Shown here piece by piece: positions 1 through 38,986 of a DNA stretch of 38,986 nucleotides (position 1 is the stretch's first letter; every line of letters begins with the position of its first letter). Source of the DNA: an uncultured Mycoplasmatota bacterium (GTDB lineage Bacteria > Bacillota_I > Bacilli_A > RF39 > UBA660); assembly GCA_946498975.1 (NCBI GenBank), contig CAMMQC010000012.1, positions 1 to 38,986 on the forward strand. The letters run 5' to 3'. The notes below the pieces were generated by a model. It saw nothing but the letters and a program-made list of their open reading frames with translations, was not told the origin of the DNA and ran no database searches. Made by a program: the position numbers and the translations under genes.

Positions 1-25
1 TAAAGTATATGCCGACTATAACTAT

Positions 26-301
26 TCACCCCTTACAAACTAGTACACAGCGATTGTCTATAGTATAAGTTCCTTTTTCTGTTTGGTTATTTTCTAAAGT
101 CAATGTATAATTGCCATTACCATCACATTCTAATATGTAATCTTCTTTACCACCTAATTCATCGCCATCTTCATCAATTTGATATATATTTTGATTTTCA
201 GTTGTTGCTATCCATTTACCTTTTAATGAAGCACTAGTACCGCATCCTGTTATGCCAATTAATAAACTTACACTTAACAAACATAAAAATAATTTTTTCA
301 T
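26..301 (-). CDS. small lipoprotein, unknown function
   Basis: A 91-residue predicted lipoprotein. The N-terminus is a type II signal peptide: MKK, a hydrophobic stretch, then the lipobox IGITGC with the acylated Cys at residue 20. The mature part is short and acidic, with 'LKGKWIATTENQ' and 'YTLTLENNQTEKGTYTI' strands. This pattern resembles small lipocalin-like or DUF-type lipoproteins in which a 'G.W' start is followed by beta strands, but I cannot name a family. It is the last gene of a minus-strand run (565-1305, 330-542, 26-301) with gaps of about 20-30 bases. It ends in TGA, so TGA is a stop codon here. The product is probably anchored on the outer face of the membrane. Confidence 0.75.
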   Translation of the reverse strand: MKKLFLCLLSVSLLIGITGCGTSASLKGKWIATTENQNIYQIDEDGDELGGKEDYILECDGNGNYTLTLENNQTEKGTYTIDNRCVLVCKG

Positions 302-329
302 ATTTTATTCACTCCCTTTCAAATACAGA

Positions 330-542
330 CTACTTTTTTGATTTATTTAGTAAAGTGGCAATGCCCCACAAAGTGCTAGAAAAACCTAATATCAAAATTG
401 GGACAAAAATCTTTAAATATACATAGAAATCATAAATTGATTCTTGCCATAATCTGTACTCAAAAAATACTCCTATACCAATTAAAATAATGATTACTGC
501 AATAACTTTTAAAATAATTGATATAATTTTTTCCTTTTTCAT
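330..542 (-). CDS. small membrane protein (two TM segments)
   Basis: About 70 residues with two hydrophobic segments, 'IISIILKVIAVIIILIGIGVF' near the N-terminus and 'FVPILILGFSSTLWGIATLL' near the C-terminus, followed by a basic tail (NKSKK). This suits a small two-pass membrane protein. An ATG at 548 is possible but is only one or two bases after the AGGAGGA ribosome binding site. The ATG at 542 has a normal gap of about 7 bases, so I chose it. The gene lies between two lipoprotein genes on the same strand and is probably co-transcribed with them. Function is unknown. Confidence 0.6.
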   Translation of the reverse strand: MKKEKIISIILKVIAVIIILIGIGVFFEYRLWQESIYDFYVYLKIFVPILILGFSSTLWGIATLLNKSKK

Positions 543-564
543 ATTCATTCCTCCTAATTTATAA

Positions 565-1305
565 TTATTGTTTGATCATTGGCTCTTGTATTTGTTCTAA
601 ACCTGTTTTAGTCGTTTCTTTAACACCTACAATAGTTGAATTTTTAAAAATATCTTCTATTTCATCTTTTACATTAGTTACATCTTCATTAATCATAAAC
701 TCAAATTCATAAGTTTTATTTTTTTCTAATGTTATATCCCATAAGTTATTTATGATAACTGTTTTTGTTTCACCTTGGAATTCATTTAATTCTACCTTAA
801 AAGAATTTCCATAAGAAACTTGATTCCCATCATCATATTGTTGTTCAGTATATTTTGATATATCTTTTACCGTATAAGTCCTTATAAAAGTATAATTGTT
901 ATTCTTACAAAAGTTTTGTTTAAACTTCATATTATCGTTTCCAATATAAATATCTTTATTACCATCTAATGTATTACATTTGATTAAAGTTATATCTCCT
1001 TTATAAATTTGAGTACCACCATCCATTAAAGTGTCTTCTAATTTTAATGTGTTTATTATTTCGTTTATAGCATTGCTATTATCTTCAATATAACTTTTTA
1101 ATTCAGCTTTTCTATCTTTCATTTCAATAGTTATATTTTCAATGCAATAAGTATAAATGTTTCTACCATCGTTTGATAAGAGCAATTTAGGTTTATTACA
1201 TTCATTTTGATTTTCATATTCGATATTAAAATTATTTTTTGAACTACAACCTGTTATTCCTAAAACTATAGCTATTATTAAAAATCCAACTATTGCCTTT
1301 TTCAT
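565..1305 (-). CDS. lipoprotein, unknown function
   Basis: A 246-residue lipoprotein and the first gene of the three-gene minus-strand operon. The signal peptide is MKKAIVGFLIIAIVLGITGC, with the lipobox ending at Cys20. The signal sequence closely resembles that of the 26-301 protein (both end GITGC), so the two may be distant paralogues. The mature domain is rich in Asn, Lys and Glu, alternates beta strands and short helices, and has several Cys residues (CIEN, LIKCNT, KQNFCKNN). No catalytic motif is recognised. The ribosome binding site is GGAGG, about 5 bases before ATG. A hairpin at 1372-1391 just upstream looks like the terminator of the preceding minus-strand gene remnant. Confidence 0.7.
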   Translation of the reverse strand: MKKAIVGFLIIAIVLGITGCSSKNNFNIEYENQNECNKPKLLLSNDGRNIYTYCIENITIEMKDRKAELKSYIEDNSNAINEIINTLKLEDTLMDGGTQIYKGDITLIKCNTLDGNKDIYIGNDNMKFKQNFCKNNNYTFIRTYTVKDISKYTEQQYDDGNQVSYGNSFKVELNEFQGETKTVIINNLWDITLEKNKTYEFEFMINEDVTNVKDEIEDIFKNSTIVGVKETTKTGLEQIQEPMIKQ

Positions 1306-1359
1306 TATATCCTCCGATACTACAAATTAATTATTGTTTAGATAATTATATCATTAAAT

Positions 1360-1391
1360 GTAAAATAAAAATAGTAGATTACAACCTACTA
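1360..1391 (-). terminator. rho-independent terminator after the XRE remnant
   Basis: On the minus strand a 6-bp stem TAGTAG/CTACTA (1372-1377 with 1386-1391) is followed by TTTTTATTTT. It closes transcription from the truncated regulator gene and isolates the lipoprotein operon that begins at 1305. Confidence 0.6.
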
Positions 1392-1414
1392 CTTAATTAT
1401 TCGATATATTAATT

Positions 1415-1519
1415 TTATTTATCTAATCTTACTAACCTTTTATATGACATCTTCCCATCAGTAAGTCCAATTAAATAATCACTACTAGTATTAAAATATA
1501 TTGCTAACTTAATTAAATA
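1415..1519 (-). pseudogene. 3' remnant of an XRE-family regulator gene
   Basis: Reading on the minus strand from just after the left attachment repeat, the frame gives 'LIKLAIYFNTSSDYLIGLTDGK' and then stops at 1415. This is the second half of a Cro/C1 HTH domain: the '(I)LKLAxYFNVSxDYLLGLTD' signature is very common in Firmicute phage-type repressors. The recognition helix and N-terminus are missing. An open frame continues upstream to 1609, but it runs through the attachment-site hairpin, so its first 40 or so residues are not a real protein. The gene was apparently truncated where the mobile element or an earlier one joined the chromosome. Its missing 5' half is not beyond the right end of the element. 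Confidence 0.55.
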
Positions 1520-1556
1520 TAAACAAAAAGCGGAGCCATAAGGCTCCTTCAGGGGG
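1520..1556. repeat. left end direct repeat (candidate attL core)
   Basis: The sequence TAAACAAAAAGCGGAGCC, a 4-base loop (ataa), then GGCTCCTTCAGGGGG. The same block occurs at 17371-17409 in the same orientation, with two extra A's and a different loop (tttc). On the minus strand it reads as a rho-independent terminator: C-rich lead, GGAGCC/GGCTCC stem, GC, then T-run. The two copies bracket a relaxase, a replication-type ATPase and an integrase, and arm-type repeats lie just inside. I therefore read them as attL and attR. Confidence 0.7.
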
Positions 1557-1657
1557 CAATTTAGTAAAAAAAGAGGATTATTAAAAATCCCCGTAATATC
1601 GACATACAATTCATTTTAAGTTTAACAAAATTTAACTAAAAAATGAGAAATTTAGCA

Positions 1658-1683
1658 CAATTTGATGGGTAGCTGATGGGTAG
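1658..1683 (+). promoter_or_regulatory. integrase arm-type repeats, left end
   Basis: CAATTTGATGGGTAG at 1658-1672 is followed one base later by TGATGGGTAG (1674-1683). The right end has the same pair at 17311-17337 with a 2-base spacer. Paired short direct repeats inside each att core are the usual arm-binding sites of the integrase N-terminal domain. The assignment is by position and repetition only. Confidence 0.6.
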
Positions 1684-1782
1684 AAATACTTATCAGATAT
1701 TCCTTTTTTTATTATTTAATGACAATATGACATTATATATAGATATGGTACCAATATTTCAAATTACAGTGTTATATAGTGG

Positions 1783-1800
1783 TATAATACTATTAGGTGA
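1783..1800 (+). promoter_or_regulatory. promoter -10 and RBS of the 1806 gene
   Basis: An extended -10 (TGGTATAAT, with TATAAT at 1783-1788) lies very close to the AGGTGA ribosome binding site at 1795-1800 and the ATG at 1806. The mRNA leader would be about ten bases. The -35 is poor, as expected for an extended -10 promoter. Confidence 0.5.
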
Positions 1801-1805
1801 TTTAA

Positions 1806-2753
1806 ATGAGTTTTGTATATGCCAGAAAATTAAAAAATAAATTCTATATATTAGCTGATTCAAAAACAACTATTTCGGACGATGACTCTGATCGACTTAA
1901 AATTAGAATTGGAGAAAAAGTATATAATGATTTAAAAAAATTTGGAGTAATAAAAAATGTAATAATCAACGAAAATATTTGTATTGCATCTGCTGGTGTT
2001 TTAGAAGACTTCAATGAATTATTAAAATATGTAGATACTCAAAAAATTAATGATATTAATTTAATATCACATCAAGCTTTAAACATTCATTTACATAATA
2101 ATAAAAGGACTGATTTTATAATAGCAAAAATTGATACAAATAAAGAATTATTAGAAATTAAAAACGGAATTATATCAAAAGTAGAAACTTCATGGCTAGG
2201 TTCATACAATTGTTTTAATATATTTCAAAACATAAGACATGATAAATTATTTAGAAATCAAATTGAAGATTCATATAGTGTACTTATAGAAGAAGATAAA
2301 AATAGAATTAATTATAATGAATTTCCACCTATAACAATAGATGATATTGAAAAAGATATAGACTTTAAAGCATTCGATAAAGCAGTAAAATCAAATACAG
2401 ATTTAACAGTTGGAGGATATATAGTAGAATGCATTGAACATCACAATAAATTTATGTATCCAGAATGCATTAATAGCACTGTAGAGAAACCACAAATTGT
2501 ACCAAGTGACGGAGAAATTAATACTTATAACGAAGCTTCCGAAGGAGGATATACATATCATGCATATGAATCAAACAATAATTTTAAATTATATATTTAT
2601 CAAATGAAAAAAGGAATTATATATGAACCAAACATTAATGATCCTAAATATAATCATTTAAGACTGCCTAAAATATATAACATGAAATTAGATGATTTCA
2701 TAAAAAATAATAATATAAAACAATCAATAACTATTAATATAGAATATGAATAA
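1806..2753 (+). CDS. candidate proteasome-fold (Ntn hydrolase-like) protein
   Basis: A 315-residue protein. Residues 1-64 resemble the start of a proteasome beta subunit or HslV. Met1 is followed by Ser2, which becomes the N-terminal residue after Met removal. Then come strand 'FVYARK', strand 'KFYILADSKTT' with Asp18 (Asp17 after Met removal, the position of the proteasome catalytic Asp), a Lys-containing segment 'FGVIKNV', and strand 'NICIASAG', which matches the '..ia.aG' strand of these enzymes. Residues 100-130 ('TDFIIAKI', then 'LLEIKNGIISK' and 'WLGS') continue the family's beta pattern. Known: Ntn hydrolases use a processed N-terminal Thr, Ser or Cys. Inferred: this is a Ser-type Ntn hydrolase or a relative with unknown substrate. 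It is a single-gene cargo unit between the left end and a degenerate second copy of that end (2761-2897). Confidence 0.6.
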   Translation: MSFVYARKLKNKFYILADSKTTISDDDSDRLKIRIGEKVYNDLKKFGVIKNVIINENICIASAGVLEDFNELLKYVDTQKINDINLISHQALNIHLHNNKRTDFIIAKIDTNKELLEIKNGIISKVETSWLGSYNCFNIFQNIRHDKLFRNQIEDSYSVLIEEDKNRINYNEFPPITIDDIEKDIDFKAFDKAVKSNTDLTVGGYIVECIEHHNKFMYPECINSTVEKPQIVPSDGEINTYNEASEGGYTYHAYESNNNFKLYIYQMKKGIIYEPNINDPKYNHLRLPKIYNMKLDDFIKNNNIKQSITINIEYE

Positions 2754-2760
2754 ATGCAAT

Positions 2761-2897
2761 AAAAAAAGAGAATCAACGGATTCCCTATAGAATCGGCATA
2801 TAACTCACATTGAGTTTATTAAATTTAAAATGTAATTATTAACACAATTTTATGAGCAATTGATGTTTATAAATACTCGTCAGCTGCTCATTTTTTT
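2761..2897. repeat. degenerate second copy of the element's left subterminal region
   Basis: This stretch aligns along its whole length with 1566-1710. Shared features in order are AAAAAAAGAG, a C-run, an 'ATCG(A/G)CATA' block, 'AGTTTA..AAATTTAA', 'CACAATTT.ATG', 'TGATG', 'ATACT..TCAG' and a final T-run. The GATGGGTAG arm repeats have decayed (ATGAGCAAT, TGATGTTTA). The core terminator-like repeat is absent. The copy directly follows the stop codon of the 1806-2753 gene. Confidence 0.6.
2853..2897 (+). terminator. probable terminator of the 1806-2753 gene
   Basis: A TGAGCA/TGCTCA stem (2853-2858 with 2885-2890) contains a further TTGA/TCAG pairing and is followed by seven T's (2891-2897). 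It lies inside the decayed left-end copy. Confidence 0.45.
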
Positions 2898-2915
2898 AAA
2901 TAATATTATACAATC

Positions 2916-3431
2916 TTATAATTGATTATATTCTTTCAATTTTCTAGAATTATCAATATTATTTGATTTAAGTATTCTATTATTAAAAGCTTCTTCTATT
3001 ATCTGAGATAATTGATATGAATTTGTTGGATAATTATATAATTTTGCATAACCTGATTTTACATTATCTAACAACCTATCAGGAATAGGAGTATTAAATT
3101 GATTACATCCTGGCAAAAAAATTCCTGCTAGTCCACTTCTTTTATTATTTTGATCATTTCTTAATGTAGAAGCTATCTCCCAATCTACATATTTTCTTTT
3201 ATAAGTTTCTTTTCCAATCATAACAATAGTAACCGTAGAATCAGTTAAATAGTTTTCCCTTATAACACGCATAGTATATTCTGGATTGTTACTATTAATT
3301 TCGGTTCCATATTCATTACCAACAATTCTTTTAATAAATGTATTCTCGTAAGAATTAGAATACTTTGTTACAAAATTACACACCTCATAATCATCTTTAT
3401 GATGATATGATATAAAAACTTTATGTTGCAT
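2916..3431 (-). CDS. TIR-like (ThsB/DUF1863-type) protein
   Basis: A 171-residue protein, most of it one TIR-like domain. The first strand 'KVFISYHHKDD' (residues 4-14) is the classic TIR start. 'TVTIVMIGKETYKRKYVDWEI' (66-86) matches strand D and the helix of the DUF1863/MTH538 TIR-like family, with Glu85 in 'DWEI' as the candidate catalytic glutamate. 'GLAGIFLPG' follows. Known: ThsB of Thoeris and related TIR-like proteins make NAD-derived signals or deplete NAD after phage infection. It is the last gene of the operon and starts one base after the stop of the 3433-4038 membrane protein, so the two are probably translationally coupled. No ThsA-like SLOG or SIR2 effector is present in the window, so this is not a canonical Thoeris pair. 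Inferred role: infection-triggered effector or signal generator. Confidence 0.75.
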   Translation of the reverse strand: MQHKVFISYHHKDDYEVCNFVTKYSNSYENTFIKRIVGNEYGTEINSNNPEYTMRVIRENYLTDSTVTIVMIGKETYKRKYVDWEIASTLRNDQNNKRSGLAGIFLPGCNQFNTPIPDRLLDNVKSGYAKLYNYPTNSYQLSQIIEEAFNNRILKSNNIDNSRKLKEYNQL

Positions 3432-3432
3432 A

Positions 3433-4038
3433 TTATTTACTCCTTATCTCATCTAATTTCATTGTTAAATCAACAATCTTTACGTTAACTTTTTTAATGT
3501 CATCAATGATTTCATTATATTTTGGATATCTTTTTTGTATTTCTTGTGGATCTTCATCAGTATTTTTTTCAAGTTCTTTTTCGTACCATTTTCTGAATCT
3601 TGCTTGATATTTGGTTAAATGATTTCTTAAATCCGTATTTAATACCTCTATTAATAGATTGACCAATTTATTCACTTCTTTATCATTGTTTCCAGCTAAT
3701 TCTTTAATAATAGTTCTAAATTGATTATATATTGAATACCAAGAATCATAAACCTCAGCAATTACATCATTTTCCGGATCAAAAGGAAGTGCTAATTTTC
3801 GAGTAATTAATTCTGTCCATGCTTTATGTGCAATTTGCTTTACTTCCTTATTGCATCCAATATCTATTGTTACACCTTTTATACATATTTGTGAAACACT
3901 TATACTTTTAACCTTTTTTATTTTTTTTATTATCTTTACAATACATAAAATACATAAAATAATTATCGGCAATAGGACTACTATATTATCTAAACCTATT
4001 GTTATTTTATATTTTGATAAAAATTTTAATATATCCAT
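3433..4038 (-). CDS. membrane-anchored partner of the TIR-like protein
   Basis: A 201-residue protein with one transmembrane helix at about residues 18-38 ('NIVVLLPIIILCILCIVKII'). A basic linker and a helical cytoplasmic domain follow. The soluble part has well-defined blocks: 'AHKAWTELITRKLALPFDPENDVIAEVYDSWY' and 'LRNHLTKYQARFRKWYEKE'. These look like a conserved family, though I cannot give a Pfam name. Spacing to the TIR gene is one base and to the DUF262 gene 24 bases, so it belongs to the same operon. Pairing of a TIR-like protein with a membrane partner fits a membrane-localised abortive defence module. That role is inference. Confidence 0.6.
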   Translation of the reverse strand: MDILKFLSKYKITIGLDNIVVLLPIIILCILCIVKIIKKIKKVKSISVSQICIKGVTIDIGCNKEVKQIAHKAWTELITRKLALPFDPENDVIAEVYDSWYSIYNQFRTIIKELAGNNDKEVNKLVNLLIEVLNTDLRNHLTKYQARFRKWYEKELEKNTDEDPQEIQKRYPKYNEIIDDIKKVNVKIVDLTMKLDEIRSK

Positions 4039-4062
4039 TTACCTCTACCCTCCTAAAATAAT

Positions 4063-5859
4063 CTATAAAGAATAATAGTATTCTTTAATCTTATTAGCCA
4101 TCAATATTCTACGTTGTTTTAAGAATTCATCAAAATCATTAACTGTCATATTTTCAAATCCATCTGGTATGCAATTGATTTTCAAATTCTGATTTAACAA
4201 TTCTTTATCAATAATTGATCCAATAGTAGCTTCACCATTTTTACATTGTTCATTTATCTCTAACATATAAGCATTTGGTGCTTTATTTGTTATTTGTAAA
4301 TTTATTTCTGTTTGTATTAATGCAAAATTAGCAATTTGATTATAAATACTCTTATTATTCTTACCGTTCTTCTGTAGATAGTCTTTAGGGAATATGTGAT
4401 GTACATCTCCTCTGCCTTCTACTAAAGTTCTTACTTTCATATCTTTAGATAAGAATGCATTATCATTTAAAGATATTTGGGCGATTAGATATGTTTTCCA
4501 ATAAGGAGAACTTGCTACAGGAGTATTAAAGTTTTCGATTAAAATACTATTCCAGAAAGCATCACCTAAACGTCTTTCTAATTCTTCATTAATATATTGA
4601 ACTAAATCTTCTGCTTCATTTAATCTTCTAATATCTAAATCAAATTGTGATTCTGGAGATGAAGTGTATCTTTGTGTAATTATAGACATAATTACCCATC
4701 TCTTAACAAGTCTTTCAATAATATTTGAAGCTATATTCCTTTCTCTTAACAGTAAAAATAAAATATATCCAAAATTTAGTACGTTTTTAGATCTTACTAA
4801 TGAATCATCTATTATTCCAGCTGATTTTAAAATCATTACATATCTTTCAAAATTAGTTTGACTAACAAAAGATTTTACTCCATCATATAATTTGTAATAA
4901 CTATCTTCTACTATATCTTCTCTATATTCTCTTGTTTCAAAATCACGACCAGATAATAATGAAACTAAATCCTGTAATTTACCTCTTTTAAACTTATAAG
5001 TAAAAGCAACTCTTAATACATCTACATAACTTGGTAAATATAAATCTTCATTCTTATCTTTTATCCAAGTGATTTTATTGAAAATGTCCTTTGAACTAAA
5101 AGCTAAATCATTATTTTTTATATTATCAAAATCAACAGGTGTTTTAGCAAAATGACAAAAATAATCAATAGTCTTTCTAATATCGTTTCCTTCATATTTT
5201 TCATTGACACTTATCTTACTCATCGCAAAATCTGCTTGAGATAAGACCACACCGGCAGAATTTATTCTAACGAATATTTCTGTAACAGTTTCAATATCAA
5301 GCATAGAACCAAGTTCAATTCTACCTATTGATATATTTTTTATAGATTGTAATTTATTAATTCTTTCGTTAACAATATTAGGATCAATTTCAAACTTATT
5401 TGCATAATTATTTATATATTCAAATAAATTTATATTTCCATTTTTCATAAATTCAGAAATATCAGGAATCCAATCTTCTTGTTTTTCTATTGCTGGATTG
5501 CAAGTCTGAAATTCTTCAGTTCTTATATTAAAAGCAATTTTAATTTTTTTCTTTTTATAATCACTATCTAAAACTTCTTTTCCAAGTAAAGCAGCAGTCA
5601 ATGCTGTAATTCTTTGTTGTCCATCTATTAATATTTGCTTACCTTCAGATGCAGTTCCATCTTTTAACTTTACATCAGGACTTTTCCAAGTAATTATATA
5701 TCCTACTGGAAATTCCTTATAAAGAGAATCTATCAAATCTCTAACTTTAGTAGTATCCCACACAAAAGGTCTTTGTATTTCAGGAATTGCAATTGTTCCA
5801 TCACTAACATATCCTAACAATGTACTGACACTAACATTATTTACTTCAAACTTAGCCAT
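4063..5859 (-). CDS. GmrSD-like DUF262/HNH nuclease
   Basis: A 598-residue protein. The N-terminal DUF262 (ParB/Srx-like NTPase) domain is marked by 'IPEIQRPFVW' (25-34) and 'ILIDGQQRITAL' with DGQQR at 79-83. The middle is helical. The C-terminus carries a DUF1524-type His-Me/HNH nuclease motif, 'DVHHIFPKDYL' (485-495), followed by 'NQIANFALIQTEIN'. GmrSD-family enzymes are type IV restriction systems that cleave modified (for example glucosylated hydroxymethylcytosine) phage DNA, and BrxU is a related fused form. Both halves are present in one chain of usual length. The gene sits 8 bases after res and 24 before the membrane partner, all one operon. A host that methylates its own DNA and also carries a modification-dependent nuclease would attack both unmodified and heavily modified phage. 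Start: ATG after TAGGAG. Confidence 0.85.
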   Translation of the reverse strand: MAKFEVNNVSVSTLLGYVSDGTIAIPEIQRPFVWDTTKVRDLIDSLYKEFPVGYIITWKSPDVKLKDGTASEGKQILIDGQQRITALTAALLGKEVLDSDYKKKKIKIAFNIRTEEFQTCNPAIEKQEDWIPDISEFMKNGNINLFEYINNYANKFEIDPNIVNERINKLQSIKNISIGRIELGSMLDIETVTEIFVRINSAGVVLSQADFAMSKISVNEKYEGNDIRKTIDYFCHFAKTPVDFDNIKNNDLAFSSKDIFNKITWIKDKNEDLYLPSYVDVLRVAFTYKFKRGKLQDLVSLLSGRDFETREYREDIVEDSYYKLYDGVKSFVSQTNFERYVMILKSAGIIDDSLVRSKNVLNFGYILFLLLRERNIASNIIERLVKRWVIMSIITQRYTSSPESQFDLDIRRLNEAEDLVQYINEELERRLGDAFWNSILIENFNTPVASSPYWKTYLIAQISLNDNAFLSKDMKVRTLVEGRGDVHHIFPKDYLQKNGKNNKSIYNQIANFALIQTEINLQITNKAPNAYMLEINEQCKNGEATIGSIIDKELLNQNLKINCIPDGFENMTVNDFDEFLKQRRILMANKIKEYYYSL

Positions 5860-5867
5860 AATTTCTC

Positions 5868-8804
5868 CTATAATTGTGAAAGATTTTTTATAATATCTAA
5901 CATTTGCGAGTTTCTTAATTGAACTTTATATTGAACATTATAATTATCTTCCTTAAGCTTATTAAAAAATTCCTCTGCACAGTTTATTTCAAATTGTTGA
6001 TCAGAAGGTATCTTTTCGAATGTGTCATAATCCTTTGTTTCAATAACTAAATTTACTTCTTTTATATCATTATCTCTCTTAACAACATACATAAAATCAG
6101 GACTATATGTACCTCCACCAATTAAAGGAATTCTTATACTTCTAGCAGGTATTTTTCCAAACACTATAATTTCATCATTATCAGTAGTAATATTCTTCTT
6201 TTCAAGCTCTGAATCATATAAACATATATCATACAAATAATCATCGCTTGGTTTTTTATTAGAATATGAAATCCCCAAATTTCCTTCAACTTCGACCTTT
6301 GGATTGCCATCTATATCGGTCAAAGAAGTTTCTTCACCTGTTAAACTTGTAGATATATATTTAAATTTTCCAAAAAGCATTTTATATTTCCATTCATTTA
6401 TTTTACTAATTAGTATAGCTAATGTATTAGTATTAAAAAACTCATCTTTAACAGTTACTTTTTTATTGTATTCAACTAAAGCCTCATGAATTATATTAAT
6501 AGGAATATTGGTACTTTTATATACTTTATCTAAAAAGAAATTATAAGCAATAAAATCTTTTTTCACTTCATATTCTCTGCCAGATTCCTCGCTTAATGTA
6601 ATAACCCCGTTATCATTTATTAATGTATTCTCATGAGATGTTAGAACAGAAGTACCTTGAACTCCACTATTTAATATTTGTAATACTCCAAGCATAATCT
6701 CTTCTGGATTAATATCTTGATAAGATATAAAATATTTTCTATTTAATAATTCCCATAACTCTTTTATTTCACTAAACTTATTTACTCTAATTTTTGCTTT
6801 AGGCAATTCTACTTTATTATTTTCGTCAATAATTTTTCTGGCTTTTAATCCAACCATTAATTCAGGATATTCATTAAATAATTGTTCACGATTTTCAAGC
6901 AAAATATTTTTATCCATATCAATATAATCTTTAGTAAGCAATTCAATAAAAAATTCTTTAGCAGTCCTTCCTAATTTACTAGCCATTGACTCAATAATAT
7001 TGTCAGATAATTTATTATTCTCAGTATAATCTCCATTTATTTCATTTACTAATCTGGTAGCAAAATCTTTTTCGGTAAAATCAACAATATAATTTAAATA
7101 AAATTGCTCATTAGAAATTCTTGACAAAGAGTCATTAACTGGCAATCTCAACCCCCTACCAACTTCTTGTAGTTTACTTATTTCTGAACCACTACTTCTT
7201 AATTTACAAATAGTAAAAATATTAGGGTTATCCCAACCTTCCTTCAATGTCCACTTTGAAAAAATAAATCTAAATGTATTAAATTTTCCATTATTTTTAT
7301 AAATAGATAATGTTCCATCTTTATCAACCAATATTTGTCTAACCTCTTCAGCAACGGCATCGTCAGAATTGCTATTATCCTTAGCGAAATATCCACCATG
7401 ACAATCGGAAATATTTTCTAGTGTGGAGTTCAAATACTCTTTATATAACAATTCATTGGAATCATTATCATCTATATGTTCCAATTCTTTTTTTATTTTT
7501 GTTATTAATAACTCCTCAAAAATATCTTTCAAATATGTTGGAACTGGGTTTTGTTTGTTCTCTCGATATGAATCTATATCATCAATAAAAAACAATGCCA
7601 AAGTTTTAATTTTATCTTTTCTTTTAAAATTTTCCTTTTCAGTTTTAAAATGAGAGTCTAAAGCACTTTGTATCATCACTTTTTGATATGATGTAGAATA
7701 AATATCAGTAAATATCTCACTACCAACAGTTAATTCTTGCCCATTAGATAAAAATAATGTTTTTCCAATTCCTTCAATTGTAACATTTTCAAATGAATCA
7801 TCTATACTTTTTAAGGAATCATCCTTTTCTAATTCGTAAGTTCTTTTTGAACTTTCAGTTATTAATTCCAATCTAGCTTTTTTCTTGTTTTCAATAGCTA
7901 ATAATTTTACTTTTTTATTATTTCCGTCCGGAGAACTTATATATTTTACACTAACACCCTTTACTAAATTATCATTAAAAGCTTCGCAACTACCGAGATT
8001 ATAAATTAAGTTATGATAATCCTTAACTAAACTTTTACCATTCTTAATTTCGGGAAAAGTAGCTCCAAATCTAATAATACATTGTGGCTTAATTTTTTCT
8101 GTTACAAATTTAAATGTTTTATTATCTTTAGAAATTCTGTGTGGCTCATCAATTATTAAAAATGGTTTTGTAGCACTAATTGCTTCTACTGGTACATCAA
8201 AGTCTTCAACAACACTTGAATAAGACTTTGTAAGCATAGAACCATTTCCATCCTTAAACAAATGCATATTTGTAATTAAAACTGTTATTCTATCTTTTAA
8301 TAGTTCTGAATGTTCTACAAATTCTCTAACAGCACTAGGAAAAGTATCTTTAGATTTTTTATTCTTTTTGGCATTTAAAACACATAAATCAATGGTTTTT
8401 CCATATTGATCTCTAAAATGATTTATTGTTTCATCAGATTGAATGAATTTCACTGTACCTAACTTTATAGGGAGTGACGGAACTAATATAATAAATTTAT
8501 GAATTCCATAATTTTTATTCAACTCATATATCATTTTAGTATATACATAAGTTTTACCAGTACCAGTTTCCATCTTAATATCAAGATTTAAATAATTATC
8601 AATCCCCAAATTTCCTCTTAAAGAAAAAGGTAATTCTTTATTCAAGTCTTTAATATTTTGCAATAATATATTAGAACTCAAATCAACCAAAGGATTAGCA
8701 TACTTATATGTATTATTGGTAAAAATACCATTTTCAAAAACTTTATTAATTCTATTTATTGCATCATTTTGATGTCTTAAACCCTTTTCAAGTTTTAATC
8801 CCAT
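5868..8804 (-). CDS. res: type III restriction enzyme, Res subunit
   Basis: A 978-residue SF2 helicase-nuclease. Motif I is 'METGTGKT' (78-85), motif II is 'IIDEPHR' (DEPH 219-222), and motif VI is in 'LQEVGRGLRLPVN'. Type III Res proteins characteristically carry DEPH rather than DEAD. The C-terminal PD-(D/E)xK nuclease is visible as 'SPDF' (Asp903), then 'LVIETKDYD' (Glu922, Lys924). Length is normal for the family (about 900-1000). Known role: with Mod it translocates or slides on DNA and cuts when two unmethylated sites are found head to head. It lies 14 bases downstream of mod and 8 upstream of the DUF262 gene. All catalytic residues appear intact, so it is probably active. Start ATG follows AAGGAG. 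Confidence 0.93.
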   Translation of the reverse strand: MGLKLEKGLRHQNDAINRINKVFENGIFTNNTYKYANPLVDLSSNILLQNIKDLNKELPFSLRGNLGIDNYLNLDIKMETGTGKTYVYTKMIYELNKNYGIHKFIILVPSLPIKLGTVKFIQSDETINHFRDQYGKTIDLCVLNAKKNKKSKDTFPSAVREFVEHSELLKDRITVLITNMHLFKDGNGSMLTKSYSSVVEDFDVPVEAISATKPFLIIDEPHRISKDNKTFKFVTEKIKPQCIIRFGATFPEIKNGKSLVKDYHNLIYNLGSCEAFNDNLVKGVSVKYISSPDGNNKKVKLLAIENKKKARLELITESSKRTYELEKDDSLKSIDDSFENVTIEGIGKTLFLSNGQELTVGSEIFTDIYSTSYQKVMIQSALDSHFKTEKENFKRKDKIKTLALFFIDDIDSYRENKQNPVPTYLKDIFEELLITKIKKELEHIDDNDSNELLYKEYLNSTLENISDCHGGYFAKDNSNSDDAVAEEVRQILVDKDGTLSIYKNNGKFNTFRFIFSKWTLKEGWDNPNIFTICKLRSSGSEISKLQEVGRGLRLPVNDSLSRISNEQFYLNYIVDFTEKDFATRLVNEINGDYTENNKLSDNIIESMASKLGRTAKEFFIELLTKDYIDMDKNILLENREQLFNEYPELMVGLKARKIIDENNKVELPKAKIRVNKFSEIKELWELLNRKYFISYQDINPEEIMLGVLQILNSGVQGTSVLTSHENTLINDNGVITLSEESGREYEVKKDFIAYNFFLDKVYKSTNIPINIIHEALVEYNKKVTVKDEFFNTNTLAILISKINEWKYKMLFGKFKYISTSLTGEETSLTDIDGNPKVEVEGNLGISYSNKKPSDDYLYDICLYDSELEKKNITTDNDEIIVFGKIPARSIRIPLIGGGTYSPDFMYVVKRDNDIKEVNLVIETKDYDTFEKIPSDQQFEINCAEEFFNKLKEDNYNVQYKVQLRNSQMLDIIKNLSQL

Positions 8805-8818
8805 ACTGATTCTCCTTT

Positions 8819-10750
8819 CTAATATCTTGTAATTATATCAACATTTATATTTTTAATATTTTTAACTTGTTTTAAATTATCTTTTAAAGTTTGAATTTCA
8901 CTTAAAGTAAATGAATATCCAAATAACACAATTCTATTACAATTAAATTCAACTTCTTTTTCATATTTCTCTATTAAATTCTTAATTGCAGTAGATTGCA
9001 TATCTGAATTAATTAAATATATAGTATTTTCACATTTATAAGCTTCGTAGTTATCTAAATATAATATTTCATATTCATCTGTTAATCCATAACCATCATT
9101 TATCATCCAAGTTGTTAATATTGAATTAATACCAAATTCATCAACAATAGTTTTATCAGGCATAACATAATTAGGTTCAAATTTTTCTAGTTTATTTAAA
9201 GTTTTATCATTCAAATCTTTGATAATATAATGTTTAAACCCGTAATCTATATCTGCATTTGTTTCTTCTTTTATTTTTTTACTAGCTCTCTTGATTCTTT
9301 CTTGACCAATTTCGTCTATTGTTTTATAGCCATTTTTGAATGCTTCAGAATTAGGTTGAACTTCTTCATTTAATTGAACTAGAATATATTTATTATCTTT
9401 TTTATCTTCTGCATTAATCTGCATTACGGCATCAGCAGTAGATCCAGACCCACTAAAAAAATCCAAAATAATAGAATTATCAAAACACTTTGTTTGCATA
9501 TTAACTATATATTTTATAAGTGATGTTGGTTTTGCATAACTAAATATCTCATTAGGTGGAAGTTCAAAAAGTCTTTGAAGTTCACTTGTTGCATCCTCAT
9601 TTGTTCCTACACCATTATCAGAATTAATTAAAGTAGAGGGTGCTTTTATTTTTTTGTCTTGATCATATCTCAAAACATTAAATCCAAATTTATTTGATAA
9701 ATAAACTTTAGTACCATTTTGAAGTTCTTCATCTAAAAATGATTGTTGCCATGTAAAATGCGATTCAACATTTAATTCATCAAGAACCATACCATTTGCA
9801 ACTTCAAAATCATTTAAAATATTTAACCCTGTACCCTTTGAACCATAAAAACCTCTCTCATATTTAGAATCAGGTAAGGTTGTTAATATTGTTTTCTCTG
9901 GAAAAGTTAATTTTTTCAATGTGTTTGTTCTTTTAACTATAGGCTGAAGTTTGTCAGCATATGCTTTTTCTCCATACAAACTTAAGCTATCTGAAATTTT
10001 AGAATAACATAATATGTACTCTGACATTTTTCTTACCTTATTAGATAAAAACGAACCTTTTTTCTTTCTTGTCCAAACAAAACATGCAACAAAATTCTCT
10101 TCACCAAAAATATTATCGCACATTAGTTTTAAATTCGATTGTTCATTATCATCAATACTAATAAATATAACACCGTCTGATGACATTAATTGTTTTGCCA
10201 AATATAATCTTGGATACATAAAAGTCATCCATGCCGAATGTGAATTGGATTTTGAATTAGTCAATTCATATATTCTTTTAGCCTCTTCGTCAGAAACATC
10301 TAAATCACTTATTAATTTATCAACTGAAAAATTAAATTTATCATTATAAACAAATCCATCACTACCTGTATTATAAGGTGGGTCAATATATATACATCTT
10401 ATCTTATTAGAATATGATTTTACTAAATGCTTTAAAGCATCAATATTATCACCTGAAATATATATATTTTCGCTATTCAAATTTTCTTCCTTTTTATTAT
10501 GTTCTTCATCTGGAATCAAAATTGTTTCCGTATCCAATGAAGCCAATAATTTTGAATAGTTTTTTCCCAAAAAATTTAAAGCATATCCCTCTTTAATTAT
10601 ATTAACATCTTTGCTTATTTCATTTTTGAAAGTTTCTATATCAAAATCACCATTTGAATCAAAACATTCTGGATAAATATCCTTTAACTTATCTAATTTA
10701 TCTATAGATACATCTAATTTTTCATTTTTACTAATTATATCCTTTATCAT
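8819..10750 (-). CDS. mod: type III DNA adenine methyltransferase, Mod subunit
   Basis: A 643-residue N6-adenine methyltransferase of the beta class, in which the catalytic motif precedes the SAM-binding motif. 'CIYIDPPYNTGSDGFVYND' holds DPPY at 123-126, and 'ILDFFSGSGSTADAV' holds the FxGxG motif at 431-437. Residues 220-400 form the variable target-recognition region that sets the recognition sequence, which cannot be predicted here. The C-terminal part (about 500-643) is the Mod-type tail that contacts Res. The gene is 11 bases downstream of the HTH regulator stop and starts 7 bases after AGGAGG. It methylates one strand of an asymmetric site and is needed for both modification and restriction. 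Confidence 0.93.
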   Translation of the reverse strand: MIKDIISKNEKLDVSIDKLDKLKDIYPECFDSNGDFDIETFKNEISKDVNIIKEGYALNFLGKNYSKLLASLDTETILIPDEEHNKKEENLNSENIYISGDNIDALKHLVKSYSNKIRCIYIDPPYNTGSDGFVYNDKFNFSVDKLISDLDVSDEEAKRIYELTNSKSNSHSAWMTFMYPRLYLAKQLMSSDGVIFISIDDNEQSNLKLMCDNIFGEENFVACFVWTRKKKGSFLSNKVRKMSEYILCYSKISDSLSLYGEKAYADKLQPIVKRTNTLKKLTFPEKTILTTLPDSKYERGFYGSKGTGLNILNDFEVANGMVLDELNVESHFTWQQSFLDEELQNGTKVYLSNKFGFNVLRYDQDKKIKAPSTLINSDNGVGTNEDATSELQRLFELPPNEIFSYAKPTSLIKYIVNMQTKCFDNSIILDFFSGSGSTADAVMQINAEDKKDNKYILVQLNEEVQPNSEAFKNGYKTIDEIGQERIKRASKKIKEETNADIDYGFKHYIIKDLNDKTLNKLEKFEPNYVMPDKTIVDEFGINSILTTWMINDGYGLTDEYEILYLDNYEAYKCENTIYLINSDMQSTAIKNLIEKYEKEVEFNCNRIVLFGYSFTLSEIQTLKDNLKQVKNIKNINVDIITRY

Positions 10751-10761
10751 AAATAAACCTC

Positions 10762-11280
10762 CTACTTATTTCCTGGTAATTTACTATAATCATACTTTTC
10801 ATGAACGGCACTTAATTCTTCTATTGCTGAATCAATATTTGCGATTATTTCACTGTGAGAATACTCTTCACCACCACGATCAGATAAATCAATTCTATTT
10901 CTAATAGAAAATAAATCTCTGGAAACTTTCTCTGATATCTTACGTTTTTTTGCATCCCAATCCAATAAATTCATTTCTGACTGTTGATACTCATCAAGTT
11001 TTTCTTTTAAAGTTCTATCCGACATACCAGCATATCTGTCTGTATTAAGTGATTTAATTAAACTCTTAAAACCACATGCCTCTAGTAAATTTTCTAAATT
11101 TAATTCTAATATAATCGATATTTGGTAAAGATCATCTAATTTAATTTTTTTTATTTTTCCGTTAAGTATATCATTTAAAGTACTTCTACTTATACCAGTT
11201 AATTTAGCAAGTTCTCTTTGAGAAATACCTTTTTTATCTATTGCATTTAATAATAAATTTTGTAGTTTTTCTGAATTCAT
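10762..11280 (-). CDS. XRE-family HTH regulator, first gene of the defence operon
   Basis: A 172-residue protein. Residues 6-60 are a Cro/C1 helix-turn-helix: 'GISQRELAKLTGISRSTLNDILNGKIKKI' with 'LDDLYQISIILELNLENLLEACGF'. The C-terminal half is helical and charged ('LKEKLDEYQQSEMNLLDWDAKKRKISEKVSRDL') and is not a known catalytic domain. It is the promoter-proximal gene of the operon with mod, res, the DUF262 nuclease and the membrane/TIR pair. Its promoter region carries three copies of TTTC(C/G)GGACA, so it probably autoregulates and delays restriction until methylation is established, as C proteins do in other systems. It may also repress the divergent replication/mobilization genes. Both points are inference from promoter layout. 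Confidence 0.8.
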   Translation of the reverse strand: MNSEKLQNLLLNAIDKKGISQRELAKLTGISRSTLNDILNGKIKKIKLDDLYQISIILELNLENLLEACGFKSLIKSLNTDRYAGMSDRTLKEKLDEYQQSEMNLLDWDAKKRKISEKVSRDLFSIRNRIDLSDRGGEEYSHSEIIANIDSAIEELSAVHEKYDYSKLPGNK

Positions 11281-11345
11281 ATCATCCCTACTTTCTTCCC
11301 AATTATTCCTTTATAAATCAATTTTATCACTTTAAATTTAAAATG

Positions 11346-11375
11346 TCTATAATTTCGGACAAAAAGTATTGACAA
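11346..11375 (-). promoter_or_regulatory. promoter of the defence operon
   Basis: On the minus strand the -35 TTGTCA (11370-11375) is separated by 17 bases from TTATAG (11347-11352), about 67 bases upstream of the HTH start codon. The spacer contains one TGTCCGAAAT repeat. The -35 overlaps the -35 of the plus-strand promoter by five bases, so the two promoters exclude each other. Confidence 0.5.
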
Positions 11376-11427
11376 GTTTTCCGGACAGTGTTATATTTTA
11401 ATTGACTGGTATTTCGGACACGAAATA
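11352..11427. promoter_or_regulatory. three operator-like repeats in the divergent promoter
   Basis: ATTTCGGACA (11352-11361), TTTCCGGACA (11378-11387) and ATTTCGGACA (11411-11420) lie in the same orientation. The third is embedded in a perfect inverted repeat, TATTTCG-gaca-CGAAATA (11410-11427). The first lies in the spacer of the minus promoter, the second in the spacer of the plus promoter and the third just after the plus start site. This placement suits repression of both promoters by one regulator, most simply the HTH protein of 10762-11280. Confidence 0.6.
11369..11397 (+). promoter_or_regulatory. promoter of the replication/mobilization operon
   Basis: A near-perfect vegetative promoter: TTGACA at 11369-11374, a 17-base spacer, then TATATT at 11392-11397. 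The spacer contains TTTCCGGACA. It points into the genes from 11541 onward and shares its -35 bases with the divergent defence promoter. Confidence 0.75.
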
Positions 11428-11540
11428 TTAAGTTAAATTTGTTCTTTGAAAACTTAGTCTTAGTGGAAATCGCCGATATGCCATTAAGTAAAAAATGCAA
11501 GGCAGAAATTATCCTCACACTGGCAAAGAGGAGTTATGGT

Positions 11541-11615
11541 ATGACTAATATATCAAGTTATGAAATTTCACAAAGGGCTTATGCCCGAAAGTACTCTACC
11601 CTTTTTAGATTATGA
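11541..11615 (+). CDS. candidate 24-residue leader peptide
   Basis: A short frame starting ATG at 11541, seven bases after a good ribosome binding site (GAGGAG, 11528-11533), and ending TGA at 11613-11615. It begins MTNISSYEISQRAY and ends STLFRL. The stop overlaps the start of the AAGGAGGTG site of the next gene (ATG 11633), so translation of this peptide would bring ribosomes onto that site. A small GGGC-ttat-GCCC hairpin (11575-11586) lies in its codons. It could be a translational-coupling or attenuation leader for the replication operon. I see no repeated rare codons. The evidence is the RBS, spacing and stop position only. Confidence 0.4.
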   Translation: MTNISSYEISQRAYARKYSTLFRL

Positions 11616-11632
11616 AGGAGGTGAAAAAACAT

Positions 11633-11950
11633 ATGAAATACTTTACTTCTATTAGAAATGATGTTTTAGAAAACTCTAAGTTATCATTAGGAGCTAAAGG
11701 ACTTTATTGCTTAATATGTTTTGATGTAACAACATCATTAAGACAACTTCTATTAGATCCTAATACTAAAGCAGAAACTATAAAGTTTGCTAATGAATTA
11801 ATGGAAAATGATTATGCACATTTCTTTGGCTTAGAAGAATGTGTTAGTAAAGATTCATATCTTGGTCTTAGTATCTCTATGCAACCTACTGATGAATATA
11901 AAAAAGTTGTTGATATAAGATACAAAAAATACGAAGAATTAGAAAGATAA
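11633..11950 (+). CDS. helix-turn-helix replication-type protein
   Basis: About 105 residues. An upstream in-frame ATG at 11612 lies inside the ribosome binding site AAGGAGGTG (11614-11622), so the real start is ATG 11633 (MKYFTSIRND). 'NSKLSLGAKGLYCLICF' is the opening of the HTH_36-type winged helix common at the N-terminus of plasmid replication initiators and phage replisome organizers ('..LS..aKgLY..l'). The rest is short and acidic, so a full initiator catalytic domain is lacking. It starts the backbone operon that continues with the DUF3173-like and AAA genes. It is probably a DNA-binding accessory for replication or copy control. Confidence 0.55.
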   Translation: MKYFTSIRNDVLENSKLSLGAKGLYCLICFDVTTSLRQLLLDPNTKAETIKFANELMENDYAHFFGLEECVSKDSYLGLSISMQPTDEYKKVVDIRYKKYEELER

Positions 11951-11963
11951 AAGGAGGTGTAAT

Positions 11964-12227
11964 ATGACCGTAGATGAAACTTTAAAGCTTATTGCACAAC
12001 AATGGTGCAACTTGTCAGATTTAATGAAACTTGCAAATATAGGCAGAAATTCAGCATTAACTATTAAAAGTAAAATCAAAAATGATTTAGAAAGTAAAGG
12101 TTATTATGTTCCAAAGAACGCTGTACCAATGCAAGAAGTTGTTAAATATTTAAATATCGATATTGATTATTTAGAATCAAGAAGTAAAAATTTGAAGGGA
12201 GATGTTAAAATTGCTCAAACCTATTGA
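11964..12227 (+). CDS. DUF3173-like small DNA-binding protein
   Basis: An 87-residue protein with the pattern 'NLSDLMKLANIGRNSALTIKSKIKNDLESKGYYVPKNAVPMQEVVKYLNID'. A short helix pair, a central 'G..SA..I...K..L...G' helix and a 'VP...V...L.I' end are typical of the DUF3173/excisionase-like proteins that accompany integrases in Firmicute mobile elements. The ribosome binding site is AAAGGAGGTG. The 3' end overlaps the region of the AAA gene start (12211), which suggests translational coupling. Likely role: excisionase or accessory DNA-binding factor. That is a family-level inference. Confidence 0.5.
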   Translation: MTVDETLKLIAQQWCNLSDLMKLANIGRNSALTIKSKIKNDLESKGYYVPKNAVPMQEVVKYLNIDIDYLESRSKNLKGDVKIAQTY

Positions 12228-13167
12228 AAAAGTAGATACAAGTATAAAAAAAGACATCATCATAAATAATATAATGAAGTCTAAAGGCGTGTATCTACTA
12301 GTTTCTAATCCAAAAGTAGGAAAGTCTATGTTGGCACTGCAACTTTCCTGCTCCGTTATTAACGGAACACCATTTTTAGAACAAAAAGTAAATCACTCAC
12401 CTGTCTTATATGTTACCACAGAATCCGATGCTGGTCAATTAAAGGAACGTCTAGAATTCCTAGAACTTTCCGCAAAAAACGACTCACTATTTATAATAGA
12501 TAGACAAACAAAAGCTAATATATCATTAAGAGATATAGAATATGATATTAAAGTTTTTGCTGAAGATTACAATGGTAAATTAATAATATTAGATATGTTA
12601 AAAGATATTGATTTTGGAGTTCAATATGACATTAATAATTATCAAGATGTTGCTCAGCAGGTATTTCCAAAATTAAGAACTTATTGTGATAAATATAATG
12701 TTACTTTTTTAGTTACGCATCATCTAAATAAAACTGGTAAAACTTTAGGAAGTGTTGCATTAGATGCAACAGTAGATGGTAGAATCACTTTAATAGAAAA
12801 TAAATCTAATAAAAGATATGTTAAATTGCAAACAATTAATAGAGATTTTCCAGAATTAGATATTCAATTAAAAAAATTAGATAATCTTATATTTCAAAAA
12901 ATAAATTCTATTGAAGATGATGAACTATCATATGAAATGACTTCTTTTATAAAGTATGTTGCTAGTCAAAAAGAAATTGATTTTACTTGTACTGATATTG
13001 TGTTAAAAGCCAATATACCAATGTCACCTAAGAGATTTGGTAGACTACTTAATAGTAGTCTGGAACTCTTAGAAAGCGAAGGTGTTCATATCACTAAATG
13101 TAGAACTGCTGATAGCAGATTATATCATGCTACATTTATAGAACCTTCGCAAAATGAAGATGATTAA
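12211..13167 (+). CDS. RepA-like AAA (RecA-fold) ATPase
   Basis: A RecA-fold ATPase of 318 residues. Walker A is 'SNPKVGKS' (32-39) and Walker B is 'LIILD' (124-128), followed by 'FLVTHHLNKTG' (about 166-176), a sensor-like motif shared with plasmid RepA/DnaB-type helicases and the AAA_25 family. An ATG at 12202 directly abuts the GAAGGGAG ribosome binding site and leaves no spacing. TTG at 12211 has a 9-base gap and is the better start. The C-terminal 80 residues look like a winged helix ('ADIVLKANIPMSPKRFGRLL' style). It probably unwinds or loads at the element's origin, letting the excised circle replicate for maintenance and transfer. Confidence 0.75.
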   Translation: MLKPIEKVDTSIKKDIIINNIMKSKGVYLLVSNPKVGKSMLALQLSCSVINGTPFLEQKVNHSPVLYVTTESDAGQLKERLEFLELSAKNDSLFIIDRQTKANISLRDIEYDIKVFAEDYNGKLIILDMLKDIDFGVQYDINNYQDVAQQVFPKLRTYCDKYNVTFLVTHHLNKTGKTLGSVALDATVDGRITLIENKSNKRYVKLQTINRDFPELDIQLKKLDNLIFQKINSIEDDELSYEMTSFIKYVASQKEIDFTCTDIVLKANIPMSPKRFGRLLNSSLELLESEGVHITKCRTADSRLYHATFIEPSQNEDD

Positions 13168-13436
13168 TGTGGCACGTTTTGCTTGCTTGCAAGTGAAAGT
13201 GGCGATAATGATTCATCTTCTGCTTATTTATCGTTAGAATAAATAAGCACTTGTTTATTTGCTTAGGCTTAAGTATATCTTAAGTCTTTGCTATAAACAA
13301 GAATGGGTTTTTAAGGGATTCCCTTAACTCACTTTCGGGCTATGCCCTAGTGAGATAGGTCATAAAATGACCAAAAGAACAATCCCACCCAAATATATAA
13401 TGTCAAAACGTCATAAACTAACGAAAGGATTATATT
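13168..13436. other. hairpin-rich intergenic region, candidate oriT/ssDNA origin
   Basis: No gene. Five inverted repeats are packed into 150 bases: a perfect 10-bp TGCTTATTTA/TAAATAAGCA (13221-13249); CTTGTTTAT/ATAAACAAG (13250-13301), enclosing AGGCTTAAG/CTTAAGTCT (13265-13287); CTCACT/AGTGAG with an inner GGGC/GCCC (13328-13354); and GGTCAT/ATGACC (13358-13372). The region lies directly upstream of the MobV relaxase, the usual place of oriT in this family. Which hairpin carries the nick site cannot be decided from sequence alone. Confidence 0.5.
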
Positions 13437-14108
13437 ATGTTTGCTGGTAAACAAGTTTTAACAATAACAAACAAAATAAAATCTTCTGATATTGGTGGTC
13501 TTGGTAAAGAACTTACTGATAGAATTGGTACAGGTAATTACGATACAAATAGAACGAAATTTAATATAGAATATGTTCCTCTTTGTAGCACTAATTTAGC
13601 TAGTTCAACATATAAAACACTTTATAATAACAAGGTAGAATTTAATAAAAATAATAAAAAGATTAACTTATTAAATGGATGTGTAATAACAAGTGGTCAA
13701 GAATTTTTCAAAGCATTAGGAATGAAATTTGAAGAAACAGGTAGAAGTCATTTGACAGGAGAGCATAAAGGTGAACCTATAAATAAAGTTGTTATTAATG
13801 ATAAAAATGATATTCCGAAAAAAGTATTAGATTATTTTGAATATTCTCATCAATTTTTGTGTGATTTAGTTGGAAAAGAAAATGTAGTCTACTCTGCTGT
13901 TCATTTTGACGAAGATACTCCTCATATGCATTTTTATTTTACTCCAGTAGTAAATCAAGTTCATAGAAAAGTATTTGAAACTGATGAAAATGGTCATCAA
14001 TTATTAAAGTCATATGTTGGTAAAGATGGAAAAGAAAAATTAATACCTATTCAAAAGAAAGATGAAAACGGCAAAATATGTATACTATTGAATACGGAAA
14101 TTTCTTAA
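13437..14108 (+). CDS. MobV (Pre/Mob) relaxase, N-terminal part, frameshifted
   Basis: A 223-residue frame holding the relaxase catalytic half. 'VYSAVHFDEDTPHMHFYFTP' contains the MobV metal-binding motif HFDEDTPHMHFYF (156-168). The upstream region carries the expected 'TNKIKSSDIGGLGKELTDR' start and 'INLLNGCVITSGQEFFKALG'. The frame ends early at 14108. From 14078 the natural continuation is in the -1 frame. One extra A in the AAAA run at 14073-14076 would join them into a single protein (..DENGKN-MYTIEYG..) of about 490 residues, the usual MobV size. No good -1 slippery site is present. The gene is either recently broken or carries a sequencing error. Known role: nicks oriT and starts conjugative mobilization using another element's transfer machinery. 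Confidence 0.85.
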   Translation: MFAGKQVLTITNKIKSSDIGGLGKELTDRIGTGNYDTNRTKFNIEYVPLCSTNLASSTYKTLYNNKVEFNKNNKKINLLNGCVITSGQEFFKALGMKFEETGRSHLTGEHKGEPINKVVINDKNDIPKKVLDYFEYSHQFLCDLVGKENVVYSAVHFDEDTPHMHFYFTPVVNQVHRKVFETDENGHQLLKSYVGKDGKEKLIPIQKKDENGKICILLNTEIS

Positions 14109-14884
14109 ATTCCGATCAATTTTGGAAAGACAGAGGATTTAAAACTTCATTTGCTAAAATTCAAGATGATTATAATAAATATATTAATGATAAAGGATTC
14201 AATCTTGATAGAGGTCAAATTGGAGCTAATAAACATCATCAAACAAAAGCAGAAAAATATTTAGATGAACTTAGAGCAGAAACTAAACTAATAAAAATGG
14301 AATATAACAAAAATAAAGATTTAAACAAAGTAGAATTAAAATATAAAGATAAAATATCTGATGTCGATACTAATCCCCTTCTAAATCCTGAAAAAGGCAG
14401 AATAATTGGATATAAAGAAAAAGATATTATCAATTTATCTAATTATTCTAAAGAAGTAACTAAAGATAATTTAAGTAAAGATAAAACAATTGAACAAAAT
14501 GAAATTAATCTCAAGTATAAACAAAAACAAATTGATAAATTAAATAACGAAATAAGAAATCTTAAATCAGGTAAAACTTTACAAGAAAAAGATAAAATTA
14601 TTGAAAATCAAAAATTAATTATTGAAGAAAAAGACGAAACTATAAATTATCAAAATAAAATTATTAATTCACTTAGAAAAGAAATATCAGAATTAAAAGA
14701 AACATTTAATGAAATAATCTCTAATGTTAAAGAAGTTGCCACTGATTTATTTAAAGCTCTAAAAAGAACACTAGGTCTAGATGTTGATAAAGAACAAGAA
14801 TATGACCACTACTCTTTTAAAAGTTTAAGTAAAAAAATTAATAAAAAATATGATAAAGATAAATCTGATGATTTTGAATTATGA
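14078..14884 (+). CDS. MobV relaxase, C-terminal part (out of frame)
   Basis: The frame overlaps the first relaxase frame by 31 bases and has no ribosome binding site before its first ATG. It begins 'YTIEYGNFLNSDQFWKDRGFKTSFAKIQDDYNKYINDKGFNLDRG', which is the MobV segment that ends the relaxase domain ('..lQd.f...v...yGL.RG'). A long Lys/Glu-rich coiled coil follows (about residues 70-225, 'LKYKQKQIDKLNNEIRNLK', 'KTLQEKDKIIENQKLIIEEK'). It is the second half of the gene at 13437-14108, separated by a one-base loss in an A run. It is unlikely to be translated alone in good yield. Confidence 0.75.
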   Translation: MYTIEYGNFLNSDQFWKDRGFKTSFAKIQDDYNKYINDKGFNLDRGQIGANKHHQTKAEKYLDELRAETKLIKMEYNKNKDLNKVELKYKDKISDVDTNPLLNPEKGRIIGYKEKDIINLSNYSKEVTKDNLSKDKTIEQNEINLKYKQKQIDKLNNEIRNLKSGKTLQEKDKIIENQKLIIEEKDETINYQNKIINSLRKEISELKETFNEIISNVKEVATDLFKALKRTLGLDVDKEQEYDHYSFKSLSKKINKKYDKDKSDDFEL

Positions 14885-14955
14885 TATAATATTAAAAGAA
14901 AAGTAAACTGTTATTTTACTTAAATAGCTGAATAATAAGATTGGGAGGTATAAAA

Positions 14956-15987
14956 ATGGCTTTTGTTGATGTGTATAGTAATAATATACGAAGAAAAAAA
15001 GAAGAAATTGCAAGATTAAAAAAAGAAAGATTAAAATATGTGGGTATTGTAGGTGATTCCGGTTCTAAAATATTAAAAGCTAAACAACAAGCTAGTCGCA
15101 CTAAATCACAAGCCACTCTAAAATCTAAACTAAATGAAATAAATCGTGAAGAAAAAAAGAAAAGTGATGCTAAAAAAAAGATTAATGAATATGATAAAAA
15201 GATTACTGCAAAAGAAAAAGAATTAAATAATGAAGAGATAAGATTACAAAAAGAACAAGAGAAGGAAAATAAAGTACAACAAAAACGATATACTGAAAGT
15301 ATAAATTCACTAAATAAAAATATTAAACTTCAACAAATTGCACAATCAGAATTATCTAACGAAATTCAAAAACTAAAAGCTGCAAAAGAAAAAATCAATA
15401 TTTTATTTATAGGAGCAAATCCAACACTAAACTTAAACTTAGAAAAAGAAGCTAGAGAAATAAGAGAATCTATCATCAAATCTTTAAACAGAGATTCAAT
15501 TAACTTTGAAACTAGATGGGCTACTAGAACAACTGATTTGTTTCAATATATAAATGAGATAAATCCAACAATAATTCATTTTAGTGGACATGGAACAGAA
15601 AATGGTGAATTAGTATTTCAAGATAATAATGATAACCCTAAATTTGTGAGTCGTGAGGCAATTACTGAAATGATAAACGCTTCATCTGATGACGTAAGAC
15701 TAGTCGTTTTTAACAACTGCTATTCATCAATTATTGCAGAAGGTGTAGTAAATAATATTGAAGCAGCAATTGGAATGAACATTTCAATTGGAGATGAAGC
15801 CGCCATTCAGTTTGCTTCACAATTATACTCATCAATAGGATTTGGACTTTCATTAGAAAAAGCTTTTAAACAAGCCATTATAAGTTTAAAATTACAAGGA
15901 ATTGATGAAGATACAACTCCTCAATTATATACAAATGAAAACATTAATGCTTCAGATATATATTTAGTAAAAAATACAAATAATTAA
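14956..15987 (+). CDS. CHAT-domain (caspase-like) protease with coiled-coil N-terminus
   Basis: A 343-residue protein. Residues 10-147 are a highly charged coiled coil (Lys/Glu rich). Residues 148-343 are a CHAT domain: 'INILFIGANPTLNLNLEKEAREIRE', then 'PTIIHFSGHG' with the catalytic His212, and 'VRLVVFNNCYS' with the catalytic Cys255. The His-Cys pair and surrounding strands fit the clan CD (caspase/gingipain) fold. Known: bacterial CHAT proteases occur in anti-phage systems where an activated protease kills the infected cell, as with gasdermin- or Cas7-11-linked CHATs. Here it stands alone, with no gasdermin, Csx or NTPase partner beside it. A TTG-started frame reaches 14941, but GGGAGG lies just before ATG 14956. 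It is followed by a terminator and then the integrase, and is probably defence cargo. Confidence 0.8.
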   Translation: MAFVDVYSNNIRRKKEEIARLKKERLKYVGIVGDSGSKILKAKQQASRTKSQATLKSKLNEINREEKKKSDAKKKINEYDKKITAKEKELNNEEIRLQKEQEKENKVQQKRYTESINSLNKNIKLQQIAQSELSNEIQKLKAAKEKINILFIGANPTLNLNLEKEAREIRESIIKSLNRDSINFETRWATRTTDLFQYINEINPTIIHFSGHGTENGELVFQDNNDNPKFVSREAITEMINASSDDVRLVVFNNCYSSIIAEGVVNNIEAAIGMNISIGDEAAIQFASQLYSSIGFGLSLEKAFKQAIISLKLQGIDEDTTPQLYTNENINASDIYLVKNTNN

Positions 15988-16006
15988 CTTAATAATAATA
16001 TACTTA

Positions 16007-16033
16007 GGTCAACTAAAAAGTTGGCCTTTTTTA
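16007..16033 (+). terminator. terminator after the CHAT gene
   Basis: GGTCAACT pairs with AGTTGGCC (16007-16014 with 16019-16026, one G-U) around a 4-base loop and is followed by six T's. It ends the CHAT transcript before the integrase. Confidence 0.75.
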
Positions 16034-16099
16034 TTGATAAAATCGATAAATTAATTAGATAAACATAAAAAGCAATTAAATAAATGGTAAAATATAGAT

Positions 16100-16118
16100 G
16101 TATGTCGATATTTTACGG
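16100..16118. repeat. inverted copy of a left-end motif before the integrase
   Basis: GTATGTCGATATTTTACGG at 16100-16118 is the reverse complement, apart from two extra T's, of CCGTAATATCGACATAC at 1591-1607. Their positions, beside attL and just upstream of the integrase start, suggest a shared excisionase or integrase regulatory site. Confidence 0.45.
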
Positions 16119-16142
16119 ATTAATAAAGGAGGTAATAATTTA

Positions 16143-17285
16143 ATGTCCGTAAGACAACTTAAAGAAAATAAACGAACAAGAGATGGAAGATCTTGGGTAT
16201 TTATACAATATAGTAAAGGATTAGATGGTAAAAGGCATCAATATCAATCACAGGCCTATTTTACCAAAGAAGAAGCAACAAAAGCGGAACTAGAATATTC
16301 AGACAAATATAAAGATGTTGAAGTTAATCCCCATATGACTTTTAAAGAAGCATATACACTTTATTATGAATATCAAAAAGATAAAATAAAAGACTCTACT
16401 CTAAAGACATATAGAGATAGAATTAAATATATGGGTTTATTAGATAATATAGAATTAGTAAATTTGAACTGGGAACACTATCAAAAATGGAGATCTCAAA
16501 TGAATAAAACTAATTTATGTGATAAATATAAAACTGATATACAGAAATTTATTAAACAAGTATTAAACTTTGCTGAAAAACAATGGGATTTTAATTTAAG
16601 AAAATTTTATAATAAATTAGAACCTTTTAAAACACCTGGGGCTATAAAAAAAGAAATGGATTTTTATGAACCACAAGAATTTTTTCAGTATATATCAGTA
16701 ATAGATGATTTGCGTGATAAATGCTTATTTGAAACATTATATTACTGTGGACTTAGAAGAAGTGAAGCTAGAGGTCTACAATGGAGACATATTGATTTTA
16801 AGAATCATACTTTAACAATAGCTCAACAAGTTTTAAATTTAGCTGGAAATAATGCAAGTAGTTCATGGTATATAGCAAGTCCTAAAACAGAATCATCTAA
16901 TAGAACTATTCCCGTTCCTGAAGTTTTATCAAAAGACTTAGCTGAATTAAAAAAATCAAATGAACGTTTTTCAAAGTTTAAACAAACTTGGTTTGTATTT
17001 GGAGATGATGTTCCTATAACCTATCATCAAATTTACAGTAGAAATAATAATTATTGTAAAAAAGCTGGACTTAGGCATATTAGAATACACGATTTTAGAC
17101 ATTCTTGTGCTAGTGCTTTAATATCGGCTTCTGCACCTATTACTGCTGTATCTAATTATCTAGGGCACTCAGAAACAACTGAAACATTAGAAACATATAC
17201 TCATTTAGTCAAAAAAGATTATGCTAATGTTCCTAAATTTTTTGATTCATTAGAAAAAGACTTTAACAAAAAGTCTTCTGATTAA
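16143..17285 (+). CDS. int: tyrosine recombinase (integrase)
   Basis: A 380-residue phage-type integrase. Start is ATG 16143 after AAAGGAGG. A longer frame from 16098 overlaps an inverted-repeat site and lacks an RBS. The N-terminus ('GRSWVFIQYSKGLDGKRHQYQSQAYFTKEEA') is an AP2/arm-binding domain, followed by the SAM-like core-binding domain (about 65-165). The catalytic domain shows Arg205 ('CGLRRSEARGL'), Lys248 ('SPKT'), His316 and Arg319 ('RIHDFRHSC'), His342 ('LGHS') and Tyr352 ('ETYTH'), so all catalytic residues are present. It lies next to the right attachment repeat, with arm-type sites 17311-17337 just beyond its stop. It catalyses integration and, with an excisionase, excision of the element. 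Confidence 0.95.
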   Translation: MSVRQLKENKRTRDGRSWVFIQYSKGLDGKRHQYQSQAYFTKEEATKAELEYSDKYKDVEVNPHMTFKEAYTLYYEYQKDKIKDSTLKTYRDRIKYMGLLDNIELVNLNWEHYQKWRSQMNKTNLCDKYKTDIQKFIKQVLNFAEKQWDFNLRKFYNKLEPFKTPGAIKKEMDFYEPQEFFQYISVIDDLRDKCLFETLYYCGLRRSEARGLQWRHIDFKNHTLTIAQQVLNLAGNNASSSWYIASPKTESSNRTIPVPEVLSKDLAELKKSNERFSKFKQTWFVFGDDVPITYHQIYSRNNNYCKKAGLRHIRIHDFRHSCASALISASAPITAVSNYLGHSETTETLETYTHLVKKDYANVPKFFDSLEKDFNKKSSD

Positions 17286-17310
17286 ACCAATATAAACTAT
17301 AACAAACCAT

Positions 17311-17337
17311 CAATTTGATGGGTAGAGTGATGGGTAG
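17311..17337 (+). promoter_or_regulatory. integrase arm-type repeats, right end
   Basis: CAATTTGATGGGTAG (17311-17325), two bases, then TGATGGGTAG (17328-17337). The same orientation and nearly the same arrangement occur at 1658-1683 near the other end. Confidence 0.6.
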
Positions 17338-17370
17338 CATACTACCAAAATATTAAGAACTCCCTGTAAT

Positions 17371-17409
17371 TAAACAAAAAAAGCGGAGCCTTTCGGCTCC
17401 TTCAGGGGG
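17371..17409. repeat. right end direct repeat (candidate attR core)
   Basis: TAAACAAAAAAAGCGGAGCC, loop tttc, GGCTCCTTCAGGGGG. It repeats the left copy at 1520-1556. The shared 15-base GGCTCCTTCAGGGGG (17395-17409 and 1542-1556) is the most likely crossover segment because the hairpin loops differ. On the minus strand it is the terminator of the small RNA described at 17378-17480. Confidence 0.7.
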
Positions 17410-17480
17410 TTCGGTTGAATATAAATCCACACTTAGATAGTGGACTATATCACCATGATAAGCAAAATACTTATCATGTA
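17378..17480 (-). ncRNA. candidate small RNA whose terminator is the attachment site
   Basis: A minus-strand promoter, TTGACA (17509-17514), 17-base spacer, TATGAT (17486-17491), predicts a start near 17479. The transcript would be about 100 nt: a 9-bp hairpin CATGATAAG/CTTATCATG, a second stem TCCAC/GTGGA, an unpaired C-rich stretch (AACCCCCTG), and a strong terminator GGAGCC-GAAA-GGCTCC followed by GC and T7. No peptide of note is encoded. C-rich unpaired segments occur in Firmicute regulatory RNAs that block ribosome binding sites. The known classes I considered (6S, SRP, tmRNA) do not fit. recG ends upstream at 17548. Confidence 0.55.
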
Positions 17481-17547
17481 CATTAATCATATCTAAAATT
17501 TTCCAACTTGTCAATTTGATTTTGAAAATTTTAGAAAAATTTTACAA

Positions 17548-19533
17548 CTAGCTATGTATAATGGTATTAATTAATCTAAGTTTATTAGCATCATTCTCTT
17601 TATCTAGTAAGTATTCTAGGGAATCTTCTCTAGCTTGTAACAATATTTTGTAATCTGCTTTTAAATCTGCTATCTTGAAAGTCATATCACCACTTTGTTT
17701 AGTTCCAAATAAATCTCCGTGGCCTCTTAGTTTAAAGTCTTCTTCACTAATTTCAAAACCATCATTAGTACTTTCCATTATCTCAAGTCTTTTCGTATCA
17801 TTATCACTAATTAAAATACAACTAGACTGTAATTCACTTCTTCCTACTCTTCCTCTTAACTGATGAAGTGTAGATAAACCAAATCTTTCAGCATTAAATA
17901 TTACCATCATTGTAGCATTAGGAACATCTACTCCTACTTCGATAACGGTTGTACTAATTAGAATCTGTACTTTATTTTGTAAAAATTCATTCATAATTAA
18001 CTCTTTTGCAGCACTAGCCATTTTACCATGAACTAAATCTATTTTATATTTACTACCAAAAGCAAGAGTCATCTTTTCTTTTAAGTCATTTACATTAGTT
18101 AAATCACTATTTTCACTTTCTTCAATAAGTGGCGCGATAACATATATCTGATGACCTTGTTTTAATTCTTCATACATCATTTCTAAGACATCTTTAATTT
18201 CTTTATTAGTCTTAACAACAGTTTTAATTTTCTTTCTACCCTTAGGTCTTGTCTTAATAGTAGATACATCCATATCTCCATAAATAGTTAAAGCATAAGT
18301 TCTAGGAATTGGTGTTGCACTCATATATAAAGTATCAGGCTTTTGTCCTTTATTCTGTAGATTAGCTCTTTGATTAACTCCAAATCTATGTTGTTCATCT
18401 GTAATAACTAATCCAAGGTTATGATAATTAACATCTTCTTGAATTAAGGCATGAGTTCCAACGATTATATCAATATCACCATTTTTTAACTCTTCATAGA
18501 TTAAATCTTTTTCCTTCTTAGGAGTTGAACCTGTAAGTAAAGCCATATTTAAATTATAATCTTTAAAGATATCTTTTAAATTACTAAAATGTTGTGTTGC
18601 AAGTATTTCAGTAGGTGCCATTAAAGCACTCTGATATCCACTTAAATAATTTGCATACATTGCTATAAAAGAAACTATAGTCTTACCACTACCAACATCA
18701 CCCTGTAATAATCTATTCATTCTACTCTTACCCTTTAAGTCTTTAATAATTGTGTTAACAGCAGTATTTTGGTCTTTTGTAAGTTCATAAGGAAGTTTAG
18801 AAATAAATTCATTTACCTTAGATTCATCTATAGTCCTTTCAATTCCACTATTCGCTTTCTTATTCTCTTCTTTTAAATAATTAATTTTAAACATAAACTC
18901 AAATAACTCTTCATATTTAAGTCTTATCATCGCTTCTTTTAATTTATCTTTACTAGGAGGATTATGTACTATATTTAAAGCCATTCTCTTATTAGAAAAG
19001 TTATACTTTTCTTGATATTTTAAAGGGATACTATCATGTATTTCTTTACTTTGACTAAGTAGTGCCATATTAATATATAAAGCCATATTTTTATTAGTCA
19101 AACCACTAGTTAAATGATAAACTGGCTCTATCTTTACTTTATTAGATAAAGACTCCATCTTTATTTCTGATGCTGTTATTACATTTTTAGGCTTATCAAA
19201 TTTACCTATAACAGTAACAGTAGTACCAACCGTAAGTTGACTTTTTAAAAACGCTCTATTAAATATTGATACTCCTACAACTCCACTAGCTGTTACAAGA
19301 CGAAAATTCATCTTATTAAGTCCTGCCTTAAATCTAACTAATATAGGACTACTTTCTATCTTACCATCTATAATTATATGATCTCCATCATTTGTCTCTT
19401 CTAAATTGCCTCTAACTAAAAATTCATATCTAAAAGGATAATGTGTAACTAAATCATCTACAGTATTTATCCCTATCTTAGAAAGAAGTGTTAAAGCTCT
19501 AGGTCCTACACCTTTTATATCTTTTAATGCCAC
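17548..19533 (-). CDS. recG: ATP-dependent DNA helicase RecG
   Basis: RecG, about 661 residues, regresses stalled replication forks and processes Holliday junctions. 'ALKDIKGVGPRALTLLSKIGI' and the OB-fold wedge domain occupy the first 150 or so residues. The SF2 helicase core shows Walker A 'GDVGSGKT', motif II 'DEQHRFG', motif III 'MSATPIPRT' and motif VI 'QLRGRVGRS'. The frame extends to 19560, but that start lacks an RBS. GTG at 19533 follows AGAGGTGG at a normal distance and gives the usual RecG N-terminus. It is chromosomal housekeeping and marks the right flank of the element. Confidence 0.96.
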   Translation of the reverse strand: MALKDIKGVGPRALTLLSKIGINTVDDLVTHYPFRYEFLVRGNLEETNDGDHIIIDGKIESSPILVRFKAGLNKMNFRLVTASGVVGVSIFNRAFLKSQLTVGTTVTVIGKFDKPKNVITASEIKMESLSNKVKIEPVYHLTSGLTNKNMALYINMALLSQSKEIHDSIPLKYQEKYNFSNKRMALNIVHNPPSKDKLKEAMIRLKYEELFEFMFKINYLKEENKKANSGIERTIDESKVNEFISKLPYELTKDQNTAVNTIIKDLKGKSRMNRLLQGDVGSGKTIVSFIAMYANYLSGYQSALMAPTEILATQHFSNLKDIFKDYNLNMALLTGSTPKKEKDLIYEELKNGDIDIIVGTHALIQEDVNYHNLGLVITDEQHRFGVNQRANLQNKGQKPDTLYMSATPIPRTYALTIYGDMDVSTIKTRPKGRKKIKTVVKTNKEIKDVLEMMYEELKQGHQIYVIAPLIEESENSDLTNVNDLKEKMTLAFGSKYKIDLVHGKMASAAKELIMNEFLQNKVQILISTTVIEVGVDVPNATMMVIFNAERFGLSTLHQLRGRVGRSELQSSCILISDNDTKRLEIMESTNDGFEISEEDFKLRGHGDLFGTKQSGDMTFKIADLKADYKILLQAREDSLEYLLDKENDANKLRLINTIIHS

Positions 19534-19627
19534 AACACACCACCTCTTTTTCTGTCTCACATTATAGCATAATTTTTAGAATTTTAAAAGAAAATAAATC
19601 ATAAAATTTTAATAAAGGGAGGAATTT

Positions 19628-20356
19628 ATGAAAGTAATTGCAAATGGTGGTGCTTCTACTAAAAACGTTGCTAATAATACATTAGATGCCATTTATTTAG
19701 GACTTAATGCTCCATATATTGATGGTTTTAAATTTAAACTTTATTTAACTAAAGATAAAGAGATTATTACTTTAAGTGATGATATAGTAGAACTTTATAC
19801 TAAAGGTCTTAATGAAATAGATGATTATACTCTAAAAGACTTTTTACTTTTTAATGTAGGTAGTAAGGTTCAAAAACAACAAATAGTTACATTGAGACAA
19901 ATTCTTTATATATTCCAAAATACTAATAAATATTTAATTTTAGAACTTGCCAATCAAAAAGAAAATAATGCACTATTTACTGATTTAGTTTTAAATATGA
20001 TAAGAAGCTATTCTAATAGTATTAATATTTATTTAGAAAGTGAAAACAATGAAATAGTTGAATATTTAAAATCTACTGATAATTCTTATCCTATAGGTAT
20101 TAGAGTAACTGAAGAAAGTACAGATAACTGGTATATAGATGTTGATTTTTATGATATTAATACTACTCTTCTAGATGATTTTAATATAAGAGATAAAGTT
20201 AAAGAAAATAAACTTATTATGATAGATCAAGTTAATAGAATGGAAGTGTTTGATTTAATTTATGCTGAATATCAAGATATATTTAACTATATTTATATTA
20301 TAACTAATCAAATTGCTAATATTAATAGTAGTGAACAAATACAAAACAGAAGCTAA
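19628..20356 (+). CDS. degenerate glycerophosphodiesterase-like protein
   Basis: A 242-residue protein with the order of a GDPD TIM barrel but altered catalytic sites. The usual N-terminal 'AHRG....PENT..A...G' reads 'ANGGASTKNVANNTLDAIYLG', so the catalytic His-Arg pair is Asn-Gly. The metal-binding 'E.D...TkD...V..HD' reads 'IDGFKFKLYLTKDKEIITLSDD', with neither the Glu-x-Asp nor the His. 'TLKDFLLF' and 'IVTLRQILYIF' match the later 'TL.e.l' helices of the fold. Known: GDPDs hydrolyse glycerophosphodiesters. Inferred: this is a pseudoenzyme that may bind rather than cleave a ligand. It has an RBS GGGAGG, no signal peptide, and is divergent from recG and convergent with 20360-20713. Confidence 0.6.
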   Translation: MKVIANGGASTKNVANNTLDAIYLGLNAPYIDGFKFKLYLTKDKEIITLSDDIVELYTKGLNEIDDYTLKDFLLFNVGSKVQKQQIVTLRQILYIFQNTNKYLILELANQKENNALFTDLVLNMIRSYSNSINIYLESENNEIVEYLKSTDNSYPIGIRVTEESTDNWYIDVDFYDINTTLLDDFNIRDKVKENKLIMIDQVNRMEVFDLIYAEYQDIFNYIYIITNQIANINSSEQIQNRS

Positions 20357-20375
20357 GGTTTAACTTCTGTTTTTA
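20344..20375 (+). terminator. terminator of the GDPD-like gene
   Basis: ACAGAAG/CTTCTGT stem with an 11-base loop, followed by a T-run. The stem starts before the stop codon and overlaps the end of the convergent 20360-20713 gene. Confidence 0.6.
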
Positions 20376-20713
20376 TTAGCATTTTTTCTAATCTTTATTT
20401 TAGCTTGTGTCTTTTTATAATTATCTTTTACACTATCAGACTTCTCTTCTATTTTCTCTATGATTTTTAAATATCTAGATGCTTTATCATAGAAACCCCT
20501 TTCTACTAGATAAACAGAAGTATATAACATCATATTAGCTCTATCTTCATCATTTAAGTTAAGATCTAAAATATATTTATCAAGCTCACTTAATCTAGTT
20601 GGAGATGATGATGAAATTATATCTTTAACACCCATCAACTTTTCTTCGTAAAATTCAATTTTCTCATTATTTAATTTATTTTTAACACTATTTCTTTTCT
20701 TAAAATTCTTCAT
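20360..20713 (-). CDS. small basic helical protein, unknown
   Basis: A 117-residue lysine-rich protein, basic at both ends ('MKNFKKRNSVKNK' and 'KIKIRKNANKNRS'), with a TPR-like middle: 'LSELDKYILDLNLNDEDRANMMLYTSVYLVERGFYDKASRYLKIIEKIEEK'. No signal peptide. It could be an RNA- or ribosome-associated protein or part of a tetratricopeptide fold. I do not recognise a family. It has its own RBS (GGAGAAAG) and ends tail to tail with the GDPD-like gene. Confidence 0.55.
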   Translation of the reverse strand: MKNFKKRNSVKNKLNNEKIEFYEEKLMGVKDIISSSSPTRLSELDKYILDLNLNDEDRANMMLYTSVYLVERGFYDKASRYLKIIEKIEEKSDSVKDNYKKTQAKIKIRKNANKNRS

Positions 20714-20780
20714 ATTCTTTCTCCTCTAATTTAAGTATAAACTTCTTTAAAAAATTAGTAAACTTTTTTCAAAAAAAGTG

Positions 20781-20925
20781 TTGACAAAATGACTTCAAAT
20801 GATTATTATAAAAAGCACCAATTCGGAATTAGGCGAATTGGTCGCTAGTATCACACTAGCCAACCCCTTTTTATTCTTTTTTAAGAGACTGCCCTTCAGG
20901 GGGTGCAGTCTCTATTTTTATTTTT
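20781..20925 (+). ncRNA. candidate structured RNA/leader before the collagen-like gene
   Basis: A strong promoter, TTGACA (20781-20786), 17 bases, TATTAT (20804-20809), starts a transcript near 20816. Two perfect hairpins follow: CCAATTCG/CGAATTGG (20818-20841) and GCTAGT/ACTAGC (20844-20860). Then comes CAACCCC with a T-rich run (about 20865-20882), and a third hairpin AGAGACTGC/GCAGTCTCT (20884-20913) with a T-run. It may be a roughly 65- or 110-nt small RNA or an attenuating leader of the gene at 20991. I do not recognise a riboswitch class. Confidence 0.5.
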
Positions 20926-20971
20926 AAGCATGACAATAGTCAAGACAAAAGTAAATATACTTCATATTTTA

Positions 20972-21677
<706 letters not shown>

Positions 21678-21679
21678 CA

Positions 21680-21712
21680 AAAAGTTCACATCCTACGATG
21701 TGAGCTTTTTAT
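21680..21712. terminator. bidirectional terminator between the collagen-like gene and uppS
   Basis: AGTTCACATC/GATGTGAGCT stem with loop CTAC, flanked by A-runs and T-runs on both sides. It serves both convergent genes. Confidence 0.75.
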
Positions 21713-22419
21713 TTGGCATTACCAAATCTTCTATCACGTTTTCTATAATTATCTAAAGATTCTTCTAAACACTTACTATCAAAATCAGGAAAATATGTAT
21801 CAGGAAAATCATATTCAGCATAACTTGATTGATATATCATAAAATTACTTATTCTTTTCTCTCCACTAGTTCTAATAACAAAATCAAGTGGTGGTAAATC
21901 TTGATATAAATTTTTACTTACAACTTCTTTAGTAATATCTTCTATACTTAAAGAACCATCTAATACTTGTCTAACAATTTTCTTAGTCATATCAACTATC
22001 TCATAGTCACCACCATAATTAAGACAAATATTTAAAATGCCCTTAATATTATTTTTAGTATCATCTGTTGTCTTATCCATTGCCTCAAGTACACTCTTAG
22101 GAAGATTATCTCTTCTTCCAGAAAATACTACTTTAACATTATTTTTCTTAATAGATTCTAATTTAGTATTAAATAATGTTACAAATAATTTCATTAAGTA
22201 ATCTACTTCACACTTTTCTCTTTTAAAATTCTCAGTAGAAAAGGCATATAAAGAAACTACTTTAATAGAAGTATTATTGTAAATATAATCAAGTAACTTA
22301 ATAAGATTATCAGCACCAGCTTTATGTCCTAAGCTTCTATTAAGTCCTCTTTCTTTTGCCCATCTACCATTACCATCCATAATGATTCCTAAATGATTAG
22401 GATATACTACATCACTCAT
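21709..22419 (-). CDS. uppS: isoprenyl (undecaprenyl) diphosphate synthase
   Basis: A 236-residue cis-prenyltransferase. 'LGIIMDGNGRWAKERG' carries the catalytic Asp15 and the P-loop-like binding region. 'SLYAFSTENFKR' and the C-terminal 'DFVIRTSGEKRISNFMIYQSSYAEYDF' are family signatures for IPP and FPP binding. It makes the C55 lipid carrier for peptidoglycan and teichoic acid synthesis from FPP and IPP. It starts two bases after the nifJ stop with its own AAGGAG site, so it is co-transcribed with nifJ. Confidence 0.96.
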   Translation of the reverse strand: MSDVVYPNHLGIIMDGNGRWAKERGLNRSLGHKAGADNLIKLLDYIYNNTSIKVVSLYAFSTENFKREKCEVDYLMKLFVTLFNTKLESIKKNNVKVVFSGRRDNLPKSVLEAMDKTTDDTKNNIKGILNICLNYGGDYEIVDMTKKIVRQVLDGSLSIEDITKEVVSKNLYQDLPPLDFVIRTSGEKRISNFMIYQSSYAEYDFPDTYFPDFDSKCLEESLDNYRKRDRRFGNAK

Positions 22420-22421
22420 AA

Positions 22422-25400
22422 CTACTCCTTATTTTTATTAGTTAAACTTTCATAATAATTATTTCTTTCTTTAGCATTATCTTCATTTTCTTTAAGTAAA
22501 GTATCCGCTTCATCACTGTTTATAATTTTTAATGATTTATATCTATCCTCTCCTGTTAAGTACTCTTGATATTTATTAAAGTCACTCTTTCCATCCATCT
22601 TAAACTCTTTAGTATCTGGATTATAATGGAAAATTGGGAAATATCCACTAAGCATCGCTTTCTTCTCTTCATCAATAGAGTTACTCATTCCTTTTAAAAT
22701 ACCCCAAGCGATACAAGGAGAATAGGCAACTATTATACTTGGTCCATTATATTTTTCAGCTTCTAGCATTACTTTAACTGTAGCAGCAGGGTTAGCACCA
22801 AGAGATATTGCACCTACATAAACATTAGGATTAGTTAGAGCAATCTTTAAAAGGTCTTTCTTAGCAGTCTTTTTACCTGATGAAGCAAATTTTGCAACTG
22901 CTCCCATTCTACTAGATTTACTTGCCTGTCCTCCTGTATTAGAATAAACTTCTGTATCAAGAACTAAAATATTAACATTCTCACCACTATTTAATACGTG
23001 ATCTATTCCGTTATAGCCGATATCATAAGCCCAGCCATCTCCACCTACTGCCCATAAAGAAATAGGCATAATATATTTCTTTAGAGATTTTAAAGGCTTA
23101 ATCTTAGTATGAGGAATAACAGAAAGTAATGCTTTAGCAGTATCTACATTAATATCATTAACATAGTCTAAATAGATATCTTTTTCTTCTTCATCAACTT
23201 TAGAAATATTTTCATTTATTATATTTTTTAATTGATTTTTCTTTACTTCATCAGCTATTTTCATACCAAAACCAAACTCAGCATTATCTTCAAATAAAGA
23301 ATTAGCCCATGGAACACTATAAGGAGTAGATGGACTAGATGCACCATATATTGACGAACAACCTGTAGCATTAGCAATTACAATTCTATCTCCAAATAAT
23401 TGCGTTAATAACTTCAAGTATGGCGTCTCCCCACATCCAGCACAAGCTCCACTAAACTCAAATCTAGGAGTTTTAAACTGACTACCTTTAACAGTACTAA
23501 CACTCATTACATCTTTTTCAGATACCTCATTAAATAAGTATTCAGACTCTTTCAAAGTAATATCATTAACAATACTCTCTTTGCTTACCATCTCAAGTGC
23601 TTTAGCACCCTTCTTACCAGGACAAATATTAGCACATAAACCACAACCAGTACAATCTTTATAACTAACAGCAATTGTATATTTTAAATTATCACCTAAA
23701 TGACTATCTAAAAGTTTATCATTTAAACTAGTAGGAGCTTTCTCTACTTCTTCTTTATCTAGCAAGAATGGTCTTATAACAGCATGAGGACAAACTAGGG
23801 AACATAAGTTACAACTAATACAGTTTTCACTGATTATTTTAGGAACAACTTCACTTATATCACGCTTTTCAAGACGAGATAAACCTCCATCAACAGTACC
23901 ATCAGGTCTATCTAAGAAAGCACTAACAGGAAGGCTATCTCCTTCTCTTTTATCGATTATATCAAACAAGCTAGAACTAACTTCACTCACCTTTACATAA
24001 TCATCAGTATTCTCATCTATCTTAAGTAAATGAGTTGTATTAATAGCATTATCAACTGCTTTTTTATTTTTCTCTGCTAGATTATTTCCTTTAAGTTTAA
24101 ATCTACTATCAAGATTATCTTTCATTTTATTAATAGCATAATCACTATCAAGAATATGACCAAATTTAAAGATTAAAGCTTCCATAATAGCACTTATCTT
24201 ATTACCAAGTCCTTCTTTCTTAGCCACTTTATAAGCATTAACTACATAGACTTTAATATTATTATCAAGGATATATTTCTTATCTTCACTACTTATCATA
24301 GAAATAATCTCATCATCAGTCTTACTACTATTAAGAAGGAATACTCCATTCTTTTTAATTTTATTAATAAATCTAAACTTAGTAAGATAAGCATCTTGTG
24401 TACAAACTAATAACTTAGCTTTTCCTACATAATAAGTAGATCTAATAGGAGTCTTAGAAAATCTTAAATGACTAAGAGTAACGCCACCTGACTTTTTAGA
24501 ATCATATTGGAAATACCCTTGCACATAAGCATCAGTAGAATCTCCCGTTATTTTCATTAAATCTTTACAAGCTGAAACCATTCCATCACTACCATAACCA
24601 TAAACAAGAAATGATGTTTGGCCTCTATGAGGTAAATTAAAGTCTTTATCATAAGGAATACTTAAATTAGTAACATCATCATCAATTCCAACAGTAAAGT
24701 TATGATTAATAGTATCCAAATTATCATATATCGCTTTTATCATGGCAGGATTAGTATCTTTACTAGATAAACCATATCTACCACCTACTACTTTAATATC
24801 ACTACCTAATGATTTAATAATATTATCTACATCAAGGAATAATGGTTCTCCTGTACTTCCTGCTTCTTTAGTTCTATCTAGTACTGCAATCATTTTAACA
24901 GTCTTAGGAATGCTCTTTAAGAAATATTCTCTTGAAAAAGGTCTATATAAATGTACTTCTACTACTCCAACTTTTTCGCTCGTTTCATTCAAGTAATCTA
25001 CTGTTTCTTTAATAGTTTCACAAACACTACCCATTGCAACTATTACTTTAGTAGCATCTCTTCTTCCATAATAGTTGAATGGTGCATAGTTTCTTCCTGT
25101 TATTTTATTAATTTCCTGCATATAAGAATTAACTATATCAGGTAGTTCTAAATAGTATTTATTTCTAACTTCTGTCGCTTGAAAATAAATATCATCATTT
25201 TCACTAGTACCTCTAGTTACAGGATTATCTGGATGAAGACTTCTCTTACGAAAAGCATCAAGAGCTTTCTTATCAATTAGTTTTTTTAATTTATCAGTAT
25301 CAATAACATCTATTTTCTGTAACTCATGACTCGTTCTAAACCCATCAAAGAAGTTCATAAAAGGAACTCTACCTTTAATAGTAGATAGATGAGCAACTCC

Positions 25401-25850
25401 AGTTAAATCCATTACTTCTTGAACTGATGATGAGGCAAGTATTGCAAAACCCGTACTTCTAGCAGCATATACATCTTGATGATCACCAAAGATTGATAAG
25501 GCGTGAGTTGCAAGACTTCTTGCAGCGACATTTATAACGCAAGGAAGTAATTCTCCTGCTATTTTATACATATTAGGTATCATTAATAAAAGACCTTGAC
25601 TAGCAGTATAAGTAGTAGTTAAACATCCTGCTTGAAGTGAACCATGAACCATACCAGCAGCCCCTGCTTCACTTTCCATTTCTACTACTTTAACAGGTTG
25701 ATTAAAGTAATTAAGTTTCCCCTCACTTGCCCATTTATCAGTTAACTCTGCCATAGGAGATGCAGGAGTTATTGGATAAATACCTGCTACTTCTGTAAAA
25801 TTATATGAAACATAACTACAAGCTTCATTTCCATCCATTATTTTTTTCAT
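22422..25850 (-). CDS. nifJ: pyruvate:ferredoxin (flavodoxin) oxidoreductase
   Basis: A single-chain PFOR of 1142 residues. It starts 'MDGNEACSYVSYNFTEVAGIYPITPASPMAE' (the pyrimidine-TPP domain). Two [4Fe-4S] ferredoxin motifs lie at about 670-750: 'CISCNLCSLVCP' and 'CTGCGLCANICP'. The proximal cluster/TPP domain follows ('CAGCGETPYLKLLTQLFGD'), with the TPP-Mg motif 'GGDGWAYDIGY' and 'YSNTGGQASKSS'. Length and order match the family. It oxidises pyruvate to acetyl-CoA and CO2, passing electrons to ferredoxin, and is typical of strict anaerobes. It precedes uppS in the same operon. Confidence 0.97.
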   Translation of the reverse strand: MKKIMDGNEACSYVSYNFTEVAGIYPITPASPMAELTDKWASEGKLNYFNQPVKVVEMESEAGAAGMVHGSLQAGCLTTTYTASQGLLLMIPNMYKIAGELLPCVINVAARSLATHALSIFGDHQDVYAARSTGFAILASSSVQEVMDLTGVAHLSTIKGRVPFMNFFDGFRTSHELQKIDVIDTDKLKKLIDKKALDAFRKRSLHPDNPVTRGTSENDDIYFQATEVRNKYYLELPDIVNSYMQEINKITGRNYAPFNYYGRRDATKVIVAMGSVCETIKETVDYLNETSEKVGVVEVHLYRPFSREYFLKSIPKTVKMIAVLDRTKEAGSTGEPLFLDVDNIIKSLGSDIKVVGGRYGLSSKDTNPAMIKAIYDNLDTINHNFTVGIDDDVTNLSIPYDKDFNLPHRGQTSFLVYGYGSDGMVSACKDLMKITGDSTDAYVQGYFQYDSKKSGGVTLSHLRFSKTPIRSTYYVGKAKLLVCTQDAYLTKFRFINKIKKNGVFLLNSSKTDDEIISMISSEDKKYILDNNIKVYVVNAYKVAKKEGLGNKISAIMEALIFKFGHILDSDYAINKMKDNLDSRFKLKGNNLAEKNKKAVDNAINTTHLLKIDENTDDYVKVSEVSSSLFDIIDKREGDSLPVSAFLDRPDGTVDGGLSRLEKRDISEVVPKIISENCISCNLCSLVCPHAVIRPFLLDKEEVEKAPTSLNDKLLDSHLGDNLKYTIAVSYKDCTGCGLCANICPGKKGAKALEMVSKESIVNDITLKESEYLFNEVSEKDVMSVSTVKGSQFKTPRFEFSGACAGCGETPYLKLLTQLFGDRIVIANATGCSSIYGASSPSTPYSVPWANSLFEDNAEFGFGMKIADEVKKNQLKNIINENISKVDEEEKDIYLDYVNDINVDTAKALLSVIPHTKIKPLKSLKKYIMPISLWAVGGDGWAYDIGYNGIDHVLNSGENVNILVLDTEVYSNTGGQASKSSRMGAVAKFASSGKKTAKKDLLKIALTNPNVYVGAISLGANPAATVKVMLEAEKYNGPSIIVAYSPCIAWGILKGMSNSIDEEKKAMLSGYFPIFHYNPDTKEFKMDGKSDFNKYQEYLTGEDRYKSLKIINSDEADTLLKENEDNAKERNNYYESLTNKNKE

Positions 25851-25880
25851 ATATTATCATCACTCTTTTCTATAGTTCTA

Positions 25881-25942
25881 ATTCAATTATATAATAAAAT
25901 TATGTTTTTATCTATCTATTTAGAAAAAAATGTGTTATAGTA
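25881..25942. repeat. intergenic repeat, copy A
   Basis: About 60 bases, ATTCAATTATATAATAAAAT then a T-rich part, 'TATCTATCTATTTAGAAAAAA' (minus one base) and 'TGTTATAGTAT'. It matches 32200-32262 with few differences. Both copies lie directly upstream of a minus-strand gene start, and on the plus strand they run into a candidate promoter. Confidence 0.6.
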
Positions 25943-25998
25943 TGAGTGAGAAGCGATATAATTAAAAAACATTACAATATATAGATAGGAGTAAAAAC

Positions 25999-26439
25999 AT
26001 GAATAAAATTGAATGTTCAAAACCAGATATTTCTGAATATGGATTTATAAGGCTTTACAGTGCTACTGTAATCTTGCAAGGTAAAAATCCTATATTTGAA
26101 AATCATGAATTAGAAAAAGATTTATTTAAGTATTATGATAAAGAAGAATACAATTTCTTTTTTGAAGATATTGTAAAAAGAGAAGATAAAATATTTAAAG
26201 ATAGTAGTTATTTAGATTTAAATGCTGGTTTAGGGCAAGGATATGCTTTAGGATTATTATTACCACTACAAGGATCTAAAAATTTAAAATCTATTATTAA
26301 TCTCTCTAGAGAAAATGCTAGTGAAATACTTTCATCATTTAATGAGAAACAGATAGTAGCAATGGAAAATCTATGTAATGAAATGGATGAAGAAAAAAAT
26401 AAAATAAATAATACTGCATTTACTAAAAAATCAAGTTAA
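25999..26439 (+). CDS. hypothetical protein
   Basis: A 146-residue soluble protein, acidic and rich in Glu, Asn and Lys, with no signal peptide. Predicted mixed helices: 'PDISEYGFIRLYSATVILQGKNPIF', a central glycine-rich 'LNAGLGQGYALGLLLPLQG', then 'ENASEILSSFNEKQIVAMENLCNEMDEEKNK'. The Gly-rich centre resembles a loop in a helical domain rather than a P-loop. It is divergent from nifJ. Its upstream region carries the 60-base repeat also found before the TA-4 antitoxin RNA. Start is supported by GATAGGAG. Confidence 0.5.
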   Translation: MNKIECSKPDISEYGFIRLYSATVILQGKNPIFENHELEKDLFKYYDKEEYNFFFEDIVKREDKIFKDSSYLDLNAGLGQGYALGLLLPLQGSKNLKSIINLSRENASEILSSFNEKQIVAMENLCNEMDEEKNKINNTAFTKKSS

Positions 26440-26443
26440 AATT

Positions 26444-26588
26444 TTGACAAAAATTAATATTTATGATACTATGAATACGTAAAAGAAATTTACATAAAAT
26501 AAAAAATGAGGAACATTTAGGTTGCAAGTGAATGTCACCTCATATATTCTATGTGTGGCACTCTAATGCAGAGTGTCTATTTTATTTT
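26444..26588 (+). ncRNA. antitoxin RNA of type I TA-like module 1
   Basis: Promoter TTGACA (26444-26449), 17 bases, TACTAT (26467-26472), start near 26479. The RNA is about 110 nt and ends at GGCACTCT/AGAGTGTC followed by TATTTTATTTT. It is convergent with the toxin mRNA, which reaches to about 26495, so the two overlap by about 95 bases. Its 5' part (GAGGAACATTTA) repeats the sense sequence of the toxin's own leader. Confidence 0.6.
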
Positions 26589-26672
26589 GAAGGTTAGAAC
26601 TAAGAAAGAAAGACTCAATAAAATTAAAGGAATAAGCTTTAGTACTTTTATAATAAAAGTCTTTGTCTTCAT
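26577..26672 (-). CDS. small hydrophobic toxin peptide, type I TA module 1
   Basis: A 31-residue peptide starting MKTKTFIIKVLKLIP, then a Leu-rich membrane helix, and ending TFKIK: positive ends around one transmembrane segment, as in TxpA/BsrG-type toxins. RBS AAAGGAGGAAAAGG precedes ATG 26672. In the leader, CCTCC can pair with that GGAGG, and the inner CCTAT with ATAGG, which would hide the RBS. Promoter on the minus strand: TTGTTA (26755-26760), 17 bases, TACTCT (26732-26737). The mRNA runs past the peptide to a TGAGG/CCTCA hairpin (26507-26542) and a T-run. Similar peptides occur at 26973, 28755 and 32373. Confidence 0.6.
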   Translation of the reverse strand: MKTKTFIIKVLKLIPLILLSLSFLVLTFKIK

Positions 26673-26780
26673 ACCTTTTCCTCCTTTCCTATAAGATAGG
26701 AGGCGACACCCACATAAATATTCCTACATATAGAGTACCACATTAATTTCTGTATAACAAGAAAAATATGTAATAAATTA

Positions 26781-26798
26781 GTTACGAGTTTTCGTAAC
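26781..26798. promoter_or_regulatory. palindrome GTTACGA-N4-TCGTAAC upstream of toxin 1
   Basis: A perfect 7-bp inverted repeat around GTTT. It stands about 20 bases upstream of the toxin -35 and is conserved in all four modules (27178-27193, 28960-28975, 32575-32590). It could be a shared regulator-binding site or a barrier hairpin. Confidence 0.5.
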
Positions 26799-26828
26799 AT
26801 TATAGCTTTAATAGGTTAATATAAAATT

Positions 26829-26984
26829 TTGACAAAAGTTAATATTTATGATACTATGAATATGTCAAAGAAATTTGCATAAAATAAAAAATGAGGAACA
26901 TTTATTTTTGCACGTGAATGTCTCTCCAATGTTTTAATTGGTTAAAGCACTCTCAATGCTATTGATGAGTGTCTATTTTATTTT
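26829..26984 (+). ncRNA. antitoxin RNA of type I TA-like module 2
   Basis: TTGACA (26829-26834), 17 bases, TACTAT (26852-26857), start near 26864. It ends with a CACTC-TCAAT/ATTGA-GAGTG hairpin (26948-26971) and T-rich tail. Same layout as module 1. Confidence 0.6.
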
Positions 26985-27068
26985 GAAGGTTAGAACTAAG
27001 AAAGCAAGACTAAATAAAATAACAGGTATGAGCTTTAGCACTTTTATAATAAAAGTCTTTGTTTTCAT
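26973..27068 (-). CDS. small hydrophobic toxin peptide, type I TA module 2
   Basis: A 31-residue peptide nearly identical to module 1 (MKTKTFIIKVLKLIPV..., ending LTFKIK). The RBS is AAAGGAG before ATG 27068, with CCTCCTATTC facing ATAGGAAAGGAG in the leader. Promoter: TTGTTA (27151-27156), 17 bases, TACGAT (27128-27133). The leader AGGAACATTTAT is perfectly complementary over 12 bases to ATAAATGTTCCT at the mRNA 3' end. Confidence 0.6.
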   Translation of the reverse strand: MKTKTFIIKVLKLIPVILFSLAFLVLTFKIK

Positions 27069-27177
27069 GCCTTTTTCTCCTTTCCTATAGAATAGGAGGC
27101 GACACCCACATAAATGTTCCTATAAATATCGTATCATATTGTTTTCTCTATAACAAGAAAAAGATGTAATAAATTAG

Positions 27178-27232
27178 TTACGAGTTTTCGTAAGTATTAA
27201 CCTAATAATAAATTACTTATATAATCTACACT
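27178..27232. repeat. palindrome plus remnant of the deacetylase 3' end
   Basis: TTACGA-gttt-TCGTAA (27178-27193) is followed by about 40 bases that match 32590-32628. There they encode the C-terminus of the polysaccharide deacetylase. On the minus strand the remnant still spells VDYISNLLLG-stop (the gene has VDYISNLVLG-stop). So a block with a TA module and the adjacent gene end was duplicated. Confidence 0.75.
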
Positions 27233-27327
27233 ATAATTATATTACAACATCTATATAAAGAAGTTCTTCATATATTAAAAATGAAACATCTAACTTCAAA
27301 TAAATGTATTTATATATAGAATAACTT

Positions 27328-27357
27328 AAAACCCGTATCTTTCATAGTACGGGTTTT
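27328..27357. terminator. terminator after the 27366-28502 gene
   Basis: A perfect 10-bp stem AAAACCCGTA/TACGGGTTTT with a 10-base loop, directly after the minus-strand stop at 27366. It can act on both strands. Confidence 0.75.
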
Positions 27358-27365
27358 CGCAAATA

Positions 27366-28502
27366 TTATATGCTAATAGATTTTATACCTTTCATCTCTA
27401 TTATTTTTTTATTAACCTTTTGATTAGCAGTTAGACAATCATAAAAAACTGCATCTTTTTCATTTTCAAAATAATCTCTATTTATTCTTATATCATCTCT
27501 ATACATATTGTAAACTGCTTTAGCTAAAGCTGTTAGTGTTTGTTCAGTATTAGCCATTTCTACTAACCTAGGTATTCTTTCACCTGATAAAATTAAAATT
27601 TCATAATTAGCAGTCAATATCTCCTCTATTAATAATTCTTTAAATCTTGTATTACTTGATTCAAGTTTTTGATAATCTTCAAATAATCTAGATAATAATT
27701 TATCACTTGTTTCTTCATCTAAATACTTAGGATTAGAAACTCTAGTGTTTCCTTCTTCTAAAATTCCCGTATCTAACATATGAGCTCTTCTAACTTGCAA
27801 ATTAATATTAAATAATTCTTGCTCATCATCTAAAAATAACTCTTCTGCATAATCACTTTTACCCATCTCCCAATTTTCTTCAAAATCTTCAATAGAAGTT
27901 CTCTGTTCTTTATATTTTTCTCTTTCATTTTTTAAAATTGTTAAAAGTGGTAAATCTTCTTTTGTTACATCATTAAAAATTATTCCTCGTCTTCTTGCAG
28001 ATTCTACTAAGAATTCCAAATCTTGTTCTGTTAAATTGTAATATTCAGTAGAAAAACCACAACATACACATTTTAAATTATTATCTACTAGTACAAGTTG
28101 ATGTTCGCAAAACCTTTTATATTCATTCTCATCTCTTATATCAAAAGTTATCTTTTCAAATAGTATATCACGTATTCTTCTTTCTCTCTCATATATTAAA
28201 TCATTTATATCAACATATTCTTTTAAATCAGGAAATGCATTATAAAGTTTATATATAATATTTTGAATTTCATAAGGATTTTTTCCCTTTCTATTTTTAT
28301 CTAACTCCAATAATTCAACTAGATAAAGTTTATCACGTAAACTTAGTTCATAACCACGAACTTCTTTATCTAATAATTCTACTTTTTCTTTCTTCAATCT
28401 TTCTACATCATTTTTTAATTCAAAATATTCTTTCCTTAATTCTTCAAATGTATCTTTGTAATAATCAGACTCATTGATTACAAAATCGTCTAAAGTTTTC
28501 AT
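27366..28502 (-). CDS. hypothetical helical protein
   Basis: A 378-residue, highly charged helical protein with no signal or TM segment. The start is taken as ATG 28502, because the upstream ATG at 28520 is part of the ribosome binding site itself (GGGAGG). Residues 10-40 form a coiled coil ('YKDTFEELRKEYFELKNDVERLKKEKVELL'). A 'NNLKCVCCGFS' segment around residue 145 could be half of a zinc knuckle. The end is helical. No enzyme motif is recognised. It lies between TA modules 2 and 3. The 29182-32175 gene is similarly lineage-specific in look, but I see no clear homology between them. Confidence 0.5.
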   Translation of the reverse strand: MKTLDDFVINESDYYKDTFEELRKEYFELKNDVERLKKEKVELLDKEVRGYELSLRDKLYLVELLELDKNRKGKNPYEIQNIIYKLYNAFPDLKEYVDINDLIYERERRIRDILFEKITFDIRDENEYKRFCEHQLVLVDNNLKCVCCGFSTEYYNLTEQDLEFLVESARRRGIIFNDVTKEDLPLLTILKNEREKYKEQRTSIEDFEENWEMGKSDYAEELFLDDEQELFNINLQVRRAHMLDTGILEEGNTRVSNPKYLDEETSDKLLSRLFEDYQKLESSNTRFKELLIEEILTANYEILILSGERIPRLVEMANTEQTLTALAKAVYNMYRDDIRINRDYFENEKDAVFYDCLTANQKVNKKIIEMKGIKSISI

Positions 28503-28591
28503 ATCTAATAAACCTCCCATGCCCTTATTATATAATAATTATTAATCTAATACTAGAAAAAATAATAAAGTAATAAAGTTAAGTTAAAATT

Positions 28592-28750
28592 TTGACAAAA
28601 GTTAATATTTATGATACTATGTATATGTAAAAGAAATTTACATATACTAAAAAAAGAGAACATTTAACGTCGCATGTGTTAAGTGCTTCTCCTGTAATGG
28701 TTTCGCACCTAATTAAACTGCTGTTTAGTTAAGTGCTTTCTTTTTGTTTT
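28592..28750 (+). ncRNA. antitoxin RNA of type I TA-like module 3
   Basis: TTGACA (28592-28597), 17 bases, TACTAT (28615-28620), start near 28627. It ends at a long hairpin GCAC..CTAATTAAAC/GTTTAGTTA..GTGC (28705-28736) and TTTCTTTTTG. The body has diverged from modules 1, 2 and 4, but the promoter and the GAGAACATTTAA element are kept. Confidence 0.55.
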
Positions 28751-28754
28751 GTTT

Positions 28755-28847
28755 TTATATTAATATAATAATAACTACAAAAAGTAATACAATAAGTAAA
28801 ATTATTATAAAAAGTAGTGTTGAAACTAAAAAGTCTTTTTTACTCAT
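28755..28847 (-). CDS. small hydrophobic toxin peptide, type I TA module 3
   Basis: A 30-residue peptide, MSKKDFLVSTLLF followed by an almost pure Ile/Leu/Val helix. It is unrelated at residue level to modules 1, 2 and 4 but has the same size, position and controls. RBS is TGGAGGTGAT before ATG 28847. Promoter TTGCTA (28934-28939), 17 bases, TACTAT (28911-28916). The leader AGAGGACATTTAA pairs with TTAAATGTTCTCT at the mRNA 3' end with a single G-U, so the pairing is kept although both arms changed. Confidence 0.55.
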   Translation of the reverse strand: MSKKDFLVSTLLFIIILLIVLLFVVIIILI

Positions 28848-28990
28848 AGTATCACCTCCAAATATAAATACTCGGAGATAACACCCAACCATTAAATGTC
28901 CTCTATATAAATAGTATCATATTAATTTCTCTATAGCAAGATAAAATGTAATAAATTAGTTACGATTTTTCGTAAATACAAATTGACATT

Positions 28991-29030
28991 AAAATTTAAT
29001 TCTCACCATAAAAATTTAATTCTCACCATA
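28991..29030. repeat. perfect 20-bp tandem duplication
   Basis: AAAATTTAATTCTCACCATA occurs twice in a row. The second copy holds the stop codon and last residues (YGEN) of the 29016-29219 gene. The first is just beyond it. It looks like a recent slippage duplication. Confidence 0.85.
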
Positions 29031-29219
29031 ATATTTAGAAATATAAGTTGCTCTTAATATCTTAGAGTCTACTGATTTAAACAAAACTACTTCTCCTATT
29101 TTATCATCAAAATCTTCTAAAAAATCATAACTAAAATATAAATATAACTTATCATCACTTCCTAAAATATAGCCACTACTACTATTTATTTTTTGATAAA
29201 TCTTCCCTACTAATTCCAT
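29016..29219 (-). CDS. small hypothetical protein
   Basis: A 67-residue protein ('MELVGKIYQKINSSSGYILGSDDKLYLYFSYDFLEDFDDKIGEVVLFKSVDSKILRA...'). The alternating strands, with 'GYI.G.D...Y.F.Y.D', look like a small cold-shock/OB-type beta barrel. It overlaps the end of the 29182 gene by 38 bases in another frame. Its start is inside that gene, with 'GGAAGAAGAATATG' as a possible RBS, so the two may be translationally coupled. Confidence 0.5.
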   Translation of the reverse strand: MELVGKIYQKINSSSGYILGSDDKLYLYFSYDFLEDFDDKIGEVVLFKSVDSKILRATYISKYYGEN

Positions 29220-30502
29220 ATTCTTCTTCCTCCTCTTTTTCCATGTTTTCTATTAATAAAGGAGCTTGTGATAAATGTTTAATATAGTCTTTTTTAGCTC
29301 TTTCATCAAATGGTAATAAATTTGCTAATATATTATATTGATCGTCTATTGCCACATACCAATCTTTATTTCCTACTATATATTTAAAGGTATTAACATC
29401 AATAAGTTTAAAATTTCTTTTTTCTTTATTTTTTCTACTAGTAGGAATATTTTTATAATCAATAGCAGAATAAGCGATAGAATTAACTATTAATGATAAT
29501 CTTTCTTTATCATATTCTTTATCAATATTAAATTCATAATCTTCTTTTCTTGCCTGATAAAACCTATCTTTGGCTACATAATATTTATTTTCCCTATAAT
29601 CATCACTTTTAGAAATAATATAATTTTCTTTATCTTTCTTATTATAATCAGTATAACAAGGATAATCTATTGGTATATAAGTTTCAAGTTGATATTTTGA
29701 ATAATCTTTTTCTTGAAAATAATCTTCTAAATGTAAATTAGTAATTGTTGCAACTTCTATTTTCTCATCATCAATACTTTCTTTAGAACTTACCCTAATA
29801 ATTTCATCCATTGCCTTAGTAAAAGCTCTAAAAAAATCATCTTTTTCATCCTCTTCTAATTTAGGATCTACTCCATTACAATGAATACCATTACCACTAC
29901 GAATTATTGGGCATATATAAGTACGGTTAGTCAATTTATTAGTAAAATACATAATAACCGCTTGATTACTTGTAAGACAATATCGGAAAAAATCTTCTCC
30001 TTTTCCAGAAATACGGAAACAGTTTTTCGCATCAACTCCTGCTGCTAATAAATATTCTGCATCAAAAGGAGCGACTCTATAAGAGAAATTATCACTTTCG
30101 CCTTCTATTGTAGGTATTGTTGCATAAACCTTAGTTTTTCTTTCAACATGTAACTTACATATTTCTTTTAAAATTTCTTCTTCACTCTTGCCAGTACAAT
30201 ATTCTTTAGAAGAAATTATATTAGCAATTGTTGATAAAAATATATCTTGAAGATTAGGTTTAAGCGAAAAAAAGCTTGTCTTAACAATATCAATAACATC
30301 AAGTAATGAATTTAATGATAGTTTATTTTTCTTAGCAATAGATTCTATCACATCATATTGATTTATTAACTTACCTAGTAAATTATTTAGTCCTAATGCT
30401 TCCCTATTTATAATTAAGCGAAGAAGACAATCATTATTATCTTTAAAGTTACCTAATAAGAACTCTCTTAATCTTACAAGTATATCTTGATTATAATTAT
30501 TA
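29182..30502 (-). pseudogene. 3' part of a large unknown gene split by an IS
   Basis: This is the downstream piece of a gene that begins at 32175. The longest frame with a start codon begins at GTG 30351 (389 residues, 'IESIAKKNKLSLNS'), but the frame stays open upstream to the IS edge at 30502. Removing the IS with a 3-bp target duplication joins it in frame to 31408-32175. The whole would be about 695 residues. This piece has 'NFSYRVAPFDAEYLLAAGVDAKNCFRISGKGEDFFRYCL' and 'VIMYFTNKLTNRTYICPIIRSGNGIHCNG', which look like a folded enzyme-type domain. I cannot name it. A fragment might still be translated from 30351. Confidence 0.65.
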
Positions 30503-31405
30503 GACTTCTTGCGAAACTAATTACTACATAATAAAAATATGATATCCTTATAATATAAGGAGTTGTAAATGTATGAAGTATAAAAAGTTAGCAAAAATGA
30601 AAGATGGAAGATTTAAAAGGGCTGTAGGAATACCTAGAGAACTATTTGAAATCCTAGTTGAAGTGTTAAGACCATCTTATGAAGAAAAGCATAAATTAGG
30701 TGGAAGAAAACCAAATTTAAATATTGAAGATACTTTATTAATGACTTTAACTTATTATAGAGATTATCCTACATTTTTCAAATTAGGAATGATGTTTGGT
30801 TTAGATGAATCTAATGCTCATCGTTGGGTAAAATGGAGTGAAGACAAATTAAAAGAAGCACTATCAGGAGTAATTGATATACGAGATTTAGATGAAAATA
30901 GTGAACAGTTAGTAGATGTAACAGAGTGTACTATCCAAAGACCTAAAGTTTATGATATACAAAAAGAATATTATTCTGGTAAAAAGAAAAAACATACTAT
31001 TAAAATACAAATAATCATGAATGAAAAAAATAGAAAAATTGTATCTGTATGTTTTGATAAAGGAAGTGTTCATGACTTTAACATATTTAAAAACACTACT
31101 AAAGAATTGCCAGATACATTGAAGTTTCTTGCAGATAGTGGATATCAAGGAATACTAGATTATTTTAAAAATAGTATGACACCAAAAAAGAAATCAAAGA
31201 ATAATCCACTTACCGACGAAGATAAAGAACTAAATACTTTGATTTCTAGTATTAGAATATCAGTTGAACACGTAAATAGTCAACTAAAAATTTTTAGAAT
31301 TTTGTCTGAAAGGTATAGAAGCCGCATAAATACATTTTATTCTAGGTTTCTTATAATATGCAGTTTTTATAATCTTTGCTTAGATACTTAGTTTCGCAAG
31401 AAGTC
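30503..31405 (+). mobile_element. IS5-family (ISL2-like) insertion sequence
   Basis: 903 bp with perfect 18-bp terminal inverted repeats: GACTTCTTGCGAAACTAA at 30503-30520 and its complement at 31388-31405. The flanking bases are TTA on the left and TAA on the right, which fits the TNA target of the ISL2 group with one changed base. One transposase gene fills it. It interrupts the gene spanning 29182-32175. Confidence 0.85.
30573..31391 (+). CDS. IS5/ISL2-type transposase (DDE_Tnp_4-like)
   Basis: A 272-residue DDE transposase with a HARBI1/DDE_4-like layout. An N-terminal HTH ('LNIEDTLLMTLTYYRDYPTFFKLGMMFGLDESNAHRWVK') precedes the catalytic core, with Asp115 ('LVDVTECTIQRPK'), Asp188 ('LADSGYQG') and Glu232 ('ISVEHVNSQLK'). 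Ribosome binding site AAGGAG (30557-30562) precedes ATG 30573. Length is normal and no frameshift is seen, so the IS is probably active. Confidence 0.9.
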   Translation: MKYKKLAKMKDGRFKRAVGIPRELFEILVEVLRPSYEEKHKLGGRKPNLNIEDTLLMTLTYYRDYPTFFKLGMMFGLDESNAHRWVKWSEDKLKEALSGVIDIRDLDENSEQLVDVTECTIQRPKVYDIQKEYYSGKKKKHTIKIQIIMNEKNRKIVSVCFDKGSVHDFNIFKNTTKELPDTLKFLADSGYQGILDYFKNSMTPKKKSKNNPLTDEDKELNTLISSIRISVEHVNSQLKIFRILSERYRSRINTFYSRFLIICSFYNLCLDT

Positions 31406-32175
31406 TAATAAAGTTTTAGACTTACTTCTAATAAATCTTCTTCACTTACATCCCCTTTTTCTTTTAATAAAACTATTAACTTATTAACTTTTCCTTCTTT
31501 TACATCTAATATTTCTTGATATGGCAAAACAACTCCATCTTTTAAAGTAATTTCAGGAAAGTCTTCTAAAACATTTATTAATAAGCAAAATTTAGTATAA
31601 AGTATTAATTCTTTTTCATTATCTATTTTTAAAACACCTAAGGGATTTAATATTCTCATTTTTACTTTTTGAAAAAAAGATGATGAAATATCTTTATTAA
31701 TAGAAGAAACACCAATTATATTTTCTAACTCTTCAGGTATATTTTCTTTGAAAAAAAGATGATAAAGCTTTGTTAAATTGATATTTTCTAACATTTTTTT
31801 AAACTGTTCATAATCAATAGAATTAATATAATCAATGAATTGTTCTTTATAATCTAAAATATAATCACTTTCAAAAATATATTTTAATAATGGAAAATTT
31901 TCTTCACCTATAATATTAAGAATATTTCTTTTTTTCCTATTTTTAGGAGAAGTTAATACTTTATAAAATATTTTTTTATTATTAAGTAATTCCCTAACTT
32001 CTTCCATATTTTGAACTTGTAAGAATAAAGAAGAAAATATAACTTCATTTAATTCATCTAAATATGGATTTTTAAGTAATTTAGTTTTTTCATCTAAAGT
32101 CATTGAATTAAACTTTCTTATAAAAGTTGGTAATGTCATATTAGATAACTCTGTAATTATAGTTCTATCATCCAT
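31405..32175 (-). pseudogene. 5' part of the large unknown gene split by an IS
   Basis: A 256-residue frame starting ATG 32175 ('MDDRTIITELSNMTLPTFIRKFNS'), helical and charged. Its stop (TAG) is formed by the first bases of the IS at 31405-31407. The true product continues in frame into 30502-29182 once the 903-bp IS and one 3-bp target copy are removed. The N-terminal part looks like stacked helices ('LDYKEQFIDYINSIDYEQFKKMLENINLTKLYHLFFKE'). Function unknown. The truncated protein may still be made. Confidence 0.65.
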
Positions 32176-32199
32176 TAATATCTCACCTCATAACTTTTA

Positions 32200-32262
32200 A
32201 TTAAATTATATAATAAAATTATTTTTTTATCTATCTATTTAGAAAAAATTATGTTACAATGT
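32200..32262. repeat. intergenic repeat, copy B
   Basis: About 60 bases matching 25881-25942. It includes the -10 (TACAAT, 32255-32260) of the module 4 antitoxin RNA. Confidence 0.6.
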
Positions 32263-32376
32263 ATATATGAAGAAATTCTTCATAAAATAAAAAAATGAGG
32301 AACATTTATTTTGACACTCGAATGTCACCTCATAAATAATATGATTGACACTCTTATGCAGAGTGTCTTATTTTAT
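32255..32376 (+). ncRNA. antitoxin RNA of type I TA-like module 4
   Basis: The -10 TACAAT (32255-32260) has no good -35, unlike the TTGACA of modules 1-3. Start near 32267. The RNA contains GAGGAACATTTATTTT and ends with a perfect 8-bp GACACTCT/AGAGTGTC hairpin (32347-32367) and T-rich tail. Confidence 0.5.
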
Positions 32377-32465
32377 ATCTTAATAGCCACTATCAATAAG
32401 GTAAGACTTATAATAACCAAAGCGATAGACTTTAAAAGCTTTAATATAAAAGTTTTCATCTTCAC
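32373..32465 (-). CDS. small hydrophobic toxin peptide, type I TA module 4
   Basis: A 30-residue peptide, MKMKTFILKLLKSIALV..., homologous to modules 1 and 2. GTG 32465 is the likely start: it is 8 bases from GAGGAGG and keeps the MK-x-KTF alignment. ATG 32459 is too far from the RBS. Promoter TTGTTA (32548-32553), 17 bases, TACTAT (32525-32530). The 5' leader AGGAACATTTAT is exactly complementary to ATAAATGTTCCT at the mRNA 3' end. Confidence 0.6.
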   Translation of the reverse strand: MKMKTFILKLLKSIALVIISLTLLIVAIKI

Positions 32466-32593
32466 TTTTAAGTCCTCCTCTCATTAAGAATAGAGGCGAC
32501 ACCCACATAAATGTTCCTACAAATATAGTATCACATTAATTTCTACATAACAAGAAAAATATGTAATAAATTAGTTACGAATTTTCGTAAATA

Positions 32594-33877
32594 TTAACCT
32601 AATACCAAATTACTTATATAATCTACACCAAAGCTATTTAAAATAGGGTATCTTGGTATTTTATAAAGGTCTATACCCTTTTTTATTTTAGTAGAACCTC
32701 CAATAAAAGCCATTTCAAAACCTGCTTCTTTTACTAAATTAATAGAATAATCACTGTACTCATAAAAAGGAAAACAAAAGGCTTTTGTATTATTTAAAGT
32801 TTCTCTACTAAGTTTTAAATCGTTTAAGATCTCACTTTCTGGTAAACAATTAATCCCACCGCCCTGACCAGTAGGACAAACACCAGTCGTATGCATATTA
32901 TGAGTATGACTTGCTATTTCCAAATAAGATGATTCAAACTTATTAACAGGATACCAAGAACTAACTAAAAACAGTGTTGCATTTAAACCATACTTTTCTA
33001 AGAAAGGAATAAAGTTCTCTGCTCTTGCCCCATCATCTATTGTAATTAAAATAGACTTCTTAGGAAGATTAATCTCACCCTTTATAAAGCTTAATACCTC
33101 ACTAGTATTTAGTGTAAAAACGTTATTGTCAGCTAAAAACTTAAAGTGAGAATCTATCTGTTCTTCACTATGACATATAATATCGTTACAACTATTATCA
33201 CCATTTAAATAGATAAAATGATAAAGTATTGCAGGAATACTCTCTGCCACATCTTCACTACTATCTACCTCTACTACATTACTAACATCTTCCTTTTTGA
33301 CATAGACTAATCTTGATAATAAAGATATACCATAATAATCATCTAAATTAACAATAACTTTAGAAGTTATAGGAATATCTAAAGAAAACAATTCATTAAA
33401 ACTATCATCATAATAAACAACACTTTCTTTAGTAGTAACTTCTATAGGAAACTCTATATAATTAAGATATCTTTTACTAATAGATTCATCAGTAGGTTCT
33501 ACATCTTTATAAGACACATAATAATCACTATCTAATAATTTAAAATATTTATTATCTAAACTGATATTATCTACTACTTCAAGTTCTAATATATTATCTT
33601 TATTTATACTACCAACATCTTTATATTTACCATTATCATTTATATAAATTTTAGTATCTTTAGTAGTCTTAACAGCACTTCCATAATTAGATTTTATTTT
33701 AATTAAAACATTTTCATCTTTTATTAAAGAGTTTCTAGTTTTAGAAACATTTAAAGATTCTTCTTCTCTTTCTTTCATATCATTATAAATAAAGACACCA
33801 CAACCTATAGATATTACACTAATAAATATCGTTACTATAATTAAGACTCTTAATGGTTTAATTTTCACTTTTAACAC
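32594..33877 (-). CDS. membrane-anchored polysaccharide deacetylase
   Basis: A 427-residue protein with an N-terminal membrane anchor (about residues 10-32) and an extracellular region with SH3-like strands (about 50-200). The C-terminal NodB-homology domain shows 'ILITIDDGARAENF' (TIDDG, the metal-binding Asp pair), 'IASHTHNMH' (His-x-x-x-His metal site) and 'AFCFPFYEYSDYS' (R/P..P motif). These enzymes remove acetyl groups from GlcNAc or MurNAc in peptidoglycan or capsular sugars, often giving lysozyme resistance. The DDG motif has Ile in place of the usual Phe. The C-terminal coding end (VDYISNLVLG) is duplicated at 27195-27232. Confidence 0.85.
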   Translation of the reverse strand: MLKVKIKPLRVLIIVTIFISVISIGCGVFIYNDMKEREEESLNVSKTRNSLIKDENVLIKIKSNYGSAVKTTKDTKIYINDNGKYKDVGSINKDNILELEVVDNISLDNKYFKLLDSDYYVSYKDVEPTDESISKRYLNYIEFPIEVTTKESVVYYDDSFNELFSLDIPITSKVIVNLDDYYGISLLSRLVYVKKEDVSNVVEVDSSEDVAESIPAILYHFIYLNGDNSCNDIICHSEEQIDSHFKFLADNNVFTLNTSEVLSFIKGEINLPKKSILITIDDGARAENFIPFLEKYGLNATLFLVSSWYPVNKFESSYLEIASHTHNMHTTGVCPTGQGGGINCLPESEILNDLKLSRETLNNTKAFCFPFYEYSDYSINLVKEAGFEMAFIGGSTKIKKGIDLYKIPRYPILNSFGVDYISNLVLG

Positions 33878-33964
33878 CTCAGTATTATTATTTACTAAAA
33901 TTATACTTAATATTTAAGAGATAAACAATTATTTTTTTACATATATTTAATTAAAGGTGATACT

Positions 33965-34561
33965 ATGGACTCATACATTACTTCTTTAATGACTAATCTA
34001 GGCTATTTAGGTATGTTTATTGGAATGGTACTGGAAGCAGTTATAATTATTATTCCAAGTGAACTTATACTTGCAACAGCAGGTATCCTTGCAGGTAGAG
34101 GTTTCTTTTCTTTTTCTATGGCTCTTCTAATAGGAGTTTTAGGTAGTGTATTTTGTGCCATTATTATTTATGCTTTTGGATATTTTGGAGGAAGACCTTT
34201 TATAAAGACTTATGGTAAATTTTTCTTTATGAAAGAAGAAGACATCGATAAATGCGATAAATGGTTTAATAAATATGGACCATGGGCTGCTTTTATAGGA
34301 AGAAACTTTCCTATTATTAGAACTCTTATCTCCTTACCTATGGGAGTTAGTAAAGTTCCTTTTCTTAAATTTGTCATATACACAACATTAGGTAGTATTC
34401 CTTGGACCTTCGCTTTCGTTTATGTTGGTTATGCTTTAGGGAATAACTGGATTATCTTAGATAATTTTGTTAAGAAATTAAAAGTACCTATCTATATATT
34501 ATTAGGTGCATTATTAATTACATATATTTATAAAAAAGTAAAAGAAAGAAAAACTAAATAA
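33965..34561 (+). CDS. DedA-family membrane protein
   Basis: A 198-residue integral membrane protein with the DedA/VTT order. 'GYLGMFIGMVLEAVIIIIPSELILATAGILA' is a reentrant helix with the conserved Glu, followed by 'GGRPFIKTYGKFFFMKEEDIDKCDKWFNKYGPWAAFIGRNFPIIRTLISLPMGVSKVPFLKF' and two further helices. Known: DedA proteins flip undecaprenyl phosphate and phosphatidylethanolamine-type lipids and support envelope stability. RBS AAAGGTGATACT. Confidence 0.9.
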   Translation: MDSYITSLMTNLGYLGMFIGMVLEAVIIIIPSELILATAGILAGRGFFSFSMALLIGVLGSVFCAIIIYAFGYFGGRPFIKTYGKFFFMKEEDIDKCDKWFNKYGPWAAFIGRNFPIIRTLISLPMGVSKVPFLKFVIYTTLGSIPWTFAFVYVGYALGNNWIILDNFVKKLKVPIYILLGALLITYIYKKVKERKTK

Positions 34562-34636
34562 CATCTCATACAAACATATTTTATTATAGAATTTTCTAAA
34601 ATTAATACACATATTTGTTATTAGGGAGGAAAACAA

Positions 34637-34807
34637 ATGAATCGAACTGATTATGTAAGACTATCTTTAGAATTACATTTATTCTTTGACCGTATTATGA
34701 AAGAACATAGTTTCTTTTTAGAGACTGCTTTTATGGAAAAAGATAAGGACTTAAAAGAATTGCAAATGACTTTCAAAAAAGCTTTTCTAACATTCTATCA
34801 AGAATAG
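34637..34807 (+). pseudogene. DUF2935 protein, N-terminal part (frameshifted)
   Basis: A 56-residue frame, ATG 34637 after GGGAGG, giving 'SLELHLFFDRIMKEHSFFLETAF', the start of the DUF2935 four-helix fold with its Glu/His ligands. It ends in TAG at 34805. One T missing from TTTT (34783-34786) explains the break: adding it gives 'SNILSRIVELANNN' and joins the 34807-35529 frame. Restored length is about 295 residues. DUF2935 proteins are helical, probably metal-binding; function is unknown. Confidence 0.7.
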
Positions 34808-35529
34808 TGGAACTAGCGAATAACAATATAAGTCAAAATTTTCTAAATGCTGGAGAAATGATTACTAATAATACATTAGAAGCAGAAATAAAAACAAGTA
34901 ATTTATCAGGTATAGAAATTGATAGTAATATAACTAGAAAACAAATAGAGTTAAGAAGTGGAATGATTAATGTTAATGAAAGATTAATAAATAGTATTAG
35001 CAATATAAATAGAAGAACACTACCCCTTATTCAAAACTTAATTTCTTTTAAAACTAATATATTAAATAATGTTTTATCTTGTAAAATGTATACAACTAAT
35101 TATCCTTTGTTAATCACTCATATAATTAATGAAGCGAAAATGTATTATAACTTATTAAACAAAATAGAAAGTAATGAACCATTTGATAGAAACTATATTT
35201 ATGAACAGGAATTATTCTGGAATAACATTATGAAAGAACATGCTGAGTTTATAAGAGGACTACTTAATCCAACTGAAAAAGAACTAATTATAACAGCTAA
35301 TAAATATGCAGAAGAATATGAATCTATTCTAAAACAATTTAATTATTATCAACCTAATCTTAAAAATATTAGTTTAAATGAAACGATTAGTTTTAGAAAC
35401 TTTAAAATAGCAGGTGAAGAAGGAATACTAAATTGTAAAATTAAAAGTATAATTGTTCCCCTTCTAGCAGATCATGTTTTAAGAGAAGCTAATCACTTTA
35501 TTAGAATATTAAAAAGTATTAATGTATAA
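34807..35529 (+). CDS. DUF2935 protein, C-terminal part
   Basis: A 240-residue frame from GTG 34807, which lacks its own RBS. It carries the second DUF2935 repeat: 'YEQELFWNNIMKEHAEFIRGLLNPTEKELI' mirrors the 'FFDRIMKEHSFFLETAF' repeat at the other end of the gene, with His and Glu residues spaced as in ferritin-like four-helix bundles. It is therefore the main body of the 34637-35529 gene, cut by a one-base loss. 'LLADHVLREANHFIRIL' near the end adds another His/Glu pair. Confidence 0.75.
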   Translation: MELANNNISQNFLNAGEMITNNTLEAEIKTSNLSGIEIDSNITRKQIELRSGMINVNERLINSISNINRRTLPLIQNLISFKTNILNNVLSCKMYTTNYPLLITHIINEAKMYYNLLNKIESNEPFDRNYIYEQELFWNNIMKEHAEFIRGLLNPTEKELIITANKYAEEYESILKQFNYYQPNLKNISLNETISFRNFKIAGEEGILNCKIKSIIVPLLADHVLREANHFIRILKSINV

Positions 35530-35614
35530 TTTATTAGAGGAAAAAACAAAATTAATTTTTTGTTTTTTATTAAACAATTCTTAATATTTACATATCTTAT
35601 AATAGGTGTTGAAT

Positions 35615-36376
35615 ATGACTATTGACTATAAGGATATAAAGTTATCTTATCAAAAATATGGGGACTCTAAAGATGTAATTGTAATACTTCCAGGTTGGGG
35701 AGAAACAAGAAATACTTTTTTAGAAATGATAAATATTTTAAAAATAGATTATACTGTTTATATTATAGATTATCCTGGTTTTGGAGAAACTAAATTTCCT
35801 AATTATAATCTAACTATGGATGATTATACAGAAATGATTATAAAGTTCTTTAATGATTCAAAGATATCTAATCCTAATATAATTGCCCATTCATTTGGAG
35901 GAAGAATTGCCATACTCCTATCTTCTAAATATAATGTTTCTATTAATAACTTAATACTAATAGATAGTGCAGGAATTAAACCTAAAATGACTTTAAAGAA
36001 AAAGTTTAGACTTAAACTATATAAAACTCTACAAAGTCTTGCAAACTATCTACCTAAAAAAATTAAACATAAATTTAAGACTTATTTATTTAATAAGTTT
36101 TCAAGTAGTGATTATCAATCCTTAGATGAAAATATGCGTGAAACTTTTAAAAACATTGTTAATTTAGATTTAACTAATTACTTATCTTCTATTAATACCA
36201 ATACCCTAATACTATGGGGAGAAAAAGATACTGACACTCCTCTAAAAGATGGTAAATTAATGCATAAAAAAATAACAAATAGTGAGCTTATTATCTTTCC
36301 TAATTGTACTCACTATTGTTATTTAGAAAATACTTATGTAATTATTAAAATTATATTATGTTTTCTTGATGATTAG
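35615..36376 (+). CDS. alpha/beta hydrolase
   Basis: A 253-residue alpha/beta hydrolase. 'VILPGWGETRNTF' is the oxyanion-hole loop. The nucleophile elbow 'AHSFGGRIAI' gives Ser in S-x-G-G, the catalytic Asp is in 'GEKDTDTPL' and the His in 'NCTHYCYLEN'. It may act on a lipid or ester; the substrate is not predictable. An in-frame GTG/TTG at 35606/35609 is possible, but ATG 35615 has AGGTG six bases upstream. Its stop overlaps the stop of the convergent DUF2207 gene by 4 bases. Confidence 0.85.
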   Translation: MTIDYKDIKLSYQKYGDSKDVIVILPGWGETRNTFLEMINILKIDYTVYIIDYPGFGETKFPNYNLTMDDYTEMIIKFFNDSKISNPNIIAHSFGGRIAILLSSKYNVSINNLILIDSAGIKPKMTLKKKFRLKLYKTLQSLANYLPKKIKHKFKTYLFNKFSSSDYQSLDENMRETFKNIVNLDLTNYLSSINTNTLILWGEKDTDTPLKDGKLMHKKITNSELIIFPNCTHYCYLENTYVIIKIILCFLDD

Positions 36377-38283
36377 AAACGGCCTCCACCGCCTCCACCT
36401 CCGAAGGAGCCTCCTCCACCAATGGAACCGCCACCAAAACCTCCACCACTTGATGACTGACTAGCAGCGATTGAGGAACGTGATGATGCAACTGCAGTAT
36501 GTATACCACTATTTATACTAGAATAAATATTAGATGTTATAATATAATGAGTCATATAAGGATTATAACCAACATAAGTAGTATCACTTGTATCCATATT
36601 AGGCATCTTAAGTTCCATTTCTTTAGAAAGTTTATCTGCACAGTCTAAAATAGTTGCATATACTAAATACTTATCCCATAAAGTTACCTCAGGTAACTCT
36701 TTTTCATTAAATCTACTAAAGTCTTCTAAGAATTTCTTATGAGCCATCCATTTAGCATAATGTTCTGCACCCTTTTTAGTATAGAACTTTCTAGTTATAA
36801 CAAATATAATTAATGCTATCATAAAAATAATAATTATTATTCCAAGCCAAGATAAATCTAAAGCAAAACTAATAAATGTTAAGATAAGTCCTAATAAACT
36901 AAAGATAACTGAGAAAGCTACTAAACCTGGAGTTGTAGCAAAGAATAACTCACTTTTACCTAAAGATTTACTTTTCCTTATAAAATCATTATATAAATCC
37001 ATTACATTATTAGCATTACTTAAAGTAGAACAATGTTTCCTTATAGTAGAAAGAACTACTTCTTTACTATTACCTATCTCATTAATAATAAGGTTTAAAG
37101 CTATCTTCTCTGTTTCAGTTAAACTAGCTTCATCATATTCTTGTAATACTAGTTTATAATCATCTTTTAATTTTCTATCAATAACTTCTACTTTTAAGAC
37201 TTTCTTATATATTAGATTAAGTATAGTAGCAGATAAACTCTTCTCAGTTACGTTCTTATCAAGTAAATACTCTAATACTTCAGGACCATAACTAGCAGGA
37301 AAATCCCTAAAATATTCCATATTAAAGGCAGTCTTTTTCATCTTTTTCTCTCTTAAGTAAACACCAACTGCAAGACTAATTGCAATTAAAGCCCAAACAC
37401 TACTTGATATTATTAATATCATATTTTGTCTTTGAATTTTTTCTCTTTCCTTATTCGCTTCATCACTTAACTCTGTTTGATAATCTATAATTGCATCTTT
37501 GGCAATTAAACCACTAACTTTAGTAGCATTAGGTACTAAAGATTTATCAAATATTAATCTAACACTAACAGGATTATATGCTCCTAAAAAGTTAAATGTA
37601 CCTACCGCTTCCTTATTATTAGTTCTTTCTATTTCTCCATTCAAAGGTCCATGTAACCATACTCTATAATCGCTATCACTATTAGAAAGTACTACTTTAA
37701 CTTCATAATCTCCTATATTTTCTCTATAACCATCACCTAATGTATTCCAGGCAAGTTCTGCTATATCTTCATGAACTACTACTACATCAGTAACGGTATA
37801 CTCTATATAAAAGATTTCATCTAAATCACTAGGATTATATATTTTTAGATAATCTTCTCCCATATAATAAGTATTAGTATATTTTTTAGAATCCCCATTA
37901 CTTGCATAACTAACTTCATCAAAATAATTAACACTTCTATTAAAATCATCAAAAGTAAGTTCTCCATCATCACTAATAGAACCTACTCTTAAATTTATAA
38001 TTTCATCACCATCATATAAATCATTATTACCTTTAATATCATTAATAGTATAACTTCTTGTATTATTATATAAACTTCTAGCAAGTATAGTTCTATCCAT
38101 ACCATTATACTCACCATTCATCTTAATAAGTTCTCTCACCTTAATAGAACCATTATCAAGTATTTCTATCTCACTTAAAAACTTATCAGTAGGCTCTCCT
38201 CCTAAAAAAGAAAATCCTACTGGTAAAAACATAATAACAAATATTGCTATAAATATTATAATTGAGATTTTATTTTTACTCAT
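36373..38283 (-). CDS. DUF2207 membrane protein
   Basis: A 636-residue membrane protein. An N-terminal TM (about 7-25) precedes the extracytoplasmic DUF2207 domain ('LSEIEILDNGSIKVRELIKMNGEYNGMDRTI..'). A TM near 287-307 follows, then a cytoplasmic region and two more TM segments (about 450-500). The end is a Gly/Ser-rich tail (GGGFGGGSIGGGGSF...). The family accompanies LemA in many Firmicutes, and the gene lies 42 bases downstream of lemA with a terminator between them. Function is not established. Confidence 0.85.
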   Translation of the reverse strand: MSKNKISIIIFIAIFVIMFLPVGFSFLGGEPTDKFLSEIEILDNGSIKVRELIKMNGEYNGMDRTILARSLYNNTRSYTINDIKGNNDLYDGDEIINLRVGSISDDGELTFDDFNRSVNYFDEVSYASNGDSKKYTNTYYMGEDYLKIYNPSDLDEIFYIEYTVTDVVVVHEDIAELAWNTLGDGYRENIGDYEVKVVLSNSDSDYRVWLHGPLNGEIERTNNKEAVGTFNFLGAYNPVSVRLIFDKSLVPNATKVSGLIAKDAIIDYQTELSDEANKEREKIQRQNMILIISSSVWALIAISLAVGVYLREKKMKKTAFNMEYFRDFPASYGPEVLEYLLDKNVTEKSLSATILNLIYKKVLKVEVIDRKLKDDYKLVLQEYDEASLTETEKIALNLIINEIGNSKEVVLSTIRKHCSTLSNANNVMDLYNDFIRKSKSLGKSELFFATTPGLVAFSVIFSLLGLILTFISFALDLSWLGIIIIIFMIALIIFVITRKFYTKKGAEHYAKWMAHKKFLEDFSRFNEKELPEVTLWDKYLVYATILDCADKLSKEMELKMPNMDTSDTTYVGYNPYMTHYIITSNIYSSINSGIHTAVASSRSSIAASQSSSGGGFGGGSIGGGGSFGGGGGGGRF

Positions 38284-38301
38284 GTCCGTTCACTCCTTAG
38301 A

Positions 38302-38325
38302 AAAAAAGCTTGCATAAAGCAAGTC
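38302..38325 (-). terminator. terminator between lemA and the DUF2207 gene
   Basis: CTTGC/GCAAG stem with loop TTTAT on the minus strand, followed by CTTTTTTTCT. It would lower expression of the DUF2207 gene relative to lemA. Confidence 0.6.
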
Positions 38326-38889
38326 TTAAAATGATACTTTAGGTGTCTCTTTATCTTTCTCATCTATTTCAAAGAAAGATTCTTCTTTAAAATGAGAAAT
38401 ACTAGCAACTATATTACTAGGAATAGTTTGTACTTTATTATTATAAGTAAGTACTGTATCATTATAAAATTGTCTCATGGTACTAATCTTATCTTCAGTA
38501 TCTCTTAAATCATTTTGAAGTGAAACAAAGTTCTGATTAGCTTTAAGGTCTGGATATGCTTCTGCAAGAGCGAATAGTCTATTTAACATACCAGTTAATT
38601 CACCACTAGCTTTTATCTCTTCTTCTTTAGTACCTGCAGTATTAAAACTATTACGAGCATTAACAACAGCATCTAAAGTAGAACTTTCATGTTTAGCATA
38701 ACCTTTAACAGTCTCTACTAAATTAGGAATTAAATCTGCTCTTCTTTTTAATTGAACATCAATTTGACTCCATTGATCTTTAACTCTGTTTCTAAGTTGT
38801 ACTAAAGAATTATATGTTGCTATATACCAAATAACTAATATTACAATAATTGCAACTATTACAATACCTATAATCATTCCTGTTGACAT
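38326..38889 (-). CDS. lemA: LemA family protein
   Basis: A 187-residue LemA protein with one N-terminal TM ('[25 protein letters not shown]'). The helical core carries the family signature '[34 protein letters not shown]', then '[20 protein letters not shown]' and '[26 protein letters not shown]'. Normal length. The role of LemA is not well defined. It is the first gene of the pair with DUF2207. Start ATG follows AGAGGTGATA. Confidence 0.95.
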
Positions 38890-38986
38890 ATTATCACCTC
38901 TGTTTTAATTATATACTAAAGAATATAAAAATTAAAATCACTATTTGCACAGTGTTGCTAATTATACTATTAGTCATCTTTTTCTT
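38890..38986. other. upstream region of lemA
   Basis: No coding frame. It must hold the lemA promoter on the minus strand, but I see no convincing -35/-10 pair before the window ends. Confidence 0.4.

Follow-up and report, generated by a model that had tools for sequence, protein, structure and literature searches.

The gene for the 315-residue protein P0001 lies close to the left end of the window, the whole 38,986-nucleotide stretch of DNA analysed here, which comes from an uncultured gut bacterium, and raises the question of whether a proteasome-like N-terminal nucleophile (Ntn) hydrolase is carried as a lone gene by a mobile element, and in what capacity. The reading favoured here, with an overall probability of roughly 0.6, is that P0001 is a divergent proteasome-like Ntn hydrolase, the cargo of a mobile, defence-collecting element, and most likely a participant in phage or mobile-element conflict. 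The coordinates of the features discussed are collected in Table 1.

Active-site residues and predicted fold

The P0001 reading frame opens with ATG-AGT, encoding Met-Ser. An earlier note on this DNA had pointed to Ser2, Asp18, 'FGVIKNV' (Lys50) and 'ICIASAG' (Gly64); all are present, and the four residues correspond to Thr1, Asp17, Lys33 and Gly47 of the proteasome. The further claim that both the order and the spacing of β subunit features are reproduced stands in part. The order is the same, and the distances from Ser2 to Asp18 (16 residues) and from Lys50 to Gly64 (14 residues) equal those of the proteasome, whereas Asp18 and Lys50 are separated by 32 residues rather than 16, an insertion of approximately 16 residues. 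The equivalent residues recur in the most distant homologue (L004), where Lys49 and Gly63 maintain the Lys-Gly spacing. Homologues in which Ser2 and Asp18 vary freely, named beforehand as an argument against the assignment, were not seen; together with Lys50 and Gly64, both are invariant in three independent lineages sharing 25-41% identity. All four residues fall within the 42 invariant columns of approximately 307 in the three-lineage alignment (chance P ~3e-4), and the pattern M[STC]x15D is found only in members of the P0001 family among the 106 distinct ORFs of at least 100 aa that make up the background, drawn from the DNA examined. Each of the six ORFs with this pattern also contains K-x12-AG. 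Thus, at the level of sequence, the motif match is beyond chance.

Sequence profiles were largely silent. HMM scans of P0001 against Pfam, NCBIfam, PADLOC and PHROGs returned nothing significant, with phrog_14108 matched at E 0.02 by near-identical copies only, and no match exceeded the gathering cut-off of Pfam PF00227, which covers the 20S proteasome α and β subunits and HslV. Alignment by hhalign to a two-sequence profile of HslV and the Thermoplasma β subunit gave a probability of 0.1, a null result probably owing to the shallowness of both profiles. A profile search of the PDB reached a proteasome α chain at E 0.71 only, but in the right register.

The fold is instead recognised from structural models. 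The AlphaFold2 model of P0001, built from five sequences, has a mean pLDDT of 57.7 and a pTM of 0.52; it is best at residues ~51-160 (block means 65-89), and residues 212-315 are unmodelled. Its elements run S1 S2 (short helix 25-30) S S S H1 H2 S S S H3 H4 S, the topology of a proteasome subunit. When searched with Foldseek against 350,542 PDB chains, the model gave a best E of 1.4e-5 at a probability of 1.00, and the best 50 matches listed are all proteasome or HslV chains, bar one Anbu chain (5nyg_A); VIA-align gave a Z of 9.0 and an rmsd of 4.1 over 167 residues. The model of the 41%-identical homologue (L002) has the same topology at a mean pLDDT of 48.5, a best E of 1.9e-6 with all of the best 50 matches listed being proteasome-fold chains, and a VIA Z of 13.8 and rmsd of 3.2 over 163 residues, with 999 of 1,000 chains at a Z of at least 8. 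A viral fold library yielded no match under E 0.02. Both models are of low overall confidence, with alignments of only four to five sequences, and since they were built on the same few sequences they are not fully independent. Nonetheless, structure prediction and fold search, proposed earlier as the means of checking the assignment, returned the α-β-β-α sandwich rather than its absence, and P0001 almost certainly adopts a proteasome-like fold as modelled.

Two alternatives bear on this assignment. That P0001 is not an Ntn hydrolase at all, the motif and models being coincidental, would accord with the low pLDDT and the missing sequence-profile support, but the models of two proteins that are only 41% identical agree, and essentially nothing other than proteasome-fold chains was found among the PDB chains searched; coincidence is accordingly very hard to credit. 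A protein that has retained the fold and lost catalysis, acting as a binding or scaffold subunit in the manner of proteasome α subunits, is also improbable. Several of the top structural matches are α or inactive β chains and, unlike in 20S proteasome β subunits, the equivalent of Ser129 is unconserved (Ser, Val and His across the three lineages in the sequence alignment) and that of Asp166 is Asp, Asp and His. However, Ser129 and Asp166 are auxiliary and lie outside the superfamily triad of residues 1, 17 and 33 used by Fuchs et al. (2021; PMC8665760). Against a loss of catalysis, neither the precise Met-Ser start nor any of the main catalytic residues varies at 25-41% identity, and α subunits possess no N-terminal nucleophile. 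From this conservation and the modelled fold, P0001 is likely a Ser2-dependent hydrolase.

Relatives and known systems

The P0001 family is rare among the genomes sampled and is known from three independent sequences only. Three near-identical copies of the gene, differing by 1, 4 and 6 nt, occur in MAGs named as uncultured Bacilli. One relative, from a water-deer cecum MAG (G271; L002/L013), shares 41% identity with P0001, and another, from Candidatus Bathyoplasma (G591; L004/L014), shares ~25-30% and is extended at its C-terminus by some 150-200 aa. In the latter, the ORF itself opens earlier, at a GTG, but 'MSLIV' has a GGA-containing Shine-Dalgarno-like sequence ahead of its ATG, so that a Met-Ser start probably applies to this protein as well. 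Beyond these copies and two relatives, nothing convincing was found in more than 1,000 genomes sampled across the order, family, class and phylum, and neither tblastn of phages and plasmids nor scans of IMG/VR revealed a relative. Matches in L003, L005-L007 and L016-L019 were dismissed as chance, comprising unrelated ORFs where inspected (galactokinase and UDP-glucose epimerase-like ORFs in L005, a ribosomal protein L11-like ORF in L006) and otherwise lying at noise score.

P0001 adds a new and divergent branch to the proteasome-like proteins that Fuchs, Alva and Lupas surveyed (2021; PMC8665760), the named clusters of which (Firmicute FC1-FC5, PMI, PPH and RPC) were compared by description only. 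Like P0001, those homologues are divergent, single-gene versions of the proteasome fold with Thr1/Ser1, Asp17, Lys33 and Gly47, no propeptide and no AAA+ partner; some are found on phages, and some have insertions near strands 3 and 4 as well as C-terminal extensions. The absence of a propeptide from P0001 fits the observation that propeptides are confined to proteasome β and HslV subunits (Fuchs et al. 2021; PMC8665760).

HslV/ClpQ proteases share the fold and an N-terminal nucleophile with Asp17 and Lys33, and a Ser nucleophile has precedent there in Bacillus subtilis CodWX, an N-terminal-serine HslV/ClpQ type according to the title of the report by Kang et al. Unlike HslV, which is ~175 residues in length, P0001 has the Asp-Lys insertion and no detectable sequence similarity, and its host genome contains neither HslV nor, as in 120 genomes of the phylum, any PF00227 protein. 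The statement that no HslU or other ATPase adjoins the gene holds as well, and the AAA_2 (Clp-type) frames of the host genome sit on contigs other than that of P0001. The proteasome homologues Anbu and BPH, which form rings in bacteria, likewise share the fold, Anbu being among the structural matches listed, but no sequence similarity to them was detected.

A cargo gene among defence genes

Judged from the sequence, P0001 travels as cargo on an integrative mobilizable element of 15.9 kb, since att-like repeats enclose an integrase and a Mob_Pre relaxase and near-identical copies have differing left flanks. An AAA_25 ATPase also lies between the repeats. Homology of the window with L010, L011 and L012 starts abruptly at 1517-1522, the four left flanks are all different, and from the left boundary on L011 and L012 share 99.4% identity over 9,229 bp. 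Of 35 genomes of the genus, 19 contain matches to the element end sequence; L033 and L034 have the repeat in pairs that enclose related integrases (42-45% identity). The pattern is that of a family of mobilizable elements within the genus, with the GGAGCC-N4-GGCTCC repeats as apparent attachment sites. To the left of the element, a lipoprotein gene (565-1305, minus strand) is 94% identical to one at 2185-2916 of L033, inside a related element, so the left flank may in turn belong to a second element.

Table 1. Features of the window and of related elements
Feature	Position	Strand	Remarks
Left att-like repeat	1514..1556	+	43 bp; left end of element; terminator-like GGAGCC-N4-GGCTCC, TTCAGGGGG
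Degenerate direct repeat	1565..1744	+	left of P0001
Extended -10 promoter element	1780..1788	+	TGGTATAAT; read from sequence, just 5' of P0001
Ribosome-binding-like AGGTGA	1796..1801	+	ends 4 nt before P0001 ATG
P0001, proteasome-like Ntn hydrolase	1806..2753	+	315 aa; putative nucleophile Ser2, with Asp18, Lys50, Gly64; core, residues ~2-210; C-terminal ~211-315 without modelled structure
Degenerate direct repeat	2760..2926	+	right of P0001
TIR domain protein	2916..3431	-	ThsB_TIR, PF08937; convergent with P0001
201-aa protein	3433..4038	-	N-terminal hydrophobic (membrane) segment, remainder coiled-coil-like; no Pfam family above cut-off
GmrSD_N/DUF262 protein	4063..5859	-	related to PADLOC HEC-05
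Type III restriction-modification	5868..10750	-	Res 5868-8804; Mod 8819-10750
Mobilization genes	13437..14884	+	Mob_Pre relaxase 13437-14108, then ORF 14078-14884
Tyrosine integrase	16098..17285	+	integrase of element
Right att-like repeat	17367..17409	+	84% identical to left repeat; adjoins integrase
Type IIG restriction enzyme	L011 12067-16095; L012 5850-9878		
Paired repeats in related elements	L033 227 and 10007; L034 185 and 7232		

The description of P0001 as cargo of a defence-rich mobile element, given in the earlier note, is supported by the att repeats, integrase and relaxase and by the TIR, DUF262 and type III restriction-modification (R-M) genes. The R-M part of the element is evidently exchangeable, because L011 and L012 have the first four genes of the window followed by a type IIG system in place of type III; the point of exchange is the end of the DUF262 gene, where identity of the DUF262 protein falls to 92%. 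The gene of the 201-aa protein is likely co-transcribed with the TIR gene, and the two possibly constitute a TIR system whose effector is a membrane protein, without a recognisable ThsA. Beside the integrase, a coiled-coil protein with a C-terminal, caspase-like CHAT domain (14941-15987, plus strand) matches PADLOC SAVED_CHAT and PDC-S66.

Degenerate direct repeats of ~170 bp (local alignment score 109; best of 200 shuffles, 51) flank P0001 on both sides, as if the gene were a separately acquired module. These repeats are reminiscent of the element-end sequence. A functional pairing with the TIR gene, which converges on P0001, was weighed but is not proposed, since the bracketing repeats and the opposite orientation of the genes point to a separate module. 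It is plausible from the sequence that the gene has its own promoter; the short promoter claimed earlier is represented by an extended -10 element, but the promoter scan, the hits of which are uninformative in such AT-rich DNA, found no -35 with the right spacing.

The neighbours of the homologues differ. In L013 the gene order is DUF6119, MazG-like, the homologue (P0003), Schlafen-group-3 helicase and PDC-S06-like ATPase, with the MazG-like, P0003 and helicase genes on one strand (7670-10736) and separated by gaps of 7 and 9 nt, a possible three-gene defence operon. In L014, a bSEFIR gene lies 1.2 kb upstream of the homologue and NB-ARC/TPR genes lie farther out. All three lineages therefore reside in defence neighbourhoods, with no partner constant among them, and such a location does not by itself establish a role in defence.

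Candidate mechanism and role

A Ser at position 2 makes a preferred substrate of methionine aminopeptidase, which would take off Met1 and expose Ser2. The earlier term 'self-processed' is thus unsupported, as P0001 lacks a propeptide and the usual removal of Met is enough. Ser2 would then attack an amide bond with the assistance of Lys50 and Asp18, and Gly64 would contribute to the oxyanion hole, while the 16-residue Asp-Lys insertion and the C-terminal region of ~100 residues may restrict or direct substrates. Given these two features, and the lack of both a propeptide and a dedicated unfoldase, P0001 appears likelier to work as a monomer or small oligomer of limited cleavage than as a bulk-degrading barrel; because the host has no PF00227 protein and its AAA_2 frames lie on other contigs, a barrel served by a dedicated unfoldase is improbable. 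The view that a serine hydrolase of this kind in such a place would be unusual was overstated, considering the N-terminal Ser precedents (B. subtilis CodWX; Thr1/Ser1 in Fuchs et al. 2021) and that proteasome-like genes often have no ATPase partner.

Connectase, an archaeal protein ligase, is likewise stand-alone and of proteasome fold, with extra residues inserted between strands 3 and 4. P0001 could have kept the fold and Ser nucleophile as a specific ligase, transpeptidase or processing enzyme instead of a degrading protease. Its extra Asp18-Lys50 residues fall where connectase, PMI-5 and PMI-6 have their insertions (PMC8665760), a short helix is modelled at residues 25-30, and there is no unfoldase partner. 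Yet the connectase insertion comprises two helices between S3 and S4, whereas that of P0001 is shorter, with the one short helix, and its model is of low confidence (pLDDT below 50 for residues 21-30); connectase also lacks the first helix pair (PMC8665760), present in both models at 66-79 and 84-97. As connectase is moreover archaeal, such an activity of P0001 is distinctly doubtful. Somewhat less remote, though still unlikely, is a role of P0001 on the side of the element or against host defence, with, for example, a repressor or a restriction protein of the host as its substrate, in place of protection against phage. Its position at the extreme end of the element, within degenerate repeats and apart from the defence operon, would suit this role, as would the spread of proteasome-like PPH and AAH genes by phages (PMC8665760), but the L013 homologue is held tightly between MazG-like and Schlafen-helicase genes, not beside integration genes, and no relative turned up in the phage and IMG/VR collections.

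The favoured reading of P0001 is that of accessory cargo of a defence-collecting element, most likely contributing to phage or mobile-element conflict, possibly as a protease effector or processing enzyme. Many proteases, such as caspase-like CHAT and trypsin-like enzymes, are employed in bacterial immunity. From the defence-rich genomic context, a contribution of P0001 to defence in particular is a candidate role with slightly less than even odds. A more specific proposal, put forward tentatively, is that this stand-alone proteasome-like Ser Ntn hydrolase would be the effector or activating protease of an undescribed anti-phage module, which mobilizable elements would swap between defence operons, whether beside TIR or SEFIR genes or within a MazG-Schlafen-helicase string. 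In a search that left preprints and most subscription papers outside its reach, and whose negative outcome therefore weighs little, no paper was found that links proteasome-type Ntn hydrolases with phage defence; JSS1_004 was rejected as a phage Ntn precedent, the paper concerning a kinase. If the proposal is true, P0001 would, as far as was found, be the first proteasome-type protease described in bacterial immunity. The uncharacterised proteasome homologues of the 2021 survey were without a context indicative of function, and the branch to which P0001 belongs has one.
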